Positions 1 through 64,000 of a DNA stretch of 64,000 nucleotides are shown here, piece by piece. Made by a program: the position numbers and the translations under genes. This DNA is from Murdochiella massiliensis (GTDB lineage: Bacteria; Bacillota; Clostridia; Tissierellales; Peptoniphilaceae), in assembly GCF_900059565.1 (NCBI RefSeq), contig NZ_FIZW01000002.1:1-64000 (forward strand). Direction: 5' to 3'. The notes under the pieces are model-generated. The model saw only the letters and a program-made list of their open reading frames with translations, had not been told where the DNA came from and did no database searches. Position 1 is the stretch's first letter. Each line of letters opens with the position of its first letter.

Positions 1-14
1 GTTCCTTGACAATT

Positions 15-34
15 CAATCTTAATAGATATTTCT

Positions 35-42
<8 letters not shown>
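15..42 (+). other. 5' arm of the 23S rRNA processing stem
   Basis: Bases 15-42 are the reverse complement of 3059-3086 with one difference (28 positions, 27 Watson-Crick plus a likely wobble or mismatch). Together they close the 23S rRNA loop, which is the usual substrate of RNase III or Mini-III during pre-rRNA maturation. Confidence 0.85.
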
Positions 43-3058
<3,016 letters not shown>

Positions 3059-3067
<9 letters not shown>

Positions 3068-3086
3068 GAAATACCTATTAAGATTG
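3059..3086 (+). other. 3' arm of the 23S rRNA processing stem
   Basis: This arm pairs with 15-42 across the whole 23S gene; the mature 3' end lies inside it. It is followed at once by a spacer hairpin (GAAATGGC at 3088-3095 with GCCATTTC at 3118-3125). Confidence 0.85.
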
Positions 3087-3243
3087 TGAAATGGCCCAAC
3101 AAGCGAAGCGGTCGGTAGCCATTTCATACGCAAAGATTTCCCGCAAGGCGAGCGCGAAGCGCGAAGGCGAGCGGAAGAAATCGACTGCGTCGGAGACGGA
3201 AAGGTCTAAGTAAGGCGTAGATGCGGAATTGTTAAGAATTCAA

Positions 3244-3359
3244 TATGGTGACGATAGCGCGGGGGATACACCTGTTCCCATCTCGAACACAGAAGTTAAG
3301 CCCCACATCGCCGATGGTACTTGGTTGGAAACGGCCTGGGAGAGTAGGTAGTCGCCAAA
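3244..3359 (+). rRNA. rrf: 5S ribosomal RNA
   Basis: The gene is about 116 nt and contains the conserved core ACCTGTTCCCATCTCGAACA and the later GAAGTTAAGC block, closed by a terminal stem (TGGTGACGATAGC with GTAGTCGCCAA). It lies 176 nt after the 23S gene in the same operon. The exact ends are estimated from the terminal stem. Confidence 0.95.
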
Positions 3360-3366
3360 TAAGGAG

Positions 3367-3388
3367 AAAGGGCACGAAGGTGTCCTTT
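3367..3388 (+). terminator. Hairpin between 5S rRNA and tRNA-fMet (weak terminator or processing site)
   Basis: AAAGGGCAC pairs with GTGTCCTTT over a GAAG loop (9 bp with one G-U). It is followed by CTTTCT, a poor U-tract, so it may only partly terminate, or mark processing, while letting transcription reach tRNA-fMet. Confidence 0.45.
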
Positions 3389-3396
3389 CTTTCTAT

Positions 3397-3468
3397 CGCG
3401 GGGTAGAGAAGTGGCATCTCGTCGGGCTCATAACCCGGAGGTCGCAGGTTCGAATCCTGCCCCCGCAA
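3397..3468 (+). tRNA. Initiator tRNA-Met (anticodon CAT)
   Basis: The cloverleaf has anticodon CAT at 3429-3431. Two initiator marks are visible: a C1-A72 mismatch at the end of the acceptor stem (5' CGCGGGG, 3' CCCCGCA) and three consecutive G-C pairs (GGG/CCC) in the anticodon stem. The 3' CCA is not encoded, so a CCA-adding enzyme must complete it. It is the last gene of the rRNA operon. Confidence 0.95.
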
Positions 3469-3477
3469 TGAAGAAGA

Positions 3478-3514
3478 GGGAAGAGTGGCCCGATGGGTCG
3501 CTCTTCCCTTTTTT
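3478..3514 (+). terminator. Intrinsic terminator of the rRNA operon
   Basis: GGGAAGAG (3478-3485) pairs with CTCTTCCC (3501-3508) and is followed by six T residues (3509-3514). It ends the 23S-5S-tRNA-fMet transcript just before the oppositely oriented rubrerythrin gene. Confidence 0.9.
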
Positions 3515-3531
3515 GATTTCTTCTATACGGA

Positions 3532-4071
3532 TTAATAATTCTGTGCCGCAATCTCAAAGTAAGCCTGCGGATGATGGCATACCGGGCATACATCCGGTGC
3601 CTTTTCGCCAACGACGATATGACCACAATTGCGGCATTCCCAAATTTTCACTTCGCTGCGCGCGAAAACTTGTTGTGCTTCAACGTTGTGCAGAAGAGCG
3701 CGATAGCGTTCCTCATGATGCTTTTCGATAGCCGCGACGCCACGGAATTGTTCCGCTAATTCGGGGAAGCCTTCTTCTTCTGCCGTCTTTGCAAAACCGT
3801 CGTACATATCCGTCCATTCATAGTTCTCACCGGCGGCAGCGTCTTTCAGATTGGAAGCCGTATCATTGATTCCACCAAGAGCCTTAAACCATAATTTGGC
3901 GTGCTCTTTTTCATTATCTGCCGTTTTCTGGAAAAGAGCGGCAATTTGTTCTAAACCCTCTTTTTTTGCTTTCGAAGCAAAATACGTGTACTTATTTCTT
4001 GCCTGCGATTCACCGGAAAAAGCAGTCTGCAGGTTCTTTTCCGTTTGCGTTCCAGCATATTTGTTTTTCAT
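3532..4071 (-). CDS. rbr: Rubrerythrin
   Basis: A non-haem diiron protein of 179 residues that reduces hydrogen peroxide in anaerobes using electrons from rubredoxin or NAD(P)H-linked reductases; it is cytoplasmic. The N-terminal four-helix ferritin-like domain carries the usual Glu/His ligands ([12 protein letters not shown] near residue 17, NEKEHAKLW near 53, [11 protein letters not shown] near 112). The C-terminal rubredoxin-like domain shows two Cys pairs (CRNCG and CPVCH). The start is supported by AGGAG seven bases upstream. A strong promoter lies upstream on the minus strand, and a short hairpin sits in its leader. It is divergent from the cysteine desulfidase-like gene, so the two share the intergenic control region. 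Confidence 0.96.
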
Positions 4072-4130
4072 TCTTCACTCCTTTATTTTCGACCATCCAT
4101 GACGGCAATGCCGTCCATCCATACGTTCGT

Positions 4131-4159
4131 ACTATACCCCTTATTAAGAAAGATGTCAT
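4131..4159 (-). promoter_or_regulatory. Promoter of rubrerythrin
   Basis: On the minus strand, ATGACA (-35, at 4154-4159) and TATAGT (-10, at 4131-4136) are 17 bases apart, five of six consensus matches each. The predicted leader contains the inverted repeat GACGGC-AAT-GCCGTC (4101-4115), flanked by direct CCATCCAT-like repeats. Confidence 0.7.
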
Positions 4160-4164
4160 TTTTA

Positions 4165-4193
4165 CTGTCAAAATATTTCATCCATGGTATGCT
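4165..4193 (+). promoter_or_regulatory. Probable promoter of the cysteine desulfidase-like gene
   Basis: CTGTCA (4165-4170) and TATGCT (4188-4193) are 17 bases apart, four of six matches each, pointing away from the rbr promoter. Confidence 0.45.
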
Positions 4194-4256
4194 GAGGGAA
4201 AGCGATGAGAAGAAGCGCCGATTACGGTGAAATTGACAATAGTGAAGGAGAAAAAA

Positions 4257-5510
4257 GTGCATCCCTATTTTGCGTTTTTGTCGCGAGAAATGCTTCCCGC
4301 GTTTGGCTGTACAGAACCGATTGCTTTGGCGTATGCGGCCTGCGAAGCTCGGTCGGTATTAGATGCGGAGCCGGTGCGCATTTTGGTGCGCTGTTCCGGA
4401 AATCTGATCAAAAATGCCAAATCCGTATTGGTGCCGAATGCGAACGGACGACGGGGAATTGCCATCAGTGCGGCCTTAGGTGCCATGTGTCTTAAGCCGG
4501 AACGAAAGTTACAGGTGCTGGAACATATTACTCCGGAGCAACGAAAACGTGCCGAAAGCCTGGTGGACCAAGGGGCCTGTCATGTGGAACATGATGTGGA
4601 TAGAGAAGGCTTGTATCTATCTTTAACCCTTTGGGATGCCGATTCGCACTCAGCGCGGGTTGTTCTTTCCGGTGAACATACCAATATTGTGCGAAAAGAG
4701 CGTGATGGAAAAGTGCTTTTTGAAAAGGCGGCGCAGGATCATGCCGCAAGCTATCCTTCATTTTCCTTTGCCGACCTTTATTCCTTTGCAAAGGAAGCGG
4801 ATTATACGCCGATACTTTCCCTTTTGGATCGGGAAATTCGTTATAATTCGGCGATTGGCACGGAGGGATTAACGCGTGACTGGGGGAGTGGTATCGGCAA
4901 GGCGATCCTGCGTGAGGGAACGGCGATGGCAGAAGAGATCGCCTACGCTGCAGCCGGATCGGACGCTCGCATGAGCGGCTGCAAATTGCCGGTAGTGATC
5001 AATTCCGGAAGCGGTAATCAAGGCATGACGGTTTCGCTACCGATCATTCGCCATGCAAAATACATCCATGCAGATGAAGATAAGCTCTATCGTGCATTGC
5101 TCTTTGCGAATCTCCTCGCCGCCTATCAGAAATCGTATATTGGACGGCTCTCGGCCTATTGCGGAGCGGTCAGTGCTGCCGCGGCTTCTGTCGCGGGCGT
5201 AGCTTTTCTTGATGATGCAGCCCCTGAGGTGATCGCTGAAACGGTGGTCAACTCCTTGGCCGCAGTCGCCGGCGTCCTCTGTGACGGCGCAAAACCATCC
5301 TGTGCGTCAAAAATCGCCTTAGCACTGCGTGCAAGTTATGCCGCCTATGAGCAGGCAAAAGAGGGACGATCCTTTCATACCGGTGATGGCATGGTCGCCG
5401 CCGACGTGGATGCCACCATTCGCTCTATCGGCCGTATTGCTCGCGAAGGCATGGCGGAAACGGATCGTGTCATCTTGCAGGAAATGTTGGCCACACCTCA
5501 AAATTCATGA
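4257..5510 (+). CDS. L-cysteine desulfidase / UPF0597-family protein (CyuA-like)
   Basis: A cytoplasmic iron-sulfur enzyme family related to the L-serine dehydratase alpha subunit; characterised members (CyuA, methanogen cysteine desulfidase) split L-cysteine into pyruvate, ammonia and sulfide. The protein begins with the family motif FGCTEPIALA (Cys18) and has further Cys near SGCKLP, AYCGAVS and LCDGAKPSCASK, matching the expected cluster ligands; INSGSGNQG is also typical. I chose GTG 4257 (417 residues) because AAGGAG lies six bases upstream; an in-frame GTG at 4227 would add ten residues without a good ribosome site. Substrate (cysteine versus serine) cannot be settled from sequence alone. 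Confidence 0.85.
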   Translation: MHPYFAFLSREMLPAFGCTEPIALAYAACEARSVLDAEPVRILVRCSGNLIKNAKSVLVPNANGRRGIAISAALGAMCLKPERKLQVLEHITPEQRKRAESLVDQGACHVEHDVDREGLYLSLTLWDADSHSARVVLSGEHTNIVRKERDGKVLFEKAAQDHAASYPSFSFADLYSFAKEADYTPILSLLDREIRYNSAIGTEGLTRDWGSGIGKAILREGTAMAEEIAYAAAGSDARMSGCKLPVVINSGSGNQGMTVSLPIIRHAKYIHADEDKLYRALLFANLLAAYQKSYIGRLSAYCGAVSAAAASVAGVAFLDDAAPEVIAETVVNSLAAVAGVLCDGAKPSCASKIALALRASYAAYEQAKEGRSFHTGDGMVAADVDATIRSIGRIAREGMAETDRVILQEMLATPQNS

Positions 5511-5623
5511 GAGAGTGGGGAGGGGGCGAGTATTGTGTCTGAGTGCATTTCCGGACGATTATAATCAAAGATAACTATGATGGCCAGATAAATAAAAATG
5601 GTCGCAAAAAAAAGCGTGTCCCC

Positions 5624-5652
5624 TTGTCGAGTCGACATTCTTTCGTTATAAT
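5624..5652 (+). promoter_or_regulatory. Promoter of tRNA-Ala
   Basis: TTGTCG (5624-5629) and a perfect TATAAT (5647-5652) are 17 bases apart. The -10 ends 14 bases before the tRNA 5' end. Confidence 0.8.
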
Positions 5653-5666
5653 AGTCCCATCGCCTC

Positions 5667-5739
<73 letters not shown>

Positions 5740-5750
5740 CTGAAAGACAA

Positions 5751-5780
5751 AAAGACCGGTTTTAGCCGGTCTTTTTCTTT
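5751..5780 (+). terminator. Terminator of tRNA-Ala
   Basis: AAAGACCGG (5751-5759) pairs with CCGGTCTTT (5766-5774) over a TTTTAG loop and runs into CTTTTTCTTTT. Confidence 0.85.
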
Positions 5781-5806
5781 TGCTTTTTGTACTCCTTCGC
5801 AAAAAG

Positions 5807-5932
5807 ATGAGTCATAAGTCCGTGAGAAAAAATATCACCATTCCTGCATGGATGGATGAAGAAGCAAAAAAGAAAAAAATTAACTTTTCGCAGGTTATGC
5901 AAGATGCACTTAGAGAGATTCTGAGCGCGTAG
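5807..5932 (+). pseudogene. Remnant of a HicB-type antitoxin (C-terminal part only)
   Basis: An open frame of 41 codons reads RKNITIPAWMDEEA, then KINFSQVMQDALREIL. This is the C-terminal ribbon-helix-helix segment of HicB-family antitoxins of type II toxin-antitoxin systems. Complete HicB proteins are about 110-140 residues with an N-terminal HicB fold, which is missing: the tRNA-Ala terminator lies immediately upstream. There is no good ribosome-binding site before ATG 5807, and no HicA toxin is visible beside it. I call it a truncated remnant. A stand-alone short ribbon-helix-helix DNA-binding peptide is a less likely alternative. Confidence 0.6.
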
Positions 5933-6053
5933 AGCATAGGCGCGAATGCGATAAACATCGAAGCGGAAAAACTCAAAAAAATTATCGTTTTCCTGTTTAG
6001 GGAATCCTTTTCCGGGTACTATCAGAATACCAGAAAAGAAGGAGGTGAGACCC

Positions 6054-6140
6054 TTGGGCACAGAACACTCTTTCTTGAGGGAATCACCGGATTCCCTCAA
6101 GACGACGACAAGCGATTCAGACGCGCTGCACGAAAGATAA
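6054..6140 (+). CDS. Possible 28-codon peptide with an ideal ribosome-binding site
   Basis: AAGGAGGTGA (6039-6048), a perfect match to the anti-Shine-Dalgarno sequence, is followed at good spacing by TTG 6054 and 28 codons ending at TAA 6138. The peptide (MGTEHSFLRE..., Ser/Thr/Asp-rich) is not recognised. A 13-bp hairpin lies within the frame, so the purine stretch may instead belong to an RNA structure. Translation is speculative. Confidence 0.25.
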   Translation: MGTEHSFLRESPDSLKTTTSDSDALHER

Positions 6141-6331
6141 ACCTGCGGGTTTAGTGTAAACGACTTTCCGTTATCGGAATGCGTGCTTGCGAAAGAAAAC
6201 GTTGGGCAAAGGAATGGGTTGGTCGCGTATGGCGTAGCTCAGGCAGGGGCCTGTTGAGATAGAATTTCACTGGTCGTTCCTCGCCGGACGGGTTCTTCAC
6301 AAGAAAGAATCGTAACAAACGAATAGTCGGT

Positions 6332-6368
6332 GGGCGCCTTCCGTCGGAGAAGGCGCCCTTGTTTTTTC
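6332..6368 (+). terminator. Strong intrinsic terminator before cyclophilin
   Basis: GGGCGCCTTC (6332-6341) pairs perfectly with GAAGGCGCCC (6349-6358) over a 7-nt loop, followed by TTGTTTTTT. It shows that a transcript enters from upstream although no complete gene is present there. Confidence 0.9.
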
Positions 6369-6455
6369 TTTTGTTTTTCCCCGTTGTCTTGTATACTGCA
6401 ATCTGTACTGCGACCGATAGAAAAACGACAGGATGATCATCAATAAGGAGGAAAA

Positions 6456-6971
6456 ATGAAAAATCCGATTGTAACCTTTACATTGCCGCAAGGCGAGATT
6501 CAAGCGGAACTGTATCCGGAAATTGCACCCAATACGGTCAACAACTTCATTTCCCTGGTGCAAAAAGGCTTTTATGATGGCCTGATTTTTCACCGTGTTA
6601 TTCCGCAATTTATGATTCAAGGCGGGGATCCGGAAGGCACGGGCATGGGCGGCCCAGGTTATACTATCGCAGGAGAATTTGCGCATAATGGCTTTGCTAA
6701 CGCACTTAAACATGAGGCGGGCGTACTCTCGATGGCGCGCAGCATGGATCCCGATTCGGCGGGAAGCCAATTTTTTATCATGCACAAAAACGCACCGCAC
6801 TTGGATGGGGAATATGCCGCCTTTGGTAAGGTCATCGAAGGCATGGATGTGGTTGACGCCATTGCAAACGTCAAGACCGGTTGGGGAGACCGTCCGAAAG
6901 AAGATGTCGTGATGACGAAAGTGACGGTGGAAACGTTCGGAGAAAACTATCCGGAACCGGAGAAACAATAG
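6456..6971 (+). CDS. ppiB: Peptidyl-prolyl cis-trans isomerase, cyclophilin type
   Basis: A cytoplasmic cyclophilin of 171 residues that isomerises Xaa-Pro bonds during protein folding. The catalytic signature is complete: [15 protein letters not shown] (catalytic Arg), then GSQFFI and [19 protein letters not shown]. There is no signal peptide. The start follows AAGGAGG at ideal spacing. It stands alone between two terminators and is probably transcribed singly; the AT-rich stretch just upstream contains a weak TATACT (-10) about 60 bases before the start. Confidence 0.95.
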
Positions 6972-7049
6972 CCGAGCTTATGTTGCCGGTCGTCTACGTC
7001 GTATGTTGGTGACTTCTCACAATAGACAAGCTCGATCATAACTAAAAAG

Positions 7050-7086
7050 AAAGCCGCTTGAAATCAATGATTCCAAGCGGCTTTTT
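7050..7086. terminator. Bidirectional terminator between ppiB and tRNA-Thr
   Basis: AAAGCCGCTTG (7050-7060) pairs with CAAGCGGCTTT. T-runs follow the stem on both strands (TTTTTCT on plus, TTTCTTTTT on minus), so it can end both ppiB and the minus-strand tRNA-Thr. Confidence 0.85.
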
Positions 7087-7089
7087 CTA

Positions 7090-7162
7090 AGCCGGCAAAA
7101 GGACTTGAACCCTCAACCCTCTGATTACGATTCAGATGCTCTACCAATTGAGCTATGCCGGC
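7090..7162 (-). tRNA. tRNA-Thr (anticodon CGT)
   Basis: Read on the minus strand, the acceptor GCCGGCA pairs with TGCCGGC, and the anticodon loop ATCGTAA gives CGT (threonine, codon ACG). The discriminator base is U and CCA is not encoded. Confidence 0.93.
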
Positions 7163-7177
7163 GCGAATTACCCGACC

Positions 7178-7206
7178 ATTATAGCAAGCCGGGAAAGAAG
7201 ATGCAA
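7178..7206 (-). promoter_or_regulatory. Promoter of tRNA-Thr
   Basis: On the minus strand, TTGCAT (7201-7206) and a perfect TATAAT (7178-7183) are exactly 17 bases apart, ending 15 bases before the tRNA. Confidence 0.8.
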
Positions 7207-7247
7207 GGGCACCGACGAAAATTTCATCCTAAGTGTATTTCCGCGTA

Positions 7248-8117
7248 TTATAGAGAATCCACTGTAGGATAGCGATCCAAATCAAACGTGTTGAAATCAT
7301 CAAGATTTCCTGCGTCATACCCTTTTTTATACCAGCGAGCTCGTTGTTTGCTGCTACCGTGGGTAAAGGATTCCGGCGTCACATGACCTTGGATACGCTT
7401 CTGAATGGCGTCATCGCCGATGGACCAGGCGCTTTGAATAGCGGCATCCAAATCTCCTTGCTCCAGATAACCTTCTTCCTGCTGATGGCGCGCTACGACG
7501 CCGGCAAGGTAATCCGCCATGAGCTCAAGGCGCACGGTGAGAGCATTGCGCTCCGCTTCGCTTGCGCGCTGACGCAGACGGTTGACCTCATCCAAAATAC
7601 CGAGTTCATTTTGCACATGATGCCCAATTTCATGAGAAATGACATAGCTTAAGATGAATTCATTTTTCTCGGCTCCGAACTGATCCACCAACATATCGTA
7701 GAACGAGAGGTCCATATATACGCTGCGATCGCGTCCGCAGTAGAACGGACCGGTGCCGGAATCAGCAATGCCGCAGCCGGTCTTAACCGTCTGTTGAAAA
7801 ATGACCATTTCCGCTTCCTGATAGTCCCTATTTTCCTGTTTCAGCAAGGTGTGCCAAGTATCTTCCGTGTCCTTTAATGCGACAGAAGAAAAGTGATAAA
7901 GTTCTTTTTCCTGTTCGGAAAGCGTCAGAGGCTCCTGTCGCACGGATCCTGTGGCCGCCGGGGCACTGTTAAGACCAATATTAAGTGCCGCTAAGGGATT
8001 TCCCGTTAACAGAAACACAATGAGCGCAAGAAGAAGACTGCCGCCGCCAATGACTTTTCCCGTGCCTTTTCCGCCGCTCCGAACATTTCTGCTTCCTTGG
8101 CGATCTTTCCATTTCAT
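7248..8117 (-). CDS. YpfJ-family neutral zinc metallopeptidase
   Basis: A membrane-anchored putative zinc protease of 289 residues whose substrate is unknown in this family. The N-terminus is basic (MKWKDRQGSRNVRS), then a Gly-rich patch and one membrane segment at about residues 29-48, as expected for this family. The catalytic motif HEIGHH is clear, followed by LELMADYLAGV, which supplies the third zinc ligand region. I chose ATG 8115-8117 because AAAGGGGAAC precedes it; the frame is open another 156 codons upstream, but that part is antisense to the HAD gene and looks non-coding. It is divergent from the HAD hydrolase gene. Confidence 0.85.
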   Translation of the reverse strand: MKWKDRQGSRNVRSGGKGTGKVIGGGSLLLALIVFLLTGNPLAALNIGLNSAPAATGSVRQEPLTLSEQEKELYHFSSVALKDTEDTWHTLLKQENRDYQEAEMVIFQQTVKTGCGIADSGTGPFYCGRDRSVYMDLSFYDMLVDQFGAEKNEFILSYVISHEIGHHVQNELGILDEVNRLRQRASEAERNALTVRLELMADYLAGVVARHQQEEGYLEQGDLDAAIQSAWSIGDDAIQKRIQGHVTPESFTHGSSKQRARWYKKGYDAGNLDDFNTFDLDRYPTVDSL

Positions 8118-8298
8118 GTTGTTCCCCTTTCCCGTATGCTGTGGGCGTGATAGAAAAAATGCCCCGATATGAACTGTAGTATTTTTATTATGCCCATATT
8201 TTGGCCTTTGTAGCCGAAAAAAAGCACTTCTTTTGTTTCTTTTCCGGGAACCGATAAAACCGCTACTATGGTATGATAAGACAAGATAAGGAGGAGAC

Positions 8299-9096
8299 AT
8301 GATTCGACTTTTCTGTTCGGATTTTGACGGGACATTGTCACCGAATACGACCATTTCACCGGAAAATGTCCGGGCAATTCGACGGTTGCAGGATGCCGGT
8401 ATCGTGTTTGCATTAGTCAGCGGTCGCCCCCAGGCAAATGCCCGGAAGATTCTCGCTTGTGCGGGACTTACGGTTCCCATGGTTACGTCTAACGGAAGTG
8501 TGGTGACGCTCGCAGATGGACGGGATGTGCTCGTAAAAGGTATAGCCACAGATGCGATAGAGGACATACTGGAAGAAGCGAACAAGCGAAAGAGTTTCTA
8601 TATTGCCTATGAGAGGGATCGCTGTTTTCTTCCGCCGTGGGTTCCCTTGCTGAGAGCGGGAGGCCTTGCCCGTTTGATACAGCGCAAGTCCGGCATTTTT
8701 CCACTGCGTTATAAGAGAGAAGATCTCTCCGGTTGGACGGTGACGAAATTCAATTACTATCCGCTGGGAAAGCCTACCGAAGAAGACTGGCGCCGGTGGA
8801 GGGAAGATGAGCGCGTTTATGTTACCACCTCGTCACGGCGCAAATTGGAACTTTCCGCTGCGGGTGTATCGAAGGGGAGTGCTGTTCGTCTTCTGGCAAA
8901 GGAACTGGGCATTCGATCGGATGAAATTGCCGCAATTGGCGATTATTTAAATGATTGCGATATGCTAAAGGCGGCAGCGATGCGCTTTGCGGTTGCAAAT
9001 GCACGGGAGGAACTGAAGATGATTGCCGATCACGTGGTTTCCTCGGCAAAAGAAAACGGTGTGGCGGAAGCCATCGACCTTGTGCTGGCTCAGTAG
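8299..9096 (+). CDS. Cof-type HAD-superfamily hydrolase
   Basis: A cytoplasmic phosphatase of 265 residues from the Cof subfamily, which typically acts on sugar phosphates, FMN or related small phosphoesters; the exact substrate cannot be told. Motif I is DFDGTL (Asp8 nucleophile, Asp10 acid), motif II VSGRP, the Lys of motif III lies in the SKGSAVRLL region and motif IV is GDYLNDCDM near residue 214. The cap domain lies between motifs II and III. AAGGAGG precedes the start. It is followed, after a 76-base gap, by the dUTPase gene. Confidence 0.9.
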   Translation: MIRLFCSDFDGTLSPNTTISPENVRAIRRLQDAGIVFALVSGRPQANARKILACAGLTVPMVTSNGSVVTLADGRDVLVKGIATDAIEDILEEANKRKSFYIAYERDRCFLPPWVPLLRAGGLARLIQRKSGIFPLRYKREDLSGWTVTKFNYYPLGKPTEEDWRRWREDERVYVTTSSRRKLELSAAGVSKGSAVRLLAKELGIRSDEIAAIGDYLNDCDMLKAAAMRFAVANAREELKMIADHVVSSAKENGVAEAIDLVLAQ

Positions 9097-9172
9097 GAAA
9101 AAACATCATATGCATTGTATCGTTTTCGATACCGTATCGCGTTGATGGAAAATAGTAAAAAGAGGAGAAGGC

Positions 9173-9646
9173 ATGAATGATGAAAAAGAGCTTTTCATGG
9201 CCGCAAGAGAAAACGGACAGGCCGTGATGCGTTTTTGTGCAACGGGAAAAGAGCCAAGCTATGCCAATGCCTTTGCAGCGGGACTGGATTTACCTTTGAT
9301 GAATGAAGAAGGGTTGACCTTTCGTCCGGGCGACCATGGCGTGGTGCACACCGGCATAGCGGTAGAATTGCCGAGAGGAACGTTCGGGTTGGTTGCCATT
9401 CGCTCAGGACTCGGCATGAAAGGCCTGGTGTTATCCAACGGCATTGGTGTGATTGACGAGGATTATCGCGGAGAAATTCGCATTCCTCTGTTTTATCATG
9501 GTGAAGAAACACTGCATCTGGTTCAGGGAGAACGTGTCGCGCAGATGATTGTTGTTCCGTATCTTCAGCCGATTTTACAGAAAGCGGAAACGCTCAGTGA
9601 AACGGATCGCGGAGAAGAGGGGTTCGGATCGAGCGGACGCTTTTAA
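9173..9646 (+). CDS. dut: dUTP diphosphatase
   Basis: Hydrolyses dUTP to dUMP and pyrophosphate, keeping uracil out of DNA and supplying thymidylate synthesis. The protein has 157 residues and the five trimeric dUTPase motifs: AGLDLP (1), RSGLGMKG (2), NGIGVIDEDYRGEI (3, with the catalytic Asp), GERVAQMIV (4) and RGEEGFGSSGRF (5, the flexible C-terminal lid). The start follows AGAGGAG. It lies between the HAD gene and rqcP. Confidence 0.94.
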   Translation: MNDEKELFMAARENGQAVMRFCATGKEPSYANAFAAGLDLPLMNEEGLTFRPGDHGVVHTGIAVELPRGTFGLVAIRSGLGMKGLVLSNGIGVIDEDYRGEIRIPLFYHGEETLHLVQGERVAQMIVVPYLQPILQKAETLSETDRGEEGFGSSGRF

Positions 9647-9678
9647 TATTTGTGCATAGCTTACCCGCTGTCTATTGG

Positions 9679-9709
9679 TTGAAAATGCAGATAGAACACG
9701 GTGTATACT
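9679..9709 (+). promoter_or_regulatory. Possible promoter of the rqcP-divIC-tilS operon
   Basis: TTGAAA (9679-9684) and TATACT (9704-9709) are 19 bases apart, which is longer than ideal. It lies 43 bases before rqcP. Confidence 0.4.
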
Positions 9710-9751
9710 ACAACAATAGAGGAAAGACAGTATTTTTCGGCAAGGAGGAGA

Positions 9752-10006
9752 ATGTTGCGTGTCGATAAATTTTTGAAAAACTCACGCCTGATTAAGCGAC
9801 GCACCGTAGCGAAAGAAGCGGCGGACGGTGGACGAATTGACGTGAACGGGCGTACAGCCAAAGCCGGAACAGAAGTGGTTCCGGGCGATATCATGACCAT
9901 CGCATTTGGCAACAAAACACTCAAAATCGAGATATTAGCCATACCGGAAACGGTGCGCAAGGAACAGGCACAAGAGATGTATCGTGTGATAGGAGAAAAC
10001 GAATGA
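9752..10006 (+). CDS. rqcP: RqcP, S4-domain ribosome quality control factor
   Basis: A small RNA-binding protein of 84 residues. In Bacillus subtilis RqcP (YabO) binds stalled 50S subunits and helps RqcH add C-terminal alanine tails. The S4 fold is evident: MLRVDKFLKNSRLIKRRT, then GGRIDVNGRTAKAGTEV. The start is ATG 9752, preceded by AAGGAGGAG; an upstream in-frame ATG at 9701 lies in the promoter region. Its partner rqcH is present in this window at 51531-53303. The stop overlaps the divIC start (ATGA), so translation is probably coupled. Confidence 0.9.
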   Translation: MLRVDKFLKNSRLIKRRTVAKEAADGGRIDVNGRTAKAGTEVVPGDIMTIAFGNKTLKIEILAIPETVRKEQAQEMYRVIGENE

Positions 10007-10692
10007 GTCAATTCAAATCCATTTTGCCGAAAACGGATCCAACAGGAAATCCGGGATCCGGGCGTCCTTCTCGTAATGAGGAAACGATAAGAAGAGATAA
10101 GCGAGACGACGTACGTCGCCTATCCCGCAAACGAGACAGTCGAGCCGTGCGAACGGCACGGATGGATGCTACGGTGTCCGGCCAAACGGATGGAATGCGT
10201 GCGCATAAGAAACGCACGCCGCTTAATCGCTCAAGTCTCGGTGTATTCGCTTTACTTGGCATCCTGTTGTTGATTCTCATTCCGACGGCATTAACGCTTC
10301 ACAATACGTCGAAACAGTTGACCGAGACCAAAGCAATGCAGGCATCGCTGGAAACACAGCGCGAAGAGTTGCAGACTTCGGTCAATGACTTAAAAAGTCA
10401 ACTGGATATCGTCAACACGGATCAATTTATCGAAAAATATGCGCATGAAAAGTTAGGGATGTTGCGTCCTAATGAAATTTTGATGGATATGGGAGACGGA
10501 AAAGTCAAAATCAACGAAGATGCGCTGGCCAAGTATAAAGCGCAGCAGGAACAAAAGACATCTGCCTCGTCCTCTTCTTCGCCGGTGGAAGAATCTTCAT
10601 CCGTTCAGGAGGATTCCGGAGAAGGGTATGGCTTGACGACAGCTCCCGTGGAACAGAGTCCGGAGTCTTCCGGAATGACAAATGGACAGTAA
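10003..10692 (+). CDS. divIC: Septum formation initiator, DivIC/FtsB family
   Basis: A bitopic divisome protein of 229 residues that complexes with FtsL and FtsQ/DivIB at the division site. The first 75 residues are cytoplasmic and very rich in Arg and Lys. One membrane segment follows at about 80-98, then a coiled coil (TKAMQASLETQREELQTSV) and the family motif EKYAHEKLGMLRPNE. A Ser/Glu-rich extracellular tail ends it. It overlaps rqcP by four bases and tilS by eleven. The order rqcP-divIC-tilS-hpt-ftsH is the common Firmicutes arrangement. Confidence 0.88.
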   Translation: MSQFKSILPKTDPTGNPGSGRPSRNEETIRRDKRDDVRRLSRKRDSRAVRTARMDATVSGQTDGMRAHKKRTPLNRSSLGVFALLGILLLILIPTALTLHNTSKQLTETKAMQASLETQREELQTSVNDLKSQLDIVNTDQFIEKYAHEKLGMLRPNEILMDMGDGKVKINEDALAKYKAQQEQKTSASSSSSPVEESSSVQEDSGEGYGLTTAPVEQSPESSGMTNGQ

Positions 10693-12178
10693 CACGAAGG
10701 GTGGACCGACCCTTTCGACGAATGTGCTCTCTCTTCTGACGGCCCCGAGGCGTGTTTATGCGGCAGTGTCCGGCGGAGCCGATTCGATCGCCGTTGCCTC
10801 TCTTTTAGACGATGCAAAAAGGGTACATTCCTTTCTTCAAGCGCCCGTTATTTTGCATGTTCATCATGGTTTGCGCGGAAAAGAGGCGGATGCTGATGAG
10901 CAATTTGTGGCCGATTGGGCGGAAGAACATGAATGGCGTTTTCGTTCCTCGCATGTTAATGCGGCGGAAGTCGCACGCCAAACGGGACAGTCGATAGAAA
11001 CCGCCGCACGCGTATTGCGTTATGCTTTTTTTGCCCATGTATTGGAAGAAGAGCGGATTGAGGGAGAAGCGAAGCCGTTATTATTTCTTGGTCACCATCT
11101 CCAGGATCAGGCGGAAAGCATTTTGTTTCACATTCTTCGCGGATGCGGCCCCGACGGGTTGAGTGGAATGACGGAGATTGAGGAGCGTCCTGCTTTTTTT
11201 CTTGTGCGTCCGCTGTTGTCTGCAACCAAAGAACAAATTTTGCAATTTCATCGTGATCGGCATTCCTCGTGGAGGGAAGACCATACGAATCAACAAATGG
11301 AAGCGACACGTAATCGGCTGCGGGGGATGCTATTTCCCGCTATTCGTCAGGAAATTAATCCTGCGGTGGACGATGCACTGGTGCGCTTAAGTACGATCGC
11401 ACGTGAAGAAAATGCATATTTGGAGAATATGGCGACAGCCGCATTTGCACAGATATCGACCAACGGGAAGGAAGAGGAACCTTTTTCGGCTACTTCTCTT
11501 TCACGAAACGCCTGCTTTCTGCAGAGCATCGCTCTTTCCAAAGAGAAATTTCTTGCCCAGCCTGTTGCACTGCAAAGGCGTCTGGTGCGTCATTGGGTCG
11601 CACGGCTTGTGGAAGCAGGAAAGACAGCGACACTCTCATTTGAAGACGAAGAGGAGATTCGTCGCCATTTCGAACGGCCGAGCGGTAAATGCCTTTCACT
11701 TTATGGTATGATGTTTCTAACTGATTTTGAGGGTGTCCATGCGTTATCGCTGGCACGTTTTCAGGCTTTGGAAAGAGAAGCGGGCGAAGGTCAAATGCTT
11801 TCCGTCGAATACGATGGGCAACCATTTGCCTTGTTTTCCGGACAGTGTACTTTTACGCGCGTAACGAAGGTGGATTCCGCTACGGTATCCTCTTTGGCGT
11901 CTTTTCCGGCGGCCTGTTGCGCCGTGGATGTAACAGGCCTTGATACGTTGATCTGGCGATGTGCACAGCCGGGGGATACCTTTGTTTCCTTTGGCGGAGG
12001 ATCCAAGCCGCTGCGCAAAATGTGGAACGCCTGGCATGTTCCCGCGGTGTTGCGCAAAACCTGGCCGATTCTTACAGACGGAAAGGATATTTTATGGGTA
12101 CTCGGTCTGGGACGAAGTGCAATGCGCGTCGTAGAACCGGGACGGGACATGGTGGTCATCAATTGGAGAAGAATATGA
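10682..12178 (+). CDS. tilS: tRNA(Ile)-lysidine synthase
   Basis: Modifies C34 of the CAU-anticodon tRNA-Ile to lysidine with ATP and lysine, so that the tRNA reads AUA. The 498-residue protein has the N-type PP-loop SGGADS at residues 30-35, the HHGLRGKEADADEQF and GHHLQDQAE motifs, and a C-terminal TilS domain (GDTFVSFGGGSKPLRKMW). It overlaps divIC, and its own ribosome site is weak (GGA), so the exact start is uncertain; translation probably depends on coupling. Its stop overlaps the hpt start. Confidence 0.94.
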   Translation: MDSNTKGGPTLSTNVLSLLTAPRRVYAAVSGGADSIAVASLLDDAKRVHSFLQAPVILHVHHGLRGKEADADEQFVADWAEEHEWRFRSSHVNAAEVARQTGQSIETAARVLRYAFFAHVLEEERIEGEAKPLLFLGHHLQDQAESILFHILRGCGPDGLSGMTEIEERPAFFLVRPLLSATKEQILQFHRDRHSSWREDHTNQQMEATRNRLRGMLFPAIRQEINPAVDDALVRLSTIAREENAYLENMATAAFAQISTNGKEEEPFSATSLSRNACFLQSIALSKEKFLAQPVALQRRLVRHWVARLVEAGKTATLSFEDEEEIRRHFERPSGKCLSLYGMMFLTDFEGVHALSLARFQALEREAGEGQMLSVEYDGQPFALFSGQCTFTRVTKVDSATVSSLASFPAACCAVDVTGLDTLIWRCAQPGDTFVSFGGGSKPLRKMWNAWHVPAVLRKTWPILTDGKDILWVLGLGRSAMRVVEPGRDMVVINWRRI

Positions 12179-12738
12179 GCGGAGATAACTTACAACAATA
12201 TGTCGATCGCATTCTGTTTACGGAAGAGGAGATTCAGCGCCGCGTAGCGGAGCTTGGTGCCAAGATCACTGCAGACTATGCGAACAAGAATGCGGATTTA
12301 TTGGTCGTCTGCATTCTCAAAGGCGCGTCGATTTTTATGGCGGATCTGCTGAAGCACATCGATCTCGATGTGGAGATTGACTTCATGTCGGTGTCCAGCT
12401 ACGGAGCGGGCACGGTTTCGAGCGGCGATGTGCGCATCATTAAAGATTTGGAACAGCCGATTATGGGGAAAAATGTGCTCATTGTTGAAGACATCGTGGA
12501 TACCGGCTATACCTTAAAATATCTGATGGAAAATTTGCTGGCACGAGGAGCTCACAGTGTGAAAATCGCCTGTATGCTGGACAAGGAAGAACGTCGCGTG
12601 ACGGAAATTAAAGGGGACTATGTCGGTTTTGCGATTCCGGATCAATACGTGATCGGCTACGGTATGGATTTCAATCAGAAATTACGCAATTTGCCTTTTA
12701 TCGGGACGCTCAACCCGATTTATTATCGTCATGAGTAG
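12175..12738 (+). CDS. hpt: Hypoxanthine phosphoribosyltransferase
   Basis: A salvage enzyme joining hypoxanthine (and often guanine) to PRPP, giving IMP or GMP. The protein has 187 residues with the PRPP-binding motif VLIVEDIVDTGYT at about residues 101-113, the flexible-loop segment MSVSSYGAGTVSSG and a C-terminal base-binding region (VGFAIPDQYVIGYGMD). ATG 12175 follows GGAG and overlaps the tilS stop (ATGA). A frame open further upstream is antisense-free but lies inside tilS and is not used. Confidence 0.95.
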   Translation: MSGDNLQQYVDRILFTEEEIQRRVAELGAKITADYANKNADLLVVCILKGASIFMADLLKHIDLDVEIDFMSVSSYGAGTVSSGDVRIIKDLEQPIMGKNVLIVEDIVDTGYTLKYLMENLLARGAHSVKIACMLDKEERRVTEIKGDYVGFAIPDQYVIGYGMDFNQKLRNLPFIGTLNPIYYRHE

Positions 12739-12752
12739 GGAAGGACGAAGGA

Positions 12753-14621
12753 ATGAATAAAAAGACTCCCAATCGAAACAATATGGGCATGTTGGTGAGC
12801 TATCTGCTCCCCTTATTAATGATTGCCCTGATTTTTATGTTTTTTAATGCGAACAACACCCAGAAGAGTTCCATGACCCATAATGCGTTGATTGCTCAGC
12901 TTGATGAGGGGAATGTAAAGAGTCTTGTCTACCAGGGCGAAAAACTACGTGGTGTGTTGAATGATAAAGACAAGACGCCGTTCGAAGTGATCATTCCGCA
13001 GGAGTATTTTTCGACGTTTTATCAGGAACATATCCGCCCGCAAGTGCAGAAGGGAACACTTGAAATGGTCTTTCAGGCCATTCCGGAGCCGAATCCCTTC
13101 TTGGCGATGTTGCCGGACATTCTGTTCCTTGGCTTGCTCGGCTTCATGATGTACAGCTTTTTCAAACGCACGGCGATGCAAAACAGCAGCATGAACAGTT
13201 TTGGTAAGAGTAAGGCACAAATGCATCAGGACAAGGGTGAAAGAGTGACTTTTCAGGATGTTGCCGGCCTGCAGGAAGAAAAAGAGGAATTGTTGGAAAT
13301 CGTCGATTTTCTGAAGAATCCACGCAAGTTCATTGATTTGGGTGCGCGCATTCCGAAGGGAGTCTTGTTGGTGGGGCCGCCGGGAACAGGAAAAACATAT
13401 CTTTCCAAAGCCGTCGCCGGGGAAGCCGGCGTGCCGTTTTTCTCTATTTCCGGATCGGATTTTGTCGAAATGTTTGTCGGTGTCGGTGCTTCCCGTGTAC
13501 GCGATTTGTTTACGGAAGGCAAAAAGAATGCGCCGTGCATCATCTTTGTGGATGAGATTGATGCGGTTGGTCGTCGCCGCGGTGCGGGCCTTGGCGGCGG
13601 AAACGATGAACGCGAGCAGACGCTCAACCAGTTGTTGGTCGAAATGGACGGCTTCGACAAGAATGAAGGCATTATCATCATGGCAGCAACGAACCGTCCG
13701 GATATTCTCGATCCTGCGTTGCTTCGTCCGGGACGTTTTGACCGACAGGTGTTGGTCGGAATGCCGGATGCGAAGGCGCGTGAAGCGATTTTAAAGGTGC
13801 ATACGCGCAATAAGCCGGTTGCAGACGATATTGATTATCTTGCTTTGGCACGCCAGACCGCAGGCTTTACGCCTGCTGACCTCGAAAACATGGCGAATGA
13901 GGCGGCGCTTCTCACGGCAAGAGAGGGCAAATCCATTATCGACATGAAGACGTTTGTGGAAGCCTCGATCAAAGTTGTTGCGGGGCCCGAGAAGAAATCG
14001 CGCGAAGTGATTGAAAAAGAGCGCGTGCTGACCGCCTATCATGAGAGTGGACACGCCATTGTTACGCGTGCTTTGCCGGATACGGATAAGGTCAATATGA
14101 TCACGATTGTTCCGCGCGGCTACGCCGGCGGCTTTACCTCGTTCTTACCGGAGGATGATCGGCAATTCATGTCGCGCAATCAGATGTTGACGGAGATCGT
14201 GAGTTTTCTGGGCGGCCGTGCGGCGGAGGCACTGGTGCTTGATGACATTTCTACCGGAGCGTCCAACGACATTGAGCGCGCAACGAAGATGGCGCGCAAC
14301 ATGGTGGTTAAATACGGCATGAGTGTCAAACTGGGTCCGGTCGCGTACGAAGAGGGAAAAGACAATGTCTTTTTAGGCAATGATCTGGGACAAATTCGCT
14401 CGTATTCCGAAGAAACGGCGCAGGCAATTGATGAAGAAGTGCGTCACATCATGAATGACGCTCTGGACCGTGCTATGCGCATCTTGCACGCGAATAGGGA
14501 AATGTTGGATCAATTAGCCAATACTTTGTTGGAAAAAGAAACGCTGCATGCCGCTGAGTTTGAGACACTGTTTCAGACGTATGGGGTATTGGCACAGGAA
14601 AATGAAGGAGTAAACGAATGA
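12753..14621 (+). CDS. ftsH: ATP-dependent zinc metalloprotease FtsH
   Basis: A membrane-bound AAA+ protease, working as a hexamer, that extracts and degrades membrane and regulatory proteins. It has 622 residues: an N-terminal membrane segment at about 12-30, an extracytoplasmic domain, a second segment near 122-142, the AAA+ module with Walker A GPPGTGKT (about 207-214), Walker B FVDEIDA and the second region of homology ([19 protein letters not shown]), then the M41 protease with HESGH near 430. It follows hpt by 14 bases and overlaps the next gene by four. Confidence 0.97.
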
Positions 14622-15253
14622 GTTCAGAAGCGGCAAGCAAAGCACAGACAGCGCAACAAGCCATGCCGGGGATCCATATTGCCGGCATGACGCTCACCTT
14701 TATCGATTTACTCTATCTCGGGATGCTCATTTTCCTGTTGTATCAGATTTTTCGGGCAAACAAGATGGAACGCAAGCTGAAATCGCCGAAATACTCTTTC
14801 TCCACCCGGCCGAAGTCGATCAACATGGTGTTGATGTCGATCATCTTTCTTTTCGGCGTTATGACCATTGTCAGCCAGAAAGAATATGCGCGTGGGCTCA
14901 TGATGATTTTTCTGGGCATTACCTTCTATTTCTCTTCCCAGAACAAGGTGATTGTGTCGCAGGAAGGCCTTTTTGCCGACAATAAGTACATCCCCTGGTC
15001 GGAGCTGCGTAAATGGGCGTGGGACACGAAAACAGGTAATTTGGTGATTATTACGAAAGAATTCGGCAAGAATGAAATGCGCCAGGTTTTGCAAGTTGGT
15101 CGTCCGCATATGGCAGAGATCAATGAACGAATTCGTGAATTTAAATTGGGTAAAAAATCCGCACGATTTGATGAACAGGATCAACAGGAAAACGTGAGCG
15201 AAGAAGAGCAAAAGACACAGGAGAAGGAACAGGGCGAAACGACAGAGTCGTAG
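14618..15253 (+). CDS. Membrane protein of unknown function (DUF5673-like)
   Basis: A 211-residue protein I cannot name with certainty. Three hydrophobic segments are visible (about 25-43, 68-84 and 90-106), then a cytoplasmic domain whose pattern (VIVSQEGLFADNKYIPWSEL...W) resembles the PH-like DUF5673 fold found in Firmicutes membrane proteins. The tail is acidic and Gln/Glu-rich. Its start overlaps the ftsH stop (ATGA) after a good GAAGGAG site, and pyrG follows within 10 bases, so it belongs to this operon. A link to FtsH is only suggested by position. Confidence 0.6.
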   Translation: MSSEAASKAQTAQQAMPGIHIAGMTLTFIDLLYLGMLIFLLYQIFRANKMERKLKSPKYSFSTRPKSINMVLMSIIFLFGVMTIVSQKEYARGLMMIFLGITFYFSSQNKVIVSQEGLFADNKYIPWSELRKWAWDTKTGNLVIITKEFGKNEMRQVLQVGRPHMAEINERIREFKLGKKSARFDEQDQQENVSEEEQKTQEKEQGETTES

Positions 15254-16894
<1,641 letters not shown>

Positions 16895-16958
16895 GAGAAG
16901 CAGCTGGGGCATGGCCCTGAAATGACCGGCATCCATAGTGAGCCGGATCGGAGGAGAA

Positions 16959-17582
16959 ATGAAAAACAAATTTTTTACCGGACAGAATTTAGCACGCCTT
17001 GGCGTATTGATTGCATTGATGCTTGTGCTGAGCTCAACGCCTATCGGATACGTTCTTATTGGACCTATTCAGGTCACCACCATGCACCTTCCTGTGGTTT
17101 TGGGTGCCATCATTGGCGGTGTACCGTATGGTTTCATTCTTGGGTTGGCCTTTGGACTCAATTCCATGCTTCGTGCGCTGCAGGGATTATCCGGACCGTT
17201 GTCGTTTGCATTTGCCAATCCGCTGATCAGCGTTGTGCCGCGCGTGCTTTTTGGTGTGATTGTTGGATACCTTGCCACCGTTTGGCGTAACAAAAATATG
17301 GTTATCCGTTACGCGTTGCCGGCAGTGATCGGAACCGTCATGCATACGTTGATGGTTATGGGCACACTTTATCTCGTATATGCTGCGCGTGTTGCTGAAG
17401 TGCGAAATATCACAGCGGAGGCGGTGCAGGCTATGGTGCTTTCGACAGTAGTGGCTAACGGCATTCCGGAGGCGATATTGGCGGCGGTGGTTTCTACGCC
17501 AATCGCGCGCATATTGGAAAAGCGGGAACATCATCAACCGCTTACGGATGCAAAAGAGAAGGAAATATCGACAAAAGCCTGA
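16959..17582 (+). CDS. ECF transporter substrate-binding (S) component, probably for pantothenate
   Basis: An integral membrane vitamin-capture subunit of 207 residues that works with the shared EcfA/EcfT energising module encoded elsewhere. About six hydrophobic segments are present, beginning with LARLGVLIALMLVLSSTP, and the segment IGPIQVTTMHLPVVLGAIIGG is typical of this family. Placement directly before the pantothenate kinase gene coaX suggests pantothenate as substrate; this is inference from context. ATG 16959 follows GGAGGAG; an upstream in-frame GTG at 16938 is less likely. Confidence 0.75.
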   Translation: MKNKFFTGQNLARLGVLIALMLVLSSTPIGYVLIGPIQVTTMHLPVVLGAIIGGVPYGFILGLAFGLNSMLRALQGLSGPLSFAFANPLISVVPRVLFGVIVGYLATVWRNKNMVIRYALPAVIGTVMHTLMVMGTLYLVYAARVAEVRNITAEAVQAMVLSTVVANGIPEAILAAVVSTPIARILEKREHHQPLTDAKEKEISTKA

Positions 17583-17596
17583 TAGGAGGAGAACTC

Positions 17597-18484
17597 GTGG
17601 AGAAGGCGGAACAACCGAAGAACCGGTCGCTGCTTTTGGCTATTGATGCCGGTAACACCAATATTACGTTTGGCTTGTTTCACGGAGAAATTATCATCCA
17701 TCAGTGGCGTATTCAGTCGGACAGCGAAAAAACTTCTGATGAATACGGAATAGAATTGGAACAAATTCTACGCCACTTTCATTACACGCGAGAAATGATT
17801 TGCGCAGTCATTCTTTCCAGCGTTGTGCCCGAACTGGTGCATCAGATGAGCGCTATGTCGGAACGCTTTCTGAAGCTCACGCCGATGATTGTGGGCGAGG
17901 GAACCAAGACCGGCTTGCCACTTCGTGTGGATAATCCGCGAGAGGTCGGATCCGATCGCATTGCCGATGCCGTGGCCGGATATGCCCTTTATGGGGGGCC
18001 GCTGATCATTATTGATATTGGTACGGCCATCACACATGAAGTCGTAAATGAACAAGGGGAATACATCGGTGGAACGATTTCGCCGGGTATTGGCATTGCC
18101 GCAGCGGCGCTGACCCGTGGTACTTCCAAGTTACCGCGCGTGGAACTTACCCAGCCGGAAAGAATTATTGCCACGAATACCGTCAATGCTATGCAGGCGG
18201 GGTTGGTACGCGGTTTTATTGGCTTGATTGATGGAATTACGGAAGGGATTTTAGCGGAGTTAAAGGAGCAAACCGATAAAAAACCGCATGTTATTGCCAC
18301 CGGTGGATTTTCTACACTCCTTTCACAGCACTCCAAATATGTTGACGGGGTAAAGCGGGATCTCAATCTGCTCGGCTTGCGTCTTATCTACTATCGTACG
18401 ATGAAGGCAAGAGCAAATGAGCGCCTCCGCGAGGAAAAGGAGCACGATATGCATCATGGGCAAGAAGGAAATCAACATGCATGA
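17597..18484 (+). CDS. coaX: Type III pantothenate kinase
   Basis: Phosphorylates pantothenate, the first committed step of coenzyme A synthesis. The 295-residue protein has the acetate/sugar-kinase fold motifs LLAIDAGNTNITFGLF (phosphate loop), DRIADAVAGYALYGGP and IIDIGTAITHEVV, then GGTISPGIGIAAAAL. The usual motif is DxGTATT; here the last residues are AITHE, a mild departure. Start GTG 17597 follows AGGAGGAG. It is in an operon with the ECF S component and overlaps dus by eight bases. CoaBC, later in the pathway, is at 54306. Confidence 0.92.
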   Translation: MEKAEQPKNRSLLLAIDAGNTNITFGLFHGEIIIHQWRIQSDSEKTSDEYGIELEQILRHFHYTREMICAVILSSVVPELVHQMSAMSERFLKLTPMIVGEGTKTGLPLRVDNPREVGSDRIADAVAGYALYGGPLIIIDIGTAITHEVVNEQGEYIGGTISPGIGIAAAALTRGTSKLPRVELTQPERIIATNTVNAMQAGLVRGFIGLIDGITEGILAELKEQTDKKPHVIATGGFSTLLSQHSKYVDGVKRDLNLLGLRLIYYRTMKARANERLREEKEHDMHHGQEGNQHA

Positions 18485-19487
18485 GCTCAGAAAACAGCAA
18501 GAATGCGCAATGGGAACCGGCCGCCGCAAGGAGCCGGTTTCCGCTTTTGTATCGCTTGCTCCTCTTGCCGGTGTTAGTGATCGTTGCTTTCGTGAAATTT
18601 GCTTTCACTATGGCTGTGATGAGGCGACGACGGAGATGATCAGTGCGCAGGCACTGCTGTATGACAGCGTTCGTACGGAACACATGCTGGAAAAGGGTGC
18701 GGAAGGAAAATTGACTGTTCAGCTTTTTGGAAAGGACCCCTTAACGCTGGCAAAGGTCATTAGTGAGCGCTTTAATACGGATGATCGCTTTCAGGCGGTG
18801 GAACTCAATATGGGCTGCCCTGCGCCGAAAATTGTGAGAAACGGGGAAGGCAGCGCGTTGATGTGTGATCCCAGAATGTCCGCAACGATTTTTCGCGCAA
18901 TGGTACAGGCGTCGAGCAAACCGATCTATGTTAAGATGCGTCTCGGCTGGGATGACAATTCGATGAATTATCTCACGATTGCTCATATTGCCGAGGAAGA
19001 AGGAGTTTCGCGCATAACGCTTCACGCGCGTACGAGGGAACAGATGTATGCCGGGAAAGCTAACTGGGAGGCGATTGCGCATCTTAAAGATGCCGTCAAC
19101 GTTCAAGTGGTAGGTAACGGCGACGTAACGACACCGGAAGAAGTGGAGGAGATGGAAAAACAAACTCGTTGTGACGGCATTGCAATAGGACGCGCGGCAA
19201 TGGGAAATCCCTTTTTGTTCCGCCAAATTTACTCCTATCGCTCAACGGGAGCGTATGCACCAGTCAGCCGGGAGGAGACAATTTCGGTTTTATTGGATCA
19301 TTATGTACGTGAGATTGCGTGTCGTGGGGAACAGCGTGCCATCCTGGAAATGCGCAAGCTCATGGCATGCTATCTTAGCGGATTTTCCGGATCGGCACGC
19401 ACGAAAGCCGCCATCATGACGATGACGGATATGAAGGAGATTCGGGCGGAACTGGAACGATTTCGTGCGCAAGACGAGTTATTTTGA
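18477..19487 (+). CDS. dus: tRNA-dihydrouridine synthase
   Basis: A flavoenzyme reducing specific uridines of tRNA to dihydrouridine. The protein has 336 residues: a TIM-barrel start LAPLAGVSDRCFREIC, the motif ELNMGCPAPKIVRNGEGSA with the catalytic Cys, ITLHARTREQMYAGKANW and NGDVTTPEEVEEM, GIAIGRAAMGNPFLF. I prefer ATG 18477 (AAGGA seven bases upstream), which overlaps the coaX stop; in-frame ATGs at 18417 and 18456 would lie inside coaX. Its 3' end overlaps by nine bases the oppositely oriented kinase gene, with no terminator visible between them. Confidence 0.93.
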   Translation: MHELRKQQECAMGTGRRKEPVSAFVSLAPLAGVSDRCFREICFHYGCDEATTEMISAQALLYDSVRTEHMLEKGAEGKLTVQLFGKDPLTLAKVISERFNTDDRFQAVELNMGCPAPKIVRNGEGSALMCDPRMSATIFRAMVQASSKPIYVKMRLGWDDNSMNYLTIAHIAEEEGVSRITLHARTREQMYAGKANWEAIAHLKDAVNVQVVGNGDVTTPEEVEEMEKQTRCDGIAIGRAAMGNPFLFRQIYSYRSTGAYAPVSREETISVLLDHYVREIACRGEQRAILEMRKLMACYLSGFSGSARTKAAIMTMTDMKEIRAELERFRAQDELF

Positions 19488-20843
19488 GCTTAACGGGCGA
19501 AAGAATTCTTCCGGCAAACGAACGCGGAAAGTAGTTCCTTTACCGAGTTTACTGGTTACTTCGATGTGACCGCCGAGTTGCTGGACGATATTACGGGTTA
19601 TCGCGAGCCCCAGTCCCTGTCCGCCTGCAGAACGATTACGGGAAGAATCTACGCGATAAAAGCGATCAAAGAGATGCGCCAAATCCTTTCCCGGGATGCC
19701 TATGCCATTATCGGTAACCGTGAGAACTACATATTTGCGGTCGGAATTGAGCGCTATGCGAATTTGTCCGTCCTGGTCGATCGCCTTGATGGCGTTCGAC
19801 AGCAGGTTACTAAGAATTTGCGAATATAGCCGCTCATCGGTTTGCAGGCTGATGGCGGGATCAATCGCACGCAAAAAGACGCCGTTTTTTTGAACAATGC
19901 GCGGCTCAAAACTGTCGATTACCCGTTCGGTGAGCGCCGAGCAGTCAATAAAGCGGATTTCTTCCGCGGCGACCAGAGAAGCTTCCCGAAACGTATTTTT
20001 CAGTCGTTCCACAAGAAGCGTAAGCTGTGCGATATTCGCTTCAATTTGTTCCCAGTTTTTTTCATCTGAAGGGATAATTCCGTCTTTCATCGCTTCCACA
20101 TGAAGCTGCATATTGGTTAGAGGGGTGCGCAGCTCATGGGAAATATCCTGTGCATAACTTCGACGTGCATTTTCCTGTTGTCGAAGAGAAGACGCCAGAT
20201 ATTGCATATTCGCATTCAAACTTTGCAGCTCATCAAATTTGGAATCATCTAGCGTAATATCGAATTGATTTTGCCGAATGCGTTCCGCCGCAATTTGTAA
20301 TGATTCAATGGGGTCTGTAATCTGTTTGGAAAAGAAATAACTGAATGCAATGGCGATAAGGCCAAAGGCGGTAATACCCAACATCGTTGACCCGAGCGAG
20401 CGACGCTGAAAATCGTGCAGGGCATGGGTGAGGGCAGGATTACTGCGATCGTAGGTAACCAGCATGGAGCCACGTTTTTCTCCACGACTGTCCACTAATT
20501 GATATTGATCGACTTGAATATCCGCATCTTCATTTTGTACCAGACCGTGATAATTTGCCAGAATCGTCGATTCCCTATCCATGATGGTAATATTGATGTT
20601 TGCATCGCGAGCATAAAGCTGCAATTGCTCATTTATACCTTCCTTCGTTAAGTCGAGGGCTTCCGTTCGCGCAATCGTTCCGATATCGTTGATGATGCGT
20701 TTTAAGCGGGTTTCTTCTTCTTTTTCCAAATAATTGAAAAAAGAGTCGGAATACGCCCGCTGCATTCCATATGCGATCACCGTCATCGTAACGAAGACGA
20801 TGATGATGATGGAAAGGCTCAGACGCGTTCTAAGCTTCATCAA
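19479..20843 (-). CDS. Two-component sensor histidine kinase
   Basis: A membrane sensor of 454 residues with one membrane segment at about 8-26, an extracytoplasmic domain of about 125 residues, a second segment near 155-172, a HAMP region, then the dimerisation/phosphoacceptor helix DISHELRTP (His236). The ATPase motifs are N-box ILSNLLSNAIKAI, G1 VTDNGIGIPG, F-box LFDRFYRV and G2 GGQGLGLAI. It resembles BaeS/ResE-type kinases. It overlaps its response regulator by 14 bases and lies downstream of a class A penicillin-binding protein, suggesting a role in envelope stress. The signal is unknown. Confidence 0.92.
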   Translation of the reverse strand: MMKLRTRLSLSIIIIVFVTMTVIAYGMQRAYSDSFFNYLEKEEETRLKRIINDIGTIARTEALDLTKEGINEQLQLYARDANINITIMDRESTILANYHGLVQNEDADIQVDQYQLVDSRGEKRGSMLVTYDRSNPALTHALHDFQRRSLGSTMLGITAFGLIAIAFSYFFSKQITDPIESLQIAAERIRQNQFDITLDDSKFDELQSLNANMQYLASSLRQQENARRSYAQDISHELRTPLTNMQLHVEAMKDGIIPSDEKNWEQIEANIAQLTLLVERLKNTFREASLVAAEEIRFIDCSALTERVIDSFEPRIVQKNGVFLRAIDPAISLQTDERLYSQILSNLLSNAIKAIDQDGQIRIALNSDRKYVVLTVTDNGIGIPGKDLAHLFDRFYRVDSSRNRSAGGQGLGLAITRNIVQQLGGHIEVTSKLGKGTTFRVRLPEEFFRPLSSK

Positions 20844-21528
20844 AGCCTCCGGCGCGATAGCCTACACCGTAAACGGTCTTAATGTATGCTGGATTTTTCG
20901 GATCCGCCTCAATTTTCTGGCGAATATTTTTAATGTGTGTATCAATTGCACGATCAAAGGCTTCATAATCCATGCCGAATGTCACTTCAATGATTTCGTC
21001 GCGCGTATAGATCTTGTTCGGATGCGTAAATAGCGTCTGTACAATGAGAAATTCATTTTTGGTCAAATGTACTTCTTTTTCTTCGACGAATGTGCGCATG
21101 GATTCCGTATCCAAACGCAATCGTCCATCCTTTGTTTTTAAAATTGTTCCCGCGGATTTCTCGGGGAGACGACGGAAAATGGCATGAACCCGTTCTACGA
21201 GTTCTCGCGCAGAAAACGGCTTTACCATGTAGTCATCCGCACCGTTACGCAGATTCTCGACGCGATCGTCTTCTTCGGATTTGGCGGAAACGATGATGAC
21301 GGGGGTGTCGCTTTGTGCTTTTATTTCTGTCAGCACGTCTTCTCCGGAGAGCTCCGGTAACATTAAATCCAAAACGACCAGATCCGGTTCAAAATCGGCA
21401 AAACGGGAGAGCGCATCCTTCCCGTCCATCGCTTTTTCGACAGAATATCCGGCCTTTTCCAGATAGGCTTTTTCAATATTGATAATGCCTTCTTCATCTT
21501 CTACTAATAGTATTTTTCGTTGTGCCAT
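20830..21528 (-). CDS. OmpR/PhoB-family response regulator
   Basis: A DNA-binding regulator of 232 residues paired with the overlapping histidine kinase. The receiver domain has the acidic pocket VEDEE (residues 9-13), phospho-acceptor Asp54 in VVLDLMLPE, and the conserved Lys in MVKPFSARELVERV. The C-terminal winged helix shows VHLTKNEFLIVQTLF and RAIDTHIKNIRQKIE. The start follows AAGGAG. It begins 54 bases after the penicillin-binding protein gene with no terminator between, so the three genes may form one operon. Confidence 0.93.
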   Translation of the reverse strand: MAQRKILLVEDEEGIINIEKAYLEKAGYSVEKAMDGKDALSRFADFEPDLVVLDLMLPELSGEDVLTEIKAQSDTPVIIVSAKSEEDDRVENLRNGADDYMVKPFSARELVERVHAIFRRLPEKSAGTILKTKDGRLRLDTESMRTFVEEKEVHLTKNEFLIVQTLFTHPNKIYTRDEIIEVTFGMDYEAFDRAIDTHIKNIRQKIEADPKNPAYIKTVYGVGYRAGGFDEA

Positions 21529-21582
21529 ACTGTTTTCTCCTTGGAATGCGTGTTGTCATGAAACGGGTGTTCAACACGTGTC

Positions 21583-24564
21583 TCAATGGTTTGTTTGATG
21601 TGGTGTTGCAGGGGATGGGCGTTTCGGTGATTCTTCGCTATGCTGATTCGGCGGCACAATGGTTTTTTCCAGTTGCTTTCCTTTTCGATCAAAGCTGACA
21701 ATTTGAGTGCTGCCGTCCGGAAGCTCCGTCTTTTCGATATAGCTACCGTCATCCTGATTGTATTCGCGGATGGTGGTTAACCCGTCTTTCGTAAAGGTCT
21801 CGGAAGGAATGGTGGCGCCCAATTCGGAAACTTTGGTCGGCACCTGACGCGACCAATCCTCCGGAACAACACCGTTGAATTGCGAAGGATCATAGTCAGA
21901 TGGGCGAACGAGGAATACTTTCGGCACGCGAAGGCGTGCAGGCGTTTTATCGCTTGCCAGTAAATCGTTTCGCGCATCCAATTCGCGGAAGAAATAGGCG
22001 GTATCTTCCATTTTCGGCGCTGTTTCCTTGCTTACCGGAATCACCAGAACGCCATTTCCGGCAACTGTAGCAGAAGTCGGTATTTGTCCCGTAATATTAG
22101 ACACTTCGGCCTCATAAACTCCTTCCGGAATGGGGAATTTTTTCGCCTCCCGTCCTTCATGAATGATCTCGTGAATATTGGCGTAAATGTTTGCGGGCGT
22201 ACGAGAGTCCCCAACAAGGGAAATCAGAGCATTGTCTGCACCAACCCAAACCGCTGTAGTATAGTACGGCGTCGTTCCGGCAAACCAAAAGTCCATGTTG
22301 TTATCGGTGGTACCGGTTTTTCCGACCAAGGCCATCTCTCCACCGGTTACCGTGTCATTCGTAAAACCGTCCTGCAACACATGACGTAATGCATCCGCGA
22401 GTTGATAGTTCAGTTGGGGAGGCAGAACCTCAACGCCTTGGTGTTTATTTTCATAGTATACTTTTCCACGGTTATTCGTGATTTTCGAAATACTCATGGC
22501 GGGAATACGGGTTCCATGATTACCAATGGCCTGGTAGGCTCCGGCAAGATCGAGAGAGGTTAATCCTTCGGTCATGGAGCCGATTCCCATGGCCAAGTTT
22601 TCATCATTATATTGGCCGTCTTCCGAGGCTTCGATAAAGTGATCCCGATCCGGGTGTTCGCGGTTGATAATGCCGTACCGAGCCAGATATTCTTTTGCCG
22701 TGTCAATTCCGATTTTTTGCAGCCAACGCACGGCTACCGGATTGGAAGAACGGACCAATGCTTCCTGCATGGACATCATTCCGCGATAGCGCAGATCGAC
22801 ATTGGTTGGCCAGTTGCTGTTTTCCAATTGCTTAACCGGCGCATCGTCCATGGCCACACCCTGGTTATTGCCGGCCGCAATGGCCCCGGTATAGTCGGCA
22901 ATGGGTTTAATGGACGAACCCGGTTGACGCGGATAACTCGAAGCGCGGTTGAGGAAATGGCGGTCATCCTGTTCACGTCCGCCGATGATGGCACGAACTT
23001 CCCCTGTTACCGTGTCCAGAACGGTAAAAGAAACCTGCGGCTGTTTCACACCGACATCGTCATAATCATAGTAATCGCGATTGAGCACCATTGCGCCGTC
23101 GTCACGAATCGAAAACAGCGGGGTGGTATTGGAATCGAGAAAAGCTTTAGCAATATGCATGGTGCCGTCGGCATCCACCTTGAGGTATTTTTCTTCGATG
23201 GGGATGGTCCCTACGCGATGAGAACGGAGTACGTCATTATCGTCAACGGTATAGTAATCCATGATATCGACGTAACCACTATAGCCGCGCAGGCGACCAG
23301 GCTGGACGGTAAGATCTCCTTTTTCATCCAATTGGAATTGATTGGCCGGTATAATTACACGACCTTTTTCATCCAAAAGATTGGACTTGCGGTAGTAGAG
23401 AAGTGCATCGTTTCGCCCGATAATATTTCCGTAATCATCGTAGCGAAGATCAAGTTTTAAAGGAGATACGTCGCCCGTGGGCGAAGTGAGCGAAGTGGTC
23501 AGGGACGCTGTCAAGTCCTGTAATTTACGCTGCAAATCCATATCTACGGTGCAGGTGATGGTCAACCCGCCATACATCAGCAACTGTCTTGCCTCTTGCC
23601 GGGAGATGTTTTGGGTGTCCATCAATGTCCAGACCGCCTGCTCCTTGACCAAATCGGTAATATACGTGGAAAGATTTTGAACTCGTTTTTCTGGCGCATC
23701 GATCGTCTTCGATACATCGGTATTGATCGCTTCCGTATATTCCGCTTCCGTGATAAAGCCGTTTTTCTTCATCTCCGAGAGCACCCATTTCGCGCGCTCG
23801 TATGCAGGCGGATTGTAGATAGCAAGATAACGCTCACCATTGATTTCCGTTTCATCCAATACGCGCTCATTGGTCACTTCCGAAGGACGATAGGTGGAAT
23901 AGAGTGCATAGCGCGAAGGCGCAGGAACAATACTGGCCAGTGTTGCACATTGTGCAAGGGTCAAATCCTGAACATGTTTGGAGAAATAGATCTGTGACGC
24001 AGCTTCCACGCCATAGGCATTTTGACCGAAGAAAATACGATTCAAATATGCTTCCATAATCTCTTTTTTATCCAGCTGGTCATCAATCTGGTAGGCCAGA
24101 AACATCTCTTGAATTTTGCGTTGCCAATTGACATCGTTGCTTAAAAACACATTACGCGCAAGTTGCATGGTAATCGTGGAGGCCCCACGCATATCCCCGG
24201 AACGAAAGAAGTCACGGATCGTGGCCGCGATGCCGTAAAGATCGACGCCGTCATGGTGAGTAAAACGCTTATCTTCCGCACTGATGAAGGCGTTGACCAG
24301 ATTTTTTGGGATTTGTTCGTAGGGTACTATTTTTCGGTACTCAGCGGTATCAATCTGTTCGATCAGATTGCCGTTCATGTCCACAATTTGTGAGTTTTCT
24401 TTCAGATTGGACAGCAGCAAATCGGGATTCATTTTCGGTGCCGCTTTAGCCACTTCCAACATTGCTCCCGCCAAATAGCCAAAAAGAATGGCTAAAAAAA
24501 TCAAAAAACTCAACACGAAAATGGCAATAATTTTTCGCAGTTTCGAAAAGGTACGTTGAACCAT
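21583..24564 (-). CDS. Class A penicillin-binding protein (glycosyltransferase and transpeptidase)
   Basis: A bifunctional peptidoglycan synthase of 993 residues anchored by one N-terminal membrane helix (about 12-35). The GT51 domain has the catalytic Glu97 in EDKRFTHHDGVD and the downstream GASTITMQLARN and KIQEMFLAYQ motifs. The transpeptidase domain has SSIK (Ser550), SSNP and KTGTT. A long charged C-terminal tail follows. It resembles PBP1A/PonA, somewhat longer than usual because of an insertion of about 150 residues between the two catalytic domains rich in Asp and Tyr (residues about 365-500). GAGGAG precedes the start. A two-component system lies just downstream. Confidence 0.95.
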   Translation of the reverse strand: MVQRTFSKLRKIIAIFVLSFLIFLAILFGYLAGAMLEVAKAAPKMNPDLLLSNLKENSQIVDMNGNLIEQIDTAEYRKIVPYEQIPKNLVNAFISAEDKRFTHHDGVDLYGIAATIRDFFRSGDMRGASTITMQLARNVFLSNDVNWQRKIQEMFLAYQIDDQLDKKEIMEAYLNRIFFGQNAYGVEAASQIYFSKHVQDLTLAQCATLASIVPAPSRYALYSTYRPSEVTNERVLDETEINGERYLAIYNPPAYERAKWVLSEMKKNGFITEAEYTEAINTDVSKTIDAPEKRVQNLSTYITDLVKEQAVWTLMDTQNISRQEARQLLMYGGLTITCTVDMDLQRKLQDLTASLTTSLTSPTGDVSPLKLDLRYDDYGNIIGRNDALLYYRKSNLLDEKGRVIIPANQFQLDEKGDLTVQPGRLRGYSGYVDIMDYYTVDDNDVLRSHRVGTIPIEEKYLKVDADGTMHIAKAFLDSNTTPLFSIRDDGAMVLNRDYYDYDDVGVKQPQVSFTVLDTVTGEVRAIIGGREQDDRHFLNRASSYPRQPGSSIKPIADYTGAIAAGNNQGVAMDDAPVKQLENSNWPTNVDLRYRGMMSMQEALVRSSNPVAVRWLQKIGIDTAKEYLARYGIINREHPDRDHFIEASEDGQYNDENLAMGIGSMTEGLTSLDLAGAYQAIGNHGTRIPAMSISKITNNRGKVYYENKHQGVEVLPPQLNYQLADALRHVLQDGFTNDTVTGGEMALVGKTGTTDNNMDFWFAGTTPYYTTAVWVGADNALISLVGDSRTPANIYANIHEIIHEGREAKKFPIPEGVYEAEVSNITGQIPTSATVAGNGVLVIPVSKETAPKMEDTAYFFRELDARNDLLASDKTPARLRVPKVFLVRPSDYDPSQFNGVVPEDWSRQVPTKVSELGATIPSETFTKDGLTTIREYNQDDGSYIEKTELPDGSTQIVSFDRKGKQLEKTIVPPNQHSEESPKRPSPATPHQTNH

Positions 24565-24621
24565 GTTTATCTCCTCACGTGAAACAGTTTTTTCTTACTC
24601 GTGTGTACAGCAGTTTTGCCC

Positions 24622-24632
24622 ATTTTACCATA
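24622..24632 (-). promoter_or_regulatory. Candidate extended -10 promoter of the class A PBP gene
   Basis: On the minus strand TATGGTAAAAT gives a TG-extended -10 (TAAAAT). No good -35 is seen. The same eleven bases occur on the plus strand at 24744-24754. Confidence 0.4.
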
Positions 24633-24743
24633 AAGTACACACCCTTTTGCAGGGGAGAAGAAGGACCTGCTCACCTCTGCGTTGAAACGATTGAAGCCGG
24701 GAGCCGGTGGCTTTCTTCTTGCATCCAAAGCATAGCGCAGGAG

Positions 24744-24754
24744 TATGGTAAAAT
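24744..24754 (+). promoter_or_regulatory. Candidate extended -10 promoter of hflX
   Basis: TATGGTAAAAT includes TG one base before TAAAAT, 26 bases before the hflX start. The -35 region is poor, as is common with extended -10 promoters. Confidence 0.45.
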
Positions 24755-24779
24755 AGTCAAGAAAGAAAGGAAAGAGTGA

Positions 24780-25904
24780 ATGACGTCGAATAAAACGATG
24801 CAGAAACAGCGTGCGCTTCTGGTCTTCGCTTTTCAACAGGAAAAGGAGAGCGAAAAACAACGTCGCCTTCGTGAGCTGTCGGAAATCGTACGCTCGTGCG
24901 GAGGCGAGGTGGCGACATGCTTCAGGCAAAATCTATCCCATTATCATCCGGCAACGCTGATTGGGAAGGGGAAAGTACAGGAGATTGCGACATTTGTCGA
25001 GGAGAATGCGATTGATGTCGTTGTTTTTGAGCAGGAGCTTTCCGGGGCGCAGCGTCTTCATCTTTCGGAAGAGATTCCTTGCCGTGTTCTGGATCGTGTG
25101 GACTTGATTCTTGATATTTTCGCCCTTCGTGCACAGACAAAAAAAGCTAAGGTGGATGTGGAACTGGCACAGTTGGCCTATCGTCTGCCCAATCTTCGTG
25201 GCTACGGAAAAGACCTTTCTCGTACCGGAGGGGGTATCGGCACGCGAGGCCCCGGTGAACAGAAATTGGAAACGGATCGGCGAAGCATAGAACAGCGCAT
25301 GAAACGGCTTCGACAGCAACGTTCCCGCATTACCGCACAGGAACGTGAATCCGGAAAACGCCGTCGGCAATCGTCTTTTCCTATCGTGGGACTGGTAGGC
25401 TATACCAACGCGGGAAAATCGACCATCATGAATGCGCTCATCTCCTTATTCGGCGAAAAGGAAAAAGAGGTTTATGCGGATGATCGTCTGTTCGCTACAC
25501 TTGAGGTCAGTATGCGGCGCATCGCCCAGCCCGGAAAGAAAGCGTATCTTTTAGCGGATACGATTGGCTTTATTCATGATTTGCCGAAAAAACTAACGGC
25601 TCCTTTTGCGAGCACACTGGAAGAAATTCGTTATGCCGACTTACTTCTTCATGTCGTGGATGCCGCAGAAGAAGGCGCAAACGAACGCATCGAAACGGTG
25701 CAAAATAGGATACGCTCTTCACCGCAGGACATTCCCGTCCTGTACGTGCTCAACAAAATTGATCTGGGCGATGACAGCGTGATGACACCGCCGGAACAGA
25801 CCATTCGTATCAGCGCAAAATGCGAAGAGGACATTTTCCGACTTCAGGAACGTATCCAGGAGGTGTTGGCGGGCGAGACGAAATTAGCGGAGAAATCAAT
25901 ATGA
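24780..25904 (+). CDS. hflX: Ribosome-splitting GTPase HflX
   Basis: A GTPase of 374 residues that binds the 50S E/P region and splits stalled or hibernating ribosomes. The N-terminal HflX domain contains NLSHYHPATLIGKGKVQEI and a glycine-rich loop (RTGGGIGTRGPGEQKLE). The G domain shows G1 GYTNAGKST, G3 DTIGF, and G4 NKID. The C-terminal extension is short. It starts an operon-like run hflX-yigZ-yebC-lit-lgt with start/stop overlaps at most junctions, and is divergent from the PBP gene. Confidence 0.95.
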   Translation: MTSNKTMQKQRALLVFAFQQEKESEKQRRLRELSEIVRSCGGEVATCFRQNLSHYHPATLIGKGKVQEIATFVEENAIDVVVFEQELSGAQRLHLSEEIPCRVLDRVDLILDIFALRAQTKKAKVDVELAQLAYRLPNLRGYGKDLSRTGGGIGTRGPGEQKLETDRRSIEQRMKRLRQQRSRITAQERESGKRRRQSSFPIVGLVGYTNAGKSTIMNALISLFGEKEKEVYADDRLFATLEVSMRRIAQPGKKAYLLADTIGFIHDLPKKLTAPFASTLEEIRYADLLLHVVDAAEEGANERIETVQNRIRSSPQDIPVLYVLNKIDLGDDSVMTPPEQTIRISAKCEEDIFRLQERIQEVLAGETKLAEKSI

Positions 25905-26545
25905 GCTATCGCAGTTTGCTACGCGACGCAGAGGTGCAATTCACCATCAAAAAATCGCAGTTTCTCGGCTATGCGAGACGTGTAAAAACGGTGGAAGAAG
26001 CGGATGCCGTATTGCAGGAAATCAGAGCGGCTCACCCGAGCGCCACGCACCATTGCAGCGCGTACATTCTGGGTCACAAAGGCGTATACCAAAAGGCTGA
26101 CGACGACGGTGAACCTCAAGGTACAGCCGGCTTACCCATGCTGGAGGTTTTGCGGCGAGAAAAGCTCGATGACGTCCTCGTTGTCGTGGTGCGTTATTTC
26201 GGAGGCATCAAATTAGGTGCGCCCGGTTTGGTACGCGCGTATACGAAGGCGTGCAGCAATGCACTGCAATCGGCTTCACCGGTATTCTTTTTTCCTTTCC
26301 GCGCGGTGACCCTAACCTATGCCTATCCCGTTCAGGGCAAATGTGATTATGCATTGCGCAATTATCGGGAAAGGACGCGTACATATGGAGAAAATGTGAC
26401 CGTGGGGTACTGGCTTCCCGTAGAAGAGATTGACAAGATTCGATCCACGCTGTTAAATTTGACCAGTGGACAAATCGAATGGATCGATGGAGATGAAGTC
26501 GCTTTTCCGACCGATGAGATCGGACGACCGGTAGAACGAAAGTAG
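25901..26545 (+). CDS. YigZ/IMPACT family protein
   Basis: A cytoplasmic protein of 214 residues of the UPF0029 family. The N-terminal domain has the family motif HHCSAYILG with the acidic DDDGEPQGTAGLPML and VVVRYFGGIKLGAPGLVRAY, and a small C-terminal ferredoxin-like domain follows. Eukaryotic IMPACT regulates Gcn2; the bacterial role is not established, with an RNA or ribosome link often proposed. ATG 25901 overlaps the hflX stop (ATGA). Confidence 0.9.
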   Translation: MSYRSLLRDAEVQFTIKKSQFLGYARRVKTVEEADAVLQEIRAAHPSATHHCSAYILGHKGVYQKADDDGEPQGTAGLPMLEVLRREKLDDVLVVVVRYFGGIKLGAPGLVRAYTKACSNALQSASPVFFFPFRAVTLTYAYPVQGKCDYALRNYRERTRTYGENVTVGYWLPVEEIDKIRSTLLNLTSGQIEWIDGDEVAFPTDEIGRPVERK

Positions 26546-26550
26546 GAATT

Positions 26551-27276
26551 ATGTCAGGACATAATAAGTGGAGCAAGGTAAAAAACGTTAAGGGCAAGGA
26601 AGACGCAAAGCGCGCCAGCGCATTTACGAAGATCAGCCGTATGATCATGGTTGCGGTTCGCGAAGGCGGCGGTGACCCGGACTATAACTCGTCGCTCAAA
26701 ATGGCTATCGAGAAAGCCAAAGCCGAAAATATGCCTAATGACAACATCAACCGTGCCATCAAGAAGGGGCTCGGCGATCTGGACGGACAAGAATATAGCC
26801 ATATTATTTACGAAGGGTATGGCCCGGAAGGCGTTGCCGTGATCGTATCTTGTCTGACGGACAATAAAAATCGTACAGCGGCGAATGTGCGCCATTATTT
26901 TGATAAATACCGTGGCAACCTCGGAACCAGCGGATCGGTTATGTTTCAGTTTGACTACAAAGGTATTCTCGTCACCGATGATGAGGGAAAAGACGAGGAT
27001 ACAGTAATGATGGACGCCCTGGATGCCGGAGCGGAAGATGTACGCCACGAAGAAGGCAGCTACGTTTTGCTGACGGATCCGACGCAGTTTTCCTCGGTAA
27101 ACGAGAAGTTGGTCGAGGCGGGATATGCGTTCAGTGTCGCACAAACCGGCTACTTTCCGAAAAATACGGTTCGTATTCAGGAGGAAGAAAATCAGAAATT
27201 GATGGATACCTTGGTGGACGTCATGGAAGACGATGATGACGTTCAAGATGTTTACACCAATTGGGAACAGGAATGA
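26551..27276 (+). CDS. YebC/TACO1-family translation factor
   Basis: A protein of 241 residues with the invariant N-terminus MSGHNKWSKVKNVKGKEDAKR and NMPNDNINRAIKKG. Family members were long listed as transcriptional regulators; recent work on bacterial YebC and mitochondrial TACO1 points to relief of ribosome pausing at proline stretches. The acidic C-terminus is usual. The start follows AGGA. It overlaps the next gene by four bases. Confidence 0.95.
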   Translation: MSGHNKWSKVKNVKGKEDAKRASAFTKISRMIMVAVREGGGDPDYNSSLKMAIEKAKAENMPNDNINRAIKKGLGDLDGQEYSHIIYEGYGPEGVAVIVSCLTDNKNRTAANVRHYFDKYRGNLGTSGSVMFQFDYKGILVTDDEGKDEDTVMMDALDAGAEDVRHEEGSYVLLTDPTQFSSVNEKLVEAGYAFSVAQTGYFPKNTVRIQEEENQKLMDTLVDVMEDDDDVQDVYTNWEQE

Positions 27277-27944
27277 AACGAATAAGCGGCGTCGTTTTTA
27301 CCCTGCTCTTTTCCCTGTTCAGTCTCGGGGTTTCTCTTTTTTCGGTTGCCTATAATACGGAGGGGTATCGTGCGTTTCAGCAGCGCTTCGCGATAGAAGA
27401 GGCCACCGGAAAACGGCAGCAGGAACTGGATATCGTTAACCGCGATATCGTTCTTTACCTGCAGACAGGGGAGACTTCGTGCATGACCGATCATTTCGGC
27501 GAAAGGGAATGTGCACACATGGAGGATGTCTACGCGCTGTTTTCTTTAGCCCGTGTCGTTAGTCTTGTCGGTATTGCTGGGGCAGCCGTGCTTTTGGTGG
27601 CTCGTGAACGAGACATTCACCCTCAGGTGTCCTATGTCGCTTGGGTGACCCAGGGGCTCCTTTTTCTTTTGCTTGCCGTGCTGGCTTTTTTGGCGGTGCA
27701 GTCTTGGGAGAAGGTATTTACTACTTTTCATCACCTCTTTTTTCGCAATGACTTATGGATTCTTGATGCGGAAACCGACCTGATGATTCAGATGATGCCT
27801 GCGCCCTTTTTCATGGCTTTAGCAAGGGGGATTGCTCTTCGCTTTGTGGCGTGTGCACTACTCGGTCAGGGGCTATGGACGCTTGCCGGACGAGACCGTG
27901 TCTCGGGAAAGAAAGGGATGCCGAAAGGAGAAAATGATGTTTGA
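27273..27944 (+). CDS. lit: DUF1461 membrane protein, probable lipoprotein intramolecular transacylase (Lit)
   Basis: An integral membrane protein of 223 residues with about four hydrophobic segments (6-25, 88-110, 121-143, 176-200). Characterised DUF1461 proteins (Lit of Enterococcus and Bacillus cereus) move the sn-2 acyl chain of a lipoprotein diacylglyceryl-cysteine to the amino group, making lyso-form lipoproteins. The family pattern is present: ECAHMEDV with His82 and TFHHLFFRND with His153/His154 before the third core segment; conserved histidines are considered catalytic in the family. It overlaps yebC (ATGA) and lgt follows directly, so substrate maker and modifier are adjacent. The function is inferred from family and context. 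Confidence 0.75.
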   Translation: MKRISGVVFTLLFSLFSLGVSLFSVAYNTEGYRAFQQRFAIEEATGKRQQELDIVNRDIVLYLQTGETSCMTDHFGERECAHMEDVYALFSLARVVSLVGIAGAAVLLVARERDIHPQVSYVAWVTQGLLFLLLAVLAFLAVQSWEKVFTTFHHLFFRNDLWILDAETDLMIQMMPAPFFMALARGIALRFVACALLGQGLWTLAGRDRVSGKKGMPKGENDV

Positions 27945-28701
27945 ATACACCGGAGATGGCGTTGCGTTTACACTTTTCGGCTTAGAAGTGCGATGGTACG
28001 GGATTTTAATTGTTATCGGAATGCTTCTTGCGGTATTGCTCAGCAGTCGTGAATCCAAACGAAAGGGTCTCCCTGAGGATGTTGTGTATGACCTTTCTCT
28101 ATGGGTACTTCCGTTTGGAGTAATCGGCGCACGTCTTTGGTATGTGCTTTTTGAGCCGCAGCGCTTCTCTTCGCTGTGGGATGTTATCAATTTACGATCC
28201 GGCGGTCTTGCCATTCAGGGCGGCGTGATGGCCGGCCTTTTGGTAAGCTGGATTTATCTTCGCCGACGAAACTATTCTTTTTTGCGCGTGGCGGACTGCA
28301 TCATTCCGTTTTTACCGCTGGCGCAGGCGATCGGCCGTTGGGGGAATTTTTTTAACAATGAAGCCTACGGCTACGCGGCGGACGTTCCTTGGGCAGTCAT
28401 CATCAATGGGGAAGCGCATCATCCCACGTTTTTTTATGAATCGGTTGGCGATTTTTTGCTTTTTCTTTTTTTGTGGTATACCTTGCGCAAGGGAAAGAAA
28501 GCGGATGGGCAGACCACGATGTTATATTTTGTTTTCTATGGCATACTGCGCTTTGTCGTAGAAGGCTTTCGCACGGACAGTCTGTACTTCGGCTCGTTGC
28601 GGGTAGCCCAGCTGTTATCGCTCGTCGGCGTATTGCTCGGCCTGCTCGGCTATATCGTGCTTTCAAAAAAGAAAAATGAAGCCTCGATGATGGATAAATA
28701 G
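27937..28701 (+). CDS. lgt: Prolipoprotein diacylglyceryl transferase
   Basis: Transfers diacylglycerol from phosphatidylglycerol to the lipobox cysteine of prolipoproteins, the first step of lipoprotein maturation, in the membrane. The protein has 254 residues and about seven membrane segments. Key motifs are VRWYG near the N-terminus, GARLWYVLF, the signature QAIGRWGNFFNNEAYG, HPTFFYES and RFVVEGFRTDS. ATG 27937 lies six bases after AAAGGAG; ATG 27934 is possible. It overlaps the lit end by eight bases and is closed by a terminator. Confidence 0.95.
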   Translation: MFEYTGDGVAFTLFGLEVRWYGILIVIGMLLAVLLSSRESKRKGLPEDVVYDLSLWVLPFGVIGARLWYVLFEPQRFSSLWDVINLRSGGLAIQGGVMAGLLVSWIYLRRRNYSFLRVADCIIPFLPLAQAIGRWGNFFNNEAYGYAADVPWAVIINGEAHHPTFFYESVGDFLLFLFLWYTLRKGKKADGQTTMLYFVFYGILRFVVEGFRTDSLYFGSLRVAQLLSLVGVLLGLLGYIVLSKKKNEASMMDK

Positions 28702-28729
28702 AGAAACTGCTTATTAGATCCGGCATAAG

Positions 28730-28772
28730 GACGGAATATCATCTTTTTTTGGATGATTTTCCGTCTTTTTTT
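28730..28772 (+). terminator. Terminator of the hflX-lgt run
   Basis: GACGGAATATCATC (28730-28743) pairs with GATGATTTTCCGTC (28752-28765), with A-T or G-T pairs, followed by seven T residues. Confidence 0.88.
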
Positions 28773-28782
28773 GTTTCTTTGC

Positions 28783-28811
28783 TTGCTAAAAGGTGAGGAG
28801 TTGTCTAAAAT
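28783..28811 (+). promoter_or_regulatory. Promoter of the mraZ division cluster
   Basis: TTGCTA (28783-28788) and TAAAAT (28806-28811) are exactly 17 bases apart. It lies just after the lgt terminator and just before the MraZ boxes. Confidence 0.7.
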
Positions 28812-28827
28812 GGTATCAAGAAGGCAG

Positions 28828-28854
28828 AAAGTGGTAAAAAGTGGGAGAAAGTGG
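28828..28854 (+). promoter_or_regulatory. MraZ operator boxes (three AAAGTGG repeats)
   Basis: AAAGTGG recurs at 28828, 28838 and 28848, a period of exactly 10 bp (one helical turn), and TGG also occurs at 28811. MraZ is known to bind spaced TGGGN-type repeats before its own gene, so this is probably the autoregulatory site. The last two repeats overlap the mraZ ribosome-binding region. Confidence 0.8.
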
Positions 28855-28855
28855 A

Positions 28856-29293
28856 ATGTTTATCGGAGAGTACAACCACAGCGTAGATACGAAAGGACGC
28901 GTTTCGCTTCCTTCTCGTTTTCGTGAAGATCTTTCCGACACTTTCATCATCACAAGAGGTATGGAAGGGTGTTTGTTCATCTACGACCAAAAACAATGGA
29001 CAGTTATGGATGAAAAAATCAGCCAACTCCGTTTAACGGAAAAAGCGGCGCGTAATTTCTCGCGTGCGTTTTATTCCGGGGCAATGGAAGTCGCCTGCGA
29101 TAAGCAGGGACGATTTCTCATCCCGCCACAACTCCGTGCCTTCGCCTCCATCGGACGTGATGCGGTGATTATCGGTGTTTCGGATCGTATTGAAGTCTGG
29201 GCGAAAGAGAAATGGGAGAACTTTGTCTCCTCTGATGCGATGGATCTGGATGCGTTAACCGAGACGTTGAATGATGACGGCTTTGATTTGTAG
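28856..29293 (+). CDS. mraZ: Transcriptional regulator MraZ
   Basis: A DNA-binding protein of 145 residues with two tandem AbrB-like domains that represses its own division and cell wall cluster. The first motif is MFIGEYNHSVDTKGRVSLP and the second is EVACDKQGRFLIPPQLRAFA. ATG 28856 is chosen over the in-frame GTG 28841 because the protein then begins with the invariant MFxGEY. Operator repeats lie directly upstream. Confidence 0.95.
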   Translation: MFIGEYNHSVDTKGRVSLPSRFREDLSDTFIITRGMEGCLFIYDQKQWTVMDEKISQLRLTEKAARNFSRAFYSGAMEVACDKQGRFLIPPQLRAFASIGRDAVIIGVSDRIEVWAKEKWENFVSSDAMDLDALTETLNDDGFDL

Positions 29294-29302
29294 GAGGCTG
29301 AA

Positions 29303-30244
29303 ATGTCCTTTTCGCATATTCCGGTGTTATTAGAGGAAACGATTGCGGCACTTTCCATACGTCCGGACGGCCTCTATGTCGATGCCACGGTAGGAGGAGG
29401 CGGCCACGCCATAGAAATTGTCAAACGACTTTCTACCGGAAGGCTGCTTGCTCTCGATCAAGATGAAGAGGCTCTTGCATCAGCTAAACACCGCCTGACA
29501 CCGTGGGCCGAGAAAACGACCTTTGTGCATACCAATTTTCGTCACTTGGGAAAGGTTCTCGATGAATGCGATATGCCTAAAGTGGACGGAATACTCATGG
29601 ATATCGGCGTGTCCTCCTATCAGCTGGACACGGCGGAACGCGGATTCTCGTATCATAACGATGCTCCGTTGGATATGCGCATGGATCAACATGCGGATGT
29701 GCAGACGGCGAAAGACATCGTCAACACGTATTCGGAACAGGAACTGACAAACTTATTTTATCGGTACGGTGAAGAGCGCTGGTCGAAGCGAATTGCTCAA
29801 TTCATCGTAGTTGAACGAGGTGCGAAGCCACTTGAAACATCCTTCGATCTGGTCAAGGTCATCCAAAAAGCCATCCCTAAAAAAGTGCGCATGCAGGATA
29901 AACATCCTGCAAGAAGGGTGTTTCAAGCACTTCGTATCGAAGTAAATCATGAACTGGATGCTTTGGAAACAGGCCTTCAGCAGGCGGCGGAGCACCTTGC
30001 TCCGAAGGGAAAGTTATGTGTGATCACCTTTCATTCCCTGGAAGATCGCTTGGTTAAAAATGCATTTCGGCAACTTGCTGAAGGACCGCAACTGCCGGCA
30101 GGCTTACCAGTCAAAGCACACGAGTATGCATCATCTTTTCGCGTAAACACGCGAAAATCGATTGAAGCTTCTATACGAGAAAAAGAAGAAAACCCTCGAG
30201 CTCGTTCAGCAAAACTGAGGGTGTTGGAACGTCTCGCGCAGTAA
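29303..30244 (+). CDS. rsmH: 16S rRNA (cytosine-1402-N4)-methyltransferase
   Basis: Methylates N4 of C1402 in the decoding centre of 16S rRNA using S-adenosylmethionine. The 313-residue protein has HIPVLLEETI at the N-terminus, the SAM motif VDATVGGGGHA, ILMDIGVSSYQLD, GFSYHNDAPLDMRMD and the C-terminal ITFHSLEDRLVKN. It has a strong AGGAGG site and is the usual second gene of the cluster. Confidence 0.96.
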   Translation: MSFSHIPVLLEETIAALSIRPDGLYVDATVGGGGHAIEIVKRLSTGRLLALDQDEEALASAKHRLTPWAEKTTFVHTNFRHLGKVLDECDMPKVDGILMDIGVSSYQLDTAERGFSYHNDAPLDMRMDQHADVQTAKDIVNTYSEQELTNLFYRYGEERWSKRIAQFIVVERGAKPLETSFDLVKVIQKAIPKKVRMQDKHPARRVFQALRIEVNHELDALETGLQQAAEHLAPKGKLCVITFHSLEDRLVKNAFRQLAEGPQLPAGLPVKAHEYASSFRVNTRKSIEASIREKEENPRARSAKLRVLERLAQ

Positions 30245-30257
30245 CAGGAGGAAGAAA

Positions 30258-30839
30258 ATGGATACAGCAGCACTACGTCAGTCGGAAACTTTCGGCTTTC
30301 CGTCATCGCGCGAGATGCCGTCACCGCGAAAACGCTTGACGGTTGTTACTCCTCGACAACGGGAAGTTGTGCTTGAACGACGCAAAACGCGTACCACGAC
30401 CAAAACTAAAACAAGAACCATGGCCAAGACGAAAGTCAAGACTCTTAGTCGTGCACAGGCTCAAGCACGAAGTCATGTGCGCGTACGTGTGTTTTTCTGG
30501 ATCGCCGTCAGCTGTGCAACGGTGGCCACGGTGGTGTTGCTCATTACAAGCCTGCTGCGCTATAATGAACTGTCCGGGCTTAACCGGAATATACGAGAGA
30601 CGGCTACAGAGGTGGAGAATCTGCGAGCACAACATGATACGTTAACCATGCAGTTAGCACCTTATATCGAGAATTCGCGCATCGAAAATCTGGCTAAACG
30701 TCGCTTGGGTATGCGCTATCCGTCGAAGGAACAGGTGCTTTCCGCTGTGCGTGATCCCGCCATGATGAGGAAAGATCGTACCGCTTTCGTTTTCGACCAG
30801 AAGACGACGATTGCGGCAAGTCCGCAACATGAGGAGTAA
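30258..30839 (+). CDS. ftsL: Cell division protein FtsL-like
   Basis: A bitopic divisome protein of 193 residues. The cytoplasmic part (about 1-75) is strongly basic and includes a Lys/Thr/Arg low-complexity run at about residues 41-62. A membrane segment follows near 77-97 and then a coiled coil (ETATEVENLRAQHDTLTMQL) ending in IENLAKRRLGMRYPSKEQV, typical of FtsL/DivIC proteins. Identification rests on this architecture and on its position between rsmH and the PBP gene, since FtsL sequences diverge greatly. Its stop overlaps the next start (TAATG). Confidence 0.82.
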   Translation: MDTAALRQSETFGFPSSREMPSPRKRLTVVTPRQREVVLERRKTRTTTKTKTRTMAKTKVKTLSRAQAQARSHVRVRVFFWIAVSCATVATVVLLITSLLRYNELSGLNRNIRETATEVENLRAQHDTLTMQLAPYIENSRIENLAKRRLGMRYPSKEQVLSAVRDPAMMRKDRTAFVFDQKTTIAASPQHEE

Positions 30840-33091
30840 TGCGGCGGGGTGAGCGATTCATGAGAAAGAACCAAAAGAACAATACGCCGAGACGAGTAAA
30901 TCCGCTTGCACGCGTGCGATTCGTTTTTCTTTTCGCATTGCTCATTGCCATCGGATTCCTTGCTCGGCTTTTCTATTTACAGGTGATTGCCGGTCAACCT
31001 TTTCAGGAGGCGGCTTTAGCGCAGCGCCGACGGACGATCGCGATTAAACCGAAGCGCGGAACGATCTTTGATTCGGCGAATCGCCCGATGGCGGTATCGG
31101 TAATGGTAAATACCGTTTATATCTTTCCGGAGGAAATTGACGAGAAGGATAAAAAGGAAACCATCGATCTTCTTTCGTATATTTTGCACTTGGATAAGGA
31201 AACCGTCGAGAATGCCTTATCTTCTTCCCGCTATGATGTCCCGTTGAAGACCAAGTTGACCCAGAAAGAGATTGATCAGCTGCAAAGTTCAGGACTTCGC
31301 GCATTTCGTGTGGTACAAGAGGCCGAACGTTTTTATCCGAATGAGGATGTTATGGCGCAATGTCTGGGTTTTGTGAATGATGCGGGATATGGTGCGTATG
31401 GTCTTGAAGAACAGTATGATGCCTTGTTGCGGGGGAAAGGGGGACAAACTACCCTTTCCCGTGATCTTGGTGGAAACATCATTCCGACGGAATCCGTGGA
31501 ACGATATGCTTCTGAAGAAGGGCAAAATCTGCATCTGACGATGAATTTGGATGCGCAACGCATTCTTTCTGAAGAATTGCGACGGGGATTAAATGATTCC
31601 AAGGCGGATGCCGGAACGGCGATTCTTATGAATCCCAATACAGGCGAAATTCTCGCTATGGAGAGTTATCCTTCGTTTAATCCCAATAAGCCCTATGCGC
31701 CTGCGACGGGAACAGGAGAAGCATCCTGGAAAGCAATGAGTGAGGAAGAGCGACTTTCTCAGCTCTACGCACGGTGGAAAAATCCTGCAGTTTCAACACT
31801 TTATGAACCGGGATCAGTTTTCAAAACGCTTACCGCCGCCATTGCGCTGGAAACAAAATCGTCTTTGCCGGAATCACGCTATCTTTGCACCGGGAAAATT
31901 GAGTTATCACCCGGTGTGTGGATTCGCTGCTGGCGGCATGATGATCCGCACGGGTCACAGACACTGGAAGAGGCGCTAAATCATTCCTGTAATCCGGCCT
32001 TTGTACAAGTTGTGCGTGACATCGGTCGTGACAATTTCTATTCCTATCTTCAATCGTTGCGAATGGGACGTATAACGGGCGTGGACTTGCCCGGTGAGCA
32101 GGCATCCCTTTTTCCGGATACGATGGAACAGCTGGAAAGTATACAGATGCAGACGATGTCCTATGGTCACGGAATTTCCGTTACCCCGTTGGAAATGATG
32201 GCTGCCGTGAATACGGTAATTAACGGCGGATACTATCGCACCCCACATCTCTTTGCATCCTCATCCGCTCAGGATGGAAAGGTACTGTCCCAGTATCATG
32301 AAAGTGTAACCGATCCTATTTTTTCTCAGGAAACAGTTGAGATGATGCGCCGGTACATGCTCAGTACAACGCAGGCGTCACAGGCGAAAGTGCTGCGTAT
32401 TAAGAACATAGCTATCGGGTCGAAAAGCGGTACGACCTTGTTGCTGGAAAATGGAGAATATTCCGACAAAACGATTGCGTCCCTTTACTGTTTTTATCCT
32501 GCCGAGAAGCCCGAGACAGCGCTTTTTGTGGTTGTTCATTGTCCGAAGACCAAGACCTTTGGCGGTGAAGTGGCAGGTGAGGTGAGCGCAAAAATTGTGG
32601 AACGCTTATTGGCTCTAAAAGAAAACGGTAAGGAAAATAAACAGGAAGGGCAAGCTGTTCCCGATATTTGCGGCAAGACCGTGGAGGAAGCCCGTGTGTT
32701 ATTGCAAAAAGCCGGTTTTTCTCTCAGCGTCTATGGTGCAATGAATGATTTCACCCTGATTGATCGACAAATTCCTTCCGCCGGTACGGTCAGCCCGTTC
32801 CAAAGCGTGATAGAATGTCGTCCGGATGCCAATGTGCGTTTTCGCGTGCCATCCCTGGTGGGCATCTCAGCAGAAAAAGCGAAACAGATTTTACGTCAGG
32901 CAAACATCCGCTTTTCGTTCAACGATGCGGATCACGGCATGATTATTACTCAGGATCCGGAGGCGGGTACCATTGTCGATAAGGAAACCGCCCTTGTTCT
33001 CACTGCAGATCCTACGGTGAATGACTCTTCCGAACAAGAAGAGAAAAGTTCATCAACGGTTACGGATGACCAGAGGACGTCGATAGAATAG
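30839..33091 (+). CDS. Class B penicillin-binding protein with PASTA domains (FtsI/SpoVD type)
   Basis: The septal peptidoglycan transpeptidase partner of FtsW. The 750-residue protein has one membrane helix (about 26-46), the dimerisation domain starting RRTIAIKPKRGTIFDSANRPMA (split here by the pedestal fold), and the transpeptidase motifs SVFK (Ser326), SCN, and KSGTT. Two PASTA domains occupy about 605-735 (VPDICGKTVEEA and VPSLVGISAEKA). PASTA domains occur both in division PBP2x and in sporulation SpoVD; position in the division cluster favours the former. The start overlaps the ftsL stop after GAGGAG. Confidence 0.93.
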   Translation: MRRGERFMRKNQKNNTPRRVNPLARVRFVFLFALLIAIGFLARLFYLQVIAGQPFQEAALAQRRRTIAIKPKRGTIFDSANRPMAVSVMVNTVYIFPEEIDEKDKKETIDLLSYILHLDKETVENALSSSRYDVPLKTKLTQKEIDQLQSSGLRAFRVVQEAERFYPNEDVMAQCLGFVNDAGYGAYGLEEQYDALLRGKGGQTTLSRDLGGNIIPTESVERYASEEGQNLHLTMNLDAQRILSEELRRGLNDSKADAGTAILMNPNTGEILAMESYPSFNPNKPYAPATGTGEASWKAMSEEERLSQLYARWKNPAVSTLYEPGSVFKTLTAAIALETKSSLPESRYLCTGKIELSPGVWIRCWRHDDPHGSQTLEEALNHSCNPAFVQVVRDIGRDNFYSYLQSLRMGRITGVDLPGEQASLFPDTMEQLESIQMQTMSYGHGISVTPLEMMAAVNTVINGGYYRTPHLFASSSAQDGKVLSQYHESVTDPIFSQETVEMMRRYMLSTTQASQAKVLRIKNIAIGSKSGTTLLLENGEYSDKTIASLYCFYPAEKPETALFVVVHCPKTKTFGGEVAGEVSAKIVERLLALKENGKENKQEGQAVPDICGKTVEEARVLLQKAGFSLSVYGAMNDFTLIDRQIPSAGTVSPFQSVIECRPDANVRFRVPSLVGISAEKAKQILRQANIRFSFNDADHGMIITQDPEAGTIVDKETALVLTADPTVNDSSEQEEKSSSTVTDDQRTSIE

Positions 33092-33105
33092 GAAGAGAGG
33101 AGTAC

Positions 33106-34074
33106 ATGGCTACATTGAAAGCGACTTTTCTATGGGGATTGCTGGCGGCCTTTTTATCCGCCGCAGCAACCTATTTTTGGATTCGCTTTTCCCGAAAAGA
33201 ATCGTTGGGGCAGGAAATTCGTGAAGAAGGAAACAAGGCGCATTACAAGAAAAAAGGTACACCGACGATGGGAGGTGTTGCTTTTACCGCGGTGTTTTTA
33301 CTTCTTATTCTCTTTTTCGGGAAGGGAAATGTTGCGACGCTGTTGATCGCTCTTTGTACATTGGGTTTCGGCGCGATCGGTTTTCTGGATGATTGGAAGA
33401 AATTCAAGAAGCGGGAAAGTGAGGGTCTGACCCCTCGGCAGAAACTGTTGTTGCAATTCGCTTTTGCGGCTGTGCTGCTGGCAGTAAATTACTTTTTCTC
33501 TTCGGAGATGGCTATCCAGACTATTCCTTTCTTCGGCTGGCAATGGGAACTTGGCTTGTTGAGCATTCCCCTGCTGGCGTTTATTATGGTCGGTACGGTG
33601 AATGCGGTGAACCTTACGGATGGCCTGGATGGCCTATGTGCCGGTGTTTCTCTGCCTGTGTTTTTTACGATCGCTTTTCTCAGCCATATGACGGTTGCCA
33701 ATGAAGACGGTGTGGCGACTGCGGCGATGCTTTTTGTAGGAGCATTGGTCGGATTTCTTTTTTTCAACAGCCATCCGGCTTCGCTTTTCATGGGCGATAC
33801 GGGTTCAATGGCAATCGGCGGCGCATTGAGTGCGATGATGATGGTGATGAATCGGTTGCCTTTTCTGCTTGTGCTGGGAGGTGTTTACCTCGTGGAAGCT
33901 CTTTCGGTGATCATCCAGGTCACCTATTTCAAGCGTACCGGGGGAAAGCGGATTTTTCTCATGAGCCCGATTCACCATCATTTTGAACTGAAAGGTTACC
34001 CGGAAGAAAAAGTCACGGCAGCTTTCTCGCTTATTAGTATTTTGCTCTGCCTGCTGACGGTTCGGGTTTGGTAG
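33106..34074 (+). CDS. mraY: Phospho-N-acetylmuramoyl-pentapeptide transferase
   Basis: Forms lipid I from UDP-MurNAc-pentapeptide and undecaprenyl phosphate. The 322-residue integral membrane protein has about ten segments, and shows HYKKKGTPTMGGVAF, the catalytic aspartate region GFLDDWKKFKKRESEGLTPRQK, NLTDGLDGLCAG and HHHFELKGYPEEKV. It follows directly after the PBP gene; murE and murF, often found at this place, are absent. Confidence 0.96.
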   Translation: MATLKATFLWGLLAAFLSAAATYFWIRFSRKESLGQEIREEGNKAHYKKKGTPTMGGVAFTAVFLLLILFFGKGNVATLLIALCTLGFGAIGFLDDWKKFKKRESEGLTPRQKLLLQFAFAAVLLAVNYFFSSEMAIQTIPFFGWQWELGLLSIPLLAFIMVGTVNAVNLTDGLDGLCAGVSLPVFFTIAFLSHMTVANEDGVATAAMLFVGALVGFLFFNSHPASLFMGDTGSMAIGGALSAMMMVMNRLPFLLVLGGVYLVEALSVIIQVTYFKRTGGKRIFLMSPIHHHFELKGYPEEKVTAAFSLISILLCLLTVRVW

Positions 34075-34105
34075 TTTCCGGACTTTGCCGGGAAAGGATA
34101 GGATA

Positions 34106-35446
34106 ATGAACTTTAAGACAACATTAAATGAAAAAAAGGTTCTGGTTTATGGCATGGGTGTTACCGGGCAGTCGGCGCTACGCACACTGCCGGAGGCCGG
34201 ATGTTCGATTACCCTTTATGTGGATGGCGGCTTGACGGAAGAAGACAAAGCATTTGTGGCTTCTCTTGCTCATCCTGAAATCATTACGGTGGTAGAAGAC
34301 ATTGCCTCCCTTTCGTTGGATCCTTTTGCTTTCATTTTGCGCAGCTCCGGCATTTCCTTTGCGACGCCGTTGGTGGAACGTGCACGCCGTGAAGGTAAAC
34401 CGGTCTATACGGATTTGGAGATCGCCTATCGTCTCTTCGGTGGGGAAAATATGATCGCCATTACCGGTTCCAATGGGAAAACAACGACGACATCGCTCAT
34501 CGAATGGATTTTGCGTCATGCCGGGAAAAAAGCCATCGCCTGTGGTAACATCGGTCTTCCGATTTTATCGACCATGCGAGAAGCGGAAGAGGGGACACTG
34601 TTTGTGACGGAATGTTCAAGCTTCCAGCTGGAAGCGGTCCAACAGTTTGCTCCGCATCGCGCAGCAATTCTTAATATCACTGAGGATCACTTGGAATGGC
34701 ACGGTTCATTTGAGGCGTATGCAAAGGCAAAAGCGGCCATTGCGCATGCACAGAAGACGAGGGATACGCTGTGGCTATTGCCCGATGATACCGTGACACA
34801 CGATGCGGTAAATCAGGTAGGCACGGAAGCAAAGATCATACAGGTGGATCTGCATACGCCGTTGATGGAAGACCTTCGTCAGGGGAGAAACTGGCACCTG
34901 GTCGGGGAGCACAATATACAGAATGCTGCCTTTGCCGTAGCGATTGCAAAAGATCTGGATATTCCGGAAGACACCATAGTTGAAGCCCTCTCGTCTTTTC
35001 ATCCCATTGAACACCGCATGGAAGATGTCGGCACCGTTTTGGGCGTGCGCTATATCAACGACTCCAAAGGCACCAACGTGGACGCGACGGTAAAAGCGCT
35101 TTCTGGAATTCATCAGCCGATCCTGTTGATTGCCGGCGGCTATGACAAAAATGTCTGTTTTGATGCCTTTTTTGAAGCCTTTCGCCCACATGGAAAAAAA
35201 CTGTTGTTGATCGGTCAAACGGCGCAAAAACTGGCAAAAGAAGCAAAAGAAAAGGGACTTGGCGATCGGGTTGTGATTGCCGAAACGCTTAAGAAAGCGA
35301 TGGACTTGGCAACGACTATGGCGGAAGAGGGGGATTTGGTCTTGCTTTCCCCGGCCAGTGCAAGTTGGGGTCAATATAATCATTTTGAAGAACGCGGAGA
35401 GGAGTTCCGTGCATTGGTGAAGGCATGGAAGGAAAAGAACGAATAG
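34106..35446 (+). CDS. murD: UDP-N-acetylmuramoyl-L-alanine--D-glutamate ligase
   Basis: Adds D-glutamate to UDP-MurNAc-L-Ala in the cytoplasm. The 446-residue protein has the N-terminal Rossmann-like start VLVYGMGVTGQSAL, the ATP motif ITGSNGKTTTT, the domain-linking ECSSFQLEA, NITEDHLEWH and, in the C-terminal domain, YINDSKGTNVDAT and LLSPASASWGQYNHFEERG. I chose ATG 34106 (AAAGGATAGG upstream) over the in-frame TTG/ATG at 34085. Confidence 0.96.
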   Translation: MNFKTTLNEKKVLVYGMGVTGQSALRTLPEAGCSITLYVDGGLTEEDKAFVASLAHPEIITVVEDIASLSLDPFAFILRSSGISFATPLVERARREGKPVYTDLEIAYRLFGGENMIAITGSNGKTTTTSLIEWILRHAGKKAIACGNIGLPILSTMREAEEGTLFVTECSSFQLEAVQQFAPHRAAILNITEDHLEWHGSFEAYAKAKAAIAHAQKTRDTLWLLPDDTVTHDAVNQVGTEAKIIQVDLHTPLMEDLRQGRNWHLVGEHNIQNAAFAVAIAKDLDIPEDTIVEALSSFHPIEHRMEDVGTVLGVRYINDSKGTNVDATVKALSGIHQPILLIAGGYDKNVCFDAFFEAFRPHGKKLLLIGQTAQKLAKEAKEKGLGDRVVIAETLKKAMDLATTMAEEGDLVLLSPASASWGQYNHFEERGEEFRALVKAWKEKNE

Positions 35447-35464
35447 AAGGTAACCGAACGAAGA

Positions 35465-36604
35465 ATGGCGGGCAATATGCAGAGAGGAAGCGGAGTAACC
35501 AAAAGAACAAAACAGGGGGGCATGGATCACTTTCTGTTCCTCCTTGTGCTCGCTTTGTCTTTTTTCGGTGTTCTCATGGTCTTCAGCGCGAGCGCGCCTT
35601 ATGCGCTCAAGCAATTTGGTGATGCGAAATACTATTTTCTTCGTGACCTTGCGTTTTCCATTCTTGGTTTGTTCGTTATGTGGGTGGTTTCGCACATCAA
35701 CTATCGTATCTATCGTCGTTTTGCTCCTGTTCTTTACGTGATTGCCCTTTTTACCTGTGTGCTCGTTTGGGTTCCGGGCATTGCCTATCCGGTAAACCAG
35801 GCTCATCGCTGGATTCATCTTGGGCCGGTAACCTATATGCCGTCAGACGGTTTGAAAATTGCTTCGCTGATTTTATTGACGACGCTGTTAACCAGAAAGC
35901 CGCCGGAAAAACGAGGGGATTTGGCCACGCTTTTCGCAGTTATGTTGTTCATCGGGTTTACGATTTTGCCCATCTACATCCAACCTAATTTTTCCGCTGT
36001 TATCGTGATTGCCGCTGTACTTCTCTTTGTTTACTTTGTTTATGGGATGAATCTCTGGCATCTTTTTCCCATGATCGGTATCACCCTTGCCGGATTGGCT
36101 TTCGCTTTTTGGCCACGGGAGGGAAACTATCGTTTAGAACGTCTATTGACGGTTCTCGATCCGATGCGCGATCCTACGGGCAGCGGATGGCAATTGTTAC
36201 AATCTCTCTATGCGGTCGCATCCGGCGGCTTTTTCGGGGTCGGTTTCGGTAGAAGTGTGCAAAAATTTGATTATCTTGCGGATGAGCCGCATAACGATTT
36301 CATCTTTGCCGTGATTTCGGAAGAATTGGGCTTTGTCGGCGCTCTGCTGATTATTATCGGGTTTTGCCTGTTGGCCTATCGCGGAATTGTTATCGCCAAG
36401 AAAGCAACGACACGCTTCGGTCAACTTCTGGCCTACGGACTGACGTTTATGATTTGTTTTCAGGCCATGGTGAACATCGGCGTCGCTATCGGTCTCGTTC
36501 CCACAACGGGAATCACCTTGCCCTTCATCAGCTACGGCGGAAGCTCGCTTCTGGTCATGAGCGTCATGGTCGGCATATTGTTGAACATTTCGCGGGATGC
36601 GTAG
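35465..36604 (+). CDS. ftsW: Septal peptidoglycan polymerase FtsW (SEDS family)
   Basis: Polymerises lipid II at the septum together with the class B PBP. The 379-residue protein has ten predicted membrane segments, the start of the SEDS domain LMVFSASAP, IQPNFSAVIVI, the large loop RLLTVLDPMRDPTGSGWQLLQ, the catalytic-region motif FAVISEELGFVGALL and the C-terminal TTGITLPFISYGGSSLL. The start is uncertain: ATG 35465 has only a moderate site; ATG 35522, after AGGGGGG, would shorten the cytoplasmic N-terminus. murG, expected next, is missing. Confidence 0.95.
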   Translation: MAGNMQRGSGVTKRTKQGGMDHFLFLLVLALSFFGVLMVFSASAPYALKQFGDAKYYFLRDLAFSILGLFVMWVVSHINYRIYRRFAPVLYVIALFTCVLVWVPGIAYPVNQAHRWIHLGPVTYMPSDGLKIASLILLTTLLTRKPPEKRGDLATLFAVMLFIGFTILPIYIQPNFSAVIVIAAVLLFVYFVYGMNLWHLFPMIGITLAGLAFAFWPREGNYRLERLLTVLDPMRDPTGSGWQLLQSLYAVASGGFFGVGFGRSVQKFDYLADEPHNDFIFAVISEELGFVGALLIIIGFCLLAYRGIVIAKKATTRFGQLLAYGLTFMICFQAMVNIGVAIGLVPTTGITLPFISYGGSSLLVMSVMVGILLNISRDA

Positions 36605-36615
36605 AAGGAGGTATT

Positions 36616-37533
36616 ATGCAGCGCCGGTCGCCAAAAAGACAATCCGGGCGTTATTCGCCTTCTCCTCCTTCGCGTCGCGCTCCGAGTGAACGCGAACGAG
36701 TTCGTCCGCAGGAAACGCCTCCTCAAACCAGTATCAAACAAGCGGCTCGTCGACAACAGCGCATACGCCAGCAACGCCGCAGAAAACGCATGGCTTTCCT
36801 GCTTGGCCTTCTTTTCTTCGTGGCGGTTATCGCCTATGTACTTACGCATGCCTCGGCATTTCGCATTCAATCCGTTCGGGTGGAAGGGAATAAGGTGCTG
36901 AGCGATCGAGAAGTGATGAATGCGTTGGGCGATGTGGATAGCAATATCTTCACTTTTCCGACGAAGCGCTGGCAGGAGCGCCTGCGTCAGGTGGAAGGAA
37001 TTGAGGACGCATCGTTTTCTCGCGAATTGCCGAATCGTCTGGTGGTCAAAATCAAAGAAAACTTTGTGGTCGGCGTCTTTGAATCTGCCGGACGGCCGTA
37101 TTATGTCAATGAGCAGGGGAAAATTACGGATCACTATCTGCCGGAAAAGAACCGTATTAAACCTGTCGTTCTTGAAAAAGAAGTAGAGAAAATCGGGATC
37201 GGAGAAGATTTCTTTTCCGACGCGCGGGAACTCGAATTTTTGTCTACATTACAGGATACGCAATTGGTGGACAACGTTTCAAAAGTTCGTTTTGAAAAGC
37301 CACAGCACATTGTTATAATGTATAATGATATTGTCATCCGTTTCGGACAACCGAATGACATCATTCATAAGTTTACCGACTTGGACGCCGTACTTCGCGA
37401 AATTGAAAAGAATGGCGTCAAGGCGCAAGAGATTATATTGGACGAAGGACAAAATCCGATTGTGGTTACCGGAAACGGGCAACGTATTTTGCCTGATGAA
37501 AAAGAATCAGGCAAAGGAACGCAAGGAAACTGA
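36616..37533 (+). CDS. ftsQ: Cell division protein FtsQ/DivIB
   Basis: A bitopic divisome protein of 305 residues linking FtsL and DivIC to the septum. The cytoplasmic N-terminus (1-57) is extremely rich in Arg and Gln, followed by a membrane helix at about 59-77, the POTRA domain (FRIQSVRVEGNKVLSDREV), the FtsQ domain (LPNRLVVKIKE...PYYVNEQGKI) and a C-terminal tail. ATG 36616 follows AAGGAGG. It precedes ftsZ by nine bases. Confidence 0.92.
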   Translation: MQRRSPKRQSGRYSPSPPSRRAPSERERVRPQETPPQTSIKQAARRQQRIRQQRRRKRMAFLLGLLFFVAVIAYVLTHASAFRIQSVRVEGNKVLSDREVMNALGDVDSNIFTFPTKRWQERLRQVEGIEDASFSRELPNRLVVKIKENFVVGVFESAGRPYYVNEQGKITDHYLPEKNRIKPVVLEKEVEKIGIGEDFFSDARELEFLSTLQDTQLVDNVSKVRFEKPQHIVIMYNDIVIRFGQPNDIIHKFTDLDAVLREIEKNGVKAQEIILDEGQNPIVVTGNGQRILPDEKESGKGTQGN

Positions 37534-37542
37534 GGGGGAGTC

Positions 37543-38628
37543 ATGAACACATTCGACATGGAAGTAAACAATGACGGTTTGGCAAAAATTAAAGTTCTTG
37601 GTGTCGGCGGAGGCGGAAACAACGCGCTGAACCGGATGAAACAACAGGGGTTGGCCGGTGTGGAATTTATTGCAGTCAACACCGACCGTCAGATCCTTGA
37701 AGTTGTGGATTCCGATAAGAAACTGCAAATCGGTATTAAACTGACGCGCGGTCTCGGATCCGGCGGAAATCCGGAAGTGGGCGAGAAAGCGGCAGAAGAA
37801 TCCAAAAGCGATATTACCGAATTGCTTGCCAACACGGATATGGTCTTTATTACGGCCGGCATGGGCGGCGGAACGGGAACCGGTGCGGCTCCGGTCGTTG
37901 CTGAGGCGGCTCGTTCCATGGGAATCCTAACAGTTGGCGTCGTAACGAAACCGTTCGGTTTTGAAGGACGCAAGCGTCAGAGCCAGGCCGAAAGCGGCAT
38001 CAACAAGTTAAAAGACAAAGTCGATACCCTCATTGTTATTCCGAATGATCGCCTGTTGCAGGTTGCCGAACGGCGCACCTCCATGGTAGAAGCCTTCGGT
38101 ATGGCTGACCAGGTATTGATGAACGGTATTCAGGGCATTTCCGACCTTATCGCGGTGCCGAATATCATCAACCTCGACTTTGCGGATGTTGAGTCCATTA
38201 TGAAGGATCAAGGCATTGCGCACATGGGTATCGGCATTGCCAATGGCGAAAATCGTGCGGTCAACGCGGCCAAAGCTGCGGTCAAGAGCCCTCTTCTGGA
38301 AACCAGCGTTGATGGAGCAAAAGCGGTATTGGTCAACGTCACAGCGGCTGAACTCGGCATTTTCGAAGCCAATGAAGCGGTCGAAATGATTCGCGAAGCG
38401 GTCGATCCGGATGCCAATATCATCTTTGGCGCCGGCGTGGACGAATCCCTCGGTGATGATATCAAGATTACCGTGATTGCCACCGGTTTTGACAACCGTA
38501 AAGTTTCCGCAAACGATGACGGCCTTGAACGCCGCGAGCATCGGTCAAGTGAAGACTCCTCTTCGGAATCGAATGCTTCCAAAGCGGATGATATGGATAT
38601 TCCGGAATTCCTGAGAAAGTATCGTTAG
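37543..38628 (+). CDS. ftsZ: Cell division GTPase FtsZ
   Basis: The tubulin homologue that forms the Z ring. The 361-residue protein has the start [16 protein letters not shown], the tubulin signature [11 protein letters not shown], the T7 loop [11 protein letters not shown] with the catalytic Asp, then a short acidic linker and the conserved C-terminal peptide [10 protein letters not shown] that binds FtsA, SepF or ZapD-type partners. The linker is only about 35 residues. Ribosome site GGGGGAG. ftsA is not next to it, as is common in this lineage. Confidence 0.98.
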
Positions 38629-38629
38629 T

Positions 38630-39106
38630 ATGAAATGTCCGTATTGCGGGTTTCCCGATACGAAAGTCATTGACTCGCGCCCCACAGAAGATAATGAGGC
38701 GGTTCGCCGCCGCCGAGCCTGTCTCAAATGCAAAAAGCGCTTCACTACTTATGAGCGCTACGAAGACCAGGCGATCGTGGTAATCAAAAAAGATGAAACG
38801 CGAGAGCCGTTCATGCGCTCCAAAATTCTTAACGGTATGATTCGCTCCGTTGAAAAACGCCCTGTGACGGTGGAACGCCTGGAGAAAGCGGCGGATGCCA
38901 TTGAAACGCAGCTTAACCATCTGAATCAACGTGAAGTCACCACCGCTTATATCGGCGAACTGGTGATGGATCAGCTGAAAGCGATCGATAAGGTGGCGTA
39001 TGTGCGTTTTGCATCGGTCTATCGTGAATTTCAGGATGTGGACAGCTTTTACAAGGAATTGAACAGCCTGACGGATGAGCAGGAACAGGATAGAACGGAC
39101 GAATAA
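38630..39106 (+). CDS. nrdR: Ribonucleotide reductase transcriptional repressor NrdR
   Basis: A repressor of ribonucleotide reductase genes that senses ATP/dATP. The 158-residue protein has an N-terminal zinc ribbon (CPYCG and CLKCKKRF) and an ATP-cone domain (VVIKKDETREPFMRSKILNG). It begins one base after the ftsZ stop and has only a weak ribosome site, so it is probably translated by coupling. A terminator closes this cluster directly behind it. Confidence 0.96.
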   Translation: MKCPYCGFPDTKVIDSRPTEDNEAVRRRRACLKCKKRFTTYERYEDQAIVVIKKDETREPFMRSKILNGMIRSVEKRPVTVERLEKAADAIETQLNHLNQREVTTAYIGELVMDQLKAIDKVAYVRFASVYREFQDVDSFYKELNSLTDEQEQDRTDE

Positions 39107-39141
39107 AGCAAAGGCGATCCAAAGGATCGCCTGCTTTTTTT
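39106..39141 (+). terminator. Terminator of the division cluster
   Basis: GGCGATCC (39113-39120) pairs with GGATCGCC (39124-39131) over AAA, extended by outer AGCA/TGCT pairing, followed by seven T residues. Confidence 0.92.
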
Positions 39142-39156
39142 ACGGACGGAGGGAAG

Positions 39157-40503
39157 ATGGATTTATTGCAGAGACAGCAGCAAAATGAACAGCGCAAGAA
39201 TGCGCCTCTTGCTGATCGCTTGCGTCCGAAAACACTGGACGATGTGGTTGGCCAGGATGCGGTTCTTGCACCCGGAAAACCCCTTCGTCGTCTCATTGAA
39301 GCGGATCGCGTTCCCTCACTAATCCTGTTTGGACCGCCGGGAACCGGAAAAACAACCATTGCGCACGTGATTGCTGAGCGCACCAATCGCGCCTTTCGCA
39401 AATTGTCCGCTGTGACCAGCGGAGTAAAAGAATTACGTGAAGTCGTGGACGAAGCAAAACAAGCCCTGCTTTTTGATCAGGTGCGAACGATTCTCTTCAT
39501 TGATGAGATTCATCGCTTCAATAAAAGTCAGCAGGATGCGCTGCTTCCACACGTTGAAGACGGTACGCTTACGCTCATCGGGGCGACGACGGAAAATCCG
39601 TTTTTTGAAGTGAATAAAGCATTGCTCTCCCGCTGTCAGGTGGTGGAATTGACCTGGCTTTCTACCGAGGCCTTGGAAAAAGTTCTCGACCGTGCTCTGT
39701 CGGATACAACGATGGGGCTTGGTGCCTATGCGGTTACTTTGGATACGGATGCCCGAGCGTTGCTTCTCGCCTCCTCAGGCGGTGACGCGCGCGTGCTTCT
39801 CAATTCTTTGGAGATCGCGGTGCTGTCGACGCCGCCGGTTAACGGTCGTATCCGATTGACCAAAGAGGATATGGCGGAAAGTATGCAAAAGAAGCGCGTT
39901 CAATACGACAAAGGTGACGAAGAGCATTACAACACGATCTCGGCTTTCATCAAATCGGTACGCGGTTCCGATCCGGACGCAGCAATATATTATCTTGCCC
40001 GTATGTTGGCCGGGGGAGAAGATCCTCTTTTTATTGCTCGGCGCCTGGTGATCTTGGCCAGCGAGGATATCGGAAATGCACAGCCGATGGGCTTGGTGCA
40101 GGCGGTGAGCTGCTATCAGGGCGTTTCGCAGATCGGCATGCCGGAGGCGCGTATTCTTCTGGCGCAGACGACGACCTTCTTAGCTTCTTCGCCGAAAAGC
40201 AATGCGTCATACGTTGCTATTGATGAAGCGCTGCGCACGGTTCGCGAGGATCCTCCCGCGGATATTCCGCCCTATTTGAAAGACGCGCACTATAGCGGTG
40301 CAAAAGCGCTGGGCAGGGGGTTGACGTATCGTTACCCGCATAATTATCCTTCCGGCTATGTCTTGCAGAATTACCTGCCGGATGAAATAATGGGAAAGAC
40401 CTTTTATCATCCCGTCGATCGCGGTGCTGAAGTACGGCTCAAGAACTATCTTGAGAGTCTGCCGAAACACGAAAGATCCGCCGATGAGGATGACCGTCAG
40501 TAA
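39157..40503 (+). CDS. rarA: Replication-associated recombination protein RarA (MgsA)
   Basis: An AAA+ ATPase acting at stalled replication forks, related to clamp loaders. The 448-residue protein has ADRLRPKTLDDVVGQD, Walker [11 protein letters not shown], Walker B FIDEIHRFNKSQQDALLPHVE, sensor GATTENPFFEVN and the C-terminal MgsA tetramerisation domain (VRGSDPDAAIYYLARMLAGGE). The ribosome site is GGAGGGAAG. It is followed by asnS nine bases later. Confidence 0.95.
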   Translation: MDLLQRQQQNEQRKNAPLADRLRPKTLDDVVGQDAVLAPGKPLRRLIEADRVPSLILFGPPGTGKTTIAHVIAERTNRAFRKLSAVTSGVKELREVVDEAKQALLFDQVRTILFIDEIHRFNKSQQDALLPHVEDGTLTLIGATTENPFFEVNKALLSRCQVVELTWLSTEALEKVLDRALSDTTMGLGAYAVTLDTDARALLLASSGGDARVLLNSLEIAVLSTPPVNGRIRLTKEDMAESMQKKRVQYDKGDEEHYNTISAFIKSVRGSDPDAAIYYLARMLAGGEDPLFIARRLVILASEDIGNAQPMGLVQAVSCYQGVSQIGMPEARILLAQTTTFLASSPKSNASYVAIDEALRTVREDPPADIPPYLKDAHYSGAKALGRGLTYRYPHNYPSGYVLQNYLPDEIMGKTFYHPVDRGAEVRLKNYLESLPKHERSADEDDRQ

Positions 40504-40512
40504 GGAGAAAGC

Positions 40513-41892
40513 ATGGAAATTAAAGTATGTTATCGCGATGCGGAAAAGCACGCAAATGAAATGATTACGATTCAAGGATGGATTCGGCAGTCGCGCATTT
40601 CTAAAAATGTCGGCTTTTTTATGGTGAATGACGGCACATTTTTCCGTCCTCTTCAAGTCGTGATTACGCCCGATTTGGACAACTACAGCGAAGTCTCTCA
40701 CTTTTCCGTGGGAAGCGCCATTGCGGTGGAAGGAACGCTAAAGAATACACCGAATTCACCGCAACCCATTGAGCTGGAAGCGAAAACCGTCACCTTGCTC
40801 GGCGATAATGCAGAGGATTACCCCATCCAAAACAAACGCCAGAGCATGGAGTTTCTTCGTCAATATCCCTATCTTCGCTCTCGTACGAATACGTTTAATG
40901 CGGTATTTCGCACGCGAAGCGAGATTGCTTTCGCTATTCATGAATTCTTTCACGAGCGTGGCTTCACGTATGTGCACACGCCGTTAATTACCGCTTCCGA
41001 TGCCGAAGGGGCAGGCGAAATGTTCCAGGTAACGACGCTGGATTTAGAGAATGTACCGAAAACGGAAGAAGGGAAAGTGGACTATCGTGAGGATTTCTTC
41101 GGCGTACCGGCACACCTTACCGTTTCAGGCCAATTGGAGTTGGAAGCCTTTGCCATGAGTCATCGCGACGTCTATACGTTCGGCCCGACCTTCCGGGCGG
41201 AACATTCCAATACAACGCGCCATGCGGCTGAATTCTGGATGATTGAGCCGGAGATTGCGTTCGGTGATCTGAACGATATGATGGATTTAGCAGAAGATAT
41301 GATGAAGCATATCCTCAACCGCGTGATTGAACGCCTTCCTGAGGAGATGGATTTCTTTAATCGTTGGATTGACAAGGGATTGTTGGAACGCTTGAATCTT
41401 GTGCGCAAGGCTAATTTTGCTCGCATGAGCTATACCGAAGCGGTTGCGCTCTTAGAAAAAGAGAATTCCCGTTTTACGTTCCCTGTGCACTGGGGAAGCG
41501 ATCTGCAGTCGGAGCATGAGCGATTCCTTACGGAAGAAGTCTTCAAAGGCCCCCTTTTCGTGACGGATTATCCGAAAGAGATCAAGTCTTTCTATATGCG
41601 CTTAAATGACGATGGCAAGACCGTCGCCTGTGCAGATATGTTGGTTCCGGGTATCGGCGAACTTATCGGCGGTTCCCAGCGTGAAGAACGCGAAGAGGTG
41701 CTCCTTGCACAAATGAAGGAAAAGGGCATCAAAGAAAAAGATTATCGGTGGTATACGGATCTTCGCCGTTTTGGCGGATGCGTACACAGCGGCTACGGCC
41801 TCGGCTTTGAACGCTGCGTGATGTACATGACCGGTATGGCGAACATCCGCGATGTGCTGCCGTATCCGCGTACGGTGAATACCTTGCGCTGA
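40513..41892 (+). CDS. asnS: Asparaginyl-tRNA synthetase
   Basis: Charges tRNA-Asn with asparagine. The 459-residue class IIb enzyme has an N-terminal OB-fold anticodon domain (ITIQGWIRQSRISKNVGF), then motif 2 (FRAEHSNTTRHAAEFWMIEPE) and motif 3 (GYGLGFERCVMYMTG). The aspartate-specific versus asparagine-specific choice is made from overall pattern (VHTPLITASDAEGAGEMF is AsnRS-like). The start follows AAGGAG. No T-box leader is visible upstream. Confidence 0.94.
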   Translation: MEIKVCYRDAEKHANEMITIQGWIRQSRISKNVGFFMVNDGTFFRPLQVVITPDLDNYSEVSHFSVGSAIAVEGTLKNTPNSPQPIELEAKTVTLLGDNAEDYPIQNKRQSMEFLRQYPYLRSRTNTFNAVFRTRSEIAFAIHEFFHERGFTYVHTPLITASDAEGAGEMFQVTTLDLENVPKTEEGKVDYREDFFGVPAHLTVSGQLELEAFAMSHRDVYTFGPTFRAEHSNTTRHAAEFWMIEPEIAFGDLNDMMDLAEDMMKHILNRVIERLPEEMDFFNRWIDKGLLERLNLVRKANFARMSYTEAVALLEKENSRFTFPVHWGSDLQSEHERFLTEEVFKGPLFVTDYPKEIKSFYMRLNDDGKTVACADMLVPGIGELIGGSQREEREEVLLAQMKEKGIKEKDYRWYTDLRRFGGCVHSGYGLGFERCVMYMTGMANIRDVLPYPRTVNTLR

Positions 41893-41989
41893 CGCCGTGC
41901 TCGGAATACATTTGAAAGCGCTGCGCTAGGGAGAAGGAAGAAGAGAATTAGACAGACAGGAACTGTGAACGAAGAGAAGAAGGGTGTTA

Positions 41990-44422
41990 ATGGAAACCTA
42001 TAATCCCGCCGTTATTGAAAAAAAGTGGCAAGTGTTTTGGCAGAACGAGGACGTTTTTCATGCCACACTGGATCCTGAAAAGAAGAAATACTATGCCTTG
42101 GTTGAATTTCCCTATCCGTCCGGACAGGGACTTCATGTCGGTCACCCGCGCCCCTATACCGCATTGGATATTGTCGCGCGCAAGCGACGTCTCCAAGGCT
42201 ATAACGTGCTCTATCCGATGGGATTCGATGCCTTCGGTTTGCCGACGGAGAATTATGCCATTCAACATCGAATTCATCCGGCGGAAGTGACGCGGAACAA
42301 TATCCAACATTTTAAGGATCAGCTGGATGCCATTGGCTTTTCCTTTGACTGGGATCGCGTGGTGAACACGACGGATCCGAATTATTATCGCTGGACGCAA
42401 TGGATCTTTATTCAGCTCTATAAGCACGGCCTGGCATATAAAAAAGAAGTGCCCATCAACTGGTGCCCGCATGATCTCGTAGGCCTTTCCAACGAGGAAG
42501 TCGTGGACGGAAAATGTGAGCGTTGCGGAACGCCGGTGGAACATCGTGTAAAAAATCAGTGGATGCTCAAAATTACGGAATATGCCGACCGTTTGATCGA
42601 TGATCTGGAAGAAGTGGACTATTCGCCGCGGATTAAGCAACAGCAAATCAACTGGATCGGTCGCTCCCACGGTGCGGAAGCCGATTTTTCGGTTCTTGTC
42701 GGCGACAAGGAAACAGATGATGTCCTGACCGTCTACACAACGCGTCCGGACACCATGTTCGGCGCGACTTACATGGTTGTTGCCCCGGAACATCCGTTAC
42801 TGACGAAGTATGCGGCATCCATTGAAAATAGCGAAGAAGTAAAAGCGTATCAGCAACAGGCCTTGCTCAAATCGGATTTTGAGCGCGGTGAGCTGGCCAA
42901 AGAAAAAACGGGTGTCGCGTTGCAAGGGGTTTGTGCCAAGAATCCTGCCACAGGAAAAGCCATTCCTATTTGGGTATCCGACTATGTTCTCATGAGCTAT
43001 GGCACCGGCGCCATTATGGCCGTTCCGGCGCATGACGATCGCGACTGGGCGTTTGCTAAGAAATTCGCGCTTCCCATCGTGGAGGTTGTTTCGGGTGCAG
43101 AAAAACCGGTGGAAGAAGAGCCGTTTACGGATGTGTCCGAAGGTACCATGGTCAATTCCGGATTCCTTAACGGCATGCCCGTTCAGGATGCCATCAAGGC
43201 CATGATTGATTATCTTGAGAAACATCAGCTGGGCAAAGCCAAAACGAATTATAAGTTGCGCGACTGGGTATTCAGTCGTCAGCGTTATTGGGGAGAACCC
43301 ATTCCCATGGTTTATTGTGAAGAACACGGCTGGGTTCCGTTGCCGGAAGAAGAGCTGCCGCTGCTTTTGCCGGATGTGCCCAACTATCAGCCGACGGCAA
43401 CCGGGGAATCGCCGCTTGCCGAAATGAAGGATTTTGTGGAGACGACGTGTCCGATCTGTGGCAAACCTGCACGGCGCGAAACGGATACCATGCCGCAGTG
43501 GGCGGGCTCTTCCTGGTACTATCTGCGCTATATGGATCCGCACAATACGGATGCGCCCGTTTCTCCGGAAGCGGAGCGGTATTTCGGCCCGGTGGACTGG
43601 TATAATGGAGGCATGGAGCATACCACGCTTCATCTGCTCTACTCGCGCTTTTGGCATAAATTCCTTTATGACATCGGCGTAGTATCCACGAAAGAACCCT
43701 ACGCCAAGCGCACGTCGCATGGCATGATCATGGGCGACAACGGGGAAAAGATGAGCAAGTCTCGCGGAAATGTCGTTAATCCCGACGAAATTGTCAGCGA
43801 ATATGGCGCCGACACGTTGCGCACCTATGAAATGTTCATCGGCGATTTTGAGAAGAGCGCCAACTGGACGGAAAGCGGCGTACAGGGATGTCGAAAATTC
43901 CTGGAGCGCGTTTGGAAAATGGCGGAAATCGTCAACGAAGATGACGGTGTGGATGCTGAAACCGAAGTGTTGTTGCATCAATCGATTAAGAAGGTCAGCG
44001 AAGATTTCGAAACGTTGAAATTCAATACAGCGATTGCGCAGTTGATGACGCTTTCCAATGCCCTGCGCGCAAAGGAGCGCATCACGCGCGGAGAGTGGAA
44101 GATTTATTTGCTGCTGCTTAATCCGGTTGCACCACATCTCACCGAAGAATTGTGGGAAAGAGCGGGCTTTGATGGCCATATTGCCACGGACGGGAAATGG
44201 CCGGTATACGCTGAAGATAAGTTGACGGAAGCCTATTTGGAAATGCCGATTCAAATTAACGGCAAGGTTCGCGGCAAAGTATTGTTGGCACCGGAGGCAA
44301 CAAAAGATGATGCGCTGAATGAAGCGAAAAAGGACTCCGGTGTTGCGCGCTATTTAGAAGGAAAAACGGTCATCAAGGTCATTTTCGTTCCTGGAAAGAT
44401 TTTGAACCTGGTGATTCGTTGA
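41990..44422 (+). CDS. leuS: Leucyl-tRNA synthetase
   Basis: Charges tRNA-Leu. The 810-residue class Ia enzyme has the HIGH-type motif LHVGHPRPY, a zinc-knuckle-like CERCG, the CP1 editing domain ([14 protein letters not shown] and VPAHDDRD), the second Cys pair CPICG and KMSKSRGN. It ends with the usual anticodon-binding and C-terminal domains. ATG 41990 follows AAGAAGGGTG; GTG 41984 is an alternative. The 97 bases after asnS hold no T-box or terminator. Confidence 0.96.
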
Positions 44423-44456
44423 GCCCTCATCATGGGCAAACAGTAAGGACAGGTCT

Positions 44457-44873
44457 ATGAAACTGACTACCAGAAGTCGATATGGTTTGCGTGCTATGAC
44501 GTATATCGCTGCGCACGCAGAGGATGGACAACCGGTTCCGCTATCCGAGATTGCGGAGGCGTTGCTCTTGAGCGAAGCATATCTTGAACAATTGTTGCGC
44601 CTGCTAAAAAAAGTGCCGTTGGTCAATACGGTGCGCGGCGTCAAGGGCGGTTATGTGCCTGCCCGCGACCCGAAAGACATTACCGTACTGGAAATGTTGA
44701 ATGTTTTGGAAGGCGAATTTTGGCTCTCGGATTGTGCCATTGCGGGAGATTGTCCCGGCGGTTTCACGAACTGTCCAACACGGATTCTGATTACACGGAT
44801 GAACAATGCGATATATCAGTCCATAGAACACCTGACTTTGGCGGATATGGTTGAGCTTTCCCTGGCGGTATGA
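44457..44873 (+). CDS. Rrf2-family transcriptional regulator
   Basis: A small winged-helix regulator of 138 residues. The start MKLTTRSRYGLRAMTYIA and helix motif SEIAEALLLSEAYLEQLLRLLKK are typical of the IscR/CymR/NsrR group. Three cysteines occur in the loop SDCAIAGDCPGGFTNC, spaced C-x5-C-x6-C, close to the Fe-S ligands of IscR and NsrR, so cluster binding is plausible. The gene often sits near iscS or mnmA, but here it lies between leuS and alaS. Its targets are unknown. Confidence 0.9.
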   Translation: MKLTTRSRYGLRAMTYIAAHAEDGQPVPLSEIAEALLLSEAYLEQLLRLLKKVPLVNTVRGVKGGYVPARDPKDITVLEMLNVLEGEFWLSDCAIAGDCPGGFTNCPTRILITRMNNAIYQSIEHLTLADMVELSLAV

Positions 44874-44949
44874 CGTCGTTCTGGCGTGATTAGATGCCTT
44901 CCCTGCGCAGTGAACGATGAATGGTTAACGAAGAAAAAAGAGGATGAAG

Positions 44950-47574
44950 ATGCAATATCTTGGAATGAATGAATGTCGGTCAAAATATCTGGATTTTTTT
45001 GAAGCGCAGAATCATACGCGCCTGACCAGCTTTTCGCTGGTTCCGGAAGATGACGACAGTCTTCTACTTATCAATGCGGGCATGGCTCCATTAAAGCCTT
45101 ATTTTATGGGCGAGAAGAAGATGCCCCATAATCGCGCAACGAGCTCACAACGTTGTGTACGTACGGCTGACATTGATAACGTCGGCAAAACGGCACGCCA
45201 TGCGACATTCTTTGAAATGCTGGGAAACTTTTCCTTTGGAAATTATTTTAAACCGGAAGCAATTCAATGGGCTTGGACATTCCTTACGCAGGAGATCGGC
45301 ATGGATCCCGATCGTCTCTGGATTACCGTTTATGAAGACGACGATCAGGCGTATGATCTTTGGACCAAAACGATCGGTGTAGCGCCCGATCATATGCTGC
45401 GCCTGGGCAAAGAAGACAATTTCTGGGAGTTGGAGCAGGGACCTTGCGGACCGTGTTCGGAAATTCACTATGATCGCGGCCCGGAATATGGCGAAGGAAC
45501 CAGTCCGTTGGATAATTCGGACCGCTTTATGGAAATTTGGAATCTTGTCTTTACGCAATTCGATCGCCAAAAGGACGGATCTTATGTGCCTCTAGCACAT
45601 CCCAACATTGATACCGGCATGGGACTTGAACGCCTTGCGCTGGTGTGTGAGAACAAGGACAATATCTTTGAACTCGATGAATTTGCGCCGTTAAGAAAGA
45701 CTATTAAGGCGCTTTCCGGAAAAGAGTATGGCGAAGATCCTAAAGCGGACGAATCTTTCCGCGTCATCATCGATCACTCCAAAGCCATCACCTTTCTGGT
45801 TTCGGATGGCGTAGTGCCTTCCAACGAGGGGCGCGGTTATGTTTTACGACGCCTTCTGCGCCGTGCGGCACGTTATGGGAAGCTATTGGGAATAAAAGGC
45901 AAATTCTTGGCCAAGACCATTACGGAAATTATGAAGGTTTATGGCGAAGAATATCCGGAAATTCTGCAAGGAAAAGAGCGCATTTTCACTGTGGTTGAGC
46001 GAGAGGAAGAAAATTTCCAACAGACCATTGACCAGGGGCTGGCACTTCTTGAAGAGCTTATGGAAGAAGCGAAAGCAAAGGGTTCGAGTACACTCGACGG
46101 TGCGCGTGTGTTCCGTCTCTATGATACGTTCGGTTTTCCTATTGATTTAACCCGTGAGATTGCTGCGGAACAGAACCTTCAAGTCGATGAAGCCGATTTT
46201 CAAGAGCGTATGGAAGCGCAGCGTCGTCAGTCACGTGCACGTCGCAAGGAAACGAGCGGATGGGATACCGAGACGGCCATTACGGTCGAAGACGTTGAGA
46301 AAACGGTCTTTACCGGCTACGATACGTTGGAGGGCGACGTTAACGTACTTGCCCTTTATGAAGGCGGTGAGCGCGTTCAGTCGCTGGAAAATGGAAAAGA
46401 AGGTGTTGTCGTCTTGGATCGTACGCCCTTCTATGCGGAAAGTGGCGGTCAAGTGAGCGATGTAGGAACCTTGACGTCGGCTGATCAGGTTGTACGCGTT
46501 CAGGCGGTAAAAAAGGATAAGAATGAAATTTTCCTGCACACGATTATTGTCGAAAAAGGTTCGCTTAAGGAAGGTGATATTCTTCACGCTTGTGTAGAGA
46601 AAGATCGTCGGGAAGATATTCGTCGCAATCACTCCGCCACGCATTTACTGCATCGCGCTTTGCGTGAAGTGCTTGGTGATCATGTTCATCAGGCCGGTTC
46701 CTTGGTGGAACCCGATCGCCTGCGCTTTGACTTTACGCATTATCAGGCGATGACCGAAGAGGAAAAGCAGAATGTAGAAAAAATTGTCAATCGTGCAATT
46801 TTTGATTCGTATCCGGTGCAAACAAGGGTATTACCTCTACAGGAAGCAATGGCCGAAGGAGCAATTGGGCTCTTTGAAGATAAGTATCACGACGCGGTGC
46901 GCGTCGTTTCTATGGGAGACTTCTCTAAAGAACTATGTGGCGGAACACACGTGGAAAATACCGCTCAACTACAGGTATTTACACTGCTCAGTGAACAGGG
47001 CGTTTCTTCCGGTGTACGACGCATTGAAGCGGTAACCGGCCGCAACGCTTTACAGGGGATGAAGGAAAAGGAAGAGACCTTGCTCGCCTTAGCGGATCTG
47101 CTCAAAACAGCACCGGAACATCTTCTTCAGAAAAGCGAAGCGCTATTGGAAGAAAACAGAGAAGTCAAGCGCGAGTTGCAGTCCTATGAAACGAAAATGG
47201 CCGGTGAACTTTCACGTCAATTGGATTCCTCCATAGTAACGGTGGCGGGCGTTTCCGTGCTGGCCTCGCGTGTGGACGGTAAGACGATGGATGAGCTGAA
47301 AGATCTTGCTGACGCGTTAAAGGCCAATCATCCGGAACTGGTGATTGCTCTTGCTTCAGCGACCGAGGGCAAGGTCTATTGGGTTGTTTCGGTAGCGGAT
47401 GCGTTGGTGAAGAAGGGAATCAAAGCCGGGGATCTGGTCAAAACATTGGCTCAAAAAACCGGCGGAAACGGCGGCGGCCGTCCGCAGTTTGCTACGGCGG
47501 GAGGAAAAGATGCCGCGAAAATCGATGAGGCATTGCAAAGCGTGAACGCATGGGTGGAAGAAAAACTGGCGTAA
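44950..47574 (+). CDS. alaS: Alanyl-tRNA synthetase
   Basis: Charges tRNA-Ala and hydrolyses mischarged Ser/Gly-tRNA-Ala. The 874-residue class IIc enzyme has the N-terminal catalytic core (RCVRTADIDNVGKTARHATFF split over motifs 1 and 2, GMGLERL as motif 3), the editing domain with NHSATHLLHRAL and the zinc site CGGTHV, and a C-terminal DHHA1 domain (GGNGGGRPQFATAGG). AAAAGAGG lies six bases before ATG 44950; ATG 44944 would be too close to it. Confidence 0.96.
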   Translation: MQYLGMNECRSKYLDFFEAQNHTRLTSFSLVPEDDDSLLLINAGMAPLKPYFMGEKKMPHNRATSSQRCVRTADIDNVGKTARHATFFEMLGNFSFGNYFKPEAIQWAWTFLTQEIGMDPDRLWITVYEDDDQAYDLWTKTIGVAPDHMLRLGKEDNFWELEQGPCGPCSEIHYDRGPEYGEGTSPLDNSDRFMEIWNLVFTQFDRQKDGSYVPLAHPNIDTGMGLERLALVCENKDNIFELDEFAPLRKTIKALSGKEYGEDPKADESFRVIIDHSKAITFLVSDGVVPSNEGRGYVLRRLLRRAARYGKLLGIKGKFLAKTITEIMKVYGEEYPEILQGKERIFTVVEREEENFQQTIDQGLALLEELMEEAKAKGSSTLDGARVFRLYDTFGFPIDLTREIAAEQNLQVDEADFQERMEAQRRQSRARRKETSGWDTETAITVEDVEKTVFTGYDTLEGDVNVLALYEGGERVQSLENGKEGVVVLDRTPFYAESGGQVSDVGTLTSADQVVRVQAVKKDKNEIFLHTIIVEKGSLKEGDILHACVEKDRREDIRRNHSATHLLHRALREVLGDHVHQAGSLVEPDRLRFDFTHYQAMTEEEKQNVEKIVNRAIFDSYPVQTRVLPLQEAMAEGAIGLFEDKYHDAVRVVSMGDFSKELCGGTHVENTAQLQVFTLLSEQGVSSGVRRIEAVTGRNALQGMKEKEETLLALADLLKTAPEHLLQKSEALLEENREVKRELQSYETKMAGELSRQLDSSIVTVAGVSVLASRVDGKTMDELKDLADALKANHPELVIALASATEGKVYWVVSVADALVKKGIKAGDLVKTLAQKTGGNGGGRPQFATAGGKDAAKIDEALQSVNAWVEEKLA

Positions 47575-47625
47575 TTCAGCCGAATCCTCACGATGCGTTA
47601 CGCACAATATGGTTAGGAGGCGAAG

Positions 47626-47892
47626 ATGTCAAAAGATTTCAGCGAAACGATGCTTTTTACGCCGATTGAAGAACGACACAATATGGAAGAAATTTTGGCC
47701 AGTGTGTATGCCTCCCTTAAAGAAAAGGGTTATGCGCCGGAGAATCAGATTATCGGTTACATTCTTTCCGGCGATCCGACATACATTACGAGCTATAACG
47801 GTGCGCGCAAGCTCATTCGTCAAATTGATCGAGACGAACTGCTTTCGACGTTGCTGTCGTATTATCTTGAAGGACATAATATTCCTTCGTAG
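47626..47892 (+). CDS. ireB: IreB family regulatory phosphoprotein (DUF965)
   Basis: A small cytoplasmic protein of 88 residues. In Enterococcus faecalis IreB is phosphorylated by the PASTA kinase IreK and negatively affects cephalosporin resistance. The family pattern MLFTPIEERH...VYASLKEKGYAPENQIIGYILSGDPTYI is clear and two Thr residues lie near the N-terminus. A cognate kinase and phosphatase pair is encoded at the end of this window. A strong AGGAGG site precedes it, and the order alaS-ireB-ruvX is conserved in Firmicutes. Confidence 0.92.
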   Translation: MSKDFSETMLFTPIEERHNMEEILASVYASLKEKGYAPENQIIGYILSGDPTYITSYNGARKLIRQIDRDELLSTLLSYYLEGHNIPS

Positions 47893-47906
47893 GAAGGGGA
47901 TATGGG

Positions 47907-48320
47907 TTGACACGCGCAATGGGATTGGATATCGGTACAAAAACCATAGGGGTGGCGTTAAGCGACCCCACCTATCTCATTGCGCAAGCCCATACGACCA
48001 TTCATCGGTCGACACTGGCGGCGGATCTTGTCGCATTGGATGAGATCATTTGTGCGTTTGCTATTCAAGAAATTGTTATCGGCTTGCCCAAGCATATGAA
48101 TAATCAGATGAGCGATTCGGCTCGCCGAGCGAAAAGCTTCGGTGCCGAATTAACGAAAAAGGGGTATGCCGTGACGTATCAGGACGAGAGATTGAGTACC
48201 ATTCAGGCGAGCACGGTGCTGATGAAGACCGGCGTGCGTCGGGAGAAACGGAAACAGGTTGTTGACGCGATTGCGGCAACGTTTATTCTTCAGCAATGGC
48301 TGGACAGACGGGAAAAATAA
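47907..48320 (+). CDS. ruvX: Pre-16S rRNA nuclease YqgF / putative Holliday junction resolvase RuvX
   Basis: An RNase H-fold nuclease of 137 residues; E. coli YqgF matures the 5' end of 16S rRNA. Motifs are MGLDIGTKTIGVALSD (first catalytic Asp), EIVIGLPKHMN, DERLST and VDAIAATFILQQWL (last Asp). I use TTG 47907, which lies seven bases after AGGAAGGGG; ATG 47919 in frame is possible. It ends in a TAATG overlap with the next gene. Confidence 0.93.
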   Translation: MTRAMGLDIGTKTIGVALSDPTYLIAQAHTTIHRSTLAADLVALDEIICAFAIQEIVIGLPKHMNNQMSDSARRAKSFGAELTKKGYAVTYQDERLSTIQASTVLMKTGVRREKRKQVVDAIAATFILQQWLDRREK

Positions 48321-48586
48321 TGAACAGAGAACAGATTGTAGTTAATGACGGGGAACGTGACGTAGTGTTTGATCTTCTTGCGTCATTTTCCTTGGAGGAT
48401 AGAAACTATTGTTTTGTGGAAGACCATGAGGATGGTACTTCCTTCTTTTTGCGTTATTTTGCCGATGGAGACGATATGGTCTTTGCAGCATTGGAATCCG
48501 AACAAGAACTCGATGAGGTGAGCGAAGCCTTCGAGGAATTAAATAGAACAAAAAGAGAAAAAGAAGAAGAGGAGGAAAATCGTTGA
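48320..48586 (+). CDS. DUF1292 family protein (YrzB-like)
   Basis: An acidic protein of 88 residues of unknown function, found next to ruvX in many Firmicutes. The pattern EQIVVNDGERDVVFDLLASF, then YCFVEDHED and FFLRYF, is that of DUF1292. The C-terminus is a run of Lys/Glu. The start ATG overlaps the ruvX stop (TAATG) and its own stop overlaps the RNase J start (TTGA), so translation of all three is coupled. Confidence 0.85.
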   Translation: MNREQIVVNDGERDVVFDLLASFSLEDRNYCFVEDHEDGTSFFLRYFADGDDMVFAALESEQELDEVSEAFEELNRTKREKEEEEENR

Positions 48587-50283
48587 AAACAAAAGCAAAT
48601 ATAAAACGATTACGGGTGATTCCGCTGGGCGGATTGCGCGAAATCGGAAAGAACATGGCGGTGGTCGAATACGGCAATGATATGATTGTGATCGACGCCG
48701 GCCTGACGTTTCCGGATGAAGATATGCCCGGCGTAGACACCGTGATCCCGGATATTTCCTATTTGGAGAAGAACAAGGAAAAACTGCGGGGGATTTTGTT
48801 GACGCATGGCCATGAGGATCATTACGGCGCGGTGCCGTATGTCCTCAAAAAACTGCAGACCAATGTCTATTGCACACGACTTACCGGGGGCATGCTGGAG
48901 AACAAATTCAAAGAACACGGCATTAATCCGTCCGTAATTAAATATGTAAAAGCCGGTGATGTGTTGCGCCTGGGTGCACTGGACTGTGAGTTTATTCGCG
49001 TTGCACACAGCATTCCGGATGCCTGTGCCATTGCCGTGCACAATCCGGTGGGAACCATCCTTTTTACCGGGGATTTTAAGTTCGATTTCACCCCCATTGA
49101 TCATGAACCGACGGATATTCATCGCCTGGCGGAACTGGGTGAGGAAGGAGTGTTGGCTCTTTACAGCGATTCCACCAACGTGGAGCGCCCGGGTTATACG
49201 CTCAGCGAGCGCAGCGTGGGGGAGACGTTTAAGCAAATCTTCAGCAATACCAAGGGGCGTCTGATCGTCGCTACGTTTGCATCCAACCTTCATCGTGTAC
49301 AGCAGATTATTGAGGCGGCAGAGGCGAATCATCGTAAAGTAGCTCTGTCCGGTCGTTCCATGCTCAACAATGTCGCGGTAGCAAGCGAATTGGGCTATCT
49401 GCGTGTACAAAGCAAGACATTAATTGACATTAAAGATGTGGAAAAATACAAACCGGATGAAGTTTGCCTGCTGATCACCGGCTCGCAAGGCGAACCGATG
49501 AGTGCGCTTTCGCGTATGTCCAACGGTTCTCATCGGCAAATCACGGTCGGCGAAGACGATACGATCATCCTCTCCGCGTCCATGATTCCGGGCAATGAAA
49601 AAAGCATCGGAGACATGATCAACGCGCTGATGCTGCGCGGATGCCGCGTGGTTTATTCTTCGCTTCAGAATGTGCATGTTTCCGGACATGCCTGTCAGGA
49701 AGAAATTAAGCTCATGCACTCGTTGGTAAACGAGGAATACTTTATTCCTGCGCATGGTGAACCGCGTATGCTCATTACACATAAAAAGCTGGCGATGGAT
49801 CTCGGCTTGCCGGAAGATCATATTCTCATGGCTGAAAACGGCAGTGTCATTGAATTTAATCGTGTCGGAAAAACTGTGGTTGCCAACATGGATGAAAAAG
49901 TACAGGCCGGACAGATTCTTATCGACGGCTTAGGTATCGGTGATGTCGGCTCTGTCGTGTTAAATGACCGCAAACGTCTGGCCGATGACGGTATGATTTC
50001 GCTGGTCGTCACGGTGGATCGCAACACGCATGAAGTGGTCGCCGGACCCGAAATCATCTCGCGCGGATTCATTTATATGAAAGACAACGTGGACGTTATT
50101 GAGGAACTGAAAAAGATTGTGATTCAGATTTTTGACGATGCCAAGCGACGTAAAATCACGGATTGGGCCTTCCTGAAGTCACGTATGCGTGAAGAAGTAA
50201 AGAGTTATGTCTATAAAGAAATTCAACGCAACCCGATGATTCTTACGATCATCATGGAGACGGATGGGCATGTCGAGCAGTAA
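48583..50283 (+). CDS. rnj: Ribonuclease J
   Basis: A metallo-beta-lactamase-fold exo- and endoribonuclease central to RNA decay and rRNA maturation in Gram-positives. The 566-residue protein has the catalytic motif LTHGHEDHYGA, then VAHSIPDACAI, the beta-CASP domain (VATFASNLHRVQQII, GSQGEPMSALSRM) and ISGHACQEE-type VSGHACQEEIKLM with EYFIPAHGEPRM. The start is TTG 48583, four bases overlapping the DUF1292 stop, after GAGGAGG. It may help trim the 23S fragments mentioned elsewhere; that is conjecture. Confidence 0.95.
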   Translation: MKTKANIKRLRVIPLGGLREIGKNMAVVEYGNDMIVIDAGLTFPDEDMPGVDTVIPDISYLEKNKEKLRGILLTHGHEDHYGAVPYVLKKLQTNVYCTRLTGGMLENKFKEHGINPSVIKYVKAGDVLRLGALDCEFIRVAHSIPDACAIAVHNPVGTILFTGDFKFDFTPIDHEPTDIHRLAELGEEGVLALYSDSTNVERPGYTLSERSVGETFKQIFSNTKGRLIVATFASNLHRVQQIIEAAEANHRKVALSGRSMLNNVAVASELGYLRVQSKTLIDIKDVEKYKPDEVCLLITGSQGEPMSALSRMSNGSHRQITVGEDDTIILSASMIPGNEKSIGDMINALMLRGCRVVYSSLQNVHVSGHACQEEIKLMHSLVNEEYFIPAHGEPRMLITHKKLAMDLGLPEDHILMAENGSVIEFNRVGKTVVANMDEKVQAGQILIDGLGIGDVGSVVLNDRKRLADDGMISLVVTVDRNTHEVVAGPEIISRGFIYMKDNVDVIEELKKIVIQIFDDAKRRKITDWAFLKSRMREEVKSYVYKEIQRNPMILTIIMETDGHVEQ

Positions 50284-51511
50284 AAAAAAGGTGGAGTTGC
50301 TGGCGCCTGCGGGAGACGAAGAAAAACTGCGCACCGCTTTGCACTTCGGCGCGGATGCCGTCTATCTGGCGCTGGATCGCTACGGCCTGCGCACAGCATC
50401 TCGGAATTTTTCGTTGACCACGCTTCAACAGGCTGTGGATTATGCGCATCATCGTGATGCCAACGTATACGTTACGATGAATATTCTTGCCCATGAATCG
50501 GACTTTGTCGGCCTTGCCGATACAGCGAAAGCATTGGAAAAGATGGGCGTGGATGCCGTCATCGTCTCAGACCCGGGAATTTTTCAGGTGATCCGAGAAG
50601 AGACGTCTCTTCCGATTCACATCTCTACGCAGGCGAGTCTCATGAATGCCAAAACAGTGCAGTTCTGGGGTGATCAGGGCGCAAAGCGCATCGTGTTAGC
50701 GCGCGAACTTACGCTTTCCGAAATCGCTACGATTCGTAAAACCATTGATCCGGAGTTGGAATTGGAATGTTTTGTACACGGCGCCATGTGCATTTCCCAT
50801 TCCGGTCGGTGTTTACTTTCCAACTATATGACCGGACGGGATGCCAATCGTGGCGACTGTGCGCAGGCATGTCGCTGGAAATATGCGTTAATGGAAGAAA
50901 CACGTCCGGGGGAGTACTTTCCGATTGAAGAAAATGAACGCGGCACGTTCATCATGAATTCGAAGGATCTATGCCTCTTGCCGCATCTTCCGAAACTCAT
51001 GGCAAACGGAATAGGCAGCTTAAAAATTGAAGGGCGCGTGAAGAGCGCCTATTATGTCGGGACGGTGGTGCATGCTTATCGTCTCGCGCTGGATGCGATC
51101 GAAGATGGAACGTGGAGCGAGGAACTGGTCTCGTATTGCCTGAAAGAAATTCAAAAAACCAGTCATCGCGCATTCACGACCGGATTTTTGTTCGGAAACC
51201 CGGGATCGGAAGGACAAAACTACGCATCCACCTCGTACATTCAAGAGTATGATTTTATCGGCATGGTGACGGCCGTCGATGAGGAAAGAAATACCATTTC
51301 GGTTGAAGTGCGCAATGCGTTTTCCGTAGGGGATCATCTGGAAATGATGACCACAGGGAAAACATTGGAATGGGATGTTTCCGTCCTCTTCACCGAAGAC
51401 GGCGTTTCGCTTAAAAGGGCAAAAACGCCAAAATCCATTGTCACGATGCCGAAGCCGGGAATTTGTTCCGTTGGCGATATGTTGCGACGCGCGAAGGAAA
51501 CGTCCCTGTAA
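50264..51511 (+). CDS. U32-family protein, probable tRNA hydroxylation factor (TrhP-like)
   Basis: A protein of 415 residues of the peptidase U32 family. Members such as TrhP (YegQ; YrrN/YrrO in Bacillus) are needed for 5-hydroxyuridine at tRNA position 34; older annotations call them collagenases. The signature ELECFVHGAMCISHSGRCLLS is present with Cys residues in NRGDCAQACRW that likely ligate an Fe-S cluster. The gene starts inside the 3' end of the RNase J gene (ATG 50264; ATG 50270 possible). A 15-bp tandem duplication lies at its stop codon. Confidence 0.88.
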   Translation: MGMSSSKKKVELLAPAGDEEKLRTALHFGADAVYLALDRYGLRTASRNFSLTTLQQAVDYAHHRDANVYVTMNILAHESDFVGLADTAKALEKMGVDAVIVSDPGIFQVIREETSLPIHISTQASLMNAKTVQFWGDQGAKRIVLARELTLSEIATIRKTIDPELELECFVHGAMCISHSGRCLLSNYMTGRDANRGDCAQACRWKYALMEETRPGEYFPIEENERGTFIMNSKDLCLLPHLPKLMANGIGSLKIEGRVKSAYYVGTVVHAYRLALDAIEDGTWSEELVSYCLKEIQKTSHRAFTTGFLFGNPGSEGQNYASTSYIQEYDFIGMVTAVDEERNTISVEVRNAFSVGDHLEMMTTGKTLEWDVSVLFTEDGVSLKRAKTPKSIVTMPKPGICSVGDMLRRAKETSL

Positions 51512-51531
51512 AATTTGTCCTTGTAAAATTT
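51502..51531. repeat. 15-bp tandem duplication at the convergent gene junction
   Basis: GTCCCTGTAAAATTT (51502-51516) is repeated as GTCCTTGTAAAATTT (51517-51531), one mismatch. The U32-family stop codon lies in the first copy and the rqcH stop codon begins at the end of the second. Confidence 0.85.
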
Positions 51532-53303
51532 TATGAGGATGTTTCCGATTTGTTGTCCTCCAGAAGATCTTCTGCATCGGCCAGGGGATTGATGACGAGC
51601 GTTCGAAATTCTTTATAGTAGACCATGCCGGGTTTTGCTCCCTTTGCTTTATACACATGTTTTTTTTGTGTATAGTCGATTTCCACGGCACTTTCTTTGG
51701 AACGTGAGGAGTATTTTGCTGCCAGATAGGCCGCTGCTTCCATATCTTTCTGTTCAACCTGGCGTCCTGCCGTGCGCAAAATCACATGCGCACCCGGAAC
51801 GGTCTTCGAATGAAAAAAGAAATCCTCTTTATCCGCCACTTTTAGCGTTAAGTGGTCATTTTGTGCATTGTTTCGCCCGATCAGGACGATAAAACCGTTT
51901 TTGGTGCGGAATTGACGTGGCGGAAGCGCGGCGGATGATGCCGCTTTCTTCTTTCGCTTATGTTTAGGAAGGATGCCTTCACGCTCAAATTCCTGCTGAA
52001 CGGCTTCCAATTCCTCCATTTCCTGCGTTTGTTCCAGCATCTCGCCCAATTGTTCCAGATAGCGAATTTCTTCTTCCAGACGCGGGATGCTTTCGGTCAA
52101 CAGTTTATGCGCGGTATTGAGCTTGGAAAACTGGCGATATTTGGCCTCCATATTTTCGTGACCGGATTTTTTGGGATCCAGCGGAATCGTACGGGACTGA
52201 TTGTCGTGAAAAAAGTCGTTCACCACGATGCTGTCACGGCCTTTCTCCACCGTATGGGCATAGGCGGCCAATAAATCGGCTTCTTCTTTGTATTCTTCGC
52301 GGTTCTGTGTCTGGATCAGATCTTCGCGCAAGTGATCACGCTTACGCATTTTCTTATCGAGTACTGCCGCCAACTGATGACGCATATGCTCCTTACGTTG
52401 CCCAAACCCGTCATCGCGTGCTGTTTCCGCCGTTTGGCGATCAATGAGTGCACTGATGGAGGAGTCTTCCGCTTCAGGATTTCCATAATGCGTCAAAGCA
52501 AAAGGATAGGCCTGATTCTTCGGGGTGCAATACAGCGCCGGATGGTAGGTATCGGCACGTAGAGCAGAAATAAGAAGGGAAAGTTGGCGGTCAAGGGCAT
52601 CGCGCTCCGCCGATGTGAGTGCACCGATGGGCGTATTGGGCGCAACATCCGCACGTACACACAGTTCAACGGAAACAAGAGGAGAAAAGCCCGTCAATTG
52701 GCCATAGAAAAGCTGCTTTACCGTTAGCCCTCCACTTTGCTCGTCTTGTGCGGCTTCGATGAGTGCGGTGAGGGACACCTCTTCCGTGAGTACATCGCGC
52801 TTATTTGCAGGAAAAACGGTGTATGTTTTTCCGGGATAGATTTGACGAACACGGCTCATATCATGGGAAACGCGGCGCACTGCCTCCAGAACGCGATCGT
52901 TTTCATCGAGAAGGATGAGATTGGAGTGACGACCCATTACCTCCAAAACCAACTGTTTTTCCACCGTATCGCCCAGTTCATTACGCGTTTGAAAACGGAG
53001 ACGAACAGTACGATCCAGGGCGACCTGATCAATGCCGATCAACTTGCCCTGACCAAGATGTTTGCGCAGAAGCATAACGAAATTGGGCGGCGTTTTCGGA
53101 TTGGCGTATTTTTTCGTTGTCAGATGCAGCCGACCGTTTGAGGAATCACAGGAAAGATAGAGCAACAGATTTTCGCCGTTGGCATAAAATGCCATGGTGA
53201 GTTGCGTCGGGCCGATTTGATTCATTTTTTTTAGGTGTCCGCCGAGCAGCTTTTCCTTAAGCTCCGCAACCACCGCATGCATGGTAATGCCATCAAAAGT
53301 CAT
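51531..53303 (-). CDS. rqcH: RqcH, ribosome-associated quality control factor (NFACT family)
   Basis: Binds 50S subunits carrying peptidyl-tRNA and recruits Ala-tRNA to add alanine tails that mark the chain for degradation. The 590-residue protein has NFACT-N (MTFDGITMHAVVAELKEKL, then GGHLKKMNQIGPTQL), two long coiled-coil segments (about 285-430) and the NFACT-R domain with GFIVLIGRNNAQND, DEFFFHSK-like EDFFFHSKTVPGAHV and YTQKKHVYKAKGAKPG. ATG 53301-53303 follows AAAGGA; the frame is open 45 codons further but that part covers the intergenic palindrome. Older annotations say fibronectin-binding. Its partner RqcP is at 9752. Confidence 0.95.
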   Translation of the reverse strand: MTFDGITMHAVVAELKEKLLGGHLKKMNQIGPTQLTMAFYANGENLLLYLSCDSSNGRLHLTTKKYANPKTPPNFVMLLRKHLGQGKLIGIDQVALDRTVRLRFQTRNELGDTVEKQLVLEVMGRHSNLILLDENDRVLEAVRRVSHDMSRVRQIYPGKTYTVFPANKRDVLTEEVSLTALIEAAQDEQSGGLTVKQLFYGQLTGFSPLVSVELCVRADVAPNTPIGALTSAERDALDRQLSLLISALRADTYHPALYCTPKNQAYPFALTHYGNPEAEDSSISALIDRQTAETARDDGFGQRKEHMRHQLAAVLDKKMRKRDHLREDLIQTQNREEYKEEADLLAAYAHTVEKGRDSIVVNDFFHDNQSRTIPLDPKKSGHENMEAKYRQFSKLNTAHKLLTESIPRLEEEIRYLEQLGEMLEQTQEMEELEAVQQEFEREGILPKHKRKKKAASSAALPPRQFRTKNGFIVLIGRNNAQNDHLTLKVADKEDFFFHSKTVPGAHVILRTAGRQVEQKDMEAAAYLAAKYSSRSKESAVEIDYTQKKHVYKAKGAKPGMVYYKEFRTLVINPLADAEDLLEDNKSETSS

Positions 53304-53407
53304 GAGAAAATCCTTTCTGCGTTTATTATAGCATTCGCTTGAACCGGAACGAAGGAGAGAAAAACGAGAAACGCGGTAGACAGTGCGAGAGACACGCATA
53401 ACGTCGA

Positions 53408-53439
53408 GATGAAATATGACAATATTGTCATATTTCATC
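53408..53439. promoter_or_regulatory. 32-bp perfect palindrome between divergent rqcH and gmk
   Basis: GATGAAATATGACAAT is followed without a spacer by its exact reverse complement. Each half contains TTGTCA on the outward strand, resembling a -35 box for each direction (minus strand TTGTCA-N16-TATGCG; plus strand TTGTCA-N19-TATTTG). It could be an operator for a dimeric regulator acting on both genes. No known box matched from memory. Confidence 0.6.
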
Positions 53440-53491
53440 GCTTTTTCGGTATTTGCCTGTTACACTGTTTTCATAAAGAATAGGAGGAACC

Positions 53492-54103
53492 ATGCGACGT
53501 CAGGGAAAGTTGATCATATTGTCCGGTCCGTCCGGAGTCGGCAAGGGAACGGTGTGCGAAGCACTAAAAGCGAAGCGCAAAGACCTTAAAGTGAGTATCT
53601 CCGCCACCACCCGTGCAAAACGCCCGCAGGAAAAAGACGGCGAAAATTATTTTTTTCATACGCTTGCGGAATTCAATACACTCATCGACCGTGGGGAACT
53701 GATTGAATTTGCTAAGGTCCACGGGAATTATTATGGCACACCGAAAGCGTACGTTTTAGACCAGCTTGCTGCCGGTGAAAATGTACTTTTGGAAATTGAC
53801 GTGCAGGGCGCGATGCAGGTGAAACAGAATATGCCCGGCGGCGTCTACATCTTTCTACTTCCGCCGCATCGCGATGATTTGGAATCGCGCATTCGTAATC
53901 GCGGAAGTGAGGATGAAGAAAGTATTCATCTGCGTTTAACCAACGCGAAAAAGGAAATTTCCATGCTGCACGATTACGACTATGCCGTCGTGAATGATGA
54001 AGTGGATCGCTGTGCGGAGATGGTGTCACATATTATCGATGCGGAGAATCAGCGCATTGATGCGGAACTGATTGAAACGTATTGGGAGGAATTTCATGAT
54101 TAA
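53492..54103 (+). CDS. gmk: Guanylate kinase
   Basis: Phosphorylates GMP to GDP with ATP. The 203-residue protein has the P-loop SGPSGVGKGTV, the GMP-binding segment SATTRAKRPQEKDGENYFF, GNYYGTPKAYV and the LLEIDVQGAMQV Walker B-like motif, then IFLLPPHRDDLESRIRNRG. The start follows AGGAGG. It opens the gmk-rpoZ-coaBC-priA-def-fmt run and overlaps rpoZ by eight bases. Confidence 0.96.
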   Translation: MRRQGKLIILSGPSGVGKGTVCEALKAKRKDLKVSISATTRAKRPQEKDGENYFFHTLAEFNTLIDRGELIEFAKVHGNYYGTPKAYVLDQLAAGENVLLEIDVQGAMQVKQNMPGGVYIFLLPPHRDDLESRIRNRGSEDEESIHLRLTNAKKEISMLHDYDYAVVNDEVDRCAEMVSHIIDAENQRIDAELIETYWEEFHD

Positions 54104-54305
54104 TCCATCATTTCGAGAACTGGGCGAAATCAGCCCGAGCCGTTACGACGTATGCGTGATGGTGATGAAACGCGCGCGTCTGTTAACGGACGGATCGCAA
54201 CCGTTAGTGGACAGCAAAGGCGAAAAACCGGTTACCGTTGCATTGGACGAAATTATGCAACACAAGGTAACCAAGGTTGATCACGTAGCCCAAATGGAGG
54301 AATAA
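54096..54305 (+). CDS. rpoZ: RNA polymerase omega subunit
   Basis: A small subunit of 69 residues that aids assembly of RNA polymerase. SRYDVCVMVMKRARLL matches the conserved N-terminal helix region and PVTVALDEIMQHKV the second motif. It starts inside the gmk end after GGGAGGA, and coaBC begins directly after its stop. Confidence 0.92.
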   Translation: MINPSFRELGEISPSRYDVCVMVMKRARLLTDGSQPLVDSKGEKPVTVALDEIMQHKVTKVDHVAQMEE

Positions 54306-55487
54306 ATGAGTCTTTCAGGCAAGCGCATCCTCCTCGGCGTATCGGGAGGTATTGCAGTCTATAAAATCCCGGAGCTGTTGTCACGCTTACGCAAAGCAGG
54401 AGCCGAAACGCGGGTGGTCATGACGGAAGGTGCGGCGCGTTTTGTGACACCCTTGACCTTTCAAACCATGTCCGGTCATGCGGTATATACGGATCTCTTT
54501 GCGGAAAGTGAAGGGATGATTCCTCATATCGACTTAACGCGCGAAGCCGACCTCTTTTTGCTGGCTCCCGCGACGGCAAATATTCTGGCAAAAATGGCGA
54601 ATGGCATAGCCGATGATCTGCTTTCTGCAACGGCCCTTGCGGCGCATTGCCCGGTGATGGTCGCCCCGGCCATGAATGTGGTGATGTATCATAATGCCGC
54701 GACGCAGGAAAATCTGCAGACCCTTCGTAAACGCGGCATTCAGGTTTTAGAACCGGATGCGGGTTGGCTTGCCTGTCAAGAAGAGGGGGAAGGACGGATG
54801 CCGGAAGCGGCTTCTCTTTTCCTTTCCATAGAAAGCGCTTTAACCGAAAAGGATCTGGCCGGAAAACGGATTTTGGTTTCGGCCGGTCCGACCAGAGAAC
54901 GCCTGGACCCTGTGCGCTTTTTAACCAATGATTCCTCCGGGAAACAGGGTGTGGCCATCGCAAAGCGCGCGAGGATGCGTGGTGCGGAGGTGACGCTTGT
55001 GCATGGAGAGATGAAAGTGCCTGTTCCGGAGGGGGTGCACGCGATTGCTGTGGAATCGACGGAGGATATGCTTGTCGCCCTTGAGAAGGAATTTTCGAAA
55101 GCGGATGCGCTTTTGATGGCGGCTGCTCCGGCGGATTTTCGACCCGTAGAAGAAAAAACGCAGAAAATCAAAGGCACAGATGACGGGAAGGTGCATATCC
55201 TGGAGATGGTCGATACGCCGGATATTCTCCGGCATCTTGCCACGATGAAGACCCATCAGACGGTGATCGGTTTTGCGACCGAGTCCGAGAAGGTGTTGGA
55301 TCATGCACGCGAAAAGCGCAAGAAGAAAAAGTTGGACTATATTGTAGCGAACGATGTTACAAAAGAAGGCGCCGCTTTTGATTACGATACGAATATTGTG
55401 ACGATACTCGGGGAAGACAAGGAAGAAGCGCTGCCGCTTCTAACCAAAGAAGAAGTGGCCGATCATCTATTGGATCTTTTGCGATGA
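54306..55487 (+). CDS. coaBC: Bifunctional phosphopantothenoylcysteine decarboxylase / phosphopantothenate-cysteine ligase
   Basis: Carries out two consecutive steps of coenzyme A synthesis. The N-terminal flavoprotein half (CoaC) has GVSGGIAVYKIPELL, catalytic His in PHIDLTREAD, PAMNVVMYHN and a substrate-clamp Cys in GWLACQEEGEGRM. The C-terminal half (CoaB) begins about residue 185 with ILVSAGPTRERLDPVRF and has ATESEKVLDHAREK, ANDV and FDYDTN. The protein has 393 residues. Start ATG follows the rpoZ stop immediately after GGAGGA; the end overlaps priA (ATGA). Confidence 0.95.
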   Translation: MSLSGKRILLGVSGGIAVYKIPELLSRLRKAGAETRVVMTEGAARFVTPLTFQTMSGHAVYTDLFAESEGMIPHIDLTREADLFLLAPATANILAKMANGIADDLLSATALAAHCPVMVAPAMNVVMYHNAATQENLQTLRKRGIQVLEPDAGWLACQEEGEGRMPEAASLFLSIESALTEKDLAGKRILVSAGPTRERLDPVRFLTNDSSGKQGVAIAKRARMRGAEVTLVHGEMKVPVPEGVHAIAVESTEDMLVALEKEFSKADALLMAAAPADFRPVEEKTQKIKGTDDGKVHILEMVDTPDILRHLATMKTHQTVIGFATESEKVLDHAREKRKKKKLDYIVANDVTKEGAAFDYDTNIVTILGEDKEEALPLLTKEEVADHLLDLLR

Positions 55488-57670
55488 GCACGTTCGTCGA
55501 CGTCTATCTGTTGACCAATACGCGAAAGACGGAGCGACTTTTTACGTATGCCGTTCCCGACGCCCTTCGTGAAGGTGCGGTGCGCGGTGCGCTCTGTCGC
55601 GTACCGTTCGGACGCGGTAATCGTCGTTGCGATGCCCTTGTTTGGCAAGTCGTGGAAAAGAATCCTCCGGATTTTCCTACCAAGGCTGTGCTCTCCTGGA
55701 TTCCTACGCTTTCTCCGCTATCGGAAGAAGCAATGGCCTTAGTCGAGGACATGGTCAACCACGATCTTTCCGATTATGCCTCAGCCATTCAGACGGTTCT
55801 CCCACCGGGAAAACCGGGAGAATATCGTCCGAAAATACGTTTGTATTATGCATTAACGAAAGAGGGGGAAAAAGCGACGCCGCGCGCCGGAGCACATCGT
55901 CAGACGAAGGTTCTGGCAGCTCTTTCTCAAGGTTCGCTTTCTCGTGAAGCCCTGCTTGCCGAAACCCAAGCCGATTCTGCGACGCTTTTACGCCTGGAAA
56001 AACGGGGATGGATTACCCGGGAAGAGGAGCGTATTAAACGTCTCCACAAGCCGGAAGCAGAAGCCTATGCGGCCATGCCGTTAACGCCTAATCAACAGGA
56101 GGTGTTTGATCAGATTACGGCCAACACAGGTCAGTATCTGCTTTGCGGGGTAACCGGTTCGGGAAAGACCGAGATTTATCTCCAATTGGTGCAGAAGGCA
56201 CTGGAAAGAGGAAAACAGGCCATTATTTTGGTTCCGGAAATCGCATTGACCCCGCAGACCATTGCACGTTTTGAGGGGCGTTTCGGTCGCCAAGTGGCCA
56301 TATTGCATTCCCGACTTTCTTCTGCAGAACGCTATGAAGAATGGGAAAAGATTCAGCGCGGTGAGGTCACCATTGCCATCGGTGCACGAAGCGCCGTGTT
56401 TGCCCCTTTTTCCGATCTCGGCATCCTCATCATCGATGAGGAACATGAAACAAGTTATGTGAGTGAGCAAAACCCGAAGTATCATACCGATCGCATTGCG
56501 GCATTTCGGGCCAACTGGCATCATTGCTCTTTGGTTCTGGGCTCTGCAACGCCTTCCATGGAGTCGCTTTACCGCGTCGAAACAGGGGAACTCACACGCC
56601 TGGATTTGCCGACACGTGTGCTTAATCAGCCCATGCCAACGGCTCATCTGGTGGATATGCGTGAAGAACTGAAAAACAACAATCGCTCCATGTTCTCACG
56701 AGATCTGTACAAAGCAACAAAGAGTGCACTGGACAAGGGAGAGCAGGTCATCCTATTTCTCAACAAACGCGGTCATACATCGTTTGTATTCTGTCGTGCC
56801 TGTGGCTATGTCTATCGTTGTGATGCGTGCGATGTGGCCATGACGTATCACAAACACCGCGACAAGCTCATTTGCCACTATTGCGGAAGAGAGAAGGCCT
56901 ATCGTAGACAGTGCCCGCAATGCGGAAGTCACGCCATACGCGAATTCGGCGCCGGTACGGAACAGTTGGAAGAAGAAGTAAGGCGGCTTTTTCCCGGAGC
57001 GCGGATACGCCGGGCGGATGCGGATACCATGCAGCAAAAAGGAGCCTATGACGACGTTTATCGCGGTATGCGTGAAGGAAAAATCGACATTCTTCTTGGC
57101 ACTCAAATGATCGCTAAAGGGTTTGATTTTCCCAAGGTGACGGTCGTCGGCATTCTTTCCGCCGATGTCAATCTGAATTTGCCGGATTTACGTGCGGCAG
57201 AACGAACCTTTCAGCTGTTAACGCAGGTGGCCGGTCGAGCGGGAAGGGCGGATCGTCCCGGAAAGGTGTTCATTCAGTCCTATGTTCCGACGCATTATGC
57301 GCTGGTCTCTGCGGCGAGATATGACGGCGATTCCTTCTATCGTCAGGAAATCGCGTATCGTCGAGAAAAACACTACCCGCCTGTTTGGCATGTGCTGCAC
57401 ATCCAATTCAGCGGTTTTCGGCGTGATGAGTCGTTGCATAAAGCGCATCAGGTGCACGATTTTCTTGCGCACCGTTATTTCGATCTTCACTGTGACGGAC
57501 CGAGTCCGAGTGTGATCGAGCGCATGAATCGTCGCTATCGCTTTTCCCTCATGCTTCGTTCGCCCGATCGGAGATTGCTAGAAGAGGCGGGAAGAAGCGT
57601 AATCAGCGCGTTTCCGACAGCGGAAGATCTATGGATCACGGTTACGCTGGATCCATTAACGACGTATTAA
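55484..57670 (+). CDS. priA: Primosomal protein N' (replication restart helicase)
   Basis: A 3'-5' superfamily 2 helicase that reloads the replisome on repaired forks. The 728-residue protein has an N-terminal DNA-binding domain (YAVPDALREGAVRGALCRVPFG), Walker A GVTGSGKTE, DEEH-box IIDEEHETSY, motif III GSATPSMESL and a zinc-binding insertion with eight Cys (CRACGYVYRCDACD, CHYCG, CPQCG), then GTQMIAKGFDFPKV and QVAGRAGRADRPG. Its start overlaps the coaBC stop. Confidence 0.96.
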   Translation: MSTFVDVYLLTNTRKTERLFTYAVPDALREGAVRGALCRVPFGRGNRRCDALVWQVVEKNPPDFPTKAVLSWIPTLSPLSEEAMALVEDMVNHDLSDYASAIQTVLPPGKPGEYRPKIRLYYALTKEGEKATPRAGAHRQTKVLAALSQGSLSREALLAETQADSATLLRLEKRGWITREEERIKRLHKPEAEAYAAMPLTPNQQEVFDQITANTGQYLLCGVTGSGKTEIYLQLVQKALERGKQAIILVPEIALTPQTIARFEGRFGRQVAILHSRLSSAERYEEWEKIQRGEVTIAIGARSAVFAPFSDLGILIIDEEHETSYVSEQNPKYHTDRIAAFRANWHHCSLVLGSATPSMESLYRVETGELTRLDLPTRVLNQPMPTAHLVDMREELKNNNRSMFSRDLYKATKSALDKGEQVILFLNKRGHTSFVFCRACGYVYRCDACDVAMTYHKHRDKLICHYCGREKAYRRQCPQCGSHAIREFGAGTEQLEEEVRRLFPGARIRRADADTMQQKGAYDDVYRGMREGKIDILLGTQMIAKGFDFPKVTVVGILSADVNLNLPDLRAAERTFQLLTQVAGRAGRADRPGKVFIQSYVPTHYALVSAARYDGDSFYRQEIAYRREKHYPPVWHVLHIQFSGFRRDESLHKAHQVHDFLAHRYFDLHCDGPSPSVIERMNRRYRFSLMLRSPDRRLLEEAGRSVISAFPTAEDLWITVTLDPLTTY

Positions 57671-57735
57671 TGTAAAACTTGCCGCATGAAAAAAGGAGGG
57701 ACACTTCTTTAAGCGGCGAAAAAGAAAGGACAATC

Positions 57736-58314
57736 ATGGCTTTACTAACCTTGCGCGTGGAAGGAGATCCCATCCTTCGCAAAAAAGCGAAACCGGTCAA
57801 CGAGATCAATGACAAAATTCGCACGCTTCTTGATGCCATGGTGGCAACCATGAAAGAAAATGAGGGTGTCGGTCTTGCCGCACCGCAGGTGGGCAGACTG
57901 CGCCGTCTGATTACGGTGGATGTCGGACAAGGCGTGTATAAAATGGTCAACCCCGAGATCATCGAATATTCTGAAGAACAGCAGTTGGATATTGAAGGAT
58001 GCTTATCCGTCCCGCACTATAACGGTACGGTCTATCGCCCGCAACGGGTGGTGGTATCGTATCTGGACGAAGAGGGTGAGGCGAAAACGGTCGAAGCGGA
58101 GGGCCTTTTTGCTCGGTGTCTCTGTCATGAAATTGATCATTTGAATGGTGTGCTTTTTCGGGATCTGGTAGACGAAGAAATCGACCTTGCCCATCCGACG
58201 GATGAACAGAAAGCGTATTTGCGTGCGCATCATCTCCTGAATGAAGAAGAAGAGCCCGTACCGGAGCAGGAGGAAATGCAGGTGTCCGAATCTGAAGCGA
58301 AAGGGGAGAAGTGA
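57736..58314 (+). CDS. def: Peptide deformylase
   Basis: Removes the formyl group from nascent protein N-termini with a bound metal. The 192-residue protein has motif 1 GVGLAAPQVG, motif 2 EGCLSVPHYNG (Cys ligand) and motif 3 CHEIDHLNGVLF (two His ligands). A Glu-rich tail extends beyond the usual end. ATG 57736 follows AAAGGA; an in-frame upstream ATG at 57679 has no ribosome site. The stop overlaps the fmt start region. Confidence 0.95.
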   Translation: MALLTLRVEGDPILRKKAKPVNEINDKIRTLLDAMVATMKENEGVGLAAPQVGRLRRLITVDVGQGVYKMVNPEIIEYSEEQQLDIEGCLSVPHYNGTVYRPQRVVVSYLDEEGEAKTVEAEGLFARCLCHEIDHLNGVLFRDLVDEEIDLAHPTDEQKAYLRAHHLLNEEEEPVPEQEEMQVSESEAKGEK

Positions 58315-59255
58315 TGCGCATTGCCTTTTTCGGTACGCCGGACTTTGCTCTTCCTTCGCTTCATGCGCTTCATGCAGCGGAAGATATGGACATCGTTTTA
58401 GTCGTTTCCCAACCGGATCGTCGAAGATCTCGCGGAAAGTGGAGCCCGACGCCGGTGAAGGAAGCCGCGCTTTCGCTTTCTCTTCCGGTGGAAACGCCGG
58501 ATTCGGTAAACGATGCCGCGTTTCTGTCCCGACTTGACGAGACACAGCCGGATGTTCTTGTGGTCATCGCTTTCGGCCAGCTCCTCGGCGACGCATTGCT
58601 TTCCCGCTATGCCGGGAAGATTCTCAACATCCATGCGAGCCTGCTTCCGCACTATCGCGGCGCCGCACCCATTCAGCGGGCAATGCTTGCCGGAGAGAGC
58701 GAAGTGGGCGTAACCGCAATGCTTGTGGAAAAGGAACTCGATGCCGGGGATATGCTTAAACAAGCCTCCTTTGCATTGAAGGCTGAGGACTTAAACATCG
58801 TATCGAAAAAACTGAGTGTGCTCGGTGCGGAGGTACTGTTAGATACCCTTCGCCATTACGAGGCATATTACGCGGCTCGTGTTCCGCAAGATGAGGAAAA
58901 AGCAACCTATGCCGCAAAGATTCAACGTGAAGACGGCTTGCTCGATATGCATCAATCAGCAGAAATGCTGGTTCGTCGAGTCTTAACATTGAAAGATTGG
59001 CCGGGGGCGAAGATTTGCTGGATGGGCGAGGAGTATAAAGTACATGACGCCCATGCGGAGAAAGATGCCGGTGAGGGTGAAGTAGGGGAAATTCTTCGCG
59101 CTGATAGGAACGGCATCGCCATTCGGGCGGGAGAAGATGTGTTCGTGGTAGACGTGTTGCAACCGGCCAATAAGAAATCTATGCCGGTCGGCGCATTTCT
59201 GAACGGTCATCCGGTCACGCCGGGAACCAAAATTACCTCGTGGGAGAATGTATGA
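58314..59255 (+). CDS. fmt: Methionyl-tRNA formyltransferase
   Basis: Formylates initiator Met-tRNA using 10-formyltetrahydrofolate, the step undone by Def. The 313-residue protein has RIAFFGTPDFALPSL, the catalytic Asn-His-Asp in ILNIHASLLPHYRGAAPIQRA and LDAGDML, and a C-terminal OB-like domain (VRRVLTLKDWPGAKI). The start is ATG 58314, five bases after GGGGAG, overlapping the def stop. The end overlaps rsmB. Confidence 0.95.
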   Translation: MRIAFFGTPDFALPSLHALHAAEDMDIVLVVSQPDRRRSRGKWSPTPVKEAALSLSLPVETPDSVNDAAFLSRLDETQPDVLVVIAFGQLLGDALLSRYAGKILNIHASLLPHYRGAAPIQRAMLAGESEVGVTAMLVEKELDAGDMLKQASFALKAEDLNIVSKKLSVLGAEVLLDTLRHYEAYYAARVPQDEEKATYAAKIQREDGLLDMHQSAEMLVRRVLTLKDWPGAKICWMGEEYKVHDAHAEKDAGEGEVGEILRADRNGIAIRAGEDVFVVDVLQPANKKSMPVGAFLNGHPVTPGTKITSWENV

Positions 59256-60553
59256 TGGGAAAAACGGACGAAGCCAGAGAAGCTGCACTTGACGTACTTG
59301 TGCAAGGGGAGCGAAAAGGCGAAGCGGTGGAAAGATCGCTTAACCGTCATGCAGAAAAGGTAGCGGATGCGCGTGATCGGGCGGCAATGCGTAGGCTGGT
59401 TTACGGTGTTTTGGAAAATCGCCGCTATCTGGATGCCATGTTGGATGCCTTTTCTGCCCGTCCCATGGCAAAGCAAAAGGTCACGGTGCGCAATATTCTT
59501 CGTCTCGCTGTCTATGAACTTCGTTTTTTAGAGACCCCGCCGCATGCGGCGGTGAATGAGGCCGTTTCGTTGGTACCGAAAAAAGAGCAGCCGGCCAGAC
59601 GCTACGTGAACGCCGTGTTACGCTCATTCCTGCGTGCGGGAGAAAGTGCAGCCGAACTTTCGATTGCGGATCATAGGAAACGTCTTGCCGTGCGCTATTC
59701 GCTTCCGGATTGGATGGCGGAATACCTCGCGGATTGTTTTTCCGAGGAAGATTGGGAAACCTTGCTGTCCAGACAGAATGAATCGGCACCGATAAGCCTT
59801 TTCGTTGCGCCTAAATACTCCCGTGAGGCGCTCTTTGAAGAACTCTTGCCCACTCTTACCGATTTGCGTTTCGGCGCGATTTCTCCACACTGCCTCTTGT
59901 GTACAGGGGGTCCGATTACCGAGACCTCCGCGTTTCGGGAAGGAAAAATTACGATTCAATCCCAAGCCGGCGTGCGTGCGGCGGAAGTAGCGGCAGAAGG
60001 AATCGAAAAAGGGGAAATTCTCGATCTCTGTGCGGCACCAGGAGGAAAAGCGGTAGCGATGAAGCTTCTTTCTCCGTCGTGTCGGGTGGTCGCCAATGAC
60101 GTAGTGGAAGAAAAACGGCGCTATCTGGAAGAAAATGCACAGCGCATGCATACTCCGTTGGATATCAACATCGGCGATGCACGCTTATTTCGACCGGAGT
60201 GGGAAAACCGGTTTGATGCCGTGCTCGTAGATGCGCCCTGCTCGGGTCTTGGACTCTTAGGACGAAAGCCGGACATTCGTTGGCATCGCCAAAGAGAGGA
60301 TATTGACGAACTGGCTATTTTGCAAAAGGAAATTGTTCAAACGGCATTACGTTATGTGAAACCCGGTGGACGACTGGTGTATAGTACGTGCACTTACGGA
60401 AGAAAAGAAAACGAAGAGGTCATTGCGACCATCCCTAAGACGTGGATTTCCGAGCCGATGGAGGGAAAACCGGTACTTTATTATTCCCCCCTTGAGGACT
60501 GGTCGGACGGCTTTTTTGTGGCACGCTTTCGTCGTCCGGACGCTGACGCGTAA
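59252..60553 (+). CDS. rsmB: 16S rRNA (cytosine-967-C5)-methyltransferase
   Basis: Methylates C967 of 16S rRNA. The 433-residue protein has an N-terminal NusB-like domain (EAREAALDVLVQG, ILRLAVYELRFLETPPHAAVNEAV) and a Rossmann methyltransferase domain with LDLCAAPGGKAVAM, VDAPCSGLGLLGRKPDIRW (catalytic Cys region) and LVYSTCTYGRKENEEV (second Cys). ATG 59252 overlaps the fmt stop after GGGAG; ATG 59255 is possible. Confidence 0.95.
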   Translation: MMGKTDEAREAALDVLVQGERKGEAVERSLNRHAEKVADARDRAAMRRLVYGVLENRRYLDAMLDAFSARPMAKQKVTVRNILRLAVYELRFLETPPHAAVNEAVSLVPKKEQPARRYVNAVLRSFLRAGESAAELSIADHRKRLAVRYSLPDWMAEYLADCFSEEDWETLLSRQNESAPISLFVAPKYSREALFEELLPTLTDLRFGAISPHCLLCTGGPITETSAFREGKITIQSQAGVRAAEVAAEGIEKGEILDLCAAPGGKAVAMKLLSPSCRVVANDVVEEKRRYLEENAQRMHTPLDINIGDARLFRPEWENRFDAVLVDAPCSGLGLLGRKPDIRWHRQREDIDELAILQKEIVQTALRYVKPGGRLVYSTCTYGRKENEEVIATIPKTWISEPMEGKPVLYYSPLEDWSDGFFVARFRRPDADA

Positions 60554-60572
60554 ACGATAGGGATGATATAAT
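60543..60572 (+). promoter_or_regulatory. Possible internal promoter before rlmN
   Basis: CTGACG (60543-60548) and a perfect TATAAT (60567-60572) are 18 bases apart, at the end of rsmB and 21 bases before rlmN. It would feed rlmN-stp-prkC. Confidence 0.45.
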
Positions 60573-60592
60573 AACCAAAAGCAGGAGGAAGT

Positions 60593-61627
60593 ATGCAACG
60601 TGCAGGTAATGCGCTTACGCTTGCGGAATGTCGGGAGTGGGCATCGAGACAGGGCTTTCCCGCTTTTCGCGGAAATCAACTTTTTCATTATTTCCATATC
60701 GAGCGTAAACGGGATATTCTTGAGGCTCATGTCCTGCCCAAGGCGTTTCGGGAACGAGCGGCAAGCCTTCCTGTACGCACAGTGCAGAAGATTAAGCGTC
60801 TCGTTTCTCGTGACGGCAGCGCAAAGTATCTGCTGGCGCTGGAAGACGGCATGGCTATAGAAACGGTATTTATGCCGTATGCCGATCGTACGACACTGTG
60901 TGTCTCTACACAGGTGGGATGTCGTATGGGTTGCACGTTTTGCGCTTCCACCAAAGCGGATTTCGGTCGTAATTTACAGGCGGAAGAAATCTTAGCGCAG
61001 GTCTATCGCGTAGAAGAATGGGAAAAAACGCCCATTACCCGTATCGTTTTAATGGGCATCGGCGAACCGATGGATAATTTGGAGGAAGTGCTTCGTTTCA
61101 TTCATCTCGTCACTTCTCCTGAAGGAAAGAATCTGAGCGAAAGGCATATCACGCTTTCCACCTGCGGAATTGTTCCGGGCATTCATCGGCTGATGCAGGA
61201 AAAATTAGCCATTAATTTGGCCATTTCCCTTCATGCCACGTCGGATGAACGACGAAGGCGAACCATGCCCATTGCCCGACGCTATACCATTGCTGAAGTG
61301 TTAGACGCCTGTGATGCCTATTTTGCAGAGACGGGAAGGCGCATCAGCTTTGAGTATGCTCTTATTCAAGGCGAAAATGACCGGGAAGAAGATGTACAGT
61401 GGATGAGCACCCATCTTGTCGGTCCGCAATATCATGTCAATCTGATTCCCTTGAACACGATCGAGGAGTTTCAGGGGCGTTCCGCAAAGGAACAGGCGAT
61501 TGCCCGCTTTGCAGAACGGTTGGAGAAAAACGGCGTGCATGTCAGCATTAGACAGAAACGCGGAGCAGATATCGACGCTGCCTGTGGTCAGTTGCGCGTC
61601 CTGTATGAAGAAGGAGAGAGGAATTGA
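60593..61627 (+). CDS. rlmN: Dual-specificity RNA methyltransferase RlmN
   Basis: A radical SAM enzyme methylating C2 of A2503 in 23S rRNA and A37 of some tRNAs. The 344-residue protein has the cluster motif CRMGCTFCAST, VLMGIGEPMDNLEEV, ITLSTCGIVPGI, NLAISLHATSDE and a C-terminal region with the catalytic Cys (DIDAACGQL), while the other Cys-containing loop lies earlier. AGGAGG precedes the start. It overlaps the following phosphatase gene. Confidence 0.96.
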   Translation: MQRAGNALTLAECREWASRQGFPAFRGNQLFHYFHIERKRDILEAHVLPKAFRERAASLPVRTVQKIKRLVSRDGSAKYLLALEDGMAIETVFMPYADRTTLCVSTQVGCRMGCTFCASTKADFGRNLQAEEILAQVYRVEEWEKTPITRIVLMGIGEPMDNLEEVLRFIHLVTSPEGKNLSERHITLSTCGIVPGIHRLMQEKLAINLAISLHATSDERRRRTMPIARRYTIAEVLDACDAYFAETGRRISFEYALIQGENDREEDVQWMSTHLVGPQYHVNLIPLNTIEEFQGRSAKEQAIARFAERLEKNGVHVSIRQKRGADIDAACGQLRVLYEEGERN

Positions 61628-62373
61628 TGAACACCTATTCCATAACCGACGTGGGACGCGTGCGTTCCATGAATCAGGATCGCTATTCCAACTACTTTCA
61701 TCCCCGCTTTTCGCTGCTTTTGTTGGCGGACGGTATGGGTGGACACAACGCCGGAGAAGTGGCGGCAGCCATGGCGATTGATGCCTGCCGGGAATACTTC
61801 ATGAAAGACAAGGAACGAAGCGACTATGAAGCGCTGTTGACCGAAGCGGTGGAGGCGGCCAATCTTGCCGTTTATGAAAAAGGAGAAAGCATTTCGGAAT
61901 ATCGCCGTATGGGAACAACGATCTGTGCGGCGGTGATTGCCGATCGTCAGTTGACGATCGCTCACGTCGGCGACAGTCGCATTTATCTTTTCCGCGACGG
62001 AAAACTTCTACAGCTGACGCAGGATCATTCTTTGGTCGCCGACATGGTTCGTCAGGGTCTGCTCACCCCGGAACAAGCGCTCGTACATCCGGACCGAAAC
62101 ACCCTGACTCGTGCTGTCGGTACGAATGAAACCATCGCGGTGGACACTCGCACCCTTTCTCTCTCCGCAGGAGATCGTCTTCTTCTTTGCAGCGACGGTC
62201 TAACAAAGATGATGGACACCGAGGCGATTGAAGCAATTCTTGCCGCTGAGCCGGTCGCACGTGAAGCGGCTGAAATGCTCGTGAAACAGGCAAATGACAA
62301 TGGAGGAGCCGACAATATTACCCTTACGCTGTACGATATAGGAGGCGATGATGAAGCCGATTCTGCTCAATAA
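61627..62373 (+). CDS. stp: PP2C-family protein serine/threonine phosphatase (Stp/IreP type)
   Basis: A metal-dependent phosphatase that reverses phosphorylation by the PASTA kinase encoded next. The 248-residue protein has the PPM motifs RSMNQDRY, LLLADGMGGHNAGEVAA, GTTICAAV, IAHVGDSRIYL, LCSDGLTKMM and DNGGADNITL, with the aspartates that bind two metals. ATG 61627 has a ribosome site in the rlmN end. It overlaps prkC by 23 bases, so kinase and phosphatase are translationally linked. Confidence 0.94.
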   Translation: MNTYSITDVGRVRSMNQDRYSNYFHPRFSLLLLADGMGGHNAGEVAAAMAIDACREYFMKDKERSDYEALLTEAVEAANLAVYEKGESISEYRRMGTTICAAVIADRQLTIAHVGDSRIYLFRDGKLLQLTQDHSLVADMVRQGLLTPEQALVHPDRNTLTRAVGTNETIAVDTRTLSLSAGDRLLLCSDGLTKMMDTEAIEAILAAEPVAREAAEMLVKQANDNGGADNITLTLYDIGGDDEADSAQ

Positions 62374-64000
62374 TCGTTATCGCTTGGCGCAACGCATCGG
62401 ACAGGGCGGAATGGCCTATGTGTACGAGGCGGAAGATCTCGTGTTGAAGCGTAAAGTTGCCGTCAAAATCTTAAAAGAGCAATATCTCGAAGATGATGAA
62501 TTTGTTCAGAAATTTGAGAATGAAGCATTGGCCGCCGCTTCGCTCAATCACCCCAACGTGGTCAATGTGTATGATGTCGGACGTGAGCAGTTTGATGACC
62601 GCGTGCTTCATTATATTGTAATGGAGCTCATTGAAGGAACGACGTTGAAGGAAGCGATTCAAACGCATGGAACCATGAGTAGCGCCGTAGTCGCCAAAAC
62701 CGGTCAGCAGATTGCGCTGGCTCTTGCGCGTGCACATGAGTCACACCTTGTACATCGGGATATCAAACCGGCCAATATTCTTATCACGAAAACGGGAGAT
62801 ATCAAAGTTGCGGATTTCGGCATCGCCCGCATTACTTCCTCATCCACAGTGACGTTTACGAATAATATTTTGGGTACGGTGCATTACATTTCTCCTGAGC
62901 AGGCAAAGGGACAGCCCGTGGATGCCCAGTCCGATATCTATTCTCTTGGCGTTGTCATGTATGAAATGGCGACAGGTAAAGTGCCTTTTGACGCGGAAAC
63001 GTCTGTGGGTATTGCGATGAAGCAGATTCAGGAGCAGCCTGTTGCACCCATTGATCGCAATCCTTCTCTTCACCCCGGCTTAAACCGCATTATCCTGCGT
63101 TGTCTCGAAAAAAATCCGGATGATCGCTATACGTCTGCAGAGGAATTGGCGGATGCCCTGGACAATTACAATAATTTTGACGATACGCTTTTTCTTCCCA
63201 CCGCCAATTCGCATGAGGATACGCGAAACACTCCTGTCGCCCCTGTACAGGAAGCCGTTTATCAAAGCCGAAGTGCGCAGGCGAAAAAAGAATTGAAGGA
63301 AAAAAAGGCAAATTTGCGCACGATTTCTCTGCTTGCCGTTTCGGTCGTTGCCGTTCTTCTTCTGGTGTTCTTTTTCTTCTATCAGAAACAGAAGAGTGAG
63401 AAAGAACGATACGCTATGGTACCCGCCGTGATCAATTTGGAGGAAGAAAACGCCCTGAATCAGCTGGAGAAAAACAATTTGAAGGGGGCGGTCACGGAAC
63501 GCCGTCCGGATGAGGAAGTCGAACAGGGCATCGTCATCGACCAGAGCATTATGAGCGGAACGACAGTGGAAAAAGGAACGACGATAAATCTGGTGGTCAG
63601 CTCAGGAAAGAAACAAAAAACAGTGCCGGATGTGGCGGAAAAAGGCATAGAAGAAGCGACCAAAATATTGCAGGAAGCCGGTTTTCGCGTCGGACAGACC
63701 AAGATGATCTTTGACGAGCATACGGCAAAAAACCAGGTCGTTCGTACGGAACCGTCCGCCGGAACGGAAGCGGAAAGCGGAAGTCGCATTGTTCTTGTCG
63801 TCAGCAAGGGGAAAGAAGCGGTGATGACGATGGTTCCGGTGTTGATCAATAAAACACAGAATCAGGCTCTTGCGGAACTCAACGAAGCCGGCCTCAAATT
63901 GGAGAAGGTGAATACGGCTTTCAGCAGCTACCCTTCGGGAACGGTAATTTCGCAATCCATTGCTGCCGGTACACAAGTGGAACAAAACAGTGCCATTACC
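62351..64000 (+). CDS. prkC: PASTA-domain serine/threonine protein kinase (partial, runs off the window)
   Basis: A membrane receptor kinase sensing muropeptides or lipid II and controlling wall synthesis. The 550 codons present cover an N-terminal Hanks kinase (Gly loop IGQGGMAYVYEA, Lys in VAVKIL, HRDIKPAN with Asp137, DFG at 155-157, GTVHYISPEQ), a juxtamembrane segment, a membrane helix at about 323-345, and PASTA repeats from about 356, 423 and 493, the third cut by the window end. ATG 62351 is five bases after AGGAGG; ATG 62348 is possible. The likely substrate IreB is encoded at 47626. Confidence 0.95.
   Translation, partial: MKPILLNNRYRLAQRIGQGGMAYVYEAEDLVLKRKVAVKILKEQYLEDDEFVQKFENEALAAASLNHPNVVNVYDVGREQFDDRVLHYIVMELIEGTTLKEAIQTHGTMSSAVVAKTGQQIALALARAHESHLVHRDIKPANILITKTGDIKVADFGIARITSSSTVTFTNNILGTVHYISPEQAKGQPVDAQSDIYSLGVVMYEMATGKVPFDAETSVGIAMKQIQEQPVAPIDRNPSLHPGLNRIILRCLEKNPDDRYTSAEELADALDNYNNFDDTLFLPTANSHEDTRNTPVAPVQEAVYQSRSAQAKKELKEKKANLRTISLLAVSVVAVLLLVFFFFYQKQKSEKERYAMVPAVINLEEENALNQLEKNNLKGAVTERRPDEEVEQGIVIDQSIMSGTTVEKGTTINLVVSSGKKQKTVPDVAEKGIEEATKILQEAGFRVGQTKMIFDEHTAKNQVVRTEPSAGTEAESGSRIVLVVSKGKEAVMTMVPVLINKTQNQALAELNEAGLKLEKVNTAFSSYPSGTVISQSIAAGTQVEQNSAIT

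Follow-up and report, generated by a model that had tools for sequence, protein, structure and literature searches.

In the leaders of Firmicutes that combine an upstream ORF with an attenuator, a short ORF with a strong Shine-Dalgarno (SD) sequence and a set of alternative folds are followed by a terminator before the gene, the upstream ORF plus terminator being the usual anatomy of attenuation leaders. The unit described here, which lies upstream of the cyclophilin gene ppiB in Murdochiella massiliensis, shares this layout, but an antiterminator was not found in it and its spacer to ppiB is unconserved. Dual-function small RNAs offer a second comparison. SR1 of Bacillus subtilis is a sigma-A-dependent dual-function small RNA of 205 nt that carries the 39-aa ORF SR1P (PMC8501984). 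The Murdochiella RNA is likened to SR1 by architecture, as a terminator-ended small RNA with a short ORF and its own promoter (here putative), and differs from it in length (~340 nt) and in the SigB-like character of that promoter. VcdRP of Vibrio cholerae, an unrelated host, is a dual-function RNA that joins an RNA function to a 29-aa peptide (PMC8672173), nearly the same size as the 28 codons of the present ORF. A search of the literature available found no small-RNA work on Murdochiella.

The sequence-only reading that preceded this analysis had recognized no known RNA class in the stretch, and a covariance search against Rfam agrees, returning no family at gathering score and nothing of interest at E<=10, including among the Firmicutes RNAs of similar core size (6S, raiA, RNase P, tmRNA, and T-box). 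Two other RNA loci were observed. A T-box leader (110.8 bits) lies at L149:17054-17279 on the minus strand, and a weak 6S-like match (33 bits, below the cut-off) that is common to all five genus members lies at G000:C2:241140-241256, also on the minus strand, and is possibly a divergent 6S RNA. A 6S identity for the stretch itself was rejected, as the weak 6S-like locus sits elsewhere in the genome.

Locus, distribution and conservation of the unit

The stretch examined (6029-6368) is located near the start of contig C2 of the 1.64-Mb M. massiliensis genome; coordinates refer to the window, the whole 64,000 nt of DNA that was analysed. The conserved unit begins before 6029, and its start was set at ~5979 because of a conserved promoter-like block upstream. 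The features of the locus, including those predicted, are as follows:

5667-5740: tRNA-Ala, left of the ribbon-helix-helix fragment, with the RNA unit beyond
5809-5931: ribbon-helix-helix fragment of 41 aa, MSHKSVRKNITIPAWMDEEAKKKKINFSQVMQDALREILSA, CcdA-like, below cut-off
5979-6026, + strand: conserved promoter-like block with SigB-type hexamers GTTTAG (5995-6000) and GGGTAC (6014-6019), spacer 13
6026-6366, + strand: presumed transcript of ~340 nt, from the putative start to the T-run of the terminator
6039-6048, + strand: perfect 10-nt SD, AAGGAGGTGA, invariant in four genomes
6054-6140, + strand: ORF of 28 codons with a TTG start, MGTEHSFLRESPDSLKTTTSDSDALHER, and TAA at 6138
6073-6085/6090-6102, + strand: perfect 13-bp hairpin inside the ORF, arms nearly unchanged in four genomes
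6112-6313, + strand: structured core closed by P1 (6112-6118/6307-6313)
6122-6185, + strand: P2 arm, stem 6122-6126/6181-6185, hairpins 6139-6152 and 6166-6179
6186-6303, + strand: P3 arm, stem 6186-6196/6292-6303, hairpins 6225-6235, 6240-6253, and 6255-6269
6332-6366, + strand: intrinsic terminator, stem 6332-6358 followed by a T-run
6456-6971, + strand: ppiB, cyclophilin-type prolyl isomerase (PF00160, E 1.3e-53), the 3' neighbour of the unit in 4/4 genomes

The fragment on the left had been taken for a HicB remnant, a label that does not hold: the HicB profile was not matched, an NCBIfam search of the 41 aa found no match, and the sole Pfam match was CcdA, at 20.5 bits versus a curated cut-off of 22.4. 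The unit occurs in four genomes (M. massiliensis, G004, which is its nearest relative among the genomes compared and 98% identical across the locus, G001, and Levyella massiliensis), each time in the same position upstream of ppiB. To its left, M. massiliensis and G004 have the ribbon-helix-helix fragment, and G001 and Levyella have an adhesin gene. In G002, the fifth genus member, neither the RNA nor ppiB was seen in an assembly that is 87% complete. Searches of 130 genomes of the family for further homologues used BLASTN, a pattern for the conserved hairpin, and one covariance model each for the 5' domain and the core; all returned chance matches only, and the unit is single copy in its own genome.

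Between M. massiliensis and G001, the 5' domain and the core of the RNA are 95.2% and 93.9% identical, respectively, compared with 61.5% at the four-fold degenerate sites of ppiB and 87.6% across the entire gene. The 5' domain remains 90.5% identical in Levyella, where identity at the four-fold sites of ppiB is 37.7%; the core is 54.3% identical there, with an alignment score that exceeds 300/300 shuffles. The conservation was also compared with that of 42 intergenic stretches aligning over at least 80 nt without codon periodicity, drawn from a 400-kb sample of two genomes in which gene calling was crude. Median identity in this set is 0.84, and the RNA piece 6101-6296 (0.959) ranks second to a stretch that reads as the rpsU gene; with rpsU set aside, the RNA is the most conserved of the likely non-coding stretches in the sample. 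Since identity in the RNA lies far above that of neutral (four-fold) sites, the comparison of sequences identifies the stretch as a functional element under purifying selection and contradicts decay. The stretch is kept in all four genomes, and this strong selection, together with the lack of an Rfam match, supports the earlier suggestion of an undescribed small RNA.

Promoter-like block, short reading frame and predicted fold

The consensus reported for SigB promoters is GTTTAA-N15(+/-2)-GGGTAT (PMC9847131), with which GTTTAG-N13-GGGTAC (5995-6019) agrees at 10/12 letters. Both hexamers are invariant in the four genomes while the letters of the spacer vary, and G001 has lost an overlapping sigma-A-like TACTAT, reading TACTAA instead. 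Species differ in what lies to the left of the unit, which therefore most likely carries a promoter of its own. The genome codes for a sigma factor of the SigB/F/G family that scores over the cut-off; STAS and RsbW-like genes lie in front of it, behind an apparent gyrA end. At L088:748-2211, in a 1.6-Mb genome, an rsbV-rsbW-sigB-like module follows immediately after a gyrA-like gene. Counted genome-wide, the SigB-type motif showed no enrichment over a reversed control, and a SigB regulon based on motif counts was rejected for this reason; the remaining exact matches fall within a sugar-kinase-like coding gene and, judged by their sequence, in 16S rRNA. Because the motif is no commoner than in the control, the RNA is described here as possibly controlled by SigB.

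The stretch had been described as lacking a gene, a description that the perfect SD and the TTG-initiated ORF of 28 codons contradict. All ten letters of AAGGAGGTGA match the sequence that usually complements the 3' end of 16S rRNA, and 10-mers of this type number only 3 on both strands of the 400-kb sample. The TTG start codon is conserved in the four genomes. The exact string AAGGAGGTGAGACCCTTG, which comprises SD, spacer, and TTG, is also present in a few unrelated genomes, in at least two of which a longer frame begins there, its start resembling that of a lipoprotein; because it opens frames in unrelated bacteria, the arrangement has the appearance of a functional start site. The predicted fold allows pairing between AAGAAGGAG (6036-6044) and CTCTTTCTT (6068-6076), which would partly sequester the SD. 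No protein family matched the peptide. A longer protein on either strand was rejected, as six-frame translations of the four genomes share no long frame. A 154-aa ORF antisense to the RNA was observed in G001 (L003:1458-1922, +); a 1-nt indel interrupts it in M. massiliensis and G004, and it is probably due to chance.

The strong terminator and the perfect 13-bp hairpin noted earlier were both confirmed, and the three-way arrangement reappears in the predicted fold as P2 enclosing two hairpins, with P1 closing a multiloop that holds P2 and P3. The 6029-6368 stretch folds better than 100/100 dinucleotide shuffles (z -3.3), a score partly owed to the hairpin and terminator (core by itself, z -2.4 to -2.8). 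The core of G001 differs at 14 positions and has a fold energy of -75.8, compared with -72.4 in M. massiliensis and -66.8 +/- 4.0 for random mutants with the same changes (G001 better, p 0.025-0.035). The P3 stem forms a continuous 11-bp helix in G001 where that of M. massiliensis carries mismatches, and one P2 pair of M. massiliensis is broken in G001. The core of Levyella is nearly equal in length (212 vs 207 nt) and is predicted to be closed by ATCAAAACC/GGTTTTGAT with a pairing probability of 0.83-0.998; a terminal helix as long as this one arises in 51/2000 shuffles, compared with 572/2000 for the P1 of M. massiliensis, the length of which is ordinary. The hairpin around GGACTTTCCG in the P2 arm is conserved in Levyella. 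P3 carries the conserved hairpin CAGGC-AGGG-GCCTG (6240-6253), and the preceding hairpin (6225-6235) contains two compensatory pairs in which both sides have changed. The total stability of the Levyella core is no better than that of shuffles (z -0.27). Compensatory support for the stems is modest: G001 keeps the fold, and Levyella is predicted to close P1 with other letters and has a terminator stem of altered sequence, but compensatory pairs are few (3/43 in the consensus fold). Given only two clearly diverged lineages for comparison, the z of -0.27 in Levyella, and the broken P2 pair, the detailed predicted fold is moderately, not strongly, supported.

Competing explanations for the unit and their implications

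The explanation tentatively favored here is that the locus is an independent transcription unit of ~340 nt encoding a dual-function small RNA. Transcription would begin at ~6026 from the SigB-type promoter and end at the terminator, the structure of which persists in Levyella despite new letters and a changed spacer length, a point in favor of this reading. Because the ORF covers the 13-bp hairpin together with the 5' strands of P1 and P2, a translating ribosome would open all of them, so that the ORF could not be translated while the 3' domain is folded, and vice versa. Sequestration of the SD by CTCTTTCTT would let the whole RNA fold and work through its 3' domain, whereas an accessible SD would allow synthesis of the peptide. 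A SigB-controlled stress would be a first guess for the inducing signal. The more specific proposal, that translation of the 28 codons mechanically switches the 200-nt structured domain on and off in a genus-specific RNA, under the SigB-type stress sigma factor of an anaerobe outside Bacillus, is decidedly doubtful. Pairing with ppiB mRNA was rejected, as ppiB ranked 239/328 in a crude duplex ranking of base-pairing targets.

The main rival is a 5' leader of ppiB, in which the upstream ORF and an alternative fold would decide the fate of the terminator at 6332-6358 and so attenuate cyclophilin expression in cis. The unit lies on the same strand as ppiB and directly upstream of it in 4/4 genomes, its short ORF and terminator fit what is generally known of leader anatomy, and the incomplete G002 assembly lacks both the RNA and ppiB. 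However, the spacer between terminator and ppiB is ill-conserved (71.3% identical in G001, and 40.1% identical and twice as long in Levyella), and ppiB occurs in other genera without such an RNA. The terminator of Levyella is a different G+C-rich stem, GAGCGCCGTT..AACGGCGCTC, at another spacer length, and no partner in the conserved block was seen to follow its changed letters; inspection by eye did not reveal a conserved antiterminator. The absence of a visible antiterminator and the unconserved spacer count mildly against a leader, which is regarded as somewhat unlikely.

An mRNA that encodes a small protein and has a stable 3' UTR, its fold having no function of its own, would account for the perfect SD, its correct spacing, and the TTG start, as well as for the conserved beginning of the ORF, the first 16 codons of which are kept in Levyella except for two replacements. 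These two replacements are, however, 2/4 of the differences within that conserved part, the frame diverges thereafter so that Levyella does not retain the C-terminal portion, and conservation of the core beyond the stop codon is close to that of the 5' domain (0.939 vs 0.952, M. massiliensis versus G001), leaving this explanation unlikely. The unconserved C-terminal part and the lack of a protein family match would instead suit a conserved non-coding RNA in which ribosomes do not initiate at the SD and TTG; this is rendered quite improbable by an SD that is perfect over 10 nt, stands at standard spacing from the start codon, shows no variation among the four genomes, and is rare in the genome. 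Decayed mobile DNA adjoining a toxin-antitoxin fragment, which the variable left neighbour might suggest and which had been raised earlier, is scarcely credible and was rejected, as the single-copy unit diverges at a rate well below that of neutral sites (94-95% identity versus 62% at four-fold sites in ppiB) and searches of phages, plasmids, and viral contigs gave no match.

The unit is probably a new orphan, without an Rfam family, of a known kind, the small RNAs, and probably a dual-function one; the sequence comparisons show it to be real, under selection, and confined to Murdochiella and Levyella among the family genomes searched. If expressed, it would belong to the most strongly conserved non-coding sequence in these little-studied anaerobes, and would provide a starting point for the study of small RNAs and SigB-type regulation in the two genera. 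Its narrow distribution would make it an example of a young structured RNA, in which a nearly frozen 5' domain stands against a 3' domain that changes its letters quickly.
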